Shown: positions 1-64,000 of the stretch, piece by piece | How the letters are laid out: the number at the start of each line of letters is the position of its first letter | Position numbering within the stretch: position 1 is the stretch's first letter | From: Nevskiales bacterium | GTDB lineage: Bacteria > Pseudomonadota > Gammaproteobacteria > Nevskiales > Nevskiaceae | Direction of reading: 5' to 3' | NCBI GenBank assembly: GCA_028698335.1 | Contig: JAQVDP010000002.1 | Coordinates: 239,772-303,771, forward strand | Length of the DNA: 64,000 nt | Notes under the pieces: model-generated | Databases searched by the model: none | The model's input: the letters and a program-made list of their open reading frames with translations, nothing else | Told to the model about the DNA's origin: nothing | Position numbers and translations under genes: made by a program

Positions 1-1175
1 GCATCCTCGGGGCGCCCGGCCGCCATCAGGCCTTCCGCATAACCGAGAATTGCGGGTGCGTAGCGGGGAAAGCGGGCGATGGTCTGCTGCAGTACCCCGA
101 GCCCCTGCTCGGTCTTGCCCGACTGCATCAGCATGAGCCCCTGCAGCAACTCGATGTTGGGTTGCCGCGGGTGGCTTTCGAGCAACGGCTGGAGGGTGGC
201 GAGGGCTTTGGCGGACTGTCCGAACTCGCTCTGCGCCAGTGCCAGGCCGTAGCGGTTCTCCGGCGTGTCGTGACCGGCCGCGATCTGGGCGTGATAGTAG
301 TCAACCGCCTGACTCGGGCGGTCCGCCGTCAGCACCCTGGCGCGCGCCTTCATCAGATTGAACTCGAGCGATGGTTCCGGGACGACGACCGGCATTTCGT
401 CGGCGCGCACCTGAGCCTCGGCGACACGGTTGCTGCTGAGCGGGTGCGTGCGCAGGATTTCGGGAAGTCCGCTGCCGTACAGGCGCGACTTCTGCTCGAT
501 TTTCTGGAAGAAGCTCGCCATCGCATGCGGATCGAACCCGGCGGCCGCCATGGTCTGGATGCCGATGCGATCGGCCTCCTGTTCATGCGCGCGGGTGTAG
601 CTGACCTGACGCTGGTAGTTCAGCGCCTGACCCACCGACAACGCGCCCATGACCACGTCGGGATCCGCCGAGCCTGCGATGATCGCCGCGATCACCGCAA
701 GCCAGGTGGCGACGCTGGCGACTTCGGTATCCTGCGCCGTTCGCGCGATGTGACGCTGGGTCACGTGCGCCAACTCGTGCCCCATGACGCCGGCCAGCTC
801 GCTTTCGTTGTCGGCGGCCAGCAGCAGGCCGGCGTTGAATCCGATGTATCCCCCGGGCAGGGCAAAGGCGTTGATGCGCGGATCGCCGACGACGAAAAAG
901 GTCATGTCCGGCGGCGGAGGTGTCTGACTGTGCGAGACCAGCGACCAGCCGATGCGGCTGATGTAGTTGCTCAGTTCCGGATCCTCCAGCGTATAGCCGG
1001 TGCGGTAGATTTCGGACATGACCCGTCCGCCGAGCTTCTTCTCCTCGATCGGCGACAGCGTGTTGTCGGCGGGCTCGCCGATCTGAGGCAGATCGAGAGC
1101 CGACGGCGATGCCGCGATGGCGGCTGCGGCGCTGAGTGCCAGGCCGACGGCGAGCGGTATGGACGATCTGAGCAT
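1..1175 (-). CDS. M48 family metalloprotease with TPR-like C-terminus (BepA/YfgC-like), partial
   Basis: Periplasmic zinc protease of the type that handles outer-membrane protein assembly quality control. The gene runs off the left edge, so the C-terminus is missing. Translation from the ATG at 1175 starts with a signal peptide (hydrophobic, Ala-rich, about residues 1-22). The zinc motif HELAH lies at residues 133-137 (bases 765-779) and is followed by a downstream E-A-D-R-I-G segment that supplies the third ligand. The distal part is helical, with Ala/Leu-rich repeats that look like tetratricopeptide repeats, as in BepA. It lies 93 bp downstream of psd on the same strand. The family is clear; the exact orthology to BepA is inferred from this architecture. 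Confidence 0.88.
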   Translation of the reverse strand, partial: MLRSSIPLAVGLALSAAAAIAASPSALDLPQIGEPADNTLSPIEEKKLGGRVMSEIYRTGYTLEDPELSNYISRIGWSLVSHSQTPPPPDMTFFVVGDPRINAFALPGGYIGFNAGLLLAADNESELAGVMGHELAHVTQRHIARTAQDTEVASVATWLAVIAAIIAGSADPDVVMGALSVGQALNYQRQVSYTRAHEQEADRIGIQTMAAAGFDPHAMASFFQKIEQKSRLYGSGLPEILRTHPLSSNRVAEAQVRADEMPVVVPEPSLEFNLMKARARVLTADRPSQAVDYYHAQIAAGHDTPENRYGLALAQSEFGQSAKALATLQPLLESHPRQPNIELLQGLMLMQSGKTEQGLGVLQQTIARFPRYAPAILGYAEGLMAAGRPED

Positions 1176-1268
1176 GTACGATTCGGCTTCCTCGCGTGCG
1201 CCCCTCAACGGTGCGCCGGTTCAGATGATTGGACGCCTTCCGCGCCTAAAGGTTCGTGACCCGGGGCT

Positions 1269-2162
1269 TCACCTTCCATGCGCGGACCAGGTGCCAATCG
1301 ACTGGCCCTGACGGACGGTGTGGCCGCTCGCCAGCGCGTCGTCCCATTGGACGCGTCCGGCAGGCGCCAGCAGGATGACGGTCGATCCCATGTTGAAACG
1401 TCCCATTTCGGCTCCGCGTTCCAGTGATTCGGGGCGCATCGGCCTGTAGTGGGCGGGGGCGCCCGCGGTGTGCGGCGGGGTGACCTGCCCGGCCCAGACC
1501 GTCTCCATCGATCCGACGAACAGGGCGCCGACCAGAACCATCCCGACCGGCCCGGCCTCGGTATCGAATACGGCGTTGACGCGCTCGTTGCGGGCAAACA
1601 GGTTGGGCAGTGCCCGGGCCGTGGCGGAGTTGACGCTGAACAGACGTCCCGGCACGTAACTCCAGCGTTGCAGCACGCCTCCGATCGGCATGTGGATCCG
1701 GTGATAGTTGTAGGGCGCCAGATAGATGGTACAGAAGCTTCCGCCCGCGAACTGCGCCGCGGCTTCCTCGTCGCCGCCCAGCAATTCGAGCAGCGAGTAG
1801 TCGTGCTGCTTGGCCTGGATGATGCGTCCGTTCGTGATCGGGCCGAACTGGCTGATCGTCCCGTCGACCGGGCTGAGGAAGGCATCGGGGGCGTCCGCGA
1901 GCGGCCGGCTGCCCGGCTTGAGGGCACGGGTGAAGAAATGGTTGAACGTCTCGTAGCGCTCCGGGTTCTCGAACTCGGCTTCCGACAGATCGATCTTGAA
2001 CCCGCGCATGAACAGACGAATCAGCGTGTTCTTGATCGCGGGCTGGCGGATCAGGGCGATGCGATGGACGACCGACGACAGCCAGCGCGTCGGCAGGATC
2101 TGCTGGAACAGGGCGAATGCGCGGTCGGTGAGACGGATGTCACCGTCAGTCGAGTTCGACAT
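1269..2162 (-). CDS. psd: phosphatidylserine decarboxylase proenzyme
   Basis: Converts phosphatidylserine to phosphatidylethanolamine at the inner membrane, using a pyruvoyl group made by self-cleavage. The C-terminal N-M-G-S-T-V motif carries the Ser that becomes the pyruvoyl group; most relatives have L-G-S-T, so M is a mild variant. Conserved segments F-F-T-R, D-G-T-I and P-Y-N-Y-H-R-I-H are present. I take the ATG at 2162 (297 aa, near the usual 280-320). An in-frame start at 2192 would overlap the upstream PCuAC gene by 17 bp and add only an unconserved extension. It is probably co-transcribed with the two copper chaperone genes upstream. Confidence 0.95.
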   Translation of the reverse strand: MSNSTDGDIRLTDRAFALFQQILPTRWLSSVVHRIALIRQPAIKNTLIRLFMRGFKIDLSEAEFENPERYETFNHFFTRALKPGSRPLADAPDAFLSPVDGTISQFGPITNGRIIQAKQHDYSLLELLGGDEEAAAQFAGGSFCTIYLAPYNYHRIHMPIGGVLQRWSYVPGRLFSVNSATARALPNLFARNERVNAVFDTEAGPVGMVLVGALFVGSMETVWAGQVTPPHTAGAPAHYRPMRPESLERGAEMGRFNMGSTVILLAPAGRVQWDDALASGHTVRQGQSIGTWSAHGR

Positions 2163-2175
2163 GGGCACGGGCTCG

Positions 2176-2625
2176 TCAGGGGTGCTCGACAACGCGAAAT
2201 TTGGCGGTCACCTGCTGCGGTCCGCAGTCGATGGTCAGCTCGGTCGTGTCGCCGGCGCCGAAAGCGCGTGCGGCTTCGAACAGCATGATGTGATAGTCGC
2301 CTGGTTTGAGTTCGGCGGAACCGCCGGCCGCGATCGCCAGGATCTGGCCGCCGAGCATCCGCGACACCCCGTCTTCGACGACGGAGCGATGGATTTCCGC
2401 ACGGCCGAAGTCCGGGCCGCTGACGCTGTCACAACGCAGCGCCTCGGATCCGTTGTTGTGCAGCGTGGCGTATCCGGCCATGGCCATGGCGCCGGGCGGC
2501 GCCAGCCGGATCCGCGGATTCTCGACGCTCAGTGGCGCTGCCGGCGGGCGGTTGCAGGCGTAGAGGCCAAGCGTGGCCACGATCGGCACGAGCAGCAGGC
2601 GGGACTGCGGAAGAAAGAGGCGCAT
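2176..2625 (-). CDS. PCuAC family periplasmic copper chaperone, lipoprotein
   Basis: Periplasmic Cu(I) chaperone that helps metallate the CuA or CuB sites of cytochrome oxidase. The 149-residue protein shows the exact family motif H-x10-M-x21-H-x-M: H79, M90, H112 and M114. The N-terminus is hydrophobic and ends in the lipobox L-Y-A-C (C24), so it is probably a lipoprotein rather than a free periplasmic protein. It starts 5 bp after the SCO gene, a pairing that is common because PCuAC and SCO act together on oxidase copper centres. The Shine-Dalgarno is weak, so translation is probably coupled to SCO. Confidence 0.93.
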   Translation of the reverse strand: MRLFLPQSRLLLVPIVATLGLYACNRPPAAPLSVENPRIRLAPPGAMAMAGYATLHNNGSEALRCDSVSGPDFGRAEIHRSVVEDGVSRMLGGQILAIAAGGSAELKPGDYHIMLFEAARAFGAGDTTELTIDCGPQQVTAKFRVVEHP

Positions 2626-2630
2626 GTCGG

Positions 2631-3266
2631 TCAGGGAGTAGAGGTGTTCAGGAGCTGCCGCAGGTCATGGACCAGTCCTTCGACGCTGTGCGGCGGTGTG
2701 AAGTACGCCGCGATCTCGGCGTCGGGATTGATCAGTACCAGCGCGGCGGAGTGATCCATCGTGTAGCTCTCGGGAGTGTCGCCCTCGACCTTGATGTAGG
2801 CGACGCCGAGGGCCTGAGCCACTTCCTTGAGTGCGGGCTCGCTGACGGTCGCCGCGTGGAAGTTGGGGCTGAAATAATGCACGTAACGTTTCATCACGTC
2901 CGGGGTGTCGCGCTCGGGATCGACCGAGAAGAACAGCACCTGAACCTCTGCGGCATCCTTGCCCAGGCCCTGCTCGACCTGTTTGAGCAAGGCCAGTGTG
3001 GTCGGGCAGATGTCGGGGCAGTAGGTGAAGCCCGGAAACAGCAGCGTCCAGTGGCCGCGCAGCGACGCCCGGGTGAACGGCGCGCCGTTCTCATCGACCA
3101 GCTGCATCTCCGGCAGCGGTCGCGGGCTCTTCAGCAACGTGCCCGCCTGCATCGACGTGCCCTGGGGCGAAAACAGAAAAGCGGCGGCCAGCAGCCCGCC
3201 GATCATCGCCACGGCGGCGATCAGCACGACCACGGCGGTCCGGTTGTTCGGATTGGATGACGACAC
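2631..3266 (-). CDS. SCO1/SenC/PrrC family copper chaperone
   Basis: Membrane-anchored, thioredoxin-fold protein that inserts copper into cytochrome c oxidase or keeps its cysteines reduced. An N-terminal membrane helix (about residues 10-32) is followed by the family motif C-P-D-I-C-P (C83, C87). The conserved metal-binding His lies in the later M-D-H-S-A segment. The start is a GTG at 3266 with a good Shine-Dalgarno (AGGAAG, 4 bp spacing). It is first in the minus-strand run SCO-PCuAC-psd-M48. No oxidase genes are in this window. Confidence 0.94.
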   Translation of the reverse strand: MSSSNPNNRTAVVVLIAAVAMIGGLLAAAFLFSPQGTSMQAGTLLKSPRPLPEMQLVDENGAPFTRASLRGHWTLLFPGFTYCPDICPTTLALLKQVEQGLGKDAAEVQVLFFSVDPERDTPDVMKRYVHYFSPNFHAATVSEPALKEVAQALGVAYIKVEGDTPESYTMDHSAALVLINPDAEIAAYFTPPHSVEGLVHDLRQLLNTSTP

Positions 3267-3348
3267 GATTCTTCCTGATCATTGGCGCGATAGGGTGCGC
3301 GCACCGCATAATGCGCGCCCATTATCCCATAGCACACGGGCTTGATTG

Positions 3349-4248
3349 ATGCCGCGCCACTTCGAAACCGATGAGCTTAGCAGCGTCCGCGATCTGGTGC
3401 GCTGGGGCGCCAGCCGTTTCAGGGAAGCGGGTCTGCACTTCGGTCACGGTACAGACAACGCACTCGACGAGGCGTTCTTCCTGACACTGCACGCGTTGCA
3501 TCTGCCGACCGATATTCCGGCGCTCTATCTCGAGTCGACGGTCACCGCGAGCGAGCGCACTGCGGTGCTCAAGTTGTTGCGTGCCCGGGTCACGACGCGC
3601 AAACCCGCGGCGTACCTGATCGGCGAAATCGAGTTTGCGGGTATGCCGTTCCACGTGGACGAGCGGGTGCTGATTCCACGCTCGCCGATCGGCGAGCTGA
3701 TCCTGGCCGATTTCCAGCCGTGGCTGCAGGGCCAGCCCGAGCGCGTGCTGGATCTGTGCACCGGCAGCGGCTGCATCGGGATCGCCTGTGCGGCGCAGTT
3801 TCCCTACGCACAGGTCGATCTGGCCGACATCAGCGAGGGCGCGCTCGCGGTCAGCCGCAAGAACATCAAGCGTCACGGCCTGGAAGACCGGGTGCGTGCG
3901 ATCAAGTCGGACGTCTTCGACGGGCTCGGCGACGCGACCTACGATCTGATCGTGACCAATCCGCCGTACGTCACCACCGCCGAATGGAATACGCTGGCGA
4001 CCGAGTACCGGCATGAGCCGCGGCTGGCGCTGGAGGCCGGTCACGACGGCATGGACATCGTCGCCCGCATTCTCGAGGGCGCGGTGGCGCATCTGCGGCC
4101 GGGTGGCCTGCTGATCTGCGAGGTGGGCGCCTTCGTCGAGGAATTCGAAGTGCGCTGGCCGCAGCTGCCGGTGACCTGGCTCGATTTCGAGCGGGGCGGG
4201 GATGGCGTGTTCCTGATCTCGCGTGAAGACCTCGTTTCCCATCTATAA
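3349..4248 (+). CDS. prmB: 50S ribosomal protein L3 glutamine methyltransferase
   Basis: SAM-dependent N5-glutamine methyltransferase that modifies ribosomal protein L3. The Rossmann motif I (D-L-C-T-G-S-G-C-I-G-I) and the amide-methylating N-P-P-Y motif are present. The R-S-P-I-G-E-L-I segment and the position directly before aroC favour PrmB over its paralogue PrmC, which normally follows prfA. The ATG at 3349 is used (299 aa); a TTG lies one codon earlier. It ends 3 bp before aroC, so the two are surely co-transcribed. Confidence 0.93.
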   Translation: MPRHFETDELSSVRDLVRWGASRFREAGLHFGHGTDNALDEAFFLTLHALHLPTDIPALYLESTVTASERTAVLKLLRARVTTRKPAAYLIGEIEFAGMPFHVDERVLIPRSPIGELILADFQPWLQGQPERVLDLCTGSGCIGIACAAQFPYAQVDLADISEGALAVSRKNIKRHGLEDRVRAIKSDVFDGLGDATYDLIVTNPPYVTTAEWNTLATEYRHEPRLALEAGHDGMDIVARILEGAVAHLRPGGLLICEVGAFVEEFEVRWPQLPVTWLDFERGGDGVFLISREDLVSHL

Positions 4249-4251
4249 GTC

Positions 4252-5352
4252 ATGTCCGGCAATACCTTCGGTCGTTCCTTCTGCGTCACCAGTTTCGGCG
4301 AAAGCCATGGCCCGGCCATCGGCTGTGTCGTCGACGGCTGCCCGCCGGGCCTGGAGCTGAGCGCCGACGATATCCAGGTCGACCTCGACCGGCGCCGTCC
4401 GGGAACGTCCAAGTACGTGACCCAGCGCAAGGAGCCGGATCAGGTCGAGATCCTGTCGGGCGTGTTCGAGGGCAAGACCACCGGCACCCCGATCGCATTG
4501 CTGATCCGCAACACCGATCAGCGCTCGTACGACTACGAGAAGATCAAACAGGTGTTCCGGCCCAATCATGCCGATTACGCCTACGTGCAGAAGTACGGGA
4601 TTCGCGACCACCGTGGCGGTGGGCGCTCGAGCGCCCGCGAGACCGCGGTGCGCGTCGCGGCCGGTGCGATCGCGCGCAAGTATCTGAAGGCAAGGCTGGG
4701 CATCGATATCCGTGGCTGCCTGGAGCAGGTCGGGCCGATCACGGTCGAGTGCAAGGACTGGACGGCCGTCGGTCAGAACCCGTTTTTCTGCCCCGATCCC
4801 GGCTGCGTCGAGGCGCTTGAGCAGCTGATCGATCGGCTGCGCAGCGAGGGCGACTCGGTTGGCGCGCGCCTCTACGTCGAAGCGCGCAACGTGCCGCCGG
4901 GCCTCGGTGAGCCGGTGTTCGACCGTCTCGACGCCGATCTGGCGCACGCGCTGATGTCGATCAACGCGGTCAAGGGTGTCGAAATCGGCGACGGCATGGC
5001 GGTGGCGCAGATGCGCGGAACCGAGCATCGCGACGAGATGACGCCGGAGGGTTTCGTCGCCAATCATTCGGGTGGCGTGGCCGGCGGCATCTCCACCGGC
5101 CAGACGATCTACGCACGCTATGCGATCAAGCCGACCTCGAGCATCACCACGCCGGGTCGCAGCATCGACGAGACCGGTGCGGCCACGCAGATGCGCACCA
5201 CCGGGCGTCACGATCCCTGTGTCGGCTTGCGGGCCACGCCGATCGCCGAGGCCATGGTCGCCCTGGTACTGATGGACCACGTTCTACGACACCGCGCCCA
5301 GAACGCCGACGTCGTTCCGTCCACTCCCAAGCTGCAGGGCGAGATCGACTGA
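4252..5352 (+). CDS. aroC: chorismate synthase
   Basis: Last step of the shikimate pathway: 5-enolpyruvylshikimate-3-phosphate to chorismate, with reduced FMN as cofactor. At 366 aa it has the normal bacterial length (E. coli 361). Diagnostic stretches are G-E-S-H-G-P near the N-terminus, [10 protein letters not shown] in the FMN site, and the G-G-I-S-T-G-Q segment. It sits between prmB (3 bp gap) and an MFS gene (1 bp gap). It supplies chorismate for the trp genes found 15 kb downstream. Confidence 0.98.
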
Positions 5353-5353
5353 C

Positions 5354-6538
5354 ATGAGCCTGCGTTCTGTGGGCGCGGCGCGCCTGCAGACGCGCCTCGC
5401 CGGGTTCTACTTCTTCTACTACGCCACGGTCGGGGCGTTCATCCCGTACTGGTCGCCGTATCTCGAGGCCAGGGGATTCTCGGCCGCGCAGATGGGTTTC
5501 GCCTACGCGATGATGGGCGTGATGCGCTCGATCGTGCCGTTGGGCTGGGGTTACTACTCCGATCGCAGCGGCAAGCGGATCGGCCTGATCCGCTGGGCGT
5601 CGATGGCGGCGCTGGTGCTGTTTCTGTCGATCCCGTTTGTCGACGGCGTCATGACCATCGGCGTGTTGATGATCAGTTACACGCTGTTCTGGCACGCGCT
5701 GTTGCCCCAGTTCGAGGCCGTGGCGCTCAATCATCTGCATGCCGGTGGTGGCGACTATGCGCGTGTCCGCTTGTGGGGATCCGTCGGTTTCGTGATCGCC
5801 GTGCTGGGGCTGGGCGCCGCCCTCGATCTCACCGGGATTCTCTGGCTGCCCTGGCTGGTCGGCGCGTTCTGGCTCGGCATTGCCGGCTCGGCCTGGGCCG
5901 TGCCCGAGGCGCCGTCGCTGCACGCCGCCGATGCGCCGCGCAGCGCCCTGTCGACGGTGTTGCGCCAGCCGGGTGTGATTGTCCTGTTGCTGGCCTGTTT
6001 CGCGTCGCAGCTGAGCTTCGCGCCGTACTACAACTTTTTCACCCTGTTCCTGGAACGCCACGGTTACGCACGCAGCGCCGCCGGGCTGCTGTGGTCGCTG
6101 GGCGTGGTCGCCGAGATCGGTGTGTTTCTCGTCGTCGGCCGTGCGATCGGCCGGTTCGGCGGCCGCCGGGTGATGCTGCTGGCCCTGGCGGCGACTGCCT
6201 TACGCTGGTGGCTGACCGCATGGGCGATCGAATCGTGGGTCGCGCTGGCGATTGCGCAGCTTTCGCACGCACTGACCTTCGGGGCCTATCACGCCGTTGC
6301 CGTCTACTACGTGCAGCGCCTGTTTCCGGCCGACCTGCAGGGGCGCGGACAGGCGATCTACAACGCGGTGGCATACGGTGTCGGCGGGTCGATCGGCAGT
6401 CTCAGCGCCGGGCTCGTCTGGGAGCACGTGTCCCCCGAGGCGGTCTTCTACGGTGCGGGGCTGGCGGCGTTCGCCGGGTGGTGGCTGGCCTGGCGGCATC
6501 TGCCGGCGCTGGAGCGCGCGACGGTTCCGCGGCGCTGA
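5354..6538 (+). CDS. MFS transporter, HcaT/phenylpropionate-permease-like
   Basis: Twelve-helix major facilitator, 394 aa. The N-terminal half resembles the MFS_1-like family of E. coli HcaT (F-Y-F-F-Y-Y-A-T-V-G-A-F-I-P-Y-W near the start, then a loop Y-Y-S-D-R-S-G-K-R). Substrate cannot be told from sequence; members of this family are annotated as aromatic-acid or nucleoside permeases, often without proof. Its start lies 1 bp after aroC, so it is in that operon. It faces a convergent small gene across a 57-bp gap. Confidence 0.85.
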   Translation: MSLRSVGAARLQTRLAGFYFFYYATVGAFIPYWSPYLEARGFSAAQMGFAYAMMGVMRSIVPLGWGYYSDRSGKRIGLIRWASMAALVLFLSIPFVDGVMTIGVLMISYTLFWHALLPQFEAVALNHLHAGGGDYARVRLWGSVGFVIAVLGLGAALDLTGILWLPWLVGAFWLGIAGSAWAVPEAPSLHAADAPRSALSTVLRQPGVIVLLLACFASQLSFAPYYNFFTLFLERHGYARSAAGLLWSLGVVAEIGVFLVVGRAIGRFGGRRVMLLALAATALRWWLTAWAIESWVALAIAQLSHALTFGAYHAVAVYYVQRLFPADLQGRGQAIYNAVAYGVGGSIGSLSAGLVWEHVSPEAVFYGAGLAAFAGWWLAWRHLPALERATVPRR

Positions 6539-6576
6539 TCCGCGGTGCCGACCGGAGCTTCGACTCTGATCAGCGC
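6532..6576. other. inverted repeat between convergent genes
   Basis: Two perfect 9-base arms, GCGCTGATC (6532-6540) and GATCAGCGC (6568-6576), separated by 27 bases. The left arm contains the stop codon of the MFS gene. There is no T-run, so it is not a standard intrinsic terminator, but it may limit read-through or protect the 3' end between the convergent transcripts. Confidence 0.35.
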
Positions 6577-6595
6577 ACGGTCGGCGCGACGGCCT

Positions 6596-6988
6596 TCAGC
6601 AGGGTTCGGTTGCCGGAAAGTCGTCGCGGCGGCGCGCCGAGCGGGCGGATACGTGATCGCCGCCGCCGCGCCGGATGTGCAGGCGTGTGCGCAGACGCGT
6701 CAATGTCCAGCGGTCGCGCAGGCGGGCCCAGAACGATTCCCGGCAGATCCGCAGCTCGATGCAGCCGATGGCGGTGAGTCGGTACCAGACCTCGCCGTCG
6801 ACTTCGGTCCGGTCGACGTAATCCATCGCATAGAGATGCTCGAGCAGTTCGTGCAGGTCTTCGCGGCGCAGGCCGGTGACGACCCAGTCGTCGGCCAGTT
6901 CGGAATGGCTCAGCAGCAGCTGCGGTGCAATCCGATTGCCGAGCATCTGCGCAAAAGCCGAGAGCAGGGTGCTGCGCGCCACTTTCAT
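6596..6988 (-). CDS. small uncharacterised protein, possible winged-helix fold
   Basis: I do not recognise this 130-residue protein. It starts at an ATG (6988) with a good Shine-Dalgarno (CAGGAG about 5 bases upstream), which supports a real gene. Residues about 25-75 (two short helices, then D-Y-V-D-R-T-E-V-D-G-E-V-W-Y-R-L-T) resemble the helix-strand-turn-strand wing of a winged helix. The C-terminal third is Arg-rich and could bind nucleic acid. No known partner is adjacent; it is collinear with the LysR gene 73 bp upstream. Function unknown. Confidence 0.6.
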   Translation of the reverse strand: MKVARSTLLSAFAQMLGNRIAPQLLLSHSELADDWVVTGLRREDLHELLEHLYAMDYVDRTEVDGEVWYRLTAIGCIELRICRESFWARLRDRWTLTRLRTRLHIRRGGGDHVSARSARRRDDFPATEPC

Positions 6989-7061
6989 CGTGCGCTCCTG
7001 GCTTCGGTCTCAAACCGTATAGCGGCGGCGTTTCCGGAATCTTTAGGCGCGCCGACCGGAT

Positions 7062-7937
7062 TCAGTCACTGTCCGGCGGGTGCAGCATCCCGAGCAGGGC
7101 GCGTGCCGCGCCGGAAACGGTGCGGTCGGCGTGCAGTGCCGTGCCCAGATCCCGGTGCAGTCGGATTTCGGCGATCGACAGGACGCGAATCGTCTCGTCG
7201 ACCATCGATGTCGGCAGGACGCTCCAGCCCATGCCGATCGCCACCAGCATCTTCAGGGTCTCCAGGTAGTTGGTGGCCAGGCGGATACGAGGGTGTGCGC
7301 CGTGGGTTTCGAGGACCTGTTTGACGATCCGATGCGTGTACGTCGCCTCGTCCGGCAACACCGCCGGGTAGTCGACGAGGTCGAGGAGCCGGATGCGCCG
7401 CAGGCGCCGCAACGGGTGGTCGGGGGCGACGACGAAGGCCATCGGGTCGGGCCAGATCACCCGTGTCCGCAGGCGCTCGATCGGCAGCAGTGGCAGGGTC
7501 ACGATTCCCAACTCGAGGCGGCCGTCCAGCACCGCGTCGCAGGCGATCTCCGAATCCATGAAGTGGATGTCGAGATCGACGTCCGGATACTGCTGGGTGT
7601 AACGCTTCAGTACGGGGGGCAGGCGGTGCAGCCCGATGTGATGGCTGGTGCCGATCGACAGGCGGCCGCCGACCCGCCCGGACAGGCCGGACAGGGCCCG
7701 GCGCCCATCCTCGACGTCCTGAAGGACCTTGCGCGCGTAGGGCAGCAGCGTCCGGCCGGCATCGGTGAGGACGATACTGCGCCCGATCCGGTCGAACAGC
7801 GCGGCGCCGATCTGCTGCTCGAGCGTGGTCATGCGCTTGCTGACAGCCGGTTGCGACAGGTGCAGGCGTTCGGCCGCCTGTGTGAACGAGCCGCAGTTCG
7901 CCACTTCGACGAAAGCGGCCAGCAGTTGGGTTTCCAT
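7062..7937 (-). CDS. LysR family transcriptional regulator, divergent from leuC
   Basis: DNA-binding regulator, 291 aa from the ATG at 7937. The N-terminal winged helix-turn-helix is typical (F-V-E-V-A-x-x-x-S-F-T-Q-A-A-E-R-L-H-L-S-Q-P-A-V-S). It is followed by a periplasmic-binding-like effector domain. It is divergent from leuCD, and a palindrome with T-N11-A spacing lies in the shared gap. A role in controlling leucine genes, or its own expression, is inferred from position. An earlier in-frame ATG at 7985 would place the palindrome inside the coding region and precedes the conserved domain, so I prefer 7937. Confidence 0.9.
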   Translation of the reverse strand: METQLLAAFVEVANCGSFTQAAERLHLSQPAVSKRMTTLEQQIGAALFDRIGRSIVLTDAGRTLLPYARKVLQDVEDGRRALSGLSGRVGGRLSIGTSHHIGLHRLPPVLKRYTQQYPDVDLDIHFMDSEIACDAVLDGRLELGIVTLPLLPIERLRTRVIWPDPMAFVVAPDHPLRRLRRIRLLDLVDYPAVLPDEATYTHRIVKQVLETHGAHPRIRLATNYLETLKMLVAIGMGWSVLPTSMVDETIRVLSIAEIRLHRDLGTALHADRTVSGAARALLGMLHPPDSD

Positions 7938-7947
7938 CGCGCCACCA

Positions 7948-7964
7948 CATTCCAGTTTGGAATG
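7948..7964. promoter_or_regulatory. candidate LysR operator (palindrome, T-N11-A)
   Basis: A perfect inverted repeat, CATTCCA-GTT-TGGAATG, lies 11 bp upstream of the LysR start. It contains the T-N11-A core typical of LysR binding sites (T7950 to A7962). A second, imperfect repeat (ATTCA at 7980-7984 and TGAAT at 7995-7999) lies toward leuC and overlaps the candidate leuC -35 region. Two sites, one strong near the regulator and one weak near the target promoter, is the usual LysR arrangement. Confidence 0.6.
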
Positions 7965-7984
7965 GAGTATATAAAAACGATTCA

Positions 7985-8014
7985 TTGGAGTTATTGAATG
8001 GCCGATCTTAAGAT
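7985..8014 (+). promoter_or_regulatory. candidate leuC promoter
   Basis: A weak sigma-70 match, TTGGAG (7985-7990) and TAAGAT (8009-8014), with 18-bp spacing, 33 bp before the leuC start. The -35 overlaps the weaker palindrome described for the LysR operator, as expected of an activated promoter. No leader peptide rich in Leu codons was seen, so classical leucine attenuation is not evident. Confidence 0.4.
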
Positions 8015-8047
8015 GCGCGCCGTTATCAGGACATTCCGAGGTTCGCG

Positions 8048-9448
8048 ATGGGCAAGACCCTCTACGACAAGATCTGGGACGCGCATGTCGTCAGCGACGG
8101 CGGCGACGGTTCCGCGTTGATCTATATCGACCGTCATCTGGTGCATGAAGTCACCAGTCCGCAGGCTTTCGAAGGCCTGCGCCTCAACGGTCGCAAGCCG
8201 TGGCGCGTCTCCGCCAACCTGGCGGTGCCCGACCACAATGTGCCGACGCTCAACCGCGTCCAGGGCATCGCCGACCCGATCTCGCGCGCCCAGGTCGAGG
8301 CGCTGGATGCCAACTGCAAGGAATTCGGCATCACCAAGTTCGACCTGATGGACCGGCGCCAGGGCATCGTTCATGTGATCGGCCCGGAACAGGGCGCGAC
8401 CCTGCCGGGTATGACCGTGGTCTGCGGCGACTCGCACACGTCCACGCATGGCGCCTTCGGCGCGCTGGCCTTCGGCATCGGCACCTCCGAGGTTGAACAT
8501 GCGCTGGCGACCCAGACGCTGGTGCTGAAGAAGTCCAAATCGATGCTGATCCGCGTCAACGGCCATGTCGGGCCGGGCGTCACCGCCAAGGACATCACGC
8601 TGGCGATCATTGGCCGCATCGGCACCGCCGGCGGCACCGGTCACGTCATCGAGTATGCCGGCGAAGCGATCCGCGATCTGTCGATGGAGGGCCGCATGAC
8701 CCTGTGCAACATGGCGATCGAAGCCGGCGCGCGGGCCGGGCTGGTCGCGGTCGACGACAAGACCATCGACTACGTCAAAGGGCGGCCGTTCGCGCCGCGC
8801 CCGGAGCAGTGGGACGCCGCGGTCAGCAACTGGAAGACGCTGCACAGCGATGCTGACGCGGAGTTCGACCGCGTGGTCGAGCTCGATGCGGCCGACATCG
8901 CGCCGCAGGTGAGCTGGGGCACGTCGCCGGAGATGGTCGTGCCGGTCTCGGCGCAGGTGCCGGACCCCGCGCGCGAGTCGGACCCGGTGCGCCGGGGCGC
9001 GATCGAGAAAGCACTGGCGTACATGGGGCTGCAGGCCAACATGCCGATCGAGACGATCGGCATCGACAAGGTGTTCATCGGTTCATGCACCAACTCGCGG
9101 ATCGAGGATCTGCGTGCCGCCGCCGCCGTCGTCAAGGGGCGGCGCAAGGCCGACAGCGTCAAGCTGGCGATGGTCGTGCCGGGGTCCGGACTGGTGAAGG
9201 CGCAGGCCGAGGCCGAGGGGCTCGATCGCGTGTTTCTCGACGCCGGCTTCGAATGGCGCGAGCCGGGCTGCTCGATGTGCCTGGCGATGAATGCCGACCG
9301 CCTCGAGCCGGGCGAGCGCTGTGCGTCCACGTCCAACCGCAATTTCGAAGGGCGCCAGGGACAGGGTGGACGGACCCACCTGGTGTCGCCGGCGATGGCC
9401 GCCGCGGCCGGCATTGCCGGTCACTTCGTCGATGTGAGGAGTTTCTGA
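8048..9448 (+). CDS. leuC: 3-isopropylmalate dehydratase large subunit
   Basis: Aconitase-family [4Fe-4S] subunit that, with LeuD, isomerises 2-isopropylmalate to 3-isopropylmalate in leucine synthesis. The 466-residue length matches E. coli LeuC exactly. The cluster Cys residues are visible in G-S-C-T-N-S-R and in G-C-S-M-C-L-A-M-N; the H-G-A-F-G-A-L-A and G-D-S-H-T-S-T segments are also diagnostic. Its TGA overlaps the leuD ATG by one base (TGATG), which implies coupled translation of the two subunits. Confidence 0.98.
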
Positions 9449-10089
9449 TGCGTGCTTTCAACGTGGTGGCGTCCAAGGTCATGCCCCTGGATCGCTCGAA
9501 TGTCGATACTGACGCGATCATCCCGAAGCAGTACCTGAAGTCGATCCGCAGAACCGGATTCGGCCCGTTCCTGTTCGACGACTGGCGCTATCTCGATCCC
9601 GGCACCCTGGACATCGATCCGGCGACGCGGCGTCCGAATCCGGAGTTCGTGCTCAATGCCCCAGCGCATGCCGGCAGCCAGATCCTGGTCGCGCGCGACA
9701 ACTTCGGTTGCGGGTCGTCGCGCGAACATGCGGTCTGGGCGCTGGACGACTACGGCTTCCGGGCGGTCATCGCGCCGAGCTTCGCCGATATCTTTTTCTC
9801 CAACTGTTTCAAGAACGGTGTGTTGCCGGTGGTGCTGAAGGCCGATGAAGTGCAGGCCATCTTCGATCTGGTTGCGGCCGATGCGCAGGCGCAGGTGACG
9901 GTCGATCTGCCGGCGCAGCAGGTGCAGCTGCCGGACGGTCGCAGCTTCGGCTTCGAGATCAACCCGCATCACAAGCACAACCTGGTCAACGGCCTGGATG
10001 AGATCGGTCTGACCTTGCAGCAGGCCGACAAGATCAAGGCCTACGAGTCCCGCCGGCAGCAGGAAGCGCCATGGCTGTTCGCGAATTGA
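9448..10089 (+). CDS. leuD: 3-isopropylmalate dehydratase small subunit
   Basis: Swivelling-domain partner of LeuC, 213 aa (E. coli 201). Recognisable segments are [13 protein letters not shown] near the start and the substrate loop G-C-G-S-S-R-E-H-A. The start at 9448 is set by the one-base overlap with leuC and a GAGGA Shine-Dalgarno at 9436-9440. An upstream in-frame extension through leuC lacks similarity and is rejected. Its 3' end overlaps the next gene by 19 bp. Confidence 0.98.
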
Positions 10090-10871
10090 GCCTCGACGCC
10101 GGACAGCGCTGGAATGCGCGTGACTATGCGCAGAACGGCCGCTTCGTCGCCGATCTGGCGGGCGGGGTCGTCGGCCTGCTGCAGCTGCAGCCCGGGGAGC
10201 GCGTCCTGGACCTGGGGTGTGGCGACGGCGCGTTGAGTCGTCGCCTGGTCGACGCCGGGGCCGTGCTGGTCGGTATCGACGCCAGTGACGAGCTGGTGGC
10301 GGCCGCGCGTGAGCGTGGCATCGATGCGCGCGTCGGCGATGGCCAGGCGCTGGCCCTTGATCCGACTTTCGATCAGGCCTTCGATGCGATCTTCTCGAAT
10401 GCCGCAATGCACTGGATGAAGCGCGATCCGGATGCGGTGATCCGCGGTGCCTGGAAAGCGCTGGTCCCCGGCGGCCGGTTTGTCGCCGAGTTCGGCGGTG
10501 CCGGCAACGTCGCGCAGATCCGTCGTGTATTGCACGCGGCGCTGGGTCGTCGTGGAATCGATCCGGATGCAGTCGATCCCTGGTATTTTCCGCGACCGCG
10601 AGCCTACCGGGCGCGGCTCGAACGGGCCGGCTTCGAAGTCCGCGAGATCGCCCTGCATCCGCGTCCGACGGTGTTGCCGTCGGACATCGGTGCCTGGTTG
10701 CGGACGTTTGCCGGACGCTTTACCGACGCGTTGCCGGAGGTCGACCGCGCCGCGCTGATAGACGAGGTGCAGCGTGAGCTGCAGGCCTCGCTGTCGGACG
10801 GGAAGGGGCGCTGGGTCGCCGATTACGTGCGCCTGCGGTTCGTCGCCTACAAGCCTGGCCTGACGGCCTGA
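10071..10871 (+). CDS. class I SAM-dependent methyltransferase (trans-aconitate methyltransferase-like)
   Basis: A 266-residue methyltransferase with motif [10 protein letters not shown] and the acidic residue after strand 2 (G-I-D-A-S). The F-S-N-A-A-M-H-W-M segment is typical of the Tam group. It lies between leuD and leuB and overlaps leuD by 19 bp. Methylation of aconitate or isopropylmalate-like by-products of this pathway would suit the location, and yeast Tmt1 acts on 3-isopropylmalate. The substrate here is inference only. Confidence 0.8.
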
Positions 10872-10926
10872 TGTTCCGAAACTTGCGGCGTGTCGCAAGC
10901 CCGCCGTCGCTGACTGAGTACATCGC

Positions 10927-12012
10927 ATGAACAAGAAAATTCTGATCCTTCCCGGCGACTATATCGGCCAGGAAATCATGGCCGAGGCGGTCAAGGTGCT
11001 GGAGGTGCTGAAGGCCGAGGGCGAGGCGATCGAATGGTCGTTCGGCCATCTCGGCGGCGCCGCCTATGACGCCGAAGGCCATCCTTATCCGGAGTCCACG
11101 CAGCAGGCGGCACGCGCAGCCGATGCAATCCTGATGGGTGCCGTCGGCGGTCCGAAGTACGACAGCCTGCCGCGCGCGGTGCGTCCGGAGCAGGGCATCC
11201 TCGGCATCCGCAAGGATCTTGGCCTGTTCGCCAACCTGCGCCCGGCGCTGGCGTACGAGGAATTGTCCGCGGCGTCGTCGTTCAAGCCGGAGGTGATTGC
11301 CGGCCTGGATATTCTGATCCTGCGCGAGCTGACGGGTGACATCTACTTCGGCCAGCCGCGCGGCCGCCGCACCACCGACGACGGTGCCGAGGAAGGCTAC
11401 GACACCATGCACTACAGCGTGCCCGAGGTGGAGCGTATCGCCCATGTCGCGTTCCAGGCCGCGCAGAAGCGCAACAAGCGCCTGTGTTCGGTGGACAAGG
11501 AAAACGTGCTCGAGACTTCGCGTCTGTGGCGCGAAGTGGTGATCCGCGTCGGTCGGGACTACCCGGACGTCGAGCTGTCGCACATGTATGTCGACAACGC
11601 GGCGATGCAGCTGGTGAAGAATCCCAAGCAGTTCGACGTCATCGTCACCGGCAACATCTTCGGTGACATCCTGTCGGACGAGGCATCGATGCTGGCCGGT
11701 TCGATCGGCATGCTGCCGTCCGCCTCGCTGGACGTGAACAACAAGGGCCTGTACGAGCCGATTCACGGCAGCGCGCCGGATATCGCCGGGCAGAACAAGG
11801 CCAACCCGCTGGCGACGATCCTGTCGGTCGGCATGATGTTCAAGTACAGCTTCGACCGCGCCGACATCGCCGATCGGATCGACGCCGCCGTCAAGGCCGT
11901 GCTGAAGGCGGGGTATCGCACCGGCGACATCGCGCAACCCGGAGAAGCGGTGATCGGCACCCGCGAGATGGGGGATGCGGTGATCGAGGTGCTGCGCCGC
12001 AATGCCGGCTGA
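10927..12012 (+). CDS. leuB: 3-isopropylmalate dehydrogenase
   Basis: NAD-dependent oxidative decarboxylase, third dedicated step of leucine synthesis. The 361 aa show the family start (K-I-L-I-L-P-G-D), the E-L-T-G-D-I-Y-F-G segment and the metal-binding D-I-L-S-D-E-A-S-M motif. G-S-A-P-D-I-A-G marks the NAD-binding end. It belongs to the run leuC-leuD-methyltransferase-leuB-asd, with leuA and leuO not present in the window. Confidence 0.98.
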
Positions 12013-12073
12013 GCGCCACGCAATCGAGGATGTTCGGCGCCGGTCGCCGAGGCAACGTAACAAGAGGTCTGTG

Positions 12074-13198
12074 ATGAAAAAGGTTGGTCTGGTCGGTTGG
12101 CGCGGGATGGTCGGGTCGGTGCTGCTGCAGCGTATGCGCGAAGAGAACGACTTCGCGCTGATCGATCCGTATTTCTTCAGCACGTCGAATGCCGGCGGCA
12201 TGGGGCCCGACGTCGGGTCGCAGGGCGCGCGGCCGTTGCTCGACGCCAACAGTGCCGAGGCACTGGCGCAGATGGATGTGATCCTGACCTGCCAAGGCGG
12301 CGACTACAGCAACGCGATCTATCCGCAGCTGCGGACCGCCGGATGGAACGGCTACTGGATCGACGCCGCTTCGGCGCTGCGCATGGCGGACGATGCGGTC
12401 ATCGTCCTCGATCCGGTCAACCGCAAGGTCATCGATGCCGCCCTGGACAAAGGCATCCGCAACTACGTCGGCGGCAACTGCACGGTCAGCCTGATGCTGA
12501 TGGCGGTCGGCGCACTGTACGAGGCCGGGCTCGTCGAGTGGATGACGGCGATGACCTACCAGGCCGCGTCCGGCGCCGGTGCCCAGAACATGCGGGAGCT
12601 GATCACGCAGATGGGCGCGATTCGCGACGCCGTCGCCGGCGAACTGGCCGATCCGGCATCCGCGATCCTGGAGATCGACCGCAAGGTCGCCGAGGCGCAG
12701 CGGTCCGGGGCGTTTCCGACCGATCAGTTCGGGGTGCCGCTCGCGGGCTCGCTGATTCCGTATATCGACAAGCAGCTCGACAGCGGTCAGAGCAAGGAAG
12801 AATGGAAGGGGCAGGCCGAGACCAACAAGATTCTCGGCCTCGATCCGCAAGGCAGTGACCGGATTCCGATCGATGGCGTCTGCGTGCGCATCGGCGCGAT
12901 GCGCTGCCATGCGCAGGCCCTGACCATCAAACTCAAGCGCGACGTACCGCTGGCCGAGATCGAGTCGATGATCGCGGCGCACAACGAGTGGGTGCAGGTG
13001 GTGCCCAACGAGCGCGACGCGTCGATGCAGCGGCTCACGCCCGTTGCCGTGACCGGCACGCTCGGGATCGTCGTCGGGCGCCTGCGCAAGCTGAACATGG
13101 GCGGCGAATATCTGGGCGCGTTCACGGTCGGCGACCAGCTGTTGTGGGGGGCGGCCGAGCCGTTGCGGCGCATGCTGCGGATCCTGCTGGAGCGATAG
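12074..13198 (+). CDS. asd: aspartate-semialdehyde dehydrogenase
   Basis: Reduces aspartyl phosphate to the semialdehyde, the branch point to lysine, threonine and methionine. From the ATG at 12074 (Shine-Dalgarno AAGAGG, 12062-12067) it is 374 aa, close to E. coli (367). The NADP motif G-W-R-G-M-V-G-S and the catalytic Cys in G-G-N-C-T-V (C136; E. coli C135) are present. Upstream in-frame starts would add an unconserved, Arg-rich tail and overlap leuB, so they are rejected. Confidence 0.97.
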
Positions 13199-13232
13199 CC
13201 CGACAGCGGGCGATTTGGCCCGCTGTGTCGGG
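13199..13232 (+). other. stem-loop after asd
   Basis: The sequence right after the asd stop codon can fold into a long stem: arm 13199-13211, loop GATTTG, arm 13218-13232, with a two-base bulge. There is no T-run after it, so it looks like an RNA-stabilising or pausing hairpin rather than an intrinsic terminator. It may set the relative expression of asd and its paralogue. Confidence 0.5.
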
Positions 13233-13286
13233 GGCGCGCGCTGGACTAGAATTGCGTGCTTGAACTGATTCAGGAACAGCAAGCGC

Positions 13287-14309
13287 ATGACCCGACGACT
13301 GGATGTGGCGATCATCGGTGCGGACAGCATCGTCGGTGGGGCTCTGCTTGAGCTGTTGGCGGACCGGCAGCTGTCGGTTGGCGAGATCCACGCCCTGGCC
13401 CAGGCACCGGAACGGACGGCCACGGTCGAGTTCGCCGGGCAGGAGCTCGACGTCGAGGACGCCACGCAGTTCGAGTTCAGCCAGGTGCAGCTGGCATTCC
13501 TCGCGGTGCGCGATCCGGAGATGCAGGCCGTTGCGGAGCGGGCGGCCGATGACGGCTGCATGGTCGTCGATGCCTCCGGCACCCGATGGCAGGACGCCGA
13601 CATCCCAACGGTCGTGCCGGAGCTCAACGCCGGCGATCTTGAGGGTTTCAACGCCCGCGGCATCGTGGCCAATCCGGATCCGTTGGCCGTGGTGCTGGCC
13701 GTGGCGATGCAGCCGCTGTGCGCGCTGGCGCCGCTGGAACGGCTCACGGCGACGGCGATGGTGCCGGTATCCGACCTCGGCCGGCCGGCCTTCGAGGATC
13801 TGGCGCGGGAAACCACCGCACTGCTCAACGCGCGCTCGTACGAGCGCCGCCATTTCTCCCGTCAGATCGCCTTCAACGTGCACGGGCAGGTGGGCGCCGC
13901 GGGCGCTGGCGGGCAAACCGAACGCGAGCAGGATATCGGTCTGCAGCTGCAGCGGCTGCTCGACGCCGCCGGGCTCGGGGTGGCGCTGACGCTGGTGCCG
14001 GCGCCGGTGTTCTACGGGTACGGGATCGCGGTCGAGGTGCAGTTCGAGTCGCCCGTGGAGCTGGCGCAGGCGCAGGCCGCCTTGCAGGCCAGCGAGGCGC
14101 TGAACCTCATCGTGAGCCTGGACGACGACGACTGCCCGACGCCGGTCACCGACGCGACGGTGGCGTCCGAAATCCACTTGGCGCGTCTGCGAGAGGGTAG
14201 TGTCGCGGGGCGGACATTGGCGTTTTGGCTCACGGCAGACAACGTTCGTCGGGCTGCAGCGCTCAATGCTCTGAAAAATGCCCAGATTCTGATCCGTGAC
14301 TATTTATAA
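13287..14309 (+). CDS. Asd paralogue without catalytic cysteine (USG-1-like)
   Basis: A 340-residue protein with the full semialdehyde dehydrogenase fold: N-terminal nucleotide-binding domain (V-A-I-I-G-A-D-S-I-V-G) and a C-terminal dimerisation domain. Where Asd has G-G-N-C-T this protein has V-A-N-P-D, so the catalytic Cys is gone and it cannot be a standard dehydrogenase. This matches the USG-1 group that follows asd in many gammaproteobacteria. Its role is unknown; a structural or regulatory partner of Asd is possible. It sits between asd and fimV. Confidence 0.85.
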   Translation: MTRRLDVAIIGADSIVGGALLELLADRQLSVGEIHALAQAPERTATVEFAGQELDVEDATQFEFSQVQLAFLAVRDPEMQAVAERAADDGCMVVDASGTRWQDADIPTVVPELNAGDLEGFNARGIVANPDPLAVVLAVAMQPLCALAPLERLTATAMVPVSDLGRPAFEDLARETTALLNARSYERRHFSRQIAFNVHGQVGAAGAGGQTEREQDIGLQLQRLLDAAGLGVALTLVPAPVFYGYGIAVEVQFESPVELAQAQAALQASEALNLIVSLDDDDCPTPVTDATVASEIHLARLREGSVAGRTLAFWLTADNVRRAAALNALKNAQILIRDYL

Positions 14310-14430
14310 TCTGTCGGGTATAAGAGGGTTTATACGCGTAAATTAACCTGCCGCATGAAGAGCACTCTTCGCGACGCAGCGCAATGGTGCGACGACGTGC
14401 AGCAGTGGCCGGTCGGGATCTGGAGAACAC

Positions 14431-17214
14431 ATGAGGCGTAGGCTCGCACTTGCGGCAGCTTTGTTACCGGCAGCGTGGATCACCACCGCCGCCGCTTTGG
14501 GTCTCGGGGATATCGATGTCCATTCGGGCCTGAACCAGCCGTTCTCGGCAACCATTCCCCTGAACACGACATCCGCCGAAGCCGCCGGCGTCCGCGTCGG
14601 GCTCGCCAGTAACAGTGACTTCGAACGCGCCGGAGTGGATCGCATCGGCGTGCTGTCGTCGTTCAAGTTCGACGTCAAGACCGAAGGTGCCACGCCGCGT
14701 ATCGAGCTGGTCAGCAGCCAGGCCGTGCGTGAGCCGATGGTGGTGTTCCTCATCGAGGTCCGCAGCGCCGGCAATCGCATCGTTCGGGAATACACGGTAT
14801 TCCTCGATCCGCCGGACTACGCCGCGCCGGTCCCGGTTCCGGTTCCGGTGCCGACTGTGGCCGCGGCTCCGACCCGGCCGGCAGTTGCCCCACAACAGCC
14901 GCCGCAGCCGTCCGCCAGCTCGGCGACGTCGGATTTCTACGAGACCGCCGCTGAAGCGGAGCGCGGCGGGTTCGCGCCCGTACCCCGGTCGACGGGCAGC
15001 TCCTCGACCGCAACCACGCCGATTCTCGACGAGCCGGCGCGCCTGACGCGTTCCGAGGTGCAGGTCAGGCCCGAGCAGCCGACCACGTCCGGACAGCAGC
15101 CCGGGCGATATGGTCCGGTGCGGCCGGGTGAGACGCTGTGGAGCGTGGCCAGCAAGCTGCGCCCGGGCCCGGCAGTCAGCATGGATCAGATGCTGCTCGG
15201 TCTGTATCGCGCCAACCCGCGCGCATTCGACGGGGGCATCGATGGCCTGATGAAGGGCATGGTGCTGACCGTGCCCGGGGTCGATGAGCTGACGGCAGTC
15301 AGCCCCGCGCAGGCACGCGACGAGGTGCGAATCCTGCGCAGTGGCGGCGCGACGATGCCCGCGAAAAAGCCCGCGCCGAGCCCGCAGCCGACGGTCGCGC
15401 CGTCCGTGATTCCGACGGCGGCGCCGACGCCCACGCCGGAACCGACGGCCGCGCCCGAGCCGGCGTCGTCTGACGCTGCCGTGGAGACCCCTGCCGAACC
15501 GGCTCCGATCACCTTGCCCGAAGACAGCTTCGCGGACGACGGTGCCGAGAGCGCTGCCGAAACCGGGATGGCCGATTTGCCGCCGGATCTGCCGCTGGCC
15601 GAGCCGGAGCAGGGCGACGCAGAGCTCATGCCGTCGGAAACGCCGGCGGACGCGACCGGCGCCGAGCACGCCGATGAAGGTCTTGCGACGTCGGAGTCGG
15701 AGCTCGCCGCCGGCGAAGAGGCGGCGTTGCCGCCCGCCGTGGAGGAGGAGATCTTCGAGGAGCCGGCGCCGGCATCCGAGTCGGGCCTGCTGGAATCCTT
15801 GCTGATCCCGCTGATCCTCGGGGTCCTGCTCATCGGTGGCATCGGCTTTCTCATCGCCAAGGTGCTGGCGCGCCGCAAGGGCCAGCAAGCCGGCGGCAGC
15901 GAGGCGGCGGTCACGCCGAAACCGGCTTCGATTTCCAAACCGGATTTCGCTGCGACAGTGGCAGCGACGGCCGGGGCTGCGGAAGCGGCGGCGCCCGAGC
16001 TGGAGGCAACCCAGGAGCAGACCCAGCGGTTCGACGAGACGCTCGAAGCCGCGGCACCTCAGGGCGACGCCGACGAGGGACTGGCCGATGTGGATTTGCC
16101 GGCCGCGCCCGCGACCGAGGCGGTTACGCCGCCACCAGCCGAGCCGGAACCCGTCGATTTCGACCTGACCGGACAGTTCGAGTCGCAGACGGTCCAGATC
16201 GACCTGGATGCCAATGATCCGGTGTCCGAGGCGGACTTCCATCTGGCCTACGGCCTGTATGACGAAGCCGCGCTGCTGTTGCAGCAGGCCGCCGAGAAGG
16301 AACCGCAGCGTTCGGATATTCGCGTCAAGCTTGCCGAGACCTACTTCGCTGCGGGCAAGGCCGACGAGTTCCTGCAGTGCGCCGGCGATATCAAGCCGAT
16401 GCTGTCGCCGGCAGAGTGGCAGAAGATTTCGATCCTCGGACAGCAGCTGTGCCCGGACGAGGAGCTGTTCAAGGCCACAGACGGTGGCGCCGTCGAGTCG
16501 GCGGACCTGGATCTGGACCTGTCGTCCGCGGAGCCTGAGGCGACCGACGCAGCGGCTGCCGACGGCGTCGAGCCCGAGCGCCTCGACCAGGCCGCGCCGC
16601 CGTCGCCAGCGGCCGATGAGCCTGCCGGCCTCGAGTTCAATCTTGAAGACTTCGAGCTGCCGCCGCTTGAGAGTGATCAGGCGGCACCCGCGACCCCGGC
16701 CGAATCGGCTGGCGAGGATCGCGGCGAGGGGCTCGATTTCGATCTGAGCCAGTTCGACCTCGGGGCCGGGGACGCTGAGCCCGCCGCCGCAGAGGCGGAT
16801 GCTCAGGCGGATACCGGTGGCAACGCGGTCGACTTCGATCTCGGGGACGTGTCGCTCGAAACCAGCGACGACGCCACCGCAGCGCCGGCTTCCGAGGCCG
16901 AAGCTGTGCTGGAGTTGCCGGAGCTCGGCGCCGGAGACGACATCGCCGAGCCCCCCGCTCAGACCAGTGGGCTGGAGAGCGAATCCGTCGAACCGACCGA
17001 ACAGATTCAGCTGGACGACGTCGATCTGGGCGATGCTTCGACCTCCGAGGCGCTGTCCGCGGGTGACGAGGCCGGCACCAAGCTGGATCTGGCCCGTGCC
17101 TATGTCGACATGGGTGACAACGACATGGCCAAGTCGCTGCTCGACGAGGTTGTCGAGCAGGGCAGCGACGAGCAGAAGCGAGAGGCGCAAAGCCTGCTGC
17201 AGCGGCTCGGCTGA
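14431..17214 (+). CDS. fimV: FimV/TspA-like polar hub protein
   Basis: Inner-membrane protein that in Pseudomonas and Xanthomonas organises type IV pili and polar complexes. The 927-residue order is: signal peptide; the conserved periplasmic domain beginning L-G-L-G-D-I-D-V-H-S-G-L-N-Q-P; a Pro-rich linker; a LysM-like peptidoglycan-binding domain at about 226-285; an acidic linker; one membrane helix at about 453-477; a long acidic cytoplasmic part with a TPR-like segment near 610-650; and the C-terminal FimV domain at about 883-927 (A-R-A-Y-V-D-M-G-D). It lies between the asd paralogue and truA, as in Pseudomonas. No pilus genes are in this window. Confidence 0.93.
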   Translation: MRRRLALAAALLPAAWITTAAALGLGDIDVHSGLNQPFSATIPLNTTSAEAAGVRVGLASNSDFERAGVDRIGVLSSFKFDVKTEGATPRIELVSSQAVREPMVVFLIEVRSAGNRIVREYTVFLDPPDYAAPVPVPVPVPTVAAAPTRPAVAPQQPPQPSASSATSDFYETAAEAERGGFAPVPRSTGSSSTATTPILDEPARLTRSEVQVRPEQPTTSGQQPGRYGPVRPGETLWSVASKLRPGPAVSMDQMLLGLYRANPRAFDGGIDGLMKGMVLTVPGVDELTAVSPAQARDEVRILRSGGATMPAKKPAPSPQPTVAPSVIPTAAPTPTPEPTAAPEPASSDAAVETPAEPAPITLPEDSFADDGAESAAETGMADLPPDLPLAEPEQGDAELMPSETPADATGAEHADEGLATSESELAAGEEAALPPAVEEEIFEEPAPASESGLLESLLIPLILGVLLIGGIGFLIAKVLARRKGQQAGGSEAAVTPKPASISKPDFAATVAATAGAAEAAAPELEATQEQTQRFDETLEAAAPQGDADEGLADVDLPAAPATEAVTPPPAEPEPVDFDLTGQFESQTVQIDLDANDPVSEADFHLAYGLYDEAALLLQQAAEKEPQRSDIRVKLAETYFAAGKADEFLQCAGDIKPMLSPAEWQKISILGQQLCPDEELFKATDGGAVESADLDLDLSSAEPEATDAAAADGVEPERLDQAAPPSPAADEPAGLEFNLEDFELPPLESDQAAPATPAESAGEDRGEGLDFDLSQFDLGAGDAEPAAAEADAQADTGGNAVDFDLGDVSLETSDDATAAPASEAEAVLELPELGAGDDIAEPPAQTSGLESESVEPTEQIQLDDVDLGDASTSEALSAGDEAGTKLDLARAYVDMGDNDMAKSLLDEVVEQGSDEQKREAQSLLQRLG

Positions 17215-17242
17215 GCATCGGCGCGGGAGGACTCAAGCGCTG

Positions 17243-17887
17243 ATGCACCCGGCGATCCGCATTCTGCTGCTGCTGTCGCTGGCGGCGAGCCTGCCGGGTC
17301 TGAGCCTGATCGCGCTGGCGGTGGCCGCAGTCGTGCTGTTTGCCGGATATGGCTGGCTGGCCGGTAACGCATGGTCCCGCCTGCGCGGCGGACTGTTTCG
17401 CATGCGCTGGCTGCTGGGTGCGATCTTCGTGCTCTACGCCGGGTTCACCCCGGGGGATCCGCTGCTCGCGTCGCTGCCCGGCCTGAGCCGGGAGGGATTG
17501 TCGGAAGGCGGACGGCGGGCACTGGTGCTGGTCGATCTGTTGCTGATGGTCTATCTGTTGCTGGCGACCACCTCGGTCGATCAGCTGGTGCAGGCCTTGC
17601 GCATGCTGACCGCGCCGCTGCGGGTGCTGGGGGTTTCGCCGGACCGTATCGGTTTACGACTGGGACTCGCCCTCGAGGGTGTCGGTGACATGCAGGCGCG
17701 TCTGCAGGGCGAGGTACGCTCCGCGGGCAGCCCTTGGGACCGTGCCACGCGGGTGATTGCCGATATCGAACGGGAGGCGGACGCGCCGGTGGCCGCGATG
17801 ATCCTTCCGGAACAGCGACTGCCCAGACCGTGGGAGTGGCTGCTGCCCATCGTGCTGTACGTCGCCCTCAAGAGCTGGATGCCATGA
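17243..17887 (+). CDS. integral membrane protein, CbiQ/EcfT-like
   Basis: A 214-residue, very hydrophobic protein with several membrane helices in the first 120 residues and a final helix at the C-terminus. The middle (L-M-V-Y-L-L-L-A-T-T-S, then Q-A-L-R-M-L-T-A-P-L-R) resembles the T-component of energy-coupling-factor transporters of the CbiQ family. No ECF ATPase or S-component is nearby, so function is open. It is preceded by a GGGAGG Shine-Dalgarno and its stop overlaps the truA start (ATGA). The reading frame begins at the ATG at 17243, just after fimV. Confidence 0.7.
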   Translation: MHPAIRILLLLSLAASLPGLSLIALAVAAVVLFAGYGWLAGNAWSRLRGGLFRMRWLLGAIFVLYAGFTPGDPLLASLPGLSREGLSEGGRRALVLVDLLLMVYLLLATTSVDQLVQALRMLTAPLRVLGVSPDRIGLRLGLALEGVGDMQARLQGEVRSAGSPWDRATRVIADIEREADAPVAAMILPEQRLPRPWEWLLPIVLYVALKSWMP

Positions 17888-18666
17888 CCCGTTTTGCCGC
17901 CGGGGTGGAGTACCTCGGCACCGATTTCTCGGGGTGGCAGGCGCTGCCGGGCCGCTGTACCCTGCAGGGCGAGCTGGAGCGCGCCCTGAGCCGTGTCGCG
18001 GACCATCCGGTCAGCATTGTCGCCGCGGGGCGCACCGACGCCGGTGTGCATGCCTTGCAGCAGGTCGTTCATTTCGACAGTGCCGCCTCCCGTAGCGACT
18101 ACGCCTGGCTGCTTGGCACCAATACCAATCTGCCCCATACCCTGAACATCCGCTGGATCCAGGCGGTCACGCCGCGGTTCCATGCCCGTTTTGACGCGTT
18201 GCGACGGCGATATCGCTACGTGATCCACAATCACCGGGCGCGCAGTTCGCTGCTGTTCCAGCGCAGCGGTTGGTGGCCGCAGGTGCTGGATGCCTGCGCG
18301 ATGCACGAGGCCGCGCAGGCCTTGGTCGGCGAGCACGACTTCTCGGCGTTTCGCGATTCGCAGTGCCAGTCGCCGACGCCGGTGCGCCGCATCGAGTCGA
18401 TCAGCGTGCGCCGCCGCCTCGATTTCGTCGTCATCGACATCTGCGGAAACGCGTTCCTGCATCACATGGTCCGCAACATCACGGGGACTCTGGCGGAGGT
18501 CGGGCTCGGCAAGCGGGCGCCGATCTGGGTTGCAGAAGTCCTGGCCGGGCGGGACCGCAAGCAGGCGGGCATGACCGCCGCCGCCGGCGGGCTCTATTTC
18601 GTGGGACCCGAATATGCGTCAGAATTCGGCCTCCCGCCGCCCCCGCAGCCCTGGTTTCCCGCTTAG
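17884..18666 (+). CDS. truA: tRNA pseudouridine synthase A
   Basis: Makes pseudouridine at positions 38-40 of tRNA anticodon stem-loops. The 260-residue protein has the catalytic Asp in A-G-R-T-D-A-G-V-H (D52), and the family segments Y-L-G-T-D-F-S-G-W-Q and F-L-H-H-M-V-R-N. The start at 17884 is fixed by the 4-base ATGA overlap with the preceding membrane gene. trpF follows after 5 bases, as in most gammaproteobacteria. Confidence 0.97.
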   Translation: MTRFAAGVEYLGTDFSGWQALPGRCTLQGELERALSRVADHPVSIVAAGRTDAGVHALQQVVHFDSAASRSDYAWLLGTNTNLPHTLNIRWIQAVTPRFHARFDALRRRYRYVIHNHRARSSLLFQRSGWWPQVLDACAMHEAAQALVGEHDFSAFRDSQCQSPTPVRRIESISVRRRLDFVVIDICGNAFLHHMVRNITGTLAEVGLGKRAPIWVAEVLAGRDRKQAGMTAAAGGLYFVGPEYASEFGLPPPPQPWFPA

Positions 18667-18671
18667 TCGAA

Positions 18672-19319
18672 GTGTCTAGAACCCGCATCAAGTTTTGCGG
18701 CATCCGCAGGCAGCAGGATGTCCGGACCGCCGTCGATCTCGGAGTCGATGCGCTGGGTCTGGTCTTCGTGGAGGGCAGTCGTCGTCATGTGACGCCGCAG
18801 GCGGGCGCCCGTCTGCGGCGTGCGGTGCCGGCGTTCGTCAGTGTCGTGGCGCTGTTGCTCGACCCCGAGCCGGAGCTGGTGCGCGCGGTGATCGACACGG
18901 TACGGCCGGATCTGCTGCAGTTCCACGGCCGGGAAGACCCCGCGTTTTGCGCGGGTTTCGGTATGCCCTACGTCAAGGCGGTGGCGATGGCCGATCCCGC
19001 CAACCTGCGCCGGGAAGCGCGCCGTCACCGCGGCTGCTCGGGGCTGCTGCTCGACAGCCACGCCGCCGGAGGCATGGGCGGGCGCGGCGAGGCGTTTGAC
19101 TGGTCGACAGTCGGATCGGTGCGCCAGCCGCTGATCCTGGCCGGAGGGCTGGGGCCGCAGACGGTCGCGCGCGGGATCCGGATGGTGCGACCCTACGCGG
19201 TCGATGTGTCCAGCGGGATCGAGGCCCGCCCCGGGATCAAGGATCCGGACAAGATGGCGGCTTTCGTGGATGCCGTGCAGCGTGCCGATCGCGCGCTGCG
19301 CCGCTCCGCCAATCAGTGA
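18672..19319 (+). CDS. trpF: phosphoribosylanthranilate isomerase
   Basis: Amadori rearrangement step of tryptophan synthesis. The 215-residue TIM barrel begins with R-I-K-F-C-G-I-R (general-acid Cys), and ends with V-D-V-S-S-G-I-E and P-G-x-K-D near the phosphate site. No ATG fits; a GTG at 18672 directly precedes the conserved start and is chosen. Upstream in-frame codons run through truA and are not conserved. It is followed after 7 bases by trpB. Confidence 0.96.
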
Positions 19320-19326
19320 GAGGTTT

Positions 19327-20526
19327 ATGACTTACGCGTTGCCCGATGTTCATGGCCATTTCGGCCGCTACGGCGGACAGTTCGTCGCCGAAACCCTGAT
19401 GGAGCCGCTCAGCGAGCTGGCGCAGGCCTACGCAAGCCTGAAACAGGATCCGGCGTTTATCGCCGAACTCGATCGCGATCTGCGCGACTACGTGGGGCGG
19501 CCGTCGCCGCTGTATCACGCCGAGCGCCTGACCGCGCGCTGGGGTGGGGCGCAGATCTGGCTCAAGCGCGAGGATCTGAATCACACCGGGGCGCACAAGA
19601 TCAACAACACGGTCGGCCAGGCGCTGCTGGCCAAGCACCTCGGCAAGACCCGCATCATCGCCGAGACCGGTGCCGGGCAGCACGGCGTCGCCTCGGCGAC
19701 GATCGCCGCCCGTCTTGGGCTCAAGTGCGTGGTCTACATGGGGGCCGAGGATGTCGAGCGGCAGTCGCCCAACGTCTACCGGATGAAGCTGCTCGGCGCC
19801 GAGGTGGTGCCGGTGCAGTCGGGAACCAAGACGCTGAAGGACGCGCTCAACGAGGCGCTGCGGGACTGGGTCACCAACGTCGACGATACGTTCTACGTCA
19901 TCGGCACCGTTGCGGGGCCGCATCCGTATCCGATGCTGGTGCGCGATTTCAACGCCGTGGTCGGCCGCGAAGTGCTGCAGCAGAGTCGGGAGCGCTTCGG
20001 GCGCCTGCCGGATGCCCTGGTGGCCTGCGTCGGCGGCGGATCCAACGCCATCGGTCTGTTCTACCCGTTCATCGATGAGGCCGGCGTCGAGATGTACGGT
20101 GTCGAGGCGGGCGGGCACGGGCTGCAGGGCGACGAGCATGCCGCGCCACTGTCGGCGGGCCGGCCCGGGGTGCTGCATGGCAACCGGACCTACGTCATGG
20201 CCGACGACAATGGTCAGATCATGCCGACCCATTCGATCTCGGCCGGACTCGACTACCCCGGTGTCGGTCCGGAGCACGCCTATCTGAAGGATATCGGGCG
20301 CGTGAACTACACGGCGGTCACCGACGACGAGGCGCTGGCTGCGTTTCACGAGCTGACGCGCAGCGAAGGCATCATTCCCGCGCTGGAATCCTCGCATGCC
20401 GTCGCGTACGCGAAGAAGCTGGCGCCGACGATGACGCCCGAGCAGCGCATCATCGTCAATCTGTCCGGTCGTGGTGACAAGGACATCTTCACGATTGCCA
20501 AGCTCGAAGGCATCGAGCTTCTGTAG
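19327..20526 (+). CDS. trpB: tryptophan synthase beta chain
   Basis: PLP enzyme that joins indole and serine to give tryptophan. The 399-residue protein (E. coli 397) has the PLP lysine in H-T-G-A-H-K-I-N-N (K91) and the phosphate loop G-G-G-S-N-A-I-G. The start at 19327 follows a GAGAGG Shine-Dalgarno that overlaps the trpF stop. It lies between trpF and trpA, so the trpFBA cluster is compact and probably one transcript with truA. Confidence 0.98.
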
Positions 20527-20536
20527 GCCCGAATCC

Positions 20537-21349
20537 ATGTCACGACTTCAATCGACTCTGAGCGGACTCCGGACGGCGCGGCGCAAGGCGCTGGTGCCTT
20601 ACATCACGGCCGGGGATCCGCAGCCCGATCTCACCGTCGAGCTGATGCATGCGCTGGTTCGCGGCGGTGCCGATGTCATCGAACTCGGTATCCCGTTCTC
20701 CGATCCGATGGCGGACGGCCCGACGATCCAGCTCGCCTGCGAGCGGGCGCTGCGCCACGGTACCGGGCTGATGGACGTGCTCGGCATGGTGGCGCGCTTC
20801 CGCGAGCAGAACACGACGACGCCTGTCGTTCTGATGGGCTATCTCAACCCGGTCGAGATCTGCGGTCTGGATCGTTTCGCCGAGCGTGCGGCCGACGCGG
20901 GGGTCGACGGGGTCCTGATCGTCGACCTTGCCGTCGAGGAGGCGCCGGACTATCTGCCGGCCCTGCGTGCGCGCGGTCTGGACTGCATCTTCCTGCTGGC
21001 GCCGACGACGACCGATGCCCGCGTCGAGGCCATCGCCCGGGAAGCCAGCGGTTACCTGTACTACGTGTCGCTCAAGGGCGTGACCGGTGCGGCGACACTG
21101 GATGTCGCCGATGTCGAGCGGCGCCTCGCCGCGATCCGTGCGCATACCGACTTGCCGCTGGCCGTCGGCTTCGGCATTCGCGATGCCGACAGCGCCAGGG
21201 CCGTCGGGCGGGTGGCCGATGGTGTCGTCGTCGGCAGCGCGCTGGTTACCGAGGTCGAACGACTGCAGGATCATCCGGACGAGATCGCCGCGCGGCTGGA
21301 ATCACGCTTGCGGGAGCTGCGTGAGGCGCTAGACTCGCTGACAGAGTGA
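20537..21349 (+). CDS. trpA: tryptophan synthase alpha chain
   Basis: Releases indole from indole-3-glycerol phosphate and channels it to TrpB. The 270-residue barrel shows Y-I-T-A-G-D-P near the start and the catalytic stretch [14 protein letters not shown]. The start at 20537 is 10 bp after trpB. accD follows in the same direction, so fatty-acid and tryptophan genes share this run, as in Xanthomonas. Confidence 0.98.
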
Positions 21350-21398
21350 GACACTCGGGTAAAACTCTGTAAGATGCAGCCCCCCACCGGTCAGGCGT

Positions 21399-22283
21399 AT
21401 GTCGGATTCAATGAGTTGGCTCGATAAGATCGTCGGTTCGAAGCTGCTGCAAAGCGGTGCGAAGAAGCACAACGTTCCCGAGGGACTGTGGACCAAGTGC
21501 GAAAGCTGCCAGTCGGTGCTGTACCGGGCCGAGCTGGAGCGCACGCTGGAAGTCTGTCCGAAGTGCTCGACCCATCGCGTGATCACCGCACGCAAGCGCC
21601 TCGAGCACTTTCTCGATCCCGAGCCGCGCCATGAGATCGGCGCCGAAGTCGGCCCCAAGGACCCGTTGAAGTTCAAGGACAGCCGCAAGTACACCGACCG
21701 CATCAAGGAAGCGCAGACCGATACCGGCGAGAAGGATGCGCTGATCGTGATGCGTGGGCAGTTGATGGGGCTGCCGCTGGTGACGGCCGCCTTCGAATTC
21801 AGCTTCATGGGCGGTTCGATGGGCAGTGTCGTCGGCGAGAAGTTCGTGCGCGGCGTCAACGCCAGCCTCGAATACGGTGTGCCGTTCGTCTGCTTCGCCG
21901 GTTCCGGCGGCGCGCGCATGCAGGAGTCGCTGTTCTCGCTGATGCAGATGGCCAAGACCTCCGCCGCGCTGGCGCGACTCGCGGAGCGCGGGTTGCCGTA
22001 CATTTCGGTGATGACGCACCCGACCATGGGCGGAGTGTCGGCGAGTCTGGCGATGCTGGGCGACGTGCACATCGCCGAGCCGAAGGCGCTGATCGGCTTC
22101 GCCGGTCCGCGCGTGATCGAGCAGACCGTGCGCCAGAAGCTGCCGGAGGGCTTCCAGCGCGCCGAGTTCCTGCTCGAGAAGGGCGCCATCGATATGATCG
22201 TGGACCGACGCGAGATGCGTGATCGGATCTACCGGCTGCTGTCGATGATGACCCACTTCTCGCCCAGCGTCAGCGCCGCCTGA
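21399..22283 (+). CDS. accD: acetyl-CoA carboxylase carboxyltransferase subunit beta
   Basis: Zinc-containing beta subunit of the carboxyltransferase that makes malonyl-CoA. The N-terminal zinc ribbon is intact (C-x2-C, then C-P-K-C about 18 residues later). G-G-S-M-G-S-V-V-G and the [10 protein letters not shown] oxyanion segment follow. At 294 aa it has the usual length. An alternative ATG lies four codons later. folC starts 25 bp downstream. Confidence 0.98.
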
Positions 22284-22308
22284 CGCCTGCGCTGAGGGAC
22301 GCCCGCGC

Positions 22309-23565
22309 GTGCACCGGCGCAGCCTCGAGGACTGGCTGAGCTGGCAGGAAACCCTGCATCCGCGGGCGATCGACCTGGGTCTGGATCGCGTCCGCAGGGT
22401 TGCCGAGGCGCTCGGTCTGCCGTGGCGCAACTGTCTCTCGGTGATCGTCGGCGGGACCAACGGCAAGGGCTCCAGCGCGTATCTGCTGGCCCAGATCTGC
22501 CAGGCCGCCGGTCTGCGGGTCGGCCTGTACACGTCTCCCCATCTGGTCCGCTACAACGAACGTGTCCGCATCGACGCCGGGATGGCGTCGGACGAAGCGC
22601 TGTGCGCCGCGTTCGAAGCGATCGACGCGGCGCGGGGCGAGGTGGGCCTGACCTATTTCGAGTTCGGCACGCTGGCCGCCCTGTGGCTGTTCCGGGAGGC
22701 CCGCGTTGATGTCCAGGTGCTCGAAGTCGGACTCGGTGGGCGGCTCGACGCCACCAATATCGTCGACGCGGATGCCGCACTGCTCACCAATGTCGGGCTG
22801 GACCATCTCGACTGGCTGGGCAGCGATCGCGAGCAGATCGGCGCCGAGAAGGCGGGCATCTTCCGTTCGGGGCAACCGGCGATCTTCGCGCATCCCGACC
22901 TGCCGGCGTCGGTTGTCGCATACGCGCAGCGCTTTGGCGCACGGCTCATCCGCCGGGGCCGCGACTTCGGGGTTGTGGTCCATGACGACGGCACATTCGA
23001 CTGGTCCGGCGCGGCATCGCACTACGAGCGGCTCCCGGCCGTCGCGGGCCCCGCCCAGATCGACAACGCCGCGGGCGTACTGGCACTGATCGAGGCGCTG
23101 TCGCCGCGGCTGCGGATTCCGGAGGCGGCCGTGCGCCAAGCGCTCGCCGGGAGCCGTTTGCCGGGGCGCCAGGAGATCCGCGGGCGCTGGATCCTCGATG
23201 TCGCACACAATGCGGAGGCCGGCGGCATGCTGGCGCGGTGCCTGGCGCAGCGCTCCTGCCCGGGTCGAACCGTTCTGGTCCTCGGCATGCTGACCGACAA
23301 ACCGCACGTTGAATTCATGACGGTGCTGGCGCCGTATGTCGACGCGGTGCTGTGTGTGGGCCTGCCGCCACCCCGGGGATTGTCGGCGGAGGCACTGCGG
23401 CGGCGCGTCATGACCGTGGTTGCGCGGGACACCGAGGTCCTGAGCTGTGAGAATATGCGGGACGCACTCTCGACGGCGAGCCAACTGGCAGGAGACCAGG
23501 GCAGGGTCGTCGTGACCGGATCGTTTCTCACAGTCGCGGCCGCTATCGGTGAACTCGATGGATGA
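22309..23565 (+). CDS. folC: bifunctional folylpolyglutamate synthase / dihydrofolate synthase
   Basis: Mur-ligase-type enzyme that adds glutamate to dihydropteroate and to reduced folates. The P-loop G-G-T-N-G-K-G-S-S and D-A-T-N segments are present, as is H-N-A-E-A in the ADP site. It starts at a GTG (22309) with a GAGGGA Shine-Dalgarno at 22294-22299, giving 418 aa (E. coli 422). Its end overlaps the following SPOR gene by 8 bp. Confidence 0.96.
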   Translation: MHRRSLEDWLSWQETLHPRAIDLGLDRVRRVAEALGLPWRNCLSVIVGGTNGKGSSAYLLAQICQAAGLRVGLYTSPHLVRYNERVRIDAGMASDEALCAAFEAIDAARGEVGLTYFEFGTLAALWLFREARVDVQVLEVGLGGRLDATNIVDADAALLTNVGLDHLDWLGSDREQIGAEKAGIFRSGQPAIFAHPDLPASVVAYAQRFGARLIRRGRDFGVVVHDDGTFDWSGAASHYERLPAVAGPAQIDNAAGVLALIEALSPRLRIPEAAVRQALAGSRLPGRQEIRGRWILDVAHNAEAGGMLARCLAQRSCPGRTVLVLGMLTDKPHVEFMTVLAPYVDAVLCVGLPPPRGLSAEALRRRVMTVVARDTEVLSCENMRDALSTASQLAGDQGRVVVTGSFLTVAAAIGELDG

Positions 23566-24247
23566 ACTCTTGCGACAGCGCCTTGTCGGCGCCCTCGCAC
23601 TGGTGTTTCTAGCCCTGCTGCTGGTCTCGTTGCTCCCGAAGGCGGAGGACGAGGCGGCGCCGGACACGGCTTCGGTGGTCGTGAACCTGGACGGTTCTCC
23701 GGTGGCTCCGCCCCCGGCGACGGGAGGCGCACTCGCTGCGGACGGCGAAGCGGGTGGCGATGCCCCGGAGGGGGCGGCGCTGATGCCGGATCGGGCGCCC
23801 GCGCCGGTCGCGGTGGACGCCGACAGTGACGAGCTGATCGCACCAGAGGGTGAGCCCGATGGCGAGGTCGTCCTGGCGGTGGCCGCGCCGACATCGACTC
23901 CGAAACCCACTCCGAAGCCCACCGCGACCCCGGTACCGCAGGCGCGCCCGACGCCGACGCCGACGGCCCGGCCGACGCCGGTGCCCACATCGCAGGCAAA
24001 AGCGCCGGTGGACGCGCCGGAGTGGTGGGTGCAGGTCGGGTCGTTTTCGCAGATCGAGAATGCGCGCCGGGTCGAGCGGCAGCTGCAGCAGCTGGGGCAG
24101 AAAACCATGATCACCCCGGTGGCAAGCTCCAAGGGCACGCTATACCGGGTTCGCGCGGGGCCATATTCACGGGCTTCAGACGCGGAGCAGGGACGGGAGG
24201 TCATCGTCAGGAATGGCTACCGTGATGCGCGGGTGATCGCGCCCTGA
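23558..24247 (+). CDS. SPOR domain protein (DedD-like)
   Basis: Inner-membrane division protein of the DedD type. The 229 residues run: short cytoplasmic tail, one membrane helix (about 9-26), a long Pro/Thr/Ala linker with T-P-T-P repeats, and a C-terminal SPOR domain (about 155-229; W-W-V-Q-V-G-S-F then Y-R-V-R-A-G-P-Y). SPOR domains bind denuded glycan at the septum. Placement after folC and before cvpA matches the dedD locus. The ATG at 23558 overlaps folC by 8 bp; a GTG three codons earlier is possible. Confidence 0.92.
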   Translation: MDELLRQRLVGALALVFLALLLVSLLPKAEDEAAPDTASVVVNLDGSPVAPPPATGGALAADGEAGGDAPEGAALMPDRAPAPVAVDADSDELIAPEGEPDGEVVLAVAAPTSTPKPTPKPTATPVPQARPTPTPTARPTPVPTSQAKAPVDAPEWWVQVGSFSQIENARRVERQLQQLGQKTMITPVASSKGTLYRVRAGPYSRASDAEQGREVIVRNGYRDARVIAP

Positions 24248-24308
24248 CGCATCGTCATGGGTGTCATGCAGTGGTAAAATCCGCGCTCACTGGTGCCGCC
24301 GCCTCCGC

Positions 24309-24815
24309 ATGACCTGGGTCGACTACAGCATTCTGTTCCTGTTCGCACTGTCCGTGCTGGTCGGAATCTGGCGGGGCTTCACCCGGGAGATCCTCAGCCT
24401 GCTGACCTGGGTGGTCGCGTTCATCGCTGCCGCGCTCGCGGGGTCCTACGCCGCCGCTCGTCTGAGTGCCTACATCGCCGATGCCGCGCTGCGCGAAGCT
24501 GCCGGCTGCGCGATCGTGTTCCTCGGAGCCCTGTTCGTGGGCGCCGTCCTGACCCACTTTCTCGTCGTCGCCGTTCGCGACAGCCGCTTCTCGCCTGCCG
24601 ATCGCACGCTGGGCGGCGGACTCGGGCTGATCCGGGCGGTCATCATCGTCAGCCTGTTCGTGCTGGTCGCCGGCCAGGTCGGGGCCCAGAACGACCGCTG
24701 GTGGCAGGAATCGGTCCTGGTGCCGCGCTTTGCGCCCCTGGCCAATGGCTTCGAAAACATCATTCCCCAGCGCTGGCTCGAGCTGATCAAGCCGGCGCCG
24801 CCGTCGTCAACCTGA
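24309..24815 (+). CDS. cvpA: CvpA family membrane protein
   Basis: Four-helix inner-membrane protein, 168 aa, linked in enterics to colicin V production and envelope stress. The starting W-V-D-Y-x-I-L motif and G-x-x-R-G-F-T-R-E segment are diagnostic. It directly precedes purF (19 bp), as in E. coli and Pseudomonas. The ATG at 24309 is preferred over an upstream TTG because the conserved start lies there. Confidence 0.95.
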
Positions 24816-24834
24816 CCCTGCAGGACTTTTCATC

Positions 24835-26349
24835 ATGTGCGGAATCGCCGGAATCGTTTCACAGAGCGCGCCCGTCAACTCGGAGCTGTTCGACGCGTTG
24901 ACCATGCTGCAGCACCGGGGGCAGGACGCGGCGGGCATCATCACCAACGAAGGGCACCGCCTGTACCTGCGCAAGGAGAACGGGCTGGTCCGTGACGTGT
25001 TCAGCTCCGACGAGCACATGGTCAAGCTGCGGGGACGGATGGGGGTGGCCCATGTGCGGTATCCGACGGCCGGGTGCTCGACCTCCGCAGAGGCGCAGCC
25101 GTTCTACACCAACACCCCGTTCGGCATTTCGCTGTCGCACAACGGCAACCTGACCAACGCCGAGGAACTCAAGCAGGAGCTGTTCCTGCAGGATCGCCGT
25201 CATCTCAACACCGATTCGGATTCCGAGGTGCTGCTCAATGTCTTCGCCCACGAGCTGTTGCAGCGCGGCGTCCTGCGGTTGACGCCGGACGACGTCTTCG
25301 CCGCGGTTTCGGGTGTGCACCAGCGCTGCCGCGGTGCCTATGCCTGCGTTGCGATGATCACCGGCTACGGCGTGGTCGGGTTCCGTGATCCCAACGGCAT
25401 CCGCCCGGCGGTCTACGGTGTGCGCGAGACGATGCACGGGCTCGACTACATGATCGCCTCGGAGTCGGTCGCGCTCGACGCGCTGGGCTATGAGCTGCTC
25501 GGCGACATCGGCCCGGGGGAGGCGGTCCTCATCACCATCGACGGCAAGCTGCACAAGCGCCAGTGTGCGTCGAATCCGATGCTCACGCCGTGCATCTTCG
25601 AGCACGTCTATCTGGCGCGGCCCGATTCGGTGATCGACGACATCTATGTCTACAAGGCGCGTCTGCGCATGGGCGTGAAGCTGGCCGAAAAGATCCTGCG
25701 CGACTGGCCGGATCACGACATCGACGTGGTCATCCCGATTCCGGACACGTCCCGCGTCGCCGGCGCGGAACTCGCTTCGCGCCTGGGCGTGCACTACCGC
25801 GAGGGGTTCATCAAGAACCGCTACATCGGCCGGACCTTCATCATGCCGGGACAGGCCAAGCGCAAGAAGTCGGTGCGCCAGAAGCTCAACCCCGTCGGCG
25901 TCGAGTTCCGCGGCAAGAACGTGCTGCTGGTCGACGACTCGATCGTGCGCGGCACGACGTCGAAGGAAATCATCGAGATGGCCCGAGAAGCCGGCGCGCG
26001 CAAGGTCTACTTCGCGTCGGCGGCGCCGCCGGTGCGCTATCCCAACGTCTATGGCATCGACATGCCGACGAGTTCGGAGCTGGTCGCGCACGGCCGCACC
26101 ATCGAGGAGCTCGAGACGCTGCTCGGTGCCGACCGGCTGATCTATCAGGACCTCGAGGACCTGATCGAGGCGGTGCGTGCCGGCAATCCCGAGATCAGCC
26201 GCTTCGACTGCTCGGTCTTCACCGGCGAGTACATCACCCGCGACGTCACCGCCGAGTACCTGAGCCAGCTCGAGCTGTTCCGCTCAGATTCGGCAAAGGC
26301 GGCCCGCAGCCGGTCGCAGACCGTGATCGAACTGCCGAATCACGCGTAG
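24835..26349 (+). CDS. purF: amidophosphoribosyltransferase
   Basis: First committed step of purine synthesis: PRPP plus glutamine to phosphoribosylamine. The mature N-terminal Cys (M-C-G-I-A-G) is the glutaminase nucleophile. The PRPP loop [13 protein letters not shown] is intact. At 504 aa it matches the iron-sulfur-free E. coli type (505). No propeptide precedes the Cys. It ends the cvpA-purF pair; a 9-bp GC-rich hairpin follows immediately. Confidence 0.98.
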
Positions 26350-26355
26350 CGGCAT

Positions 26356-26380
26356 GCCGGCCGCGACTTGAGCGGCCGGC
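26356..26380 (+). other. GC-rich hairpin after purF
   Basis: Perfect 9-bp stem, GCCGGCCGC (26356-26364) with GCGGCCGGC (26372-26380) and a 7-base loop, 7 bp after the purF stop. There is no T-run, so it is not a standard terminator. It overlaps the -35 of the candidate metZ promoter. Confidence 0.55.
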
Positions 26381-26396
26381 CGAATGGTCGTATGGT
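26368..26396 (+). promoter_or_regulatory. candidate promoter of the metZ leader
   Basis: TTGAGC (26368-26373) and TATGGT (26391-26396) with exactly 17 bp between them; each matches four of six sigma-70 consensus bases. Transcription would start near 26402-26404, at the 5' edge of the SAM-II aptamer, which is what a riboswitch promoter should do. Confidence 0.5.
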
Positions 26397-26400
26397 TGCG

Positions 26401-26452
26401 GTGCGCCGATTTGTTGCCAGCTTGCGGGCGCGTAATAAATGCAGCTAAACGG
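26401..26452 (+). ncRNA. SAM-II riboswitch aptamer upstream of metZ
   Basis: The segment carries the SAM-II (SAM_alpha) hallmarks. P1 is UGCGCC (26402-26407) with GGCGCG (26427-26432), plus one flanking G-U pair. The loop begins GAUUU, then UUGC. The 3' side reads AUAAAUGCAGCUAAA (26435-26449), the signature block of this class. The pseudoknot P2 pairs GUUGC (26413-26417) with GCAGC (26441-26445). SAM-II aptamers bind S-adenosylmethionine and are known mostly from alphaproteobacteria, before met genes including metZ; the gene here is metZ. Its last bases (26444-26452) also form the 5' strand of an antiterminator. Match was made by eye against remembered consensus. Confidence 0.9.
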
Positions 26453-26471
26453 ACAGCAAAGCCCGTTTAGC
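26444..26471 (+). promoter_or_regulatory. antiterminator helix of the SAM-II switch
   Basis: GCTAAACGG (26444-26452) is the exact reverse complement of CCGTTTAGC (26463-26471), with 10 bases between. The 5' strand is the conserved 3' end of the aptamer; the 3' strand covers more than half of the terminator's 5' arm. Aptamer with terminator, or antiterminator alone, are therefore mutually exclusive folds. Confidence 0.8.
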
Positions 26472-26490
26472 CTCGTGCAAACGGGCTTTT
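26458..26490 (+). terminator. SAM-controlled intrinsic terminator before metZ
   Basis: Perfect 11-bp stem, AAAGCCCGTTT (26458-26468) with AAACGGGCTTT (26479-26489), a 10-base loop and a short T-run. It ends 20 bp before the metZ start, so it must be bypassed for metZ to be expressed from an upstream promoter. It is the OFF structure of the riboswitch. Confidence 0.88.
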
Positions 26491-26510
26491 GACGTTTCTG
26501 GAGCAAGGCA

Positions 26511-27695
26511 GTGTACGAAGACTTCGATCCGGAGTGGGGCGCGTCCACGCTGGGGATACGGGCGTCCGAACCGCGGACGGAGAACCGTGAGCATTCCGCG
26601 AGTGTGTCGCTCACATCGAGCTACGTATTCCGCAACGCTGCGGAAGCGGCGGCGGTTTTCCAGGGTGAGCAGCCCGGATACATCTATTCGCGCTTCACCA
26701 ATCCGACCGTCGAGGCGTTCGAGCGCCGTCTTGCGGCGATGGAAGGCGGGCAGGCCTGCGTGGCCACCGCCAGCGGCATGGCCGCGATCCTGACGCTGTG
26801 TCTCGCGACGCTGAACATGGGCGATCACATCGTGGCGTCGCGCGGCCTGTTCGGCTCCACGATCGGCCTGTTCAACAACATCCTCGCGCGCTTCGGCCTG
26901 AGTGTGAGCTACGTCGATCTCACCGATCCGGCGGCATGGGAGGCGGCGATCCAGGACAACACCCGTCTGCTGTTCGTCGAGACCCCGTCCAATCCGCTGT
27001 GCGAGCTTGCGGACATCGCGGCGCTGGCCGAGGTCGCGCACCGCCACGGCGCGTGGCTCTGTGTCGACAACTGCTTCCTGACGCCGGCGCTGCAGCGGCC
27101 GCTGGCGCTGGGCGCCGATTTCGTCATTCACTCCGCGACCAAATACCTCGACGGGCAGGGGCGCTGTGTCGGCGGTGCGATCGTCGGCGACGCCGAGCGC
27201 GTCGGCAAGGACGTATTCGGGTTCATGCGGACGGCGGGTCCGTGCATGAGTCCGTTCAACGCCTGGGTGTTCCTGAAAGGCCTTGAAACCCTGGCGGTGC
27301 GGATGAAGGCGCACTGCCAGAATGCGCGCGCGCTGGCCGAATGGCTCGAGGAGCAGCCGCAGGTGGCACGGGTCCACTACCCGGGTCTGCATTCGCATCC
27401 GCAGCATGTGCTGGCGCAGCGTCAGCAGGCCGATTTCGGCGCCATCGTCAGTTTCGAGGTCGACGGTGGACGCGAGGCAGCGTGGAAGGTGATCGACAGC
27501 ACGCGGATGATTTCGATCACCGCCAATCTCGGTGACACGCGCACCACGATCACGCATCCGGCCACGACCACGCACGGGCGGATCTCCGCCGAGGCGCGCG
27601 CCGCCGCGGGCATTTCCGAAGGGTTGCTGCGTGTCGCCGTCGGTCTCGAGGATCTCGACGACATCAGGGCGGACCTCGCCAGGGGACTGGTCTGA
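26511..27695 (+). CDS. metZ: O-succinylhomoserine sulfhydrylase
   Basis: PLP enzyme that converts O-succinylhomoserine and sulfide directly to homocysteine in methionine synthesis. The 394-residue protein has the Cys/Met-metabolism fold with the PLP lysine in S-A-T-K-Y-L-D-G-Q-G-R (K211). The G-Q-G-R rather than G-H-S-D context after the lysine is the MetZ signature. It starts at a GTG (26511) with GGAG 7 bases upstream. It follows purF, as in Pseudomonas, but here a SAM-II riboswitch precedes it. It ends 4 bp before the next gene, which is probably in the same transcript. Confidence 0.95.
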   Translation: MYEDFDPEWGASTLGIRASEPRTENREHSASVSLTSSYVFRNAAEAAAVFQGEQPGYIYSRFTNPTVEAFERRLAAMEGGQACVATASGMAAILTLCLATLNMGDHIVASRGLFGSTIGLFNNILARFGLSVSYVDLTDPAAWEAAIQDNTRLLFVETPSNPLCELADIAALAEVAHRHGAWLCVDNCFLTPALQRPLALGADFVIHSATKYLDGQGRCVGGAIVGDAERVGKDVFGFMRTAGPCMSPFNAWVFLKGLETLAVRMKAHCQNARALAEWLEEQPQVARVHYPGLHSHPQHVLAQRQQADFGAIVSFEVDGGREAAWKVIDSTRMISITANLGDTRTTITHPATTTHGRISAEARAAAGISEGLLRVAVGLEDLDDIRADLARGLV

Positions 27696-27699
27696 AGCC

Positions 27700-28479
27700 G
27701 TGAGCGACGGCGGCTGGCGGCTGGCGGCGTTCGAGGCCCTGTGTCTCACGGATCCGTCCGGAAAATGCGCGGCCGTGGCGGGATTGACCGCGACGTGCGG
27801 GCCCGAGGTCCCCACGGTCGCGGCAGCGGCGCTCGACTGGGCACGGGTGCCGGGTCGACCGGATCAGCCGCAACTGGTGCATCCGCGGTCGGTGCCGACG
27901 CGGGGGCTGGGCAGTCCGTCCGGTCGCGCGGCGCTGGCGCATGCCGTCGCCCACATCGAATTCAACGCGATCAATCTGGCACTGGATGCGGCCTGCCGCT
28001 TCGACGGGATGCCGGCTGCGTTCTACCGGGACTGGCTCAGTGTTGCGGGAGACGAGGCGCGCCATTTCCAGATGCTGTCGCGGCGGTTGTCCGAACTCGG
28101 ATACGCGTATGGCGATTTTCCGGCCCACAACGGCCTGTGGGAGGCTGCGGAGAAGACCGCGCATGACGTGATGGTCCGCATGGCGCTGGTGCCACGCGTG
28201 CTCGAGGCGCGCGGCCTCGACGTCACACCCGGGATGATCCGGCGGCTACAGGAAGTGGGTGACGATGCCACGGTCGACGTGCTCAGGGTGATCCTCGACG
28301 AGGAAGTCCGGCATGTGGCGATCGGCTCCCGCTGGTTTCGATATCTGTGCGGCCTGCGCGGGCTCGAACCGGTGGGGACATTCCGCGCGCTGCTGCACGA
28401 CTACGGCATGCAACTGCGGCCCCCATTCAACCGGGAGGCGCGGATGGCCGCCGGCTTTCTGGACAGCGAGCTGGGCTGA
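27700..28479 (+). CDS. DUF455 family ferritin-like protein
   Basis: A 259-residue helical protein with ferritin-like di-metal ligands: H-I-E-F-N-A-I, D-E-A-R-H-F and D-E-E-V-R-H-V (two E-x-x-H pairs). Relatives are annotated DUF455 and resemble the tRNA hydroxylase MiaE in fold; a diiron oxygenase or oxidase activity is inferred. The GTG at 27700 starts 4 bp after the metZ stop, so it should share metZ's SAM-II control. The catalytic role is unknown. It is followed by a 193-bp gap before convergent lpxH. Confidence 0.85.
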   Translation: MSDGGWRLAAFEALCLTDPSGKCAAVAGLTATCGPEVPTVAAAALDWARVPGRPDQPQLVHPRSVPTRGLGSPSGRAALAHAVAHIEFNAINLALDAACRFDGMPAAFYRDWLSVAGDEARHFQMLSRRLSELGYAYGDFPAHNGLWEAAEKTAHDVMVRMALVPRVLEARGLDVTPGMIRRLQEVGDDATVDVLRVILDEEVRHVAIGSRWFRYLCGLRGLEPVGTFRALLHDYGMQLRPPFNREARMAAGFLDSELG

Positions 28480-28672
28480 ATCCCCCTGCCGATATCAGGC
28501 TGGATCCCTGCAGGATGTCCGGCTCCGGGCTGACTGCCAGTGGGCACTTGGCGAGGCGCACTGTCCGCAGCGATCTCGAAAGGCCTAAGGGAGGTCCGTT
28601 CCACCGCCTTGCGCGAGGTGCGCGCGCGGTTCGTCGCAAGATGGGGAGGCGCTGAGGCGTCCGGGGGATGCA

Positions 28673-29398
28673 TCAGATCAGCACCCGGCGGCAGGCGCCG
28701 GCGTGGCAGATCAGGTACTCCATGCTGTCGGGATGCCAGTCGGCCAGGACATGGCGTTCGACGTCACGGCCGTCGACCGACAGGACGTGGTCCGCGGGTC
28801 GGTGGGTATGGCCGTGGATGATGCGGGGTACGCCGTACTCGCGGAATGCGGCCGCAACCGCATCCGGGCTGACGTCCATGATCTCGACCGTCTTGCGCTG
28901 TTTGGCGTCGGCGCTGTGTCCGCGCAACCCCCCGGCGATGCGCAGCCGGCGTTGCAGAGGCAGGCGCAGGAACAGCCACTGGGCCAGGCGATTGCGCGAG
29001 AAGCGCCGCCAGCGCTGATAGGCACGATCGTCGGTGCACCACAGGTCGCCGTGCGACAGCAGTGTCGGGACGCCGTCGATGTCGACCACGGACGGGTCCC
29101 TCAGCAGGCGTACGCCGCTGGCGCGTTCGAAGTCTCGTCCGAGCAGGAAGTCGCGGTTGCCGTGCATGGCGTAGACCGCAACGCCGGACTTGCTCAGTCG
29201 ATGCAGGGCGGCGATGACGTCGGCGTGTGTGGCCAGACCGTCGTCGTCGCCCACCCAGTATTCGAAGATGTCGCCGAGCAGATACAGTGCCGCCGCTTGA
29301 TGCGCCGGACCTCTCAGAAAACGAATCAGGCCGTCGCGCAATGGCGACGGCCCGTTCGGAAGATGCAGATCGGATGCCAGCAGGACCGGACGGCTCAT
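28673..29398 (-). CDS. lpxH: UDP-2,3-diacylglucosamine diphosphatase
   Basis: Metallophosphatase that makes lipid X in lipid A synthesis at the inner membrane. The 241-residue protein has the metal motifs S-D-L-H-L, G-D-I-F-E-Y-W-V-G-D-D and G-N-R-D, plus C-terminal G-H-T-H. The ATG at 29398 is preferred; a GTG two codons earlier is possible. It is the last of four minus-strand genes (dusA, cyclophilin, aminotransferase, lpxH). ppiB-lpxH adjacency is common in gammaproteobacteria; here an aminotransferase is inserted between them. Confidence 0.95.
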   Translation of the reverse strand: MSRPVLLASDLHLPNGPSPLRDGLIRFLRGPAHQAAALYLLGDIFEYWVGDDDGLATHADVIAALHRLSKSGVAVYAMHGNRDFLLGRDFERASGVRLLRDPSVVDIDGVPTLLSHGDLWCTDDRAYQRWRRFSRNRLAQWLFLRLPLQRRLRIAGGLRGHSADAKQRKTVEIMDVSPDAVAAAFREYGVPRIIHGHTHRPADHVLSVDGRDVERHVLADWHPDSMEYLICHAGACRRVLI

Positions 29399-29441
29399 GC
29401 TCACTGCGGGGTTCGATCGTTCCCGATTCGCGCTGAGGCGC

Positions 29442-30617
29442 TCAGCGGCCGAGAACCGATTTAAGGGCGTCGAGGCAACGCTGCACGTGTGCCTCGGTGC
29501 AGCTCTGGCCCATCAGTCCGATCCGCCAGACCTTGCCCGCGAATTCGCCGAGGCCGGCGCCGATCTCCAGGCCGAACTCGGTGAGCAGACGCGAGCGCAG
29601 GGCGGCCTCGTCGGAAACGCCGTCCGGGATCATCACGGCGTTGAGCTGGGGGATGCGCTCGGCTGCCGGGACCAGCATCTTCAGACCGAGCCCCTCGAGG
29701 CCGGCCACGAGCTGCTCGTGGACGCGACGATGGCGTGCCCAGGCGTTTTCGAGACCTTCCTCCTCGACCAGGCACAGTGCCTCGTGCAGGCCGTACAGCG
29801 CATTGACCGGTGCGGTGTGGTGGTAGGCGCGCTTGGCACCGCCACTCCAGTAGCCGGTGACCAGATTGATATCCATGAACCAGCTCTGGACCGGCGTCTT
29901 GCGCTGCTTGGCGACTTCGACCGCACGGGCGGAGAAGGTCACCGGTGACAGGCCCGGTGGTGCCGACAGGCACTTCTGGGTGCCGCTGTAGACCGCGTCG
30001 AGCTGCCAGGCGTCGACTTCGAGCGGCACGCCGCCCAGCGAGGTGACCGCGTCGACGATCGTCAGCACGCCGTGCTTGCGCGCGATTTCTGCCAGCGTTG
30101 CTGCGTCCGACAGCGCGCCGGTTGACGTCTCGGCGTGGACGAAGGCCAGCGCCTTGGCGTCGGGGTGCTGGGTCAGTGCCGCGTCGACCTTGGCGGGGTC
30201 GATCGCGCGGCCCCAGGGATCGTCAACGGCGACGACCTTGGCGCCGCAGCGCTGGGCCACCTGCTTCATGCGTCCGCCGAAGACGCCGTTCTCGCAGACG
30301 ACGATGGTGTCGCCCGGCTCGAGAATGTTCACGAAGCAGGCTTCCATGCCCACCGAGCCCGGCCCGGAAACCGGCATCGTCAGCTCGTTCTGGGTACGGA
30401 ACACCCGGCGCAGCTGCTGCTTGATCGTGTCCATCAGGCCGACGAATGCCGGATCCAGATGGCCGATGGTCGGCTGCGCCATGGCCGCGAGCACGCGCGG
30501 GTGGACGTCGGAGGGGCCGGGGCCCATGAGCGTACGCCGCGGCGCAACGAAGCTGACCGGGGCCGGAGCGGCCTCGGCGGCGGGTGTGCTCATGAACTGG
30601 TTCTGCTGCTGCGTCAC
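29442..30617 (-). CDS. class V aminotransferase, alanine-glyoxylate / serine-glyoxylate type
   Basis: PLP enzyme of the AGXT family. The PLP lysine is in Y-S-G-T-Q-K-C-L-S-A-P-P-G-L (K215), the exact pattern of alanine-glyoxylate and serine-pyruvate aminotransferases. A glyoxylate acceptor is the best guess and would fit a genome that also carries the glyoxylate shunt; amino donor not determinable. The start at 30617 overlaps the cyclophilin stop (ATGA), so the two are translationally coupled. The 391 aa are full length. Confidence 0.88.
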   Translation of the reverse strand: MTQQQNQFMSTPAAEAAPAPVSFVAPRRTLMGPGPSDVHPRVLAAMAQPTIGHLDPAFVGLMDTIKQQLRRVFRTQNELTMPVSGPGSVGMEACFVNILEPGDTIVVCENGVFGGRMKQVAQRCGAKVVAVDDPWGRAIDPAKVDAALTQHPDAKALAFVHAETSTGALSDAATLAEIARKHGVLTIVDAVTSLGGVPLEVDAWQLDAVYSGTQKCLSAPPGLSPVTFSARAVEVAKQRKTPVQSWFMDINLVTGYWSGGAKRAYHHTAPVNALYGLHEALCLVEEEGLENAWARHRRVHEQLVAGLEGLGLKMLVPAAERIPQLNAVMIPDGVSDEAALRSRLLTEFGLEIGAGLGEFAGKVWRIGLMGQSCTEAHVQRCLDALKSVLGR

Positions 30618-31192
30618 TGCGCACCCTCCTGCACCGTGACCTTTTCGATGACGACCTGGGTCACGGGCACGTCGCGGCCGAACGGCGGGATCGCGCCGGT
30701 CGGGGTCTCGGCAATCGCATCGACGACGTCCATGCCCGCAGTGACCTTGCCGAACACGGCATAGCCCATGCTGCGCTGGGGCGTGAAGTTCAGGAAGTCG
30801 TTGTCCTTGTGGTTGATGAAGAACTGCGACGTCGCGGAATGCGGATCGTTGGTCCGTGCCATCGCGATGGTGCCGCGATCGTTCTTCAGGCCGTTGCGGG
30901 CCTCGTTCTCGATCGGCTCATGCGTCTTGCGCTGGTGGTATTCGCTGTCATAGCCGCCGCCCTGGATCATGAAGTCCTTGATCACGCGGTGGAACACCAG
31001 GCCGTCGTAGTGTCCTTCCTTGGCGTAGCGGACGAAGTTGGCCACGGTCTTCGGGGCTTTTTCGGCGTCGAGTTCGAGGGAGATATCGCCCATCGATGTG
31101 GTCATCAGCACGCGGACGGGGGTGGCGGCTTCGGCGGTCATGGCAGCTCCGGTCAGTAGTAGGGTGGCAATCAATGCTTTGAGTGTTTTCAT
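30614..31192 (-). CDS. periplasmic peptidyl-prolyl cis-trans isomerase (cyclophilin)
   Basis: Cyclophilin-type proline isomerase. The ATG at 31192 begins a clear signal peptide (K-T-L-K-A-L-I-A-T-L-L-L-T-G-A-A, cleavage near A-E-A), giving 192 aa. The isomerase core contains F-H-R-V-I-K-D-F-M-I-Q-G-G and F-F-I-N, as in PpiA/PpiB. Location beside lpxH recalls E. coli ppiB, which is cytoplasmic; the signal peptide here argues for a periplasmic role. In-frame codons farther upstream are rejected because they precede the signal peptide. Confidence 0.92.
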   Translation of the reverse strand: MKTLKALIATLLLTGAAMTAEAATPVRVLMTTSMGDISLELDAEKAPKTVANFVRYAKEGHYDGLVFHRVIKDFMIQGGGYDSEYHQRKTHEPIENEARNGLKNDRGTIAMARTNDPHSATSQFFINHKDNDFLNFTPQRSMGYAVFGKVTAGMDVVDAIAETPTGAIPPFGRDVPVTQVVIEKVTVQEGAQ

Positions 31193-31232
31193 GGGTCTGT
31201 CGCGATTGGCAGCGAAAGGATTGGATGCGGTG

Positions 31233-32234
31233 TCACGCGGCGTCGACGTGGAGGGCATGGTGTTCGGCGGCATCGGCGACGTCCGCCATCGCGTCGTCGA
31301 TCAGGTCCATGCCGCCTTCGCCATGATGAACGCCTTCCGACAGCGTGCGGCGGAACGCGCGCCCGCCGGGCTGGCCCCGGAACAGCCCGAGGATGTGGCG
31401 GGTGATGTGGTGCAACGGCGTCCCGGCCTCGAGTTCGGACATCACGTACGGGCGCAGGCGTTCGATGACCTGCTCGCGCGAAGGTGCAGCGGCGTCGTCG
31501 CCGAAGATGCGGTGATCGACCTCGGCGAGGATATAGGGATTCTCGTAGACCTCGCGTCCGAGCATGACGCCGTCGACATGACGCAGATGCGTCTCGCACT
31601 GTTCCATCGTGCGGATGCCGCCATTGATCACGATCCGCAGCTGCGGAAACTCCTGCTTCAACCGGTAGACGGAATCGTACTGGAGCGGCGGGATTTCGCG
31701 GTTTTCCTTCGGTGACAATCCCTTGAGCCAGGCCTTGCGGGCGTGGACGACAAATGTCTCGCACCCTGCGGCGGCGACGGTCTCGACGAAGGTCCGCATG
31801 AATGCGTAGTCCTCCGAATCGTCGACCCCGATGCGATGCTTCACCGTCACCGGCAGGGCGGTGGCCGACTTCATGGCCCGGACGGCATCGGCGACGTGAT
31901 CCGGCTCCCGCATCAGACAGGCGCCAAACCGGCCTTCCTGAACGCGGTCCGACGGGCAGCCGCAATTGAGGTTGATCTCGTCGTAGCCGGCCTGCTCGCC
32001 GAACTCGGCGCACCGGGCCAGTTCGGCCGGATCGACCCCGCCCAGCTGCAGCGCGAGCGGATGCTCGGTTGCGTCGAAGCGCAGCAGACGCCGGCGCGGA
32101 CCATGAATCAGTGCCGCCGTGGTCACCATCTCGGTGTAGAGCAGGGCGTGACGCGAAATCTGACGCAGAAAAAACCGGCAGTGCCGGTCCGTCCAATCCA
32201 TCATGGGCGCTACGCAGAAGCGATGGTCGAGCAT
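31233..32234 (-). CDS. dusA: tRNA-dihydrouridine synthase A
   Basis: FMN enzyme that reduces uridine 20/20a in the tRNA D-loop. R-F-C-V-A-P-M-M-D-W-T-D-R-H-C-R starts the barrel. The catalytic Cys is in L-N-C-G-C-P-S-D-R-V, and the phosphate site is I-N-G-G-I-R. The D-W-T-D-R-H signature separates DusA from DusB and DusC. The ATG at 32234 (333 aa) is chosen; a TTG at 32300 would add 22 unconserved residues. Confidence 0.95.
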   Translation of the reverse strand: MLDHRFCVAPMMDWTDRHCRFFLRQISRHALLYTEMVTTAALIHGPRRRLLRFDATEHPLALQLGGVDPAELARCAEFGEQAGYDEINLNCGCPSDRVQEGRFGACLMREPDHVADAVRAMKSATALPVTVKHRIGVDDSEDYAFMRTFVETVAAAGCETFVVHARKAWLKGLSPKENREIPPLQYDSVYRLKQEFPQLRIVINGGIRTMEQCETHLRHVDGVMLGREVYENPYILAEVDHRIFGDDAAAPSREQVIERLRPYVMSELEAGTPLHHITRHILGLFRGQPGGRAFRRTLSEGVHHGEGGMDLIDDAMADVADAAEHHALHVDAA

Positions 32235-32526
32235 GCGAGAAGTCGGAGCGTCGATTAAGTGGCGGGAGCGGCCATCGCGGGCTTCGCCGATGATCCCCAA
32301 ATGATGTCGGATTTTACCGCAGAGCCTGGTTGGATGGTGATGACCGGGGATGGAAAGCCGTTTTTGCTCGATAACGGGCGGTGGGCGTAGGGAAAACCCT
32401 TACATCAATGTCAGTTCCCGCGCGTCGGGCCATCAGTTTGTGTATAGTTTTTGCGATAAAAAAATCTGATCGAGTTTCGACGGGATTGCGGCCGGATAGC
32501 CGCAAGACAATACAGGGGTGGCACAG
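32235..32526. other. divergent intergenic region dusA / OmpA-like
   Basis: About 290 bp without a convincing gene. AT content rises toward the right end, where TATAGT (32443-32448) is a plausible -10, but I see no good -35 at the right distance. No terminator, RNA gene or strong repeat was found. Confidence 0.5.
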
Positions 32527-33603
32527 ATGACGATTTGGTTGGGGCGGCGCGCGCTCGCGTGCGCACTGATGGTGGGAGTCGGCTGTCCGGCGGCATGGGC
32601 CGACGAGACCGCAAGACCGCACGCATTTATCCAGGGCACTTTTTCGAGCGTTGACGAGGATCGTCTGACGGACGATCACGCCAATGGCTGGCAGCTTGGC
32701 TTCGGGCTGCCTCTGTCGCACCGGTTCTGGCTCGAAGGCCTGTACTTCGACAACACGATGGAAACCGGCAACGGCAGCGGCACCGATTTCTATCAGCGTG
32801 GCCTCGGGCTCGATCTGCAGTACGCCTTCGGTGACCGCGAATCCTTTACGCCGTTCATCCTGATCGGCGGTGGTGCGGCCCGCAACGACGTCATTCCGGA
32901 TGCAATGGATGACGACACCTTCTATCTCAACGCCGGTATTGGCGTCGTCGGCCGTCTGTTCGGCATGCAGTGGCTGCGGTATCGCATCGAGGGCCGCTAT
33001 GTCCGCGACGACTACCTCGACGGGGTCGATGACATCCGCGGTGCCGCCGGCATCGAGATCGCGCTGGGCAAGACCCGCGTCGAAGAGAAGGTGATCGTGC
33101 GCGATGCGCCGCCGCCCCAGGTCGTCGAGAAGATCGTCGAGGTTCCGATCGCCCCGATGGACAGTGACGGCGACGGCGTCGCCGACCAGTTCGATCAGTG
33201 CCCGTCCACATTGGCTGGAACCCAGGTCAATGGTTTCGGATGCGTTGTCGGACAACAGACGGTCGAACTCGAGGATGTCTCGTTCGAATTCGATTCAGCG
33301 CGTCTGAGCCTCAACGGCAAGCGCCTGCTCGAACCGGCGCTGCTGTTCCTGCAGAACCAGCCGGGTGTGACGGCCGAGATCGCCGGGCATACCGACAGCT
33401 TCGGTACCGAGGTCTACAACCTGAAGCTGTCGCAGCAGCGCGCCGAGTCGGTCCGCCAGTTCTTCATCGACAACGGCATCGCGGCGAATCGTCTGATCGC
33501 CAAGGGATATGGCGAGGCCATTCCGGTCGAGTCGAACGAGACCGAAGAGGGACGCGAAGCAAACCGCCGGGTTGAGTTGCACATCAACGGGGCAGAGGAA
33601 TAG
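32527..33603 (+). CDS. OmpA family porin with a TSP3-type linker
   Basis: Outer-membrane protein of 358 aa: signal peptide (cleavage near A-W-A), an N-terminal domain rich in alternating aromatic strands that looks like an 8-stranded barrel (about 25-185), a [10 protein letters not shown] linker, one thrombospondin-3-like calcium repeat ([15 protein letters not shown]), and a C-terminal OmpA domain (about 245-355) with the peptidoglycan residues in G-H-T-D and L-S-x-x-R-A. The ATG at 32527 has a GGGG Shine-Dalgarno 9 bases before it; a GTG at 32518 is an alternative. The TSP3 lipoprotein gene starts 2 bp after its stop. Confidence 0.93.
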
Positions 33604-33605
33604 AG

Positions 33606-36614
<3,009 letters not shown>

Positions 36615-36639
36615 TCAGGCATTGATCCCGCGTCAAGGC

Positions 36640-36669
36640 AAAGCCGCGCACCTCGGTGCGCGGCTTTTT
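36640..36669 (+). terminator. intrinsic terminator after the TSP3 operon
   Basis: Perfect 12-bp stem, AAAGCCGCGCAC (36640-36651) and GTGCGCGGCTTT (36656-36667), with a CTCG tetraloop and a T-run. It lies between convergent genes and may work in both directions. Confidence 0.92.
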
Positions 36670-36687
36670 CCATGGGTGACTGATGAC

Positions 36688-38562
<1,875 letters not shown>

Positions 38563-38690
38563 GATGGGGTTCTGATGGGCGGGGGCGCAGTGTAGCGGCA
38601 CCGAAATTGCTTTGCCGCATCCGGGCAATTACTCGCGCATTGCATGCCAGGCTACGCTAGCATCCGCGCGATGAAAGGAGTGCGCGGCGC

Positions 38691-39968
38691 GTGAATGGGG
38701 GTCTGGATGTCGTCGCGATCGTCGCGATGGGAATGGGGCTGGTGTTCTGGTTGACCGACCGGCCGAGCCCGAGCAGTCGCGCGCTTGCCCTGTTTCTGGC
38801 CCTGCTGGGCTTGGCGGTCATGGCCAATGCGGCGGTTGCCCCGCACCAGCTGAGTCTGCCGATGCCGATCTGGGCGAGGGGCATCGGATTGCTCGATGCC
38901 GCGACCTTCGTCGCCGGCTGCGAGTGGGGCATGCGGGCGGCTCGGACCGTATCGGATCGGGTCGGCAGCATCACGCGGGTGCATATCGTTCGCAGCGCGC
39001 AGGTGCTGGCGGTCGTCTACGCGCTACTGGTGCTGCTGTTCCCGCAGCTGCGCTACCACGCGCTGGCGGTGGCGGTCCGGAACGGGACGCTTCCGGAACC
39101 GGCATTTGCGATGTTTCTGGTTCCCGCCGTCGTTGCCGGAGCGCTGGTGCTGGCAGCCGGACTGCAGCTGCTGCGCCGACGCCTCGATCATGCCGAACGG
39201 ATCCGCATTGTTGCCGCCCTGGCGGCGATGCCGATGCTGGCCGGTTCGCTGCTGCTGCCCGAGCGTGCGGCCGCGATCATGCTCGCGCTGGGCGAGGTGA
39301 TGTTCCTGTACGGGGCCGTGCGCTACTACGTCGTGCAGGGCGCGCGCGCCAACTTCATGGCCCAGTTCCTGTCTCCGCAGGTTGCGGACCTGGTCCGCCT
39401 GCGCGGTCTCCGCCACGCGATGGCCCGCAAGCAGGTCGATATCACGGTGGTCTGCTGCGATATCCGCCGCTTCACCGGCTACGCGCAACAGCACTCGCCG
39501 GAACAGGTCATGCGCTTCCTGAGGTCGTTTTACGCCGCGGTCGGCGCGGCGGCGCGGGAATACGGCGGGACCGTCAAGGACTTCGCGGGCGATGGCGCAC
39601 TGATTCTCATCGGCGCGCCGGTCCCGTATCCGGACAAGGCCGATCGCGCACTGAAGCTGGCCCGGCGGCTGCAACAGTCGGTGCGTCCGGTGGTGCGCCG
39701 GCATTCGCGATCGCTCGGCCTTGGCGTCGGTGTTGCCAGTGGCAGCGTCGCCGTGGGCATCGTCGGCGAGGGTGATCGTTTCGAATACATGGCCGTCGGG
39801 GCCGCGGTCAATCTGGCCTCGCGTCTGTGCGACAAGGCCGCGGATGGTGAGATCCACGTCGATCAGGCGACGCTGGACGAATGCGGCGCACCGGTACCGG
39901 CGCGCCGGCGCCGGCGCTACGTCAAGGGATTCGAGGGTGCGGTCACGACTTACGTGCTCGATGCCTGA
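38691..39968 (+). CDS. membrane-bound class III adenylate/guanylate cyclase
   Basis: A 425-residue signalling enzyme. The first ~215 residues contain about six membrane helices with no recognised ligand domain. The cyclase domain (about 250-420) has both metal-binding aspartates: D257 in C-C-D-I-R-R-F-T and D301 in D-F-A-G-D-G-A. The G-V-A-S-G-x-V-A-V-G-I-V-G and A-V-N-L-A-S-R-L segments are also standard, so it should be active. ATP or GTP preference is not resolved. It starts at a GTG (38691) with a strong AAAGGAG Shine-Dalgarno. It stands alone, divergent from uup. Confidence 0.9.
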   Translation: MNGGLDVVAIVAMGMGLVFWLTDRPSPSSRALALFLALLGLAVMANAAVAPHQLSLPMPIWARGIGLLDAATFVAGCEWGMRAARTVSDRVGSITRVHIVRSAQVLAVVYALLVLLFPQLRYHALAVAVRNGTLPEPAFAMFLVPAVVAGALVLAAGLQLLRRRLDHAERIRIVAALAAMPMLAGSLLLPERAAAIMLALGEVMFLYGAVRYYVVQGARANFMAQFLSPQVADLVRLRGLRHAMARKQVDITVVCCDIRRFTGYAQQHSPEQVMRFLRSFYAAVGAAAREYGGTVKDFAGDGALILIGAPVPYPDKADRALKLARRLQQSVRPVVRRHSRSLGLGVGVASGSVAVGIVGEGDRFEYMAVGAAVNLASRLCDKAADGEIHVDQATLDECGAPVPARRRRRYVKGFEGAVTTYVLDA

Positions 39969-40001
39969 CGCGCTTAGGTTGTGCGCCGCCCCCGCCGAGC
40001 G

Positions 40002-41444
40002 TCAGCACTTGATCGTCAGGGTGCGTCCGCTACGGGGATCGGCATAGCGGATCGTCGATTTCTTGAAGATCAGGTCGACGAACAGCTCGCAATAGTGCTC
40101 GTCGTTGCGCCAGCTCATCGCGACGCTGCTGTCGTTCGAATACTGCAGCGCGAAGCGGCCGTCGAAGGCGGGGTAGTTGGAGCGGAACTCCATCATCCGC
40201 ATCAGGCGCCGGACCACCGGTTTCCTGACCGCGGCGTCGACCTGCTCGCGGCTGTAGCGGTGGCGGTTGATTTCGCGCGGGTCATCGCTGTTGTCGGCGG
40301 ACTCGACATCGTTTTCGCCGGCCAGCCAGCCAACGTAGTAGATCTGCGGAATGCCCGGAGCAAACAGCTGGATCGCGCGGGCGGCAATGTAGGCGTCATC
40401 GTTCTGCTTGAGCGCGTCGTAGTACGTGCAGGTGAGCTGATAGATCGCGCCGACACTGTGGATATTGGCCGCGGAGCGCCGCAGGATCGGATCGGCCGAA
40501 CGCTGCGACACGTTGTGAATCAGGTCCTGGATCTTCTCGGTCGGCAGCACGCCCTCGACATCCGGAATGCAGATGCCGTCGTGGGTGTCGAGCACCGTGA
40601 TCTGGTTGCGCGGGCACATCCGCAGCCAGTGCTTCAGGTAGGTGCTGTCGGCATCGAGCAGCGAATGCAGCAGCAGTGGCGGCAGTGCGAAGCCGTAGGG
40701 CCGCATGCCGTGCAGGGCGATGGCGTACTGGTAACTCGAATGGTCGTGGACTTCAGGCAGGATTTCGGCGTCATTCTCGGCTGCCACGCCATTGACCCAG
40801 CGCAGGATTTCGTAGACGTCCGGCTCGACCAGGAAGCAGCTGGTTCCGATCTTCTTGGTGGTGTACCCGAACGCGTCGAGGCGGAACAGTTTCACACCGC
40901 GCGCGGTCAGGAAGCGGATGTAGTCTTCCATCAGCGCATAGGTGCGCGGCGAGTTGTAGTTCAGATCGATCTGATGCTCGGTGAAGGTGCACCAGACGCG
41001 GTCGGTGCTGCCGTCGCCGAAGGTGATCTCGCGAAACGGTTCCTTTTCCTTGCGGATGTGGATCTTCGCCAGATCGTCCGGTGTGATCTCGCCGAGCTGG
41101 TCGACGTGAATGAACAGATCGGCATATTCCGACTGCATGCCGTGCTGCAGAAAATCCTTGAATTCGACCGACTCGTCGGAGATGTGATTGATCGTCAGGT
41201 CAAGGCAAAGGTCGTACTTCGAGGACAGCGCCTCGACGTCGTCCCAGCTGCCGTACACCGGGTCGACTTCCTTGTGTGTCAGCGGCGAAAAGCCGCTGTC
41301 CGCATTGGACGGGTAGAGGGGCAGGATGTGGAGCCCTCCGATCGCCGACGACAGATGGGAGTCGACAATCTCGCGCAGTGCCTTGAGATCGCCCCCGAGG
41401 CGATCCGGGTAGACGATCAGCTGGACTTTGTTGCGTAGGCTCAC
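40002..41444 (-). CDS. GH13 subfamily 18 glycoside phosphorylase (sucrose phosphorylase family)
   Basis: A (beta/alpha)8 enzyme of 480 aa that exchanges glucosyl groups with phosphate. The catalytic set lines up with Bifidobacterium sucrose phosphorylase: nucleophile D190 in F-R-L-D-A-F-G-Y, acid/base E231 in L-P-E-V-H-D, and transition-state D289 in D-T-H-D-G. Sister enzymes use glucosylglycerol, glucosylglycerate or sucrose 6-phosphate, so the substrate is open. The start is a GTG at 41444 with AGGAG 5-6 bases upstream. No sugar transporter or regulator is adjacent; it converges with the cyclase gene (33 bp). Confidence 0.9.
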   Translation of the reverse strand: MSLRNKVQLIVYPDRLGGDLKALREIVDSHLSSAIGGLHILPLYPSNADSGFSPLTHKEVDPVYGSWDDVEALSSKYDLCLDLTINHISDESVEFKDFLQHGMQSEYADLFIHVDQLGEITPDDLAKIHIRKEKEPFREITFGDGSTDRVWCTFTEHQIDLNYNSPRTYALMEDYIRFLTARGVKLFRLDAFGYTTKKIGTSCFLVEPDVYEILRWVNGVAAENDAEILPEVHDHSSYQYAIALHGMRPYGFALPPLLLHSLLDADSTYLKHWLRMCPRNQITVLDTHDGICIPDVEGVLPTEKIQDLIHNVSQRSADPILRRSAANIHSVGAIYQLTCTYYDALKQNDDAYIAARAIQLFAPGIPQIYYVGWLAGENDVESADNSDDPREINRHRYSREQVDAAVRKPVVRRLMRMMEFRSNYPAFDGRFALQYSNDSSVAMSWRNDEHYCELFVDLIFKKSTIRYADPRSGRTLTIKC

Positions 41445-41558
41445 GATGTCTCCTGTCTGCTGCGTTCGGGCGGCAGGGGCTCCCGGAGTACAGTCCGACC
41501 CTCGGCGTGCAGCCGGAAGCCCGTCAGATTGGGGGCATGCAAATGTCGGGCCTTGGCC

Positions 41559-42398
41559 TTACTGCACGCGTACGGGGCCCTTGAGTGACTGTTTGAGCGT
41601 CTGACCGGCGCGATCCTGCATGCCGGCGCCGACAGTGACGTTGTAGACCCCGGGCTTGGACACGGCAAATTGCAGCATGCGCTTGTTGTTGCTCCCGACC
41701 GACCACTGCCCGCTGACGGGGGTGCCCTTGCTGTCGGTGATGGTGACGTGCTGTTCGGCTGCCGTGCTGTCGTCGAACGCGCCATTGAACATCAGCACGA
41801 TGGCGCGCGTGTAGGCGGCGGACCCGGCATAGACCACGGTCAAGCCGGTCGGTGTAGCCGCCGTATCCCACCACTGGGTCAGGCGTGCGGCCGGCGTCGG
41901 AGGCGGCGCGCGCGGCTTGCTACGGGTTGCGGCAGGAGCCGGGGTCGGCTTCGGCGTCGGCGTGGGGGCGGCGCTCGGCGTCGGTGTGGGTGCCGGTTCC
42001 GGGGTGGGGGTGGCGACGGGTTCCTCGGCCGGCTCATCCGGCGCGTTGGCCTCGTCCACGTTGTCCGTATCCTGCGCCTGCGGCGCGTCGGTGTCAGCCG
42101 TGTGGTCGGTGGTCGGCGTTTCGGAGTGCGTGTGTTCCGGCTCGCTGGCGGCGATCTCGGCGGCCCGATTCATGATGGCCGCTTCGGCGGGAATGGTTTC
42201 GCCCGACGACGCGGGCAGTTCCGGAGCGGCATCGCCAGTGCTGTCGAGGTCGTTGCTGAAGATATCGTCGGCGTCGACCATCGCGCGCACAACCTGCTGG
42301 GCTTCGGATTGCGGCGGGAACATGAGCTCCAGCGCAAAGTACGTCAGCACGGCCACGGCCACGGCCACGACGCTCATGGTCAAGCCTTTCGCATTCAT
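41559..42398 (-). CDS. membrane-anchored protein with Pro/Thr-rich stalk and Ig-like domain
   Basis: Function unknown. The 279 residues comprise a single N-terminal membrane helix (about 6-27), an acidic Thr/Glu/Asp segment, a Pro/Thr/Ala stalk with P-T-P repeats (about 125-170), and a C-terminal domain (about 185-279) that resembles the SbsA/Big_5 bacterial Ig-like fold (strand F-N-G-A-F-D, then V-S-G-Q-W, then Y-N-V-T-V-G-A-G-M-Q-D-R-A-G). It probably projects into the periplasm. It is collinear with the phosphorylase gene 114 bp downstream but need not be related. Confidence 0.7.
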   Translation of the reverse strand: MNAKGLTMSVVAVAVAVLTYFALELMFPPQSEAQQVVRAMVDADDIFSNDLDSTGDAAPELPASSGETIPAEAAIMNRAAEIAASEPEHTHSETPTTDHTADTDAPQAQDTDNVDEANAPDEPAEEPVATPTPEPAPTPTPSAAPTPTPKPTPAPAATRSKPRAPPPTPAARLTQWWDTAATPTGLTVVYAGSAAYTRAIVLMFNGAFDDSTAAEQHVTITDSKGTPVSGQWSVGSNNKRMLQFAVSKPGVYNVTVGAGMQDRAGQTLKQSLKGPVRVQ

Positions 42399-42696
42399 CG
42401 GATTCCCCAGCTCTCTTTGTGACGATCGTTCTTGGATGCAGGCTGCCGCCGGGCGGCGCCCTTCTCAGGGCTGCTGGGATGGATGCCACGATCGTCCGGA
42501 TGTGGCTGCATCTCTCATGCCCGCAGCAGGTACAGCGCATGTTCCCTTCGCGAAACTCCAGACTACCCGATAAAGACCCCCCCGAGTCAATGGCGCGCGG
42601 GTCTGCCAGGCCTGCCGGGCGCGCGCTGTCGGATCCCCCTGCGGACTGCGATAATGCCGCGATCAATCCTTTGTCTAGCCACTTTGCGGAGCAGCG
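42399..42696. other. divergent intergenic region, Ig-like gene / fabG-like
   Basis: Some 298 bp between divergent genes. Short open frames exist but have no start signals or conserved features. A run of A/C (about 42576-42590) stands out. I see no RNA gene or terminator; promoters for both neighbours must lie here but none is convincing by eye. Confidence 0.5.
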
Positions 42697-44130
42697 ATGA
42701 GCGATCGCTATCTTGAATTTGCACATTCTTCCTATGGAAAGACCGTCGCGTCGGTTCTGGGGCTGCCGACGCCGCCCCGGCTCAAGCGCGCGAGCGAGGC
42801 CTGGGCCGAGCAACCGATGGACCAGCGGTATGTTCTGGTCGGGGGCGACAGCGGTTCGGAGCTGGCGGCGCCGATCCTGGGCGCGCTGTCGCGCATGGGG
42901 GCGGGCCTGAGAATTGTTCCGGAGCACAGCGGGCTCGGCCCGATCAAGGCCGCCGCATCCACGCTGCATCTCAAGTTGGCCGGCAATCCCGCGCCCGAGA
43001 GCGGCGAGCCCCGCAGTCACGCCCTGGTATTCGACGCCAGCGGTCTGCGCTCGCCGGAACAGATGCGCGAGGTCTACGACTTCTTCCAGCCGCTGGTTCG
43101 CGGCCTGCCCGGCAACGGCCGGGTGCTGATCCTGTCGCGGGCGCCCGGCGCAGCCGATGGTGTTGCGGCCAAGACCATGTCTTCTGCGCTGCGTGGCTTC
43201 ATCCGTTCGCTGGCCAAGGAGATCGGCAAGAATGGCAGCACTGCCAATCTGCTGGAGGTCTCGACGGGCGGGCAGGAGTGGCTGGACGCCCCGATGCGCT
43301 TTTTCCTCAGCGAGCACTCGGCCTACGTGACCGGCCAGACCCTCGAAGTCGGGCAGGGGCCGGGCAAGGGCGAGGGGGTGACCGTCGCGTTGCCGGGCAG
43401 TCTCAACGGCAAGACGGCGCTGGTAACCGGTGCCGCGCGCGGCATCGGTGCGGCGATCGCCGAAGTGCTGGCGCGCGAAGGCGTCCAGATCGTCGGAATG
43501 GACCATCCGTCGCAGGAGGGCGCGCTGGGCGAGACCATGGCGCGCATCGGTGGCGTCGGTCTGGCGCTGGACGTCACCGCGGCCGATGCGGCGCAGCGGA
43601 TCGCGGCGGAAGTCGGCCCGCGTTTCGGTGGCCTCGACGTGGTCGTCCACAACGCCGGCGTCACGCGCGACAAGATGTTGCGGAACATGTCGCCGCAGTT
43701 CTGGGACATGGTGCTGAACATCAATCTTGGCGCAATTCTGCGCATCAACGAGGGGCTGCTGACCGAGGGGCTGAATGACGGTGCGCGCATCGTCTGCATC
43801 TCGTCGATCGGCGGAATCGGCGGCAACGCCGGGCAGACCAACTACGCGTCGACCAAGGCCGGTGTCATCGGCTATGTCGACGCGATGGCGCCGACTCTGT
43901 CCGATCGCGGCGGCGCGATCAATGCCGTCGCGCCCGGGTTCATCGAGACCCAGATGACCGCGGCGATGCCGCTGGCCCCGCGCGAAGTCGGGCGCCGCAT
44001 CAACTCCCTGTCGCAGGGGGGGATGCCGCAGGATATCGCCGAAGCGGTCGCTTTTCTGGCGTCGCCGGCCGCGGGTGGGGTCAATGGCCGCACTCTGCGG
44101 GTGTGCGGGCAGAACTGGTTCGGCGCATAG
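42697..44130 (+). CDS. 3-oxoacyl-ACP reductase, high-molecular-weight FabG (FabG4-like)
   Basis: Short-chain dehydrogenase with an extra N-terminal domain, 477 aa against about 245 for normal FabG. The C-terminal half has the NAD(P) motif T-G-A-A-R-G-I-G, the N-A-G segment and the catalytic Y-x-x-x-K in N-Y-A-S-T-K-A-G. The first ~220 residues look like a second, degenerate Rossmann domain without the glycine motif, as in mycobacterial FabG4. An acyl-CoA or long-chain role is more likely than housekeeping fatty acid synthesis. The start has a GGAG Shine-Dalgarno. No other fab genes are nearby except distant accD. Confidence 0.88.
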   Translation: MSDRYLEFAHSSYGKTVASVLGLPTPPRLKRASEAWAEQPMDQRYVLVGGDSGSELAAPILGALSRMGAGLRIVPEHSGLGPIKAAASTLHLKLAGNPAPESGEPRSHALVFDASGLRSPEQMREVYDFFQPLVRGLPGNGRVLILSRAPGAADGVAAKTMSSALRGFIRSLAKEIGKNGSTANLLEVSTGGQEWLDAPMRFFLSEHSAYVTGQTLEVGQGPGKGEGVTVALPGSLNGKTALVTGAARGIGAAIAEVLAREGVQIVGMDHPSQEGALGETMARIGGVGLALDVTAADAAQRIAAEVGPRFGGLDVVVHNAGVTRDKMLRNMSPQFWDMVLNINLGAILRINEGLLTEGLNDGARIVCISSIGGIGGNAGQTNYASTKAGVIGYVDAMAPTLSDRGGAINAVAPGFIETQMTAAMPLAPREVGRRINSLSQGGMPQDIAEAVAFLASPAAGGVNGRTLRVCGQNWFGA

Positions 44131-44269
44131 GCGAGCCGTCCGTTTGCAGCCCGGTTGACCTCTCGGGCTGCGCTTTGGGGGCGGGGACCGGTAAACTCCG
44201 GTCCCCGTTCCGGCGGTCCGCCGGGCGCCATGGCCGACACCGGGTCGGTAAACGTCCGCAGAGAGCACA

Positions 44270-44872
44270 TTGTCGAAGTCATCAGATGAACTGGAGAAGG
44301 TCGCCGAATCGCGGCTGCCGACCCCATTTGCAGAGTTCACGATCACCGTCTTCCGGGCGGTGGACGCGAAGGAACATGTCGTCATTTCACTGGGCGATCT
44401 GTCGGGCGAGCCGCCCCTGATCCGGATTCATTCCGAGTGCCTGACCGGGGATGCGTTGTTCTCCCTGCGCTGCGATTGCGGCGCCCAGCTCGAAGCGGCG
44501 CTTGAACGCATCGCGGCGGCAGGCCGCGGCGCGGTGCTGTACCTCCGCCAGGAAGGGCGCGGCATCGGTCTCGGCAACAAGATCAAGGCCTACGCGCTGC
44601 AGGACACCGGGGTCGATACCGTGGATGCAAACCACCAGCTCGGGTTCCCGGCTGACGCGCGGGAGTATGGTCTGGCGGTGCAGCTGCTCCATGACCTGGG
44701 CCTCAAGCGGATCCGCCTGATGACCAACAACCCGCGCAAGCTCGATGCGCTGACCGCGGACGGGATCGAGGTCGTCGAACGCGTCCCGCTGGAAAGCGGT
44801 CGCAACCCGTACAACGAGCGCTATCTGGCGGCCAAGGCGGCCAAGCTCGGTCACTGGCTCAACCTGCCGTAG
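44270..44872 (+). CDS. ribA: GTP cyclohydrolase II
   Basis: First step of riboflavin synthesis from GTP. The zinc ligands match E. coli closely (C57, C68, C70 in E-C-L-T-G-D and R-C-D-C-G). R-Q-E-G-R-G-I-G-L is the GTP-binding loop. The 200-residue length fits the stand-alone enzyme. The only workable start is a TTG at 44270, 4 bases after a GAGAG Shine-Dalgarno. It is encoded apart from ribB, so it is not the fused type. Confidence 0.95.
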   Translation: MSKSSDELEKVAESRLPTPFAEFTITVFRAVDAKEHVVISLGDLSGEPPLIRIHSECLTGDALFSLRCDCGAQLEAALERIAAAGRGAVLYLRQEGRGIGLGNKIKAYALQDTGVDTVDANHQLGFPADAREYGLAVQLLHDLGLKRIRLMTNNPRKLDALTADGIEVVERVPLESGRNPYNERYLAAKAAKLGHWLNLP

Positions 44873-44958
44873 GCGCCGGGCCGGCCGCGGTGACGACCGG
44901 ATCGGGCGTGCGTGTATATGGCGGTGCCCCGCGCCGCCTTGATCGACGGAATGGATGA

Positions 44959-46047
44959 ATGATGTACGAGCTGGCCCGTGATCTGCTGTTCAAGCTGGAT
45001 GCCGAGAGGGCGCACGAGCTGACGCTCTCGATGTTCCGGCGCATGCCCGGGCTGGCGACGCTGCCGTTCCGCCAGCGTGTCCCGGCGGATCCGGTCCGCT
45101 TGCTCGGGCTGGACTTCCCGAATCGGGTCGGCCTTGCCGCGGGGCTGGACAAGAACGGCGAGTGCCTGGCGGCCTGGCAGGCGCTCGGCTTCGGGTTCGT
45201 CGAGGTCGGGACGGTGACGCCGCGCCCGCAGCCCGGAAATCCGCGACCGCGCATGTTCCGGTTGCCGGCGCATCGGGCGTTGATCAATCGTCTCGGCTTC
45301 AACAACAAGGGCGTCGACTACCTGCTGCAGCGTGTGGCGGAGTCCGATTTCAAGGGCGTGCTCGGGATCAACATCGGGAAGAACTTCGATACGCCCAACG
45401 AGCGCGCACAGGACGACTATCTGCACTGCATGCGGGCGGTGCATGCACGTGCGTCGTACATCACGGTGAATATCTCGTCGCCGAACACGAAGAACCTCCG
45501 GGATCTGCAGGAGGAAGGCCAGCTGCGTGGGCTGCTGCGGGCGCTGACCGAAGAGGGGCGGGTTCTGGCGCAGCGCGACGGCAGGCATGTGCCGTTGCTG
45601 GTCAAGATCGCGCCGGATGTCTCAGATGCCCAGCTCGACGGCATTGCGCTGGCCGCGCGTGAATGCGGGATCGATGGCCTGATTGCGACCAATACGACGA
45701 TCGCACGGCCGGGGCTGGACAGCGAACCGCTGGCAAAGGAGGCCGGGGGGCTGTCCGGCGCACCGCTGCGCCCGGCCGCGGATCAGGTGCTCGGCCGCCT
45801 GCGCGCGAAGCTGGGCGCGGATTTTGCTTTGATCGGGGTCGGCGGAATCATGCGGGGCGCGGATGCAGCCCGTAAACGCGAACTGGGTGCCGATCTGGTG
45901 CAGGTCTACACCGGCTTCATCTATCGCGGGCCTTGCCTGATATCTGAATGTGTGCAGGCAACCGCCGACGTTGCGGGGAGCACACCTGCGGTTGCCGCTG
46001 AAACGTTGAATCCTTTAGAGTCGCCCGATTCGAGAGGGTCAAAATAA
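44959..46047 (+). CDS. pyrD: dihydroorotate dehydrogenase (quinone), class 2
   Basis: Membrane-associated FMN enzyme that oxidises dihydroorotate to orotate and passes electrons to quinone. The 362 residues include the class 2 N-terminal helices, G-L-A-A-G-L-D-K-N-G, and the catalytic Ser in N-I-S-S-P-N-T. The C-terminus (G-V-G-G-I and Q-V-Y-T-G-F-I-Y-R-G-P) is typical. Two adjacent ATGs at 44959 and 44962 are possible starts. It ends 26 bp before the second OmpA gene. Confidence 0.97.
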   Translation: MMYELARDLLFKLDAERAHELTLSMFRRMPGLATLPFRQRVPADPVRLLGLDFPNRVGLAAGLDKNGECLAAWQALGFGFVEVGTVTPRPQPGNPRPRMFRLPAHRALINRLGFNNKGVDYLLQRVAESDFKGVLGINIGKNFDTPNERAQDDYLHCMRAVHARASYITVNISSPNTKNLRDLQEEGQLRGLLRALTEEGRVLAQRDGRHVPLLVKIAPDVSDAQLDGIALAARECGIDGLIATNTTIARPGLDSEPLAKEAGGLSGAPLRPAADQVLGRLRAKLGADFALIGVGGIMRGADAARKRELGADLVQVYTGFIYRGPCLISECVQATADVAGSTPAVAAETLNPLESPDSRGSK

Positions 46048-46073
46048 ACCTAAATGATGTTGGGGGTTACGCA

Positions 46074-47288
46074 ATGCGCATGAAGTTGATCAGTGCGGCC
46101 GCAATCGCGACCGTTTGGATGGGGTCCGCTCACGCGGTGAGCGCCGACGATCAGGAAGCACCATACATTGGCGGTGCGTATCTGTTCGAAATCCCGGATT
46201 CGGCACGCGATTCCGAAGTCGGGCAGGGTTTCCAGGCCCAGTTCGGCTGGCCGCTGTCCGGTTACGGGTTCGACCGCTGGGCGGCCGAAGTGACCTTGCA
46301 TACGCTCAGCCGCGATCGCGACATCGACGGCAAGTCGGACTACCAGACCGGCCTGATGCTGGATCTGGTCTACGACTTCGGCATGTACGGCTGGGATGAA
46401 AGCAATCCCAACGCGCCGCGCTTCAAGCCGTTCGTTCTCGCCGGCCTGGGCGTGGTTCAGGACGACGTGCGCGGTGACGATCACAACCACTTCGGCATCA
46501 ACGTCGGCGGCGGTGCGCTGTTCCCGCTGGACTGGCACAACCTGGCGGCGCGTTTCGAAGGCCGTATCCTGGCCCAGGACAACGACAAGTCCGTCCCGAG
46601 CGAGGATCTGCTGATCGACTACCGCCTGACCTTTGGTCTGCAGTGGGCCATCGGCGGCTACGTCGCGGCGTCCGAGCCGGTGATCGCGCCGGTCGAGGAC
46701 TGCGAACTGGCGGTCGTCGATCCGGTGACCGGCCGCAGCGACTGTGGCCTTGATTCGGACCGCGACGGCGTCCTCGACAGCCTCGACCAGTGCCCGTCGA
46801 CGCAGGAAGGCGCGACCGTGGACGCGCGCGGATGCCCGGTCGACCTCGGCGGCGACGTCGATGCCGACGGCGTTCCGGACGAGATCGATCAGTGCCCGGA
46901 TACCGCAGCCGGCGTCGAGGTTGACGTCAACGGTTGCGTCGTCGCCCAGACGCTGGTGCTGCGCGGAGTCGGGTTCGAGAACGATTCGGCGGTGCTGACC
47001 GAGGACGCGCGTGCGATTCTCGATGATGTCGCCGCCTCGCTGCGCAGCCAGCCGAACGTCAAGGTCGAAATCGGTGGCCATACCGACGATATCGGTAACG
47101 ACGCCTATAACCACACGCTGTCGGAGCAGCGCGCCGAGTCGGTGCGCCAGTATCTGATCGCGCGCGGCATCGATCCGAATCGTCTGGTGGCGGTTGGCTA
47201 TGGTGAGTTCAACCCGATCGCGTCGAACGAGACGGCGGCCGGCCGCGCCGAGAACCGTCGCGTCGAGTTCAAGCTGATCGTTGAATGA
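46074..47288 (+). CDS. second OmpA family porin with two TSP3-type units
   Basis: Outer-membrane protein of 404 aa, a paralogue of the OmpA gene at 32.5 kb. It has a signal peptide, a barrel-like N-terminal domain (about 25-200), then two calcium-type units (D-S-D-R-D-G-V-L-D-S-L-D-Q-C-P and D-A-D-G-V-P-D-E-I-D-Q-C-P), and an OmpA peptidoglycan-binding domain (about 290-400; G-H-T-D-D-I-G-N, L-S-E-Q-R-A). The ATG at 46074 is preceded by a G-rich Shine-Dalgarno. A strong terminator ends the gene. No TSP3 lipoprotein follows here, unlike the other locus. Confidence 0.93.
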   Translation: MRMKLISAAAIATVWMGSAHAVSADDQEAPYIGGAYLFEIPDSARDSEVGQGFQAQFGWPLSGYGFDRWAAEVTLHTLSRDRDIDGKSDYQTGLMLDLVYDFGMYGWDESNPNAPRFKPFVLAGLGVVQDDVRGDDHNHFGINVGGGALFPLDWHNLAARFEGRILAQDNDKSVPSEDLLIDYRLTFGLQWAIGGYVAASEPVIAPVEDCELAVVDPVTGRSDCGLDSDRDGVLDSLDQCPSTQEGATVDARGCPVDLGGDVDADGVPDEIDQCPDTAAGVEVDVNGCVVAQTLVLRGVGFENDSAVLTEDARAILDDVAASLRSQPNVKVEIGGHTDDIGNDAYNHTLSEQRAESVRQYLIARGIDPNRLVAVGYGEFNPIASNETAAGRAENRRVEFKLIVE

Positions 47289-47310
47289 TGCGCTGAGGGA
47301 TTGATTGTCG

Positions 47311-47347
47311 GCCCCGCATCGCGTTTGAGCGCGATGCGGGGCTTTTT
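47311..47347 (+). terminator. intrinsic terminator after the second OmpA gene
   Basis: Perfect 13-bp stem, GCCCCGCATCGCG (47311-47323) and CGCGATGCGGGGC (47330-47342), with a 6-base loop and five T's. Confidence 0.95.
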
Positions 47348-47390
47348 CGTCCCGGGCATGGCCGGGCGCTCTGGGTGGGGCGTTGTAACG

Positions 47391-47600
47391 ATGACGAAGC
47401 ATGAAGAGGAGATCGCGTCGCCCTGCGTCCAGATCTGCACGCTTGATGCCGGCAACGTCTGCACCGGCTGCGGACGCAGTCTCGAGGAAATCGCACAGTG
47501 GGGCGCGGCGACGGTGTCGCGGAAGCGCCAGATCCTGATGGCGGCCGCGGAGCGGCGGCGTCACCTCTCAACATCATCAACATCACCGGATCAACGATGA
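47391..47600 (+). CDS. DUF1289 family small cysteine protein
   Basis: A 69-residue protein with the family pattern S-P-C-V-Q-I-C-T-L-D, then V-C-T-G-C-G-R-S, then E-I-A-Q-W. The four Cys (C-x3-C and C-x2-C) suggest metal binding. Such proteins are widespread and functionally unknown. The ATG at 47391 directly precedes the domain. Its stop overlaps the start of the thioesterase gene (ATGA), so the two are translationally coupled. Confidence 0.88.
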   Translation: MTKHEEEIASPCVQICTLDAGNVCTGCGRSLEEIAQWGAATVSRKRQILMAAAERRRHLSTSSTSPDQR

Positions 47601-48043
47601 GCCAAGCGGTCCAGCCGAGCGATTTCGGCTTCTTTTTTGACGTCCCGACCCGTTGGGGGGATCTCGATTCACTGGGGCACGTCAACAACGCCAAGTACTT
47701 TACGTTCGATGAGTCCGCGCGCCTCGCGTACTTCGAGGACATGCTCGGAGCCAACCCGACCGATCCGTCGGGACAGGGGCTGATCCTGGCGCGCATCGAG
47801 TGCGATTTTCTCGCGCAACTGCACCATCCCTCGCTCGTGCGCATCGGCTATCGCGTGACCCGCATCGGCCGCAGCAGCATGCAGACGATGGGCGGGATGT
47901 TCGTCGGCGATCGACTGATGGCGGTGAGCCGCGGTGTCGTCGTCTGGTTCGACTACCGGACGCAGCAGACGGCGGCGGTGCCGGATGCGGTGCGCGAGCA
48001 GATTCGCAGCCGCGAGCCGATCGCGCCCGAGGAACCGACCTGA
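47597..48043 (+). CDS. acyl-CoA thioesterase, 4HBT hotdog family
   Basis: A 148-residue hotdog-fold thioesterase. The active-site pattern D-x-D-S-L-G-H-V-N-N follows the first strand (P-T-R-W-G-D), as in YbgC/FadM-type enzymes. Acyl-CoA substrate is likely but chain length is unknown. The start at 47597 is set by a 4-base overlap with the DUF1289 gene. It is followed by a convergent gene after 13 bp. Confidence 0.9.
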   Translation: MSQAVQPSDFGFFFDVPTRWGDLDSLGHVNNAKYFTFDESARLAYFEDMLGANPTDPSGQGLILARIECDFLAQLHHPSLVRIGYRVTRIGRSSMQTMGGMFVGDRLMAVSRGVVVWFDYRTQQTAAVPDAVREQIRSREPIAPEEPT

Positions 48044-48056
48044 TTCCGGAGGGACG

Positions 48057-48566
48057 TCAGATCCCCAGTGTCGTGAATTCCCGCGCCGGGAGCGAACGCT
48101 CCCACAGGGCGTCGAAGTCCTTGAGTCTGAGCAGGGCGTCGAGCGGAGCGTCTTCGAACCAGCGCGCATCCATCTGGTCGTAGCGGTCCTTGTAGAGGAG
48201 GCAGCGGTTGTCGCCGACGACAAATTCCCGCTCTACCGCCACGTCGTCTTCGTTCAACTGCCGGATTTCGGCGCGGCTGGGGATCATCCTGGCAATATCG
48301 ATCAGCGCATTGCTGCGCTTGACGGTCCGGCCCGGTTGATTGACCAGGATGCGCGCCCGTGCCCGCTGATGACTCAGACAGAAGCGTTTGAAACCGTCGA
48401 CGATCTCATCGGAGGCATACAGGCGTGGGTCGAGTTCGTAGGTCAGGATCGCGACATTCGTCCGCGAATGCTCGATCAGCATGGCGACATGCCGCGAGAA
48501 TTCGGTATACCCGCGAACCAGCATCGGCCTGATCGCAGGCCCGCCCGTTGCGTGCCCGCCGCTCAC
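48057..48566 (-). CDS. uncharacterised protein, DUF7931-like
   Basis: A 169-residue soluble protein I cannot assign with confidence. The order of segments (A-I-L-T-Y-E-L-D-P-R-L-Y, R-I-L-V-N-Q, E-F-V-V-G-D-N-R-C-L-L-Y-K) recalls the small domain fused to acetyltransferases in other gammaproteobacteria and a phospholipase-D-like fold without the HKD catalytic motif. The start is a GTG at 48566 or the internal ATG at 48524. It is collinear with purB (22-bp gap) and likely in its transcript. Confidence 0.65.
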   Translation of the reverse strand: MSGGHATGGPAIRPMLVRGYTEFSRHVAMLIEHSRTNVAILTYELDPRLYASDEIVDGFKRFCLSHQRARARILVNQPGRTVKRSNALIDIARMIPSRAEIRQLNEDDVAVEREFVVGDNRCLLYKDRYDQMDARWFEDAPLDALLRLKDFDALWERSLPAREFTTLGI

Positions 48567-48588
48567 GGCCCGCGTCGTCCTGCGCCGG

Positions 48589-50043
<1,455 letters not shown>

Positions 50044-50107
50044 TTATCCGAGCCGGGGATGGTTCAGGCGAACATTCCTTCCATCCCCGTTTGTTCGGAG
50101 TCCGACA

Positions 50108-51487
50108 ATGGCGAAGAACCCGTTTCGCATCGAACGAGACAGCCTCGGCACGATCGAAGTCCCCCGTAAGGCGCTATGGGGCGCACAAACCCAGCGTGCA
50201 TGCCTGAATTTCCCGATCTCGGGGCGGACCATGCCGCGCCCCTTCATTCGCGCGCTGGGTCTGATCAAGTTGGCGGCTGCCGAGGCCAATGGCCGTCTGG
50301 GAGGCTTGGACGCGGAGGTGGCCGACGCCATCGTTGGCGCCGCCCGGGCCGTCGCGGACGGTCTGCATGACGAGCAGTTTCCGGTGGATGTGTTCCAGAC
50401 CGGATCCGGTACCTCGACCAACATGAACGCCAACGAGGTCATCGCTCATCTCGCGACGCGGGATGGCGGCCGGGCCGTGCATCCCAATGACGACGTCAAT
50501 CGCGCCCAGTCGTCCAACGACGTCATTCCGACCGCGATTCACCTGTCGGCCGCGCTGGAGCTCAAGGAGACGCTGCTGCCAGCGCTGCGCGAACTTCTCA
50601 GGACGATCGAACGCAAGGGCCGACAGCTGCGGGGCGTCCCCAAGACCGGGCGCACCCATCTGATGGACGCGATGCCGCTGCGGTTCGATCAGGAGCTTTC
50701 CGGCTGGGCGCAGCAGATCCGCAACGCCATCGAGCGTCTCCAGGCGGTGCAGCCTCGGCTCCATCAGATCGCCCAGGGCGCTACCGCGGTGGGCACCGGG
50801 GTCAATGCCGATCCGCGTTTTGCCGCGGTATTCGCCCGCGCCCTGTCGCGGCATGCCGGACTGCGGCTGGCGCCGGCGGCCAATCCGTTCGAGGCGCTGT
50901 CGTGCCAGGACACCGCGGCCGAGCTCTCGGGTCAGCTCAAGGTGTTGGCCTGCGCGCTGATGAAGATCGCCAACGATCTGCGCTGGATGAATTCCGGGCC
51001 GCTCGCGGGACTTGGGGAAATCGAGCTGCCGGCCCTGCAGCCGGGTTCGTCGATCATGCCCGGCAAGGTCAACCCGGTCATTCCGGAGGCGGTGGCGATG
51101 GTCGCCGCGCAGGTGATCGGGAACGACGCGACGATCACGGTTGCGGCTCAGTCCGGCAATTTCCAGCTCAACGTGATGTTGCCGCTGGTGGCCGACAATC
51201 TGCTGTCGAGCCTGACGATCCTCGCGGCTGCGTGCCGCCAGCTTTCCCGGCAGTGTATTGCCGGATTCAGCGTCCGGCGCGACCGGATCGACCAGGCATT
51301 GGCCCGCAATCCGATTCTGGTGACCGCGCTCAATCCGGTGATCGGTTATGCCGCTGGCGCGGAAATCGCCAAGCAGGCATATCGGGAGGGGCGCTCCGTG
51401 CTCGATGTCGCGCGGGAGCGCAGCGGGCTGCCCGATGCCGACCTGCGCCGGTTGCTGGATCCGCTGCGGCTGACCGAAGGGGGGTGA
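50108..51487 (+). CDS. fumC: fumarate hydratase class II
   Basis: Iron-independent, oxygen-stable fumarase. The 459 residues include G-S-G-T-S-T-N-M-N-A-N-E, the R-T-H-L-M-D-A substrate loop and the family signature G-S-S-I-M-P-G-K-V-N-P. The ATG at 50108 precedes the conserved start; an upstream in-frame start at 50030 is not supported. The last 41 bases including the stop codon are exactly duplicated downstream. A class I fumarase gene lies 1.6 kb away. Confidence 0.96.
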   Translation: MAKNPFRIERDSLGTIEVPRKALWGAQTQRACLNFPISGRTMPRPFIRALGLIKLAAAEANGRLGGLDAEVADAIVGAARAVADGLHDEQFPVDVFQTGSGTSTNMNANEVIAHLATRDGGRAVHPNDDVNRAQSSNDVIPTAIHLSAALELKETLLPALRELLRTIERKGRQLRGVPKTGRTHLMDAMPLRFDQELSGWAQQIRNAIERLQAVQPRLHQIAQGATAVGTGVNADPRFAAVFARALSRHAGLRLAPAANPFEALSCQDTAAELSGQLKVLACALMKIANDLRWMNSGPLAGLGEIELPALQPGSSIMPGKVNPVIPEAVAMVAAQVIGNDATITVAAQSGNFQLNVMLPLVADNLLSSLTILAAACRQLSRQCIAGFSVRRDRIDQALARNPILVTALNPVIGYAAGAEIAKQAYREGRSVLDVARERSGLPDADLRRLLDPLRLTEGG

Positions 51488-51528
51488 GCCGGTTGCTGGA
51501 TCCGCTGCGGCTGACCGAAGGGGGGTGA
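51447..51528 (+). repeat. exact 41-bp tandem duplication at the fumC 3' end
   Basis: Unit 51447-51487 (last codons and TGA of fumC) is repeated without change at 51488-51528, and the first five bases of a third copy (GCCGG) follow. Perfect identity suggests a very recent slippage or duplication. Since 41 is not a multiple of three and the first copy keeps its stop, FumC itself is unaffected. Confidence 0.95.
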
Positions 51529-51662
51529 GCCGGGGGCTCCCGGGCGCGAGCCGTTCCTGCTTCCACCTTCTGTCGGGGTGCAAGGCGGTTTTGTCGGTCG
51601 CCGCGGACGCGTGGGGGAGGTGCCTCCTAGCATGCTGATGACGCTAATGGAGGAGCTCCGCG

Positions 51663-52985
51663 ATGTTCGGATTTGGCAACCGCAAAACCGAAAACACCCC
51701 CCCGCTGGATGCGGGGCGTGTCGCGCCGTTCATGGTGGCCTACGCCCCTGACCTGACCGCGCGGGATCCGTCGCTGCTCGGCGAGTTGCAGCGGGCCGCT
51801 GCCGAGCGGCCTGTGCAGCTCCTCAATGCGGCGACGCTGCTGGCCCAGCCCCCCAGAAGCGCGGAATTTCTGGTGGCACTGATGCTCGACCCGACGCAGC
51901 TCGACGTCCTGGCGGATGCGACGGTCGCCGCCCGCAACGGCGGCCTGAACACGACGCTGGTCGTCTGCGTCGCCTACGATCAACTCACCATGCTTGGGCA
52001 GTGGCTCAACCGTCGCGCCGCCGACGGGGGTCTGTCAGGTGTCCGTCTGATTCTGGCCGCCGACGCCGAGTCGGCCCTGGAGCAGCTCCCGGAGCGCCTG
52101 ATGTCGCCCGCCGGCGACAACGTCATCCGCATGCCGAAGACGACCGACGTGGAGGAATCCGAGTTCCGCAATTTCTTCGTCTTCAGCCCCGAACTGCACG
52201 ATCTGGTCGGCCGTGTGCGTGCATACGCCGAAAACGGGGTGCATCGGGTCTATCTGCTGGGCGGCCCCGGCAGCGGCAAGACGTCGCTGGCCTACTACTA
52301 CTACCTGGCCCGCAAGCGCGGGCGCTTCGTCACCGTCAACCTCGCGGCAGAGAACACCGGTGACAAGGCGGCGGTGAAATCGCTGCTGTGCGGACATGTG
52401 ACGGGAGCATTCCCGGGCGCCGGTGCGCGGACCGGCGCATTCCAGCACGCGCGCGACGGCGTGTGTTTCATCGACGAGAGCCATGGCATCGCCGGTCCGG
52501 TGATGGAGGTGCTGATGGAGGCTTTCGACAACGGCCAGTACCTGCCGCTCGGCGCATCCGCCAAACAGCGTCTGGAGAGTGCCATCGTCTTCGCCACCAA
52601 CCGCAGCTGGCAGCACCTGCAGGACTCGGTGAACATCGACGAGTTCACCCGGCTTGGCGCGGCGACGCTGAAGGTTCCGGAGCTTTCCGGGCGTGAGGAA
52701 GACATGATCGCCGTCGTTGCGACCTCGCTGTCGGCGCTGTCGGCGCGATGCACGACCTGGTCGCCGCCGAAAGGGGTGACCCACGATGCCTGGCGGGCCA
52801 TCCGCGGGTGTCGCTGGCACGGCAACATCCGCGCCCTGATCAGGGTGATGGAGTCGGCGTTCGTCGAGGCCGCGATCCAGTCCGACGTCCCGTTGCTGCA
52901 GGCCGATCAGATCACCCAGGGGATCGAGCTGTGGGAGCCCCGTAGTCACCACAGCCATCAGCTGTACGCGGTCAACATGAACTGA
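51663..52985 (+). CDS. sigma-54-activator-like AAA+ ATPase lacking a DNA-binding domain
   Basis: A 440-residue AAA+ protein. The N-terminal ~160 residues are unrecognised, with possible receiver-like alternation of strands and helices. The ATPase domain has Walker A G-G-P-G-S-G-K-T-S (200-208), Walker B V-C-F-I-D-E-S (267-273) and sensor I A-T-N-R-S (311-315). At 248-253 it has G-A-F-P-G-A where sigma-54 activators have G-A-F-T-G-A, so the sigma-contact threonine is replaced by proline. The C-terminal W-H-G-N-I-R-A-L segment resembles the W-P-G-N-V-R-E-L of these activators, but no Fis-type helix-turn-helix follows. The ATG has a strong GGAGGAG Shine-Dalgarno. Role unknown. Confidence 0.8.
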   Translation: MFGFGNRKTENTPPLDAGRVAPFMVAYAPDLTARDPSLLGELQRAAAERPVQLLNAATLLAQPPRSAEFLVALMLDPTQLDVLADATVAARNGGLNTTLVVCVAYDQLTMLGQWLNRRAADGGLSGVRLILAADAESALEQLPERLMSPAGDNVIRMPKTTDVEESEFRNFFVFSPELHDLVGRVRAYAENGVHRVYLLGGPGSGKTSLAYYYYLARKRGRFVTVNLAAENTGDKAAVKSLLCGHVTGAFPGAGARTGAFQHARDGVCFIDESHGIAGPVMEVLMEAFDNGQYLPLGASAKQRLESAIVFATNRSWQHLQDSVNIDEFTRLGAATLKVPELSGREEDMIAVVATSLSALSARCTTWSPPKGVTHDAWRAIRGCRWHGNIRALIRVMESAFVEAAIQSDVPLLQADQITQGIELWEPRSHHSHQLYAVNMN

Positions 52986-53088
52986 GCGGGTGTGGCAGAG
53001 GGTTCCGGCGGGGATCCGGGGCGGCGGTGCGTTGTAAACTTCGGTAGCATTCGCGCCCTGCAATGTCCGACCGTAGACCCGATACGCC

Positions 53089-54609
53089 ATGACCACGATC
53101 CGTCAGGACGATTTCATCCAGTCCATCGCCGACGCTTTCCAGTACATCAGCTGCTACCACCCGCTGGACTACATCCAGGCGCTGGGCGAAGCCTACGAAC
53201 GGGAACAGAACCCGGCGGCCAAGGACGCGATCGCGCAGATCCTGACGAATTCCCGCATGAGTGCCGAAGGGCGCCGTCCGATCTGCCAGGACACCGGCAT
53301 CGCCACCGTGTTCCTGAAGGTCGGCATGAACGTGCGCTGGGATGCGACGATGAGCGTCGCCGAGATGATCAACGAGGGCGTGCGCCGGGCCTACAACGAC
53401 CCCGACAACAAGCTGCGCGCCTCGGTGCTGGCCGATCCGGCTGGTGCGCGCAAGAACACCAAGGACAACACGCCGGCGGTGATCCATTACGAGATCGTGG
53501 CTGGTGACGACGTCGAGGTGATCTGCGCCGCCAAGGGCGGGGGCTCCGAGGCGAAGTCCAAGATGGCCATGCTCAACCCGTCCGATTCGATCGTCGACTG
53601 GGTGCTGAAGACCGTGCCGACCATGGGCGCCGGCTGGTGCCCGCCGGGGATACTGGGTATCGGCATCGGCGGCACGCCGGAGAAGGCGATGCTGCTGGCC
53701 AAGGAATCATTGATGGCGCCGGTCGACATCCATGAGTTGATCGAGCGTGGAGCGTCCAACCGTGCCGAGGAGCTGCGTCTGGAGCTGTACGAGAAGGTCA
53801 ATGCGCTGGGTATCGGCGCGCAGGGCCTGGGCGGTCTGACCACTGTCGTCGACGTCAAAGTGCTGGACTACCCGACGCACGCCGCCAACCTGCCGGTGGC
53901 GATGATCCCGAACTGCGCGGCGACCCGCCACGTGCACTTCCATCTGCACGGCGATGGTCCGGCACACCTGCCGCCGCCGAAGCTGGAGGACTGGCCGAAG
54001 GTCACCTGGCAGGCCAACACCGAAACCGCGACCCGCGTGGATCTGGCGACGCTGACGCCGGAGCAGGTGGCGTCATGGCAGCCGGGGCAGACCCTGCTGC
54101 TGAACGGCAAGATGCTGACCGGCCGCGATGCGGCGCACAAGCGCATCGCCGACATGTTGGCCAGGGGCGAGAAACTGCCGGTCGACTTCACCAATCGCGT
54201 GATCTACTACGTCGGTCCGGTCGATCCGGTGCGCGACGAGGTCGTTGGCCCGGCCGGCCCGACCACGGCGACGCGCATGGACAAGTTCACCGAGACGATG
54301 CTGGCGCAGACCGGCCTGATCGCGATGGTCGGCAAGGCCGAGCGCGGCCCAGCCGCGATCGAGGCGATCCAGAAGCACAAGAGTGCCTACCTGATGGCGG
54401 TCGGCGGTGCGGCCTATCTGGTCGCCAAGGCGATCAAGGGTGCCAGGGTCGTCGGTTTCGAGGATCTGGGCATGGAGGCGATCTACGAATTCGACGTCGT
54501 CGACATGCCGGTCACGGTTGCCGTCGACAGCCAGGGCACTTCCGTGCATCAGACCGGTCCGAAGACCTGGCAGGCGAAGATCGGCAAGATTCCGGTCGTT
54601 GCCGCCTGA
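53089..54609 (+). CDS. fumarate hydratase class I
   Basis: Oxygen-sensitive [4Fe-4S] fumarase of the FumA/FumB single-chain type, 506 aa. The N-terminal alpha part has R-P-I-C-Q-D-T-G-I and I-P-N-C-A-A-T-R-H with cluster Cys. The C-terminal beta part begins near residue 330 and contains G-K-M-L-T-G-R-D-A-A-H and Y-Y-V-G-P. It coexists with fumC, the stable class II enzyme; many aerobes switch between them by iron and oxidant status. It is followed by dsbB after 38 bp. Confidence 0.95.
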   Translation: MTTIRQDDFIQSIADAFQYISCYHPLDYIQALGEAYEREQNPAAKDAIAQILTNSRMSAEGRRPICQDTGIATVFLKVGMNVRWDATMSVAEMINEGVRRAYNDPDNKLRASVLADPAGARKNTKDNTPAVIHYEIVAGDDVEVICAAKGGGSEAKSKMAMLNPSDSIVDWVLKTVPTMGAGWCPPGILGIGIGGTPEKAMLLAKESLMAPVDIHELIERGASNRAEELRLELYEKVNALGIGAQGLGGLTTVVDVKVLDYPTHAANLPVAMIPNCAATRHVHFHLHGDGPAHLPPPKLEDWPKVTWQANTETATRVDLATLTPEQVASWQPGQTLLLNGKMLTGRDAAHKRIADMLARGEKLPVDFTNRVIYYVGPVDPVRDEVVGPAGPTTATRMDKFTETMLAQTGLIAMVGKAERGPAAIEAIQKHKSAYLMAVGGAAYLVAKAIKGARVVGFEDLGMEAIYEFDVVDMPVTVAVDSQGTSVHQTGPKTWQAKIGKIPVVAA

Positions 54610-54647
54610 TTCCCGCTGTCTCTGCCTTTCCGTCCCGAGTCGAGCCG

Positions 54648-55157
54648 ATGCGCCTGAATTTCCGCTTGCTGAGCCTGGGTGGCGTCCTGGTCTGCGCCGG
54701 GGGCATGGCGTTTGCCCTGTATCTCCAGTATTTCCGTGACTACGAACCGTGCCCGATGTGCATCTTCCAGCGCATCGCGATGATGGGAGCGGGGGTGTTC
54801 TTCCTGCTTGGGGTGCTGCACGGCCCGGCTGCCTGGGGGCGCTGGGCCTATTCGCTGCTGGCCGCCCTGAGCGCAGGCGGCGGCGCGGCGGTGGCCGCGC
54901 GCCACGTCTGGCTGCAGTCGCTGCCGCCGGATCAGGTGCCCGCCTGCGGCCCGACGCTGGACTACCTGCTCGGCATGCTGCCGGTGATGGAAGTGATCAC
55001 GATGGTGCTCAAGGGTGACGGCAACTGCGCCAAGATCGACGCCCAGTGGCTCGGTCTGTCGCTGCCGATGTGGACCCTGATCGCCTTTATTGGCATTGCC
55101 GTCTTCGCGCTCGCGATGCCGGCGGCCGCCCGTTATTTCGAAAGGAATCGCACATGA
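54648..55157 (+). CDS. dsbB: disulfide bond formation protein B
   Basis: Four-helix inner-membrane protein that reoxidises DsbA with quinone. The 169 residues contain the first redox pair in Y-E-P-C-P-M-C-I-F-Q-R and the second pair in P-A-C-G-P and G-N-C-A. W-L-G-L-S-L-P-M-W-T-L is conserved. The start at 54648 leads directly into the first helix; upstream in-frame codons run antisense-like through the fumarase and are rejected. Its stop overlaps rraA (ATGA). No dsbA is in the window. Confidence 0.96.
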   Translation: MRLNFRLLSLGGVLVCAGGMAFALYLQYFRDYEPCPMCIFQRIAMMGAGVFFLLGVLHGPAAWGRWAYSLLAALSAGGGAAVAARHVWLQSLPPDQVPACGPTLDYLLGMLPVMEVITMVLKGDGNCAKIDAQWLGLSLPMWTLIAFIGIAVFALAMPAAARYFERNRT

Positions 55158-55636
55158 GCTACGCCACCACCGATCTTTCCGACGCACATCCCGAGGCGCA
55201 GGTCGCCGAGCCGATCTTCGGCGATTTCGGCGGCCGCATCGCGTTTCACGGGCCGGTCAAGACCCTGAAGGTCTTCGAGGACAACGCACTGGTGCGGGCG
55301 ACACTGGAGACCGCGGGCGAAGGGCGCGTCCTGGTCGTCGACGGCGGCGGCTCGACCCGTTGTGCCCTGGTCGGCGGCAATCTGGGCCAGCTCGCCGTGG
55401 ACAACAACTGGGCCGGCATCGTGGTCTACGGCTATATTCGCGACAGCGAAGAGATCATGGAGCAGGATGTCGGCGTCAAGGCGCTCGGCACCCACCCGCG
55501 CAAGTCCGAGAAGGGACTGCACAGTGCACACGAGGACCGTGTCGTCCAGTTTGCCGGCCTGACGATCAATCCCGATGCTTGGCTCTACGCCGATGCCGAC
55601 GGCATCGTCGTCGCCGATGGGCCGATCCACGCCTGA
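55154..55636 (+). CDS. rraA: ribonuclease E activity regulator RraA
   Basis: Small ring-forming protein (160 aa; E. coli 161) that inhibits RNase E and, in relatives, has oxaloacetate decarboxylase or HMG aldolase activity. D-G-G-G-S-T-R-C-A-L-V-G-G-N-L-G and Y-G-Y-I-R-D-S-E are the family signatures. The AAAGGAA Shine-Dalgarno at 55141 lies inside dsbB and the start overlaps its stop. It precedes aceB, an arrangement seen in several gammaproteobacteria. Confidence 0.94.
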   Translation: MSYATTDLSDAHPEAQVAEPIFGDFGGRIAFHGPVKTLKVFEDNALVRATLETAGEGRVLVVDGGGSTRCALVGGNLGQLAVDNNWAGIVVYGYIRDSEEIMEQDVGVKALGTHPRKSEKGLHSAHEDRVVQFAGLTINPDAWLYADADGIVVADGPIHA

Positions 55637-55789
55637 TCGAGCGTCGCCGGGCACGCCCGGCCGGTACCGCGCGCGGGCGGTCGTCGATGCGCCGCCGGCA
55701 AGGGGGCGTTCGTTGCGCGCCGGGCGCGCGCGCCGCTATAGTTTCCGGCTGAGTAACCGTTTTTTATTTTCCATCATGAGAGGTACACG

Positions 55790-57379
55790 ATGAGCGCAGT
55801 CAAGGGCGTCGAGATCACCGGCGCAATGAGTCCGGCCTACAAGAAGATTCTGACCCCGGAGGCGCTCAAGTTCGTCGCCAAGCTGGTACGCAAGCACGGC
55901 GCGACCCGTGACAAGCTGCTGGCTGCTCGTGAAGAACGCCAGGCGCTGGTCGATGCCAAGAAGCTCAAGCTCGACTTCCTGAAGGAAACCAAGCGCGTTC
56001 GTGACGGCAAGTGGAAGGTCGCCCCGATTCCGGCGGATCTGCAGGATCGTCGCGTCGAGATCACCGGCCCGGTCGAGCGCAAGATGGTCATTAACGCGCT
56101 GAACTCCGGTGCGAAGTGCTTCATGGCGGACTTCGAGGACTCGGCGGCCCCGACCTGGGAGCTGATGCTGCAGGGGCAGGTGAACCTGTTCGACGCAGTG
56201 CGTCGCCGGATCACCTTCAAGTCGCCGGAAGGCAAGCAGTACAAGCTCAACAAGGACATTGCGACGCTGATCGTGCGTCCGCGCGGTTGGCATCTGGACG
56301 AGAAGCACATCCTGATCGACGGCAAGCCCGCTCCGGGCGGCATCGTCGATTTCGCGCTGTTCTTCTTCCACAACGCGCACGAGCAGATCAAGCGCGGCAC
56401 CGGCCCGTACTTCTATCTGCCGAAGATGCAGTCGCATCTCGAGGCGCGCCTGTGGAACAACATCTTCAAGGATGCGCAGGACGAGCTGAAGATTCCGCGC
56501 AAGACCATCAAGGCCACGGTTCTGATCGAGACGATCTGGGCGGCGTTCGAGATGGAGGAGATCCTGTACGAGCTGCGTGACCATATCGTCGCGCTCAACT
56601 GCGGCCGCTGGGACTACATCTTCAGTTTCATCAAGACCTACCGGAACTACCCGAATCGCATGATCCCGGACCGTCACACGGTCGGAATGGATCGCCACTT
56701 CCTCGACAGCTACTCCAAGCTGCTGTGTCAGACCACGCATAAGCGCGGCGCGATGGCGATGGGGGGCATGGCGGCATTCATCCCGGTCAAGGGCGATGAG
56801 GCCAAGAACAAGGCGGCATACGAGAAGGTGCGCGCCGACAAGCTGCGCGAGGTCAAGAATGGACACGATGGCACCTGGGTCGCGCATCCGGGTCTGGTGT
56901 CCGTCGCGATGGAGATCTTCGACGAGCACATGCCGCAGCCGAACCAGCTCGACAACAAGTGCGAGTCCTACAAGGTCAAGGCATCGGATCTGCTGGAGCT
57001 GCCGAAGGGCGACATCACCGAGGACGGCCTGCGCAACAACATCAATGTCGGCGTGCAGTACGTCGAGGCCTGGATCTCCGGCAACGGCTGCGTGCCGTTG
57101 CACAACCTGATGGAGGACGCGGCGACCGCAGAAATCTCGCGTACGCAGGTGTGGCAGTGGATCAAGCATGGTGCCCAGCTCAAGGACAAGCGCACCGTCA
57201 CGCGCGAACTGGTCCTGCAGATTCTCGACGAGGAGCTCGAAGGGATCCGCAAGTCGCTGGGTGATGCCCGCTACTACGGTGGCCGCTTCGCCGAGGCGGC
57301 CGGTATGTTCGCCCGCATGTCGACAGCGTCGAACTGCTCGGACTTCCTGACTCTGCCCGCCTACGACTACCTGGACTGA
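55790..57379 (+). CDS. aceB: malate synthase A
   Basis: Condenses glyoxylate and acetyl-CoA to malate. The 529-residue protein is the short A type (E. coli 533), with F-M-A-D-F-E-D-S near the magnesium site and R-P-R-G-W-H-L-D-E-K-H. The catalytic Asp lies in L-H-N-L-M-E-D-A-A-T-A-E. It precedes aceA but is separated from it by a terminator-like hairpin and a new promoter, so the two shunt genes can be regulated apart. Confidence 0.96.
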   Translation: MSAVKGVEITGAMSPAYKKILTPEALKFVAKLVRKHGATRDKLLAAREERQALVDAKKLKLDFLKETKRVRDGKWKVAPIPADLQDRRVEITGPVERKMVINALNSGAKCFMADFEDSAAPTWELMLQGQVNLFDAVRRRITFKSPEGKQYKLNKDIATLIVRPRGWHLDEKHILIDGKPAPGGIVDFALFFFHNAHEQIKRGTGPYFYLPKMQSHLEARLWNNIFKDAQDELKIPRKTIKATVLIETIWAAFEMEEILYELRDHIVALNCGRWDYIFSFIKTYRNYPNRMIPDRHTVGMDRHFLDSYSKLLCQTTHKRGAMAMGGMAAFIPVKGDEAKNKAAYEKVRADKLREVKNGHDGTWVAHPGLVSVAMEIFDEHMPQPNQLDNKCESYKVKASDLLELPKGDITEDGLRNNINVGVQYVEAWISGNGCVPLHNLMEDAATAEISRTQVWQWIKHGAQLKDKRTVTRELVLQILDEELEGIRKSLGDARYYGGRFAEAAGMFARMSTASNCSDFLTLPAYDYLD

Positions 57380-57405
57380 TTCCCGGGTTTGCAGGACGGT
57401 TACGA

Positions 57406-57440
57406 GGGGGTGCGGCGATGCCGCGCCCCCTTTGTGTTTT
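57406..57440 (+). terminator. terminator-like hairpin after aceB
   Basis: An 11-bp stem (57406-57416 with 57420-57430; one T-G pair) and a three-base loop, followed by TTTGTGTTTT. Confidence 0.8.
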
Positions 57441-57481
57441 GGGCGCTGATCGGAGGTGGTGAGGGGGCGGATTCGGCGGGC

Positions 57482-57512
57482 TTGTGCATTGCAAAAAGAT
57501 TGCCGGTATAAT
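57482..57512 (+). promoter_or_regulatory. candidate aceA promoter
   Basis: A perfect -10, TATAAT, at 57507-57512; the best -35 is weak (TTGTGC, 57482-57487, 19-bp spacing). TTGCAA at 57489 is too close to serve. The RNA would have a leader of about 105 bases before aceA, with no obvious attenuator. Confidence 0.55.
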
Positions 57513-57623
57513 TCGCGCCCCCGATGCGACGGAACAGCCGTTTTCGCCCATGGCGCGGACCGCAAATGCCTCGCAAGGCCCCTCTAGACAAGTTTCCTTT
57601 ACTCCCCGAGAGGACTGCTGCTG

Positions 57624-58931
57624 ATGACTCGTGACGAGCAAATCAAGGCCCTGGAACAGGATTGGGCGACCAACCCCCGCTGGAAGACTGTGAAGCGCAC
57701 CTACAGCGCCGCCGATGTCGTGCGCCTGCGCGGCAGCGTCCAGCCGGAATACACGCTGGCCAAGAACGGCGCCGAAAAGCTGTGGAAGGCCGTCAATGGC
57801 GGCGCCAAGAAGGGCTACGTCAATGCCTTCGGCGCGATCACCGCAGGTCAGGCGATGCAGCAGGCCAAGGCCGGCCTCGAAGCGGTCTATCTGTCAGGCT
57901 GGCAGGTTGCCGCCGACGGCAACACCTCCGAGACCATGTACCCGGACCAGTCGCTGTACGCGTACGACTCCGTGCCCACCATGGTTCGGCGCATCAACAA
58001 CACCTTCAAGCGTGCCGACGAGATCCAGTGGGCCAAGGGCATCAACCCGGGCGACAAGGAATTCGTCGACTACTTCCTGCCGATCGTTGCGGACGCTGAA
58101 GCCGGCTTCGGCGGCGTGCTGAACGCCTTCGAGCTGATGAAGAACATGATCGCCAACGGCGCGGCCGGCGTTCACTTCGAAGACCAGCTCGCAGCGGTCA
58201 AGAAGTGCGGCCACATGGGCGGCAAGGTGCTGGTGCCGACCCGTGAAGCCGTCGAAAAGCTGGTCGCCGCGCGTTTCGCGGCAGACGTCATGGGCGTGCC
58301 GACCATCGTGCTGGCGCGTACCGACGCTGAAGCGGCCAACCTGCTGACCTCGGACTACGACGAGAACGACAAGCCGTTCCTCACCGGCGAGCGCACCCAG
58401 GAAGGCTTCTACCGTGTCAAGAACGGCCTCGAGCAGGCGATCTCGCGCGGCATCGCCTACGCCCCGTACGCCGATCTGGTGTGGTGCGAAACCGGCACGC
58501 CGGACCTCGGCTTTGCACGTGAATTCGCGCAGGCCGTGCTGAAGGAGAACCCGGGCAAGCTGCTGAGCTATAACTGCTCGCCGTCGTTCAACTGGAAGAA
58601 GAACCTCGACGAGAAGACCATCGCCAAGTTCCAGGACGAGCTGTCGGCGCTGGGCTACAAGTACCAGTTCATCACGCTGGCCGGTATCCATATCAACTGG
58701 TACAACACCTTCCAGTTCGCGTACAACTACGCGCGCGGCGAAGGCATGAAGCACTACACCAACATGGTGCAGGAGCCGGAGTTCGCCGCTCGCGAGCAGG
58801 GCTACACCTTCGTGTCGCACCAGCAGGAAGTGGGTGCGGGCTACTTCGACGACGTCACCACCGTGATCCAGGGCGGCAGCTCTTCGGTCAAGGCGCTGAC
58901 CGGCTCGACCGAGGAAGAGCAGTTCCACTAA
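57624..58931 (+). CDS. aceA: isocitrate lyase
   Basis: Splits isocitrate to glyoxylate and succinate, opening the glyoxylate shunt. The 435 residues (E. coli 434) carry the signature K-K-C-G-H-M with the catalytic Cys at 195, and D-A-E-A-G-F-G-G earlier. The Shine-Dalgarno is GAGAGGA, 11-17 bases before the ATG. A very strong terminator follows. No isocitrate dehydrogenase kinase (aceK) is seen. Confidence 0.97.
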
Positions 58932-58958
58932 GTTGGAGCCGCGTTTCCGGATGTAGCA

Positions 58959-58989
58959 GAAGAAGCCCCCGCGTTGCGGGGGCTTCTTC
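58959..58989 (+). terminator. strong intrinsic terminator after aceA
   Basis: Perfect 14-bp stem, GAAGAAGCCCCCGC (58959-58972) and GCGGGGGCTTCTTC (58976-58989), with a GTT loop. The T-rich 3' arm serves as the tail. Confidence 0.93.
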
Positions 58990-59079
58990 GTTGTGGATGG
59001 TTGTCTCGGCAACCGCCGCTTGAGCTCATTTACCTCGGCCATTACCGTACGGCCTTCGCGCAAGCTGCAGGGGGATGTC

Positions 59080-60099
59080 ATGGGCCTGTTGAAGGGATTG
59101 CTGATCGGAATCGTGCTGTTGCTGGCAGCCGCGGTCGGCGTCGGTCTGATGTTGCCGGACACGGCGCACGTCGAGCGCTCGATCACGATCGAGTCCCCGC
59201 CTGCCACCGTCTATGTGGCGCTCAATGGCTTCGGGCAGTTCGATCGCTGGTCGCCGTGGGCACAGCTCGACCCGGAAGCGGACTATCGTGTCGAAGGCGC
59301 ACCGATGGGTGTTGGTGCGCGGATGTCGTGGCACAGTGAAAATCCCGCGGTTGGCGGTGGTTCTCAGCGGATCGTCGAGTCAGTGCCCAACCGCCGAATC
59401 GTCATAGAGCTGACGTTCGATGGCTTCGACAGCGAGAATCGGTCGGCTTTCGAGTTGGCGCCCGTCGAGCATGGCACGCGGCTGACCTGGAGCTACGACA
59501 CGCGCTTCGACGGCAATCTGCTCAACCGCTACTTCGGTCTGCTGCTCGACGGCATGATCGGCCCGGATTACGAGAAGGGACTGGTGGAGCTGAAGCGCCT
59601 GATCGAGCAGGAGTTGCCGGCAACCGACTTCAGCGGGCTCGCGGTCGACATTCGCGAGGTGTCCAGTCGGCCGATGATCTACCGGTCGGCGGCCGCCGAG
59701 GCCGATCAGATTCCCGCCACGTTGGCGCAGTGCTTCGGCGAATTGAGTCGCTTCGTCGAGCAGCACGCGCTGCAGATCGCCGGTGAGCCGTTTGCGATCA
59801 CGCGGCAGTACGATGACGAATCCGGGTTCTGGCGTTTCGATGCGGCTTACGCGCTGGATCAGCGTCCCGGAGAAGAGCAGGACGGAATCAAGATCGGGAC
59901 GGCCTATGAAGGCTGGGTGCTGGTGGCAGAGCACGACGGTGAGTGGGCAACGCTGCCGCGGGTATATGAGCGATTGGCTGCATACAGAGACGTTGCCGGC
60001 CTCGACGACAACGGCGACTCCTGGGAGGAGTATGTCGCCCCGCCGGGCATGCTGCCGATCGATCCAGTGGTCACCCGTGTTTACTGGCCTGTTCGCTGA
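59080..60099 (+). CDS. SRPBCC (START-like) plus GyrI-like effector-binding fusion, membrane-anchored
   Basis: A 339-residue two-domain protein. An N-terminal membrane helix (about 3-25) is followed by a polyketide-cyclase/START-like lipid-binding domain (about 30-175; W-S-P-W and T-R-L-T-W near the pocket). The C-terminal half (about 185-339) resembles the AraC effector-binding (GyrI-like) domain. Both domains bind small hydrophobic or amphipathic ligands, so a periplasmic ligand binder is inferred. The ATG at 59080 is chosen; earlier in-frame codons overlap the aceA terminator. Confidence 0.8.
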   Translation: MGLLKGLLIGIVLLLAAAVGVGLMLPDTAHVERSITIESPPATVYVALNGFGQFDRWSPWAQLDPEADYRVEGAPMGVGARMSWHSENPAVGGGSQRIVESVPNRRIVIELTFDGFDSENRSAFELAPVEHGTRLTWSYDTRFDGNLLNRYFGLLLDGMIGPDYEKGLVELKRLIEQELPATDFSGLAVDIREVSSRPMIYRSAAAEADQIPATLAQCFGELSRFVEQHALQIAGEPFAITRQYDDESGFWRFDAAYALDQRPGEEQDGIKIGTAYEGWVLVAEHDGEWATLPRVYERLAAYRDVAGLDDNGDSWEEYVAPPGMLPIDPVVTRVYWPVR

Positions 60100-60242
60100 G
60101 TCATGGCGCATTGGCAGCCGAAGCGGCAGGACCCTGTAAGAAATCGCATGACCACGGCGCACGTGGAGCACCACAGTGCGCGTAGATTGCTGCCGGTTGT
60201 GTCCGAATCCCTGTAAGATTCGCTGCGAATTAGGAGAAGTTT

Positions 60243-60893
60243 ATGATTCGGATCATGCTGGTCGACGATCATCGTCTCGTCCGTGCGGGACTAAAGCGCG
60301 TCCTGCAGGAAGTCGCCGACATGGAAGTCCTCGCCGAAGCCAGCAGCGGAGAAGAGGCGCTAGATCTTGTCCGCAACATCACACCTGATGTCGTGCTGAT
60401 GGATATCAACATGCCGGGCATCGGCGGGCTCGAGGCTACGCGCCGGCTGCTGCAGCGTTGCCCGACGTCGAAGGTGATCGTGGTGTCGATGCATCTCGAG
60501 GAACCGTATCCGAGCCGGATGCTGGCGGCGGGCGCCGCCGGCTATATCAGCAAGGATTCCGCGGCTGACGAGGTCGTTACCGCGATTCGCCGTGTACACG
60601 GTGGCGGGCACTATGTCGCTGCTGACGTTGCCGGCAATCTGGCGGCCAGCCTGGTGAAAGGGCCGAGCGGCACGTCGCCTTTCGATCAGCTCTCGCAGCG
60701 TGAGACCCAGGTCATGCTGATGGTGACCAAGGGTTATTCGACCCAGGAAATTTCCGACCGGCTGCATCTGTCGCCGAAAACGGTCAGCACCTATCGTTAC
60801 CGTTTGTTCGAGAAGCTCGGTGTCAGCAACGATGTCGAGTTGACCCGCATGGCGATGCGGTACGGCCTGCTCGAAGATCGCGCCGAACCCTGA
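60243..60893 (+). CDS. gacA: GacA/UvrY-type response regulator
   Basis: Two-component regulator, 216 aa: receiver domain with D8-D9 and the phospho-acceptor D54 (L-M-D-I-N-M-P-G), then a LuxR helix-turn-helix (L-S-Q-R-E-T-Q-V-M through S-P-K-T-V-S-T-Y). Its position before uvrC and pgsA is the classic gacA/uvrY locus. In relatives it answers to GacS/BarA and drives CsrA-blocking small RNAs; no such RNA is visible here. The Shine-Dalgarno is TTAGGAG, 6-12 bases upstream. Confidence 0.95.
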   Translation: MIRIMLVDDHRLVRAGLKRVLQEVADMEVLAEASSGEEALDLVRNITPDVVLMDINMPGIGGLEATRRLLQRCPTSKVIVVSMHLEEPYPSRMLAAGAAGYISKDSAADEVVTAIRRVHGGGHYVAADVAGNLAASLVKGPSGTSPFDQLSQRETQVMLMVTKGYSTQEISDRLHLSPKTVSTYRYRLFEKLGVSNDVELTRMAMRYGLLEDRAEP

Positions 60894-60916
60894 GCCGCGA
60901 CGACGCAGGGGGTTTT

Positions 60917-62740
60917 CTGAGTCAACCGCAGACACCGTCCTTTGACCACCGCGCGTTCCTATCGCAACTGACGACCCGGCCGGGCGTCTACCGGATGTAC
61001 GGCCGCGGCGACGAGTTGCTGTATGTCGGCAAGGCGCGAAATCTGCGCAAGCGTGTTTCGACATACTTCCTGCGGGCCAGCGGCAATCCGCGGATCGAAA
61101 GCATGGTGTCGCAGATCCAGCGTGTCGAAGTCACGCTGACGCGCACAGAGGACGAGGCGCTGTTGCTCGAAGCGGCACTGATCAAGGATCAGCGCCCGCG
61201 GTACAACATCCTGTACCGGGACGACAAGAGCTATCCGTACGTTCGCTTCACGTCGCACCGGTATCCGCGGATTACCTACTACAGAGGCGCGAAGGTCGGC
61301 AGCGATCGGTATTTTGGCCCGTTCGCGAGCGCATCTTCGGTTCGCGCCTCGCTGCAGACGCTGCAAAAACTGTTTCGGCTGCGCCCCTGTCGGGACAGTT
61401 TCTTTGCGCACCGACAACGGCCCTGTTTGCAGTACCAGATCAAGCGCTGCTCGGCGCCCTGTGTAGGGGCGATCTCCGAATCGGACTATGCGCGGGATCT
61501 CGAGCATGCGGCGCGATTGCTGGAGGGGCGAGGAGATGACCTCGCGCGCGAGCTGACCTTGGAAATGGAGCAGGCTGCGGAACGTCTGGAGTTCGAACAT
61601 GCGGCCCGACTGCGCGACCAGATCGCAGCGCTCAAGCGCGTGCGCCAGGATCCGGCGATGACGGGAGGAGGGCAGCAGGACCTCGATGTCGTTGCCGTCG
61701 CGCCGCACGCATCCTCGAGTTGCGTCACCGTCGTCAGCGTGCGAGGCGGCGTCAATCTCGGGCACCGCAGCCATTTTCCGAAGCACCCTGTATCGGCGGC
61801 GCCCGAAGAACTGATCGAGAGCTTCATCAGCCAGCATTACCTTCTGCAGATGCCGCCTTCGGAGATCCTGGTCAGTCATCTGCCGCAGGACGCCGGCATG
61901 ACCGAGGCGGCGTTGACGCAGCATGCCGGTCGCAGGATCCACCTGTCGCATCCGCAGCGTGGTGCCAAGCTCCGGCTGCTCGAAATGACACTGGGGACGG
62001 CGGCTCAGGCGCTGTCAACGCATCTGGTCGAAGTGTCCAGCATGGATGAGCGTCTGCTGGAGCTGCAGGGGGCGCTGGAACTCGAGCGTCCGCCCGAGCG
62101 AATGGAATGCTTTGACATCTCGCATACCCGCGGGGAGCGGGCGGTGGCGTCCTGCGTCGTCTTCAACGCGGAAGGGCCGCTCAAGTCCGCGTACCGCAAG
62201 TTCAACATCGAGGGCATTACGCCGGGGGACGACTATGCGGCGATCCGGCAGGCGGTGAGCCGGCGCTTTGCCAAGGTCAAGGCGGGGCAGAGCGCGATGC
62301 CCGATGTTCTGTTCATTGACGGTGGTCAGGGGCAGCTCAATGCGGCGCTGGAAGCCTTGGATGAGCTGGAGCTCACCGAACTGCGAGTCGTCGCCATCGC
62401 CAAGGGACCGACGCGCAGGCCCGGGCTCGAGGAGCTGATCATGCCGGAGTTCGAACAACCGCTGCGTCTGCCGGCGGACTCACCGGCGCTGCATCTGATC
62501 CAGCGCATTCGGGACGAGGCGCACCGGTTCGCGATCACCGGGCACCGGGGCCGCCGCGACAAGGCTCGCACGTCGTCGGACCTCGAATCCATCGAAGGCC
62601 TCGGCCCTGCGCGGCGGCGGGCGCTGCTTCAGGCCTTCGGCGGGTTGGCGCAGCTCAAGCGCGCGAGCGTTGACCAGCTTGCCGCGGTAGACGGAATTTC
62701 GCGGACGCTGGCGCAGCGCATCTACGCGCACTTCCACTAG
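60917..62740 (+). CDS. uvrC: UvrABC system protein C, probable CTG start
   Basis: Dual-incision nuclease of nucleotide excision repair. The order is GIY-YIG nuclease (P-G-V-Y-R-M-Y then Y-V-G-K-A-R-N-L), a Cys-rich middle, UVR motif (near residue 210), RNase-H-like nuclease (M-E-C-F-D-I-S-H, L-F-I-D-G-G-Q-G-Q) and a C-terminal helix-hairpin-helix pair. The first in-frame ATG (60995) lies inside the GIY motif and no GTG or TTG exists between it and the gacA stop. A CTG at 60917, 4 bases after AGGGGG, gives 607 aa (E. coli 610) with the expected N-terminus, so I use it. It starts 23 bp after gacA. Confidence 0.93.
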   Translation: MSQPQTPSFDHRAFLSQLTTRPGVYRMYGRGDELLYVGKARNLRKRVSTYFLRASGNPRIESMVSQIQRVEVTLTRTEDEALLLEAALIKDQRPRYNILYRDDKSYPYVRFTSHRYPRITYYRGAKVGSDRYFGPFASASSVRASLQTLQKLFRLRPCRDSFFAHRQRPCLQYQIKRCSAPCVGAISESDYARDLEHAARLLEGRGDDLARELTLEMEQAAERLEFEHAARLRDQIAALKRVRQDPAMTGGGQQDLDVVAVAPHASSSCVTVVSVRGGVNLGHRSHFPKHPVSAAPEELIESFISQHYLLQMPPSEILVSHLPQDAGMTEAALTQHAGRRIHLSHPQRGAKLRLLEMTLGTAAQALSTHLVEVSSMDERLLELQGALELERPPERMECFDISHTRGERAVASCVVFNAEGPLKSAYRKFNIEGITPGDDYAAIRQAVSRRFAKVKAGQSAMPDVLFIDGGQGQLNAALEALDELELTELRVVAIAKGPTRRPGLEELIMPEFEQPLRLPADSPALHLIQRIRDEAHRFAITGHRGRRDKARTSSDLESIEGLGPARRRALLQAFGGLAQLKRASVDQLAAVDGISRTLAQRIYAHFH

Positions 62741-62797
62741 CTGGGCTATGCTGTCAGCTCATACACGAGTCGCCTCAGCGGCCTGAAATTGGGGAAC

Positions 62798-63373
62798 ATG
62801 CGCGTGCAGTGGACTCTGCCACTCCTGCTCACGGTTTTGCGGGTCGCAATCATCCCGGTGGTCCTCGCCCTGTTCTATGTGGATTGGCACTATGCGCGGC
62901 ATCTGGCCACCGTCCTGTACGCCATCGCCGGCTTTACCGACTGGCTGGACGGCTATCTGGCGCGCCGCTGGAACCAGACCAGCCTCTTCGGCGCCTTTCT
63001 GGATCCGGTGGCTGACAAGTTGCTGGTCGCGATCTGCCTGGTGATGCTGCTGTACGACAATCCCGGGGGTACGCTGGCGCTCGTCGTGGCGGTCATCATC
63101 AGCCGCGAGATCACCATCTCGGCGCTGCGTGAATGGATGGCAGAGCTGGGGCAGAGGACCAGTGTCGCGGTGAGCTGGATCGGCAAATGGAAGACGGCGT
63201 TCCAGATGACGGCGATCGGCATGATGATCTGGAAAACGCCGTTCTACGGAATCCCCATCTACTCGATTGGCTACGGTTTGCTGTTCGTCGCAGCCGCATT
63301 GACGGTCTGGAGCATGGCCGTATACCTTCGCGCCGCGTGGCCGATTCTGAGCCGCAACGGACAGGAAAGATAA
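62798..63373 (+). CDS. pgsA: CDP-diacylglycerol-glycerol-3-phosphate phosphatidyltransferase
   Basis: Inner-membrane enzyme that makes phosphatidylglycerol phosphate. The CDP-alcohol phosphotransferase motif D-G-x2-A-R-x8-G-x3-D-x3-D is complete. The 191 residues from the ATG at 62798 contain several membrane helices; a TTG three codons earlier is possible. uvrC-pgsA order is typical of gammaproteobacteria, with tRNA genes next. Confidence 0.96.
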   Translation: MRVQWTLPLLLTVLRVAIIPVVLALFYVDWHYARHLATVLYAIAGFTDWLDGYLARRWNQTSLFGAFLDPVADKLLVAICLVMLLYDNPGGTLALVVAVIISREITISALREWMAELGQRTSVAVSWIGKWKTAFQMTAIGMMIWKTPFYGIPIYSIGYGLLFVAAALTVWSMAVYLRAAWPILSRNGQER

Positions 63374-63387
63374 CTTTCAAAAATTGC

Positions 63388-63415
63388 TTGACTTCGAGCC
63401 GCCGCCCTCTAAAAT
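63388..63415 (+). promoter_or_regulatory. promoter of the tRNA-Gly gene
   Basis: TTGACT (63388-63393) and TAAAAT (63410-63415), 16-bp spacing, 12 bp before the tRNA. The sequence between the -10 and the gene is GC-rich, as in stable RNA promoters. Confidence 0.8.
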
Positions 63416-63427
63416 ACGCGGCTCACA

Positions 63428-63503
63428 GCGGGAATAGCTCAGTTGGTAGAGCGCAACCTTGCCAAGGTTGAGGTCGCGAGTTCGAGCCTCGTTTCCCGCT
63501 CCA
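63428..63503 (+). tRNA. tRNA-Gly (anticodon GCC)
   Basis: A 76-base cloverleaf. Acceptor GCGGGAA pairs with TTCCCGC; the D-loop has AGTTGGTAGAGC; the anticodon loop TTGCCAA carries GCC (63461-63463); the T-arm contains GTTCGAGCC. CCA is encoded at 63501-63503. Confidence 0.98.
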
Positions 63504-63510
63504 AATTCGA

Positions 63511-63542
63511 AAAACCCCGAAGGACAGCCAACGGGGTTTTTT
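63511..63542 (+). terminator. intrinsic terminator after tRNA-Gly
   Basis: AAAACCCCG (63511-63519) pairs with CGGGGTTTT (63532-63540) around a 12-base loop, and the T-run extends to 63542. Confidence 0.88.
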
Positions 63543-63584
63543 AGTCTGAGGGGTTCGCATCGAGCGCTTCAGGCTCAGGACACA

Positions 63585-63658
63585 GGCTAGGTGGCAGAGT
63601 GGTTATGCAGCGGACTGCAAATCCGCGTACGCCGGTTCAATTCCGACCCTAGCCTCCA
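63585..63658 (+). tRNA. tRNA-Cys (anticodon GCA)
   Basis: A 74-base cloverleaf. Acceptor GGCTAGG pairs with CCTAGCC, with the U discriminator expected of tRNA-Cys. The anticodon stem-loop reads CGGACTGCAAATCCG, anticodon GCA. CCA is encoded at 63656-63658. A terminator separates it from tRNA-Gly, so read-through or a promoter near 63543-63584 is needed; none is clear. Confidence 0.97.
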
Positions 63659-63691
63659 CTTTTACGCAGGACCCAGTGCTGTATTGAGACG

Positions 63692-63719
63692 AACCCCGCT
63701 CCGGCGGGGTTTCTTTTTT
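63692..63719 (+). terminator. intrinsic terminator after tRNA-Cys
   Basis: AACCCCGC (63692-63699) pairs with GCGGGGTT (63704-63711) around TCCG, followed by TCTTTTTT. Confidence 0.9.
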
Positions 63720-63892
63720 GCCCGTCGTTCGGGGGAAGGCATCGGGGGAGATGCCTGCACGATGATGACTTTTTGGCCGAAAAGCGGACACGTTTCGCTC
63801 ATTTCCAGCGCACAGGGTGGGTGTAGCGGTGGGGTGTTTGAACAACAATTCGTTGTGGATCATGGGCTTGTGTTTTTTGTGGCGATAATTCG

Positions 63893-63920
63893 TTGACGCG
63901 ATCTGAAAAAGCCCTATTAT
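63893..63920 (+). promoter_or_regulatory. rRNA P1-like promoter at the right edge
   Basis: TTGACG (63893-63898) and TATTAT (63915-63920) with 16-bp spacing. The context CCCTATTATTCGCCTCC, then CTGACGGCGG, closely follows E. coli rrn P1 promoters (CCCTATAAT, CGCC, CTGACACGG), including the GC-rich discriminator tied to stringent control. The upstream 60 bases are relatively AT-rich, as for an UP element or Fis sites. The rRNA operon itself would lie beyond the window. Confidence 0.7.
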
Positions 63921-64000
63921 TCGCCTCCCCGCTGACGGCGGCGCCGCAAAAAAGCGACCCTGAAGTCAGCCAGTTCGTTAACAAGAAGAGCAAGTAATTT
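63921..64000 (+). other. probable start of an rRNA leader, no gene visible
   Basis: The last 80 bases after the promoter hold no open frame. GTTCGTTAACAAGAAGAGC near the end recalls the antitermination region (box A, TGCTCTTTAACA) of gammaproteobacterial rRNA leaders but is not an exact match. 16S rRNA is not reached. Confidence 0.45.

What the first reader, a model, noticed from the sequence alone, without database searches (positions are those of the whole stretch)
26368..26511. Complete SAM-II riboswitch with a built-in antiterminator/terminator switch before metZ
Seen: the SAM-II signature block AUAAAUGCAGCUAAA, P1 and pseudoknot pairing. GCTAAACGG (26444-26452) is perfectly complementary to CCGTTTAGC (26463-26471), and an 11-bp intrinsic terminator (26458-26490) shares that second strand. 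A -10/-35 pair puts the start of RNA at the edge of the aptamer. Known: SAM-II aptamers sense S-adenosylmethionine and are best known from alphaproteobacteria. Inferred: with SAM bound, the conserved GCUAAA is held in the pseudoknot, the terminator forms and metZ is off; without SAM the antiterminator wins. The same few bases act as ligand pocket and as antiterminator strand, which is a very compact design, and the apparent host is a gammaproteobacterium.
Basis: partly seen in the sequence, partly recalled or inferred. Interest (0 to 1): 0.85.

Follow-up and report, generated by a model that had tools for sequence, protein, structure and literature searches.

The report
SAM-sensing RNA switch before metZ
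The RNA leader of a methionine-synthesis gene (metZ) in a gammaproteobacterium resembles the SAM-II riboswitch family, and the same bases that would likely hold S-adenosylmethionine are exactly complementary to the front of a terminator-like hairpin, so it is predicted to stop the gene when S-adenosylmethionine is plentiful.

Summary
Confirmed. Window 26403-26490 is a SAM-II-type leader between purF and metZ in a Solimonas/Sinimarinibacterium relative. RF00521 scores 0.8 bit under the Rfam cut-off (35.2 vs 36; E 1.5e-6); 10 of 58 same-family genomes exceed it. The 9-bp pocket-strand antiterminator and 11-bp terminator are there. Of 60 related leaders with a terminator, 54 pair at least 4 of the 6 GCUAAA pocket bases with the terminator's front, against 4 of 26 alphaproteobacterial ones, which mostly use the P2a strand; the match follows sequence changes (26 of 29 families). 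Predicted: transcriptional OFF switch. SAM binding and termination are untested and the U-run is short. SAM-II in gammaproteobacteria, and terminators behind SAM-II, were already in print. Not found in print: the pocket-strand platform; that Rfam RF02424 ('sRNA Bp2_287') is this riboswitch on the wrong strand; that Solimonas and Burkholderia-like relatives carry a hairpin where SAM-V has P3 and escape Rfam's SAM models. The four Burkholderia-like metZ leaders do not show the antiterminator.

The parts
26368..26373 (+). -35 box TTGAGC (predicted)
   Evidence: sequence; position conserved in relatives
26391..26396 (+). -10 box TATGGT, spacer 17; predicted RNA start near 26403
   Evidence: sequence; spacing to P1 conserved
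26403..26407 (+). P1 5' strand GCGCC
   Evidence: pairs with 26427-26431
26408..26413 (+). GAUUUG, L1 third strand (name by analogy to SAM-II/SAM-V structures)
   Evidence: aligned to RF00521
26422..26425 (+). UUGC, 5' strand of pseudoknot helix P2b (predicted to pair with 26444-26448 around a bulged U)
   Evidence: present in 38 of 38 aptamers of A1
26427..26431 (+). P1 3' strand GGCGC
26432..26443 (+). L3 linker GUAAUAAAUGCA; some relatives of the same genus have a hairpin inserted at its 5' end
26444..26452 (+). GCUAAACGG: predicted SAM pocket strand and antiterminator 5' strand
26463..26471 (+). CCGUUUAGC: antiterminator 3' strand; its first six bases are in the terminator's 5' arm
26458..26490 (+). 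intrinsic terminator-like hairpin (arms 26458-26468, 26479-26489) with U-run 26487-26490
   Evidence: -16.7 kcal/mol, 0 of 200 shuffles as good
26500..26503 (+). GGAG, predicted Shine-Dalgarno, outside both hairpins
   Evidence: sequence
26511..27695 (+). metZ, O-succinylhomoserine sulfhydrylase
   Evidence: NF006003 681 bits (cut-off 522), TIGR01325 567 (510)
24835..26349 (+). purF, upstream neighbour
   Evidence: TIGR01134 506 bits (cut-off 350)

Best explanation
The metZ leader (26403-26510) carries a stretch that matches the SAM-II family just under Rfam's cut-off and whose strand GCUAAACGG is perfectly complementary to CCGUUUAGC at the front of a terminator-like hairpin, and it is predicted to act as a transcriptional OFF switch for metZ. 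Shown: the aptamer core, both hairpins, promoter spacing, purF-metZ context, and conservation of the pocket/terminator complementarity with compensatory change in relatives. Inferred: when SAM is scarce, RNA polymerase makes 26463-26471 before the terminator's 3' arm, the free pocket strand captures it, and metZ is read. When SAM is bound, GCUAA is held in P2b with UUGC (26422-26425), the terminator forms at 26458-26490, and an RNA of about 88 nt is released. By alignment to the SAM-V structure (inference), U26446, A26447 and A26449 would touch SAM.
For: RF00521 35.2 bits, E 1.5e-6. Ten of 58 family genomes are over the cut-off, among them same-genus G039 and G045. Aptamer model R1 gives the window 68 bits, but its sequence is one of the seeds. 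In 51 of 60 leaders with a terminator the pocket/terminator duplex is matched by at most 2 of 50 shuffles; the own pocket pairs better than other-type pockets in 54 of 60; with one locus per family, 29 families, median 26 better, p about 1.3e-5. Pair types at pocket positions 7-9: CGG/CCG, GCG/CGC or UGC, and in one leader (L142) GAG/CUC. Folding growing RNA in steps of 2: the 9-bp antiterminator is in the minimum-energy fold from 26472 to 26484, the terminator from 26486. metZ follows in 70 of 81 leaders (13 of them fetched through metZ), purF precedes in 53. The predicted Shine-Dalgarno lies outside both hairpins.
Against: RF00521 is below its cut-off. Full-length equilibrium favours the terminator (-33.0) over the antiterminator (-28.7 kcal/mol), so a switch must be kinetic. 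Energy folding prefers a hairpin that competes with P1 at many lengths; pseudoknots are not modelled. U-run only 4; simple terminator and promoter scans list neither element. P2a covariation absent: own -0.79 vs permuted -0.88, 365 of 500 permutations as good. P1 and P2b hardly vary in A1 (26 of 500 shuffles as good), and GCTAAA was required when leaders were picked, so its constancy is by construction. Nine of 60 leaders fail the duplex test and 6 pair worse than with other-type pockets; most GAG and AGG pockets carry a mismatch; 15 of 75 leaders showed no terminator by my finder. Four Burkholderia-like metZ leaders fail the antiterminator test. 15 of the 75 leaders came through RF02424, which may favour leaders with a terminator.
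Confidence: 0.82

Rival explanations
1. The aptamer binds SAM, but the hairpin at 26458-26490 is a fixed attenuator or a weak terminator; control comes mainly from RNA stability or a released leader RNA.
For: Short U-run; terminator favoured at equilibrium; in S. meliloti the metZ SAM-II leader gives a ~100-nt sRNA and SAM conditions also alter mRNA stability (PMC9373788, passages).
Against: Pocket/terminator complementarity is kept with compensatory change in 26 of 29 families, which a fixed terminator would not need.
Confidence: 0.08
2. Translational control: the SAM-bound fold hides the metZ ribosome-binding site.
For: Known for a few SAM-II and for SAM-V (PMC10907184, PMC6061858, passages); three of four Burkholderia-like metX leaders look built for it.
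Against: Here the predicted Shine-Dalgarno 26500-26503 lies outside the aptamer, antiterminator and terminator.
Confidence: 0.05
3. A SAM-II-like aptamer whose ligand has changed (for example SAH or another compound).
For: No binding data; score just under the family cut-off.
Against: 21 of 22 RF00521 loci of the order keep the GAUUUG and GCUAAA core letters, and the gene is methionine synthesis.
Confidence: 0.04

Closest known systems
SAM-II riboswitch (Rfam RF00521 SAM_alpha), e.g. S. meliloti metZ
   Same: P1, GAUUUG, UUGC/GC-U-AA core, promoter just before P1, metZ as target, terminator predicted behind it (PMC1273637 section 11; PMC9373788 passages)
   Different: In the sampled alphaproteobacterial leaders 4 of 26 pair 4 or more pocket bases and the P2a strand (GGCC) does most of the pairing; here and in 54 of 60 relatives the pocket strand itself is the antiterminator
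SAM-V riboswitch (RF01826)
   Same: Same pseudoknot core and ligand mode as SAM-II according to PMC6061858 (passages); relatives of the window with a hairpin after P1 share its P3 position
   Different: Window has no P3; no RF01826 match up to E 10 in 26300-26620
Rfam RF02424 Bp2_287, 'Burkholderia sRNA'
   Same: Covers the same purF-metZ leader; window 26372-26491 matches at 29.7 bits
   Different: Model is on the opposite strand; window below its cut-off of 70
metXZ element of betaproteobacteria (Leyn 2014, PMC4239095, section 10 read)
   Same: Precedes metX or metZ, pseudoknot, terminator/antiterminator proposed; four Burkholderia-like metX leaders match my SAM-II model
   Different: Described as a new element, not as SAM-II; its figures were not available, so identity is inferred

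Membership tests
SAM-II (RF00521) | Covariance-model score at the curated cut-off | tested here: inconclusive
   35.2 of 36 bits, E 1.5e-6: below the cut-off by 0.8 bit; 10 of 58 family genomes are above it
SAM-II (RF00521) | P1 stem enclosing the L1/P2b loop | tested here: met
   26403-26407/26427-26431, 5 pairs; 100% paired in 38 aptamers, one with a change on both sides; GCY before GATTTG was part of the selection
SAM-II (RF00521) | Conserved ligand core GAUUUG ... UUGC ... GCUAAA | tested here: met
   once in the window, 0 of 100 shuffles
SAM-II (RF00521) | Inner pseudoknot helix P2b | tested here: inconclusive
   UUGC/GC-U-AA present in all 38, but never varies and GCTAAA was selected for, so no covariation evidence
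SAM-II (RF00521) | Outer pseudoknot helix P2a | tested here: inconclusive
   Window can pair CC/GG plus a few more; no covariation in 68 gamma leaders
SAM-II (RF00521) | Methionine/SAM gene downstream | tested here: met
   metZ
SAM-II (RF00521) | Binds SAM, discriminates SAH | not testable with these tools
   needs in-line probing or calorimetry
SAM-V (RF01826) | P3 hairpin between P1 and the A-minor linker | tested here: not met
   absent in the window; present in same-genus G040, G041, G044
RF02424 Bp2_287 | Score at the curated cut-off, on its own strand | tested here: not met
   29.7 of 70 bits, minus strand

The most novel reading that the evidence does not exclude
SAM-II and SAM-V are ends of one continuum, and beta/gammaproteobacteria hold the middle: SAM-II-core aptamers with a SAM-V-like P3 hairpin, gained or lost within one genus at the purF-metZ site. 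Gammaproteobacteria use the SAM pocket strand itself as antiterminator, and Burkholderia-like metX leaders use it against a start-codon hairpin. Rfam misses the P3-bearing forms or files them on the wrong strand as sRNA Bp2_287, and Leyn's 'metXZ' element is the same riboswitch.
Probability: 0.65. Interest if true: 0.65.

Novelty: new variant of a known kind. Interest (0 to 1): 0.5.

Why it matters
It turns scattered gammaproteobacterial SAM-II matches into a conserved switch with its own expression platform, in which ligand and terminator would compete for the very bases that hold the ligand. It also suggests that an Rfam sRNA family, and probably a published orphan element of betaproteobacteria, are SAM riboswitches, which would change annotation of methionine control in Burkholderia-like genomes. 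P3-bearing and P3-free aptamers at the same site in one genus make the relation of SAM-II to SAM-V testable.

Tried and rejected
A first measure of contiguous antiterminator length separated real from swapped partners only modestly (>=9 bp: 47% vs 33%; shuffles 1.7%), because GCUAAA is constant; replaced by duplex energy and by comparison with different-type pockets. A P2a covariation test was negative (4 leaders not parsed by it were left out). The antiterminator test failed for all four Burkholderia-like metZ leaders on the 45 nt before the terminator's 3' arm (L211 35, L212 8, L213 31, L214 182 of 200 shuffles as good); it held for L201 (0) and was borderline for L203 (9) of family f138. 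For metX, with the strand started 3 nt earlier and the whole leader as partner, L255 gave 1, L257 3, L252 7 and L256 80 of 200. I had first called the platform a beta/gamma trait; the check narrowed it to gamma, and the odds of the novel case went from 0.7 to 0.65. Regex recognition missed L045, which model R1 found. RF00521 hit L021 shows no SAM-II core and was dropped. Pattern hits without a P1 3' strand, e.g. G041:C8 and G216:C33, look like chance; the reversed pattern also hit once in the family and once in family f138. RF02424 hits L120, L215, L216 and L217 have no SAM-II on the other strand. A guess that family f138 was Burkholderiaceae was not borne out (only 4 genomes, none over the RF02424 cut-off). 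Considered and set aside: horizontal transfer as the main cause, since the order purF-SAM-II-metZ recurs in 53 of 81 leaders, including four Burkholderia-like ones; no tree was made.

Full report
WHAT IS THERE. Between purF (ends 26349) and metZ (GTG 26511) lie a promoter-like pair (TTGAGC 26368-26373, 17 nt, TATGGT 26391-26396), a short P1 stem (26403-26407/26427-26431), the core GAUUUG...UUGC...GCUAAA, and a terminator-like hairpin 26458-26490. The strand GCUAAACGG 26444-26452 pairs perfectly with 26463-26471, six bases of which are in the terminator's 5' arm. For neither hairpin does any of 200 shuffles fold as well. The genes are purF and O-succinylhomoserine sulfhydrylase, both over NCBIfam cut-offs. 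The host is close to Sinimarinibacterium and Solimonas (metZ 88% and 82% identical to L023 and L024).

IS IT SAM-II? RF00521 gives 35.2 bits over the full model, E 1.5e-6; the cut-off is 36, so a cut-off scan of the window lists only two tRNAs. It is the only match reported in its genome. In the family 16 of 58 genomes match, 10 above the cut-off; in the order 22 of 85 (one of them, L021, lacks the core); in a class sample 89 of 274, 24 above the cut-off; in a phylum sample 78 of 378, 65 above. None of 14 control genomes match. An exact core pattern finds 19 of 58 family genomes (reversed control: one match) and 82 of 369 class genomes (reversed control: none in the rows), though a few pattern hits are plainly chance. 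Of 80 metZ loci from named genomes, 22 carry the core upstream by regex, and model R1 adds L045 (which searched 5 of the 58 loci without it). Halomonas loci showed none.

EXPRESSION PLATFORM. I collected 76 distinct leaders by a regex that demands GC(C/T)GA(G/T)TTG and GCTAAA, dropped the second aptamer of a tandem (L130), and found a terminator in 60 of 75. Of the 75, 47 came through RF00521, 15 through RF02424 and 13 through metZ. In 51 of 60 the duplex between pocket strand and spacer plus terminator front is matched by at most 2 of 50 shuffles. The leader's own pocket pairs better than pockets of other sequence type in 54 of 60 (p 1.4e-9) and worse in 6 (L003, L018, L020, L040, L104, L149). 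Leaders are related, so I repeated it with one locus per family: 29 families, median 26 better, p about 1.3e-5; 26 of 29 families have a locus pairing 4 or more of the six pocket bases (f6, f107 and f112 do not). Compensatory types at pocket positions 7-9 are CGG/CCG, GCG/CGC or UGC, and once (L142) GAG/CUC; most other GAG and AGG pockets keep a mismatch. The same count for alphaproteobacterial leaders is 4 of 26 (30 loci: L227 without the exact core, 3 without a terminator); there the P2a strand (GGCC) does most of the pairing. The alpha set is the 30 loci handed back as best, so it is biased to the family consensus. The contrast fits the report that 60% of SAM-II have a 5-bp, mostly G-C P2a (PMC6061858, passages); in the gamma leaders I found no P2a covariation.

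HOW IT WOULD WORK. Folding the growing RNA from 26401 in steps of 2, the complete antiterminator is in the minimum-energy structure from 26472 to 26484 and the terminator replaces it from 26486; in the 26401-26478 RNA its pairs have probability 0.97-1.0. At full length the terminator wins (-33.0 vs -28.7 kcal/mol), so the decision must be kinetic: whoever holds GCUAA when 26463-26471 emerges. SAM would hold it in P2b. The predicted Shine-Dalgarno is outside both hairpins. This mechanism is inferred; no ligand or transcription data exist here. The weak points are the four-base U-run, shortest of the set with 6 others, a predicted hairpin competing with P1, and simple scans that list neither promoter nor terminator.

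WIDER FINDING 1: RF02424. Rfam's Burkholderia sRNA Bp2_287 matches the window on the minus strand. Of its 18 places in 143 class genomes, all below its cut-off, 13 overlap an RF00521 match on the opposite strand, 4 more an aptamer found by pattern or regex, and 1 (L120) nothing. Of its 8 places in 378 phylum genomes, three over the cut-off (L211-L213) and a fourth (L214) show, on the opposite strand, GCGUC-GAUUUG..CAGCUUGCG-GACGC-hairpin-AAACAGCUAAA between purF and metZ; one is the window; three (L215-L217) show no SAM-II. A covariance model built from 38 gamma aptamers without inserts (E-values rough) finds L211-L214 at E 4e-10 to 1.8e-7 (L213 over model positions 4-32 only), much as it finds the 8 alphaproteobacterial loci searched (E 1.3e-10 to 8.8e-7). 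The paper that named it already placed it before methionine genes and proposed cis action (PMC3521395, section 17). A review lists Bp2_287 as RIT77, 135 nt, in B. cenocepacia (PMC10987360, passage); the terminated leader predicted from L211 is 137 nt. I could not check RIT77's strand relative to metZ. These four metZ leaders do not show the pocket-strand antiterminator.

WIDER FINDING 2: P3. In three genomes of the window's genus label (G040, G041, G044), in named Solimonas contigs, in family f138 and in the Burkholderia-like family f193 a hairpin follows P1's 3' strand at once or within 2 nt, then an A-rich stretch, then GCUAAA (or GCUAAU in L203). The 15 stretches I folded on their own, several from close relatives, all form it. 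This is where SAM-V has P3 (PMC6061858 section 12), which that paper says SAM-II lacks. RF00521 and RF01826 are not reported for the nine such loci (E up to 0.05) or the four metX loci (E up to 0.1); at E up to 10, of four loci rescanned, L026 gets a partial RF00521 match at E 7.2. The metX leaders of the four f193 genomes examined (L252, L255, L256, L257) match R1 (E 4.5e-5 to 9.6e-8) and carry such a hairpin. In L255 and L257 GCGGCUAAA can pair fully, in L252 over 7 bases, with a stretch next to a GCCGCC/GGCGG hairpin at the start codon (1, 3 and 7 of 200 shuffles as good); L256 does not (80 of 200). This suggests translational control by the same strand. It is probably Leyn's metXZ element (PMC4239095, section 10), but I could not see its figures.

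WHAT IS KNOWN. SAM-II aptamers, a promoter just before P1 and terminators behind many of them, a few outside alphaproteobacteria: PMC1273637 (section 11 and passages). SAM-II in gammaproteobacteria, and terminators most often in alpha and beta: PMC2258182 (passages); alpha, beta and gamma: PMC2704228 (passage). Most SAM-II transcriptional: PMC6061858 (passages). Predicted SAM-dependent termination before metZ in S. meliloti: PMC9373788 (passages; its Figure S1, which shows that leader's two folds, was not seen). Tandem SAM-II and SAM-II/SAM-V: PMC9481103 (passages). I found no paper that makes the pocket strand the antiterminator, that identifies RF02424 or metXZ as SAM-II, or that describes P3-bearing SAM-II, in searches; the library lacks most subscription papers and figures, so absence there is weak evidence.

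VERDICT. The window's element is a well-supported SAM-II-type leader with a pocket-strand antiterminator. In itself it is a modest extension of a known class; the conserved gamma platform, the mis-stranded Rfam family and the P3-bearing intermediates raise its interest.

Noticed in passing
window 26372-26491, minus strand: RF02424 (Bp2_287 sRNA) matches the antisense of the SAM-II leader; 17 of its 18 places in the class sample lie opposite a SAM-II aptamer.
   Followed up: yes
L164, L165, L168, L026 (Solimonas-type); L211-L214 (Burkholderia-like metZ); L110, L203, L205 (family f138): SAM-II-like aptamers with a hairpin directly after P1's 3' strand, at the SAM-V P3 position; those scanned with Rfam give no RF01826 match and no significant RF00521 match (L110 and L205 not scanned that way).
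   Followed up: yes
L252, L255, L256, L257 upstream of metX: P3-bearing SAM-II-like leaders before metX; in L252, L255 and L257 the pocket strand can pair next to a start-codon hairpin, suggesting translational control.
   Followed up: partly
L104, L105, L130: A second, weakly scoring SAM-II-like aptamer follows the first one's terminator; tandems are known in kind.
   Followed up: no
window 26356-26380: 9-bp GC inverted repeat after purF without a U-run, read from the sequence; the metZ -35 box lies in its loop and right arm, so purF termination and metZ initiation may interfere.
   Followed up: no
window 26443-26472, minus strand: The antiterminator hairpin read on the other strand looks like a terminator, perhaps why sRNA predictors chose that strand.
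   Followed up: no
L250 (own genome, metX): The genome's best metX match (469 bits, under the 500 cut-off) has no SAM-II match in its 4-kb locus, only metZ appears to be under this switch.
   Followed up: partly
window 63428-63500 and 63585-63655: Two tRNA genes.
   Followed up: no
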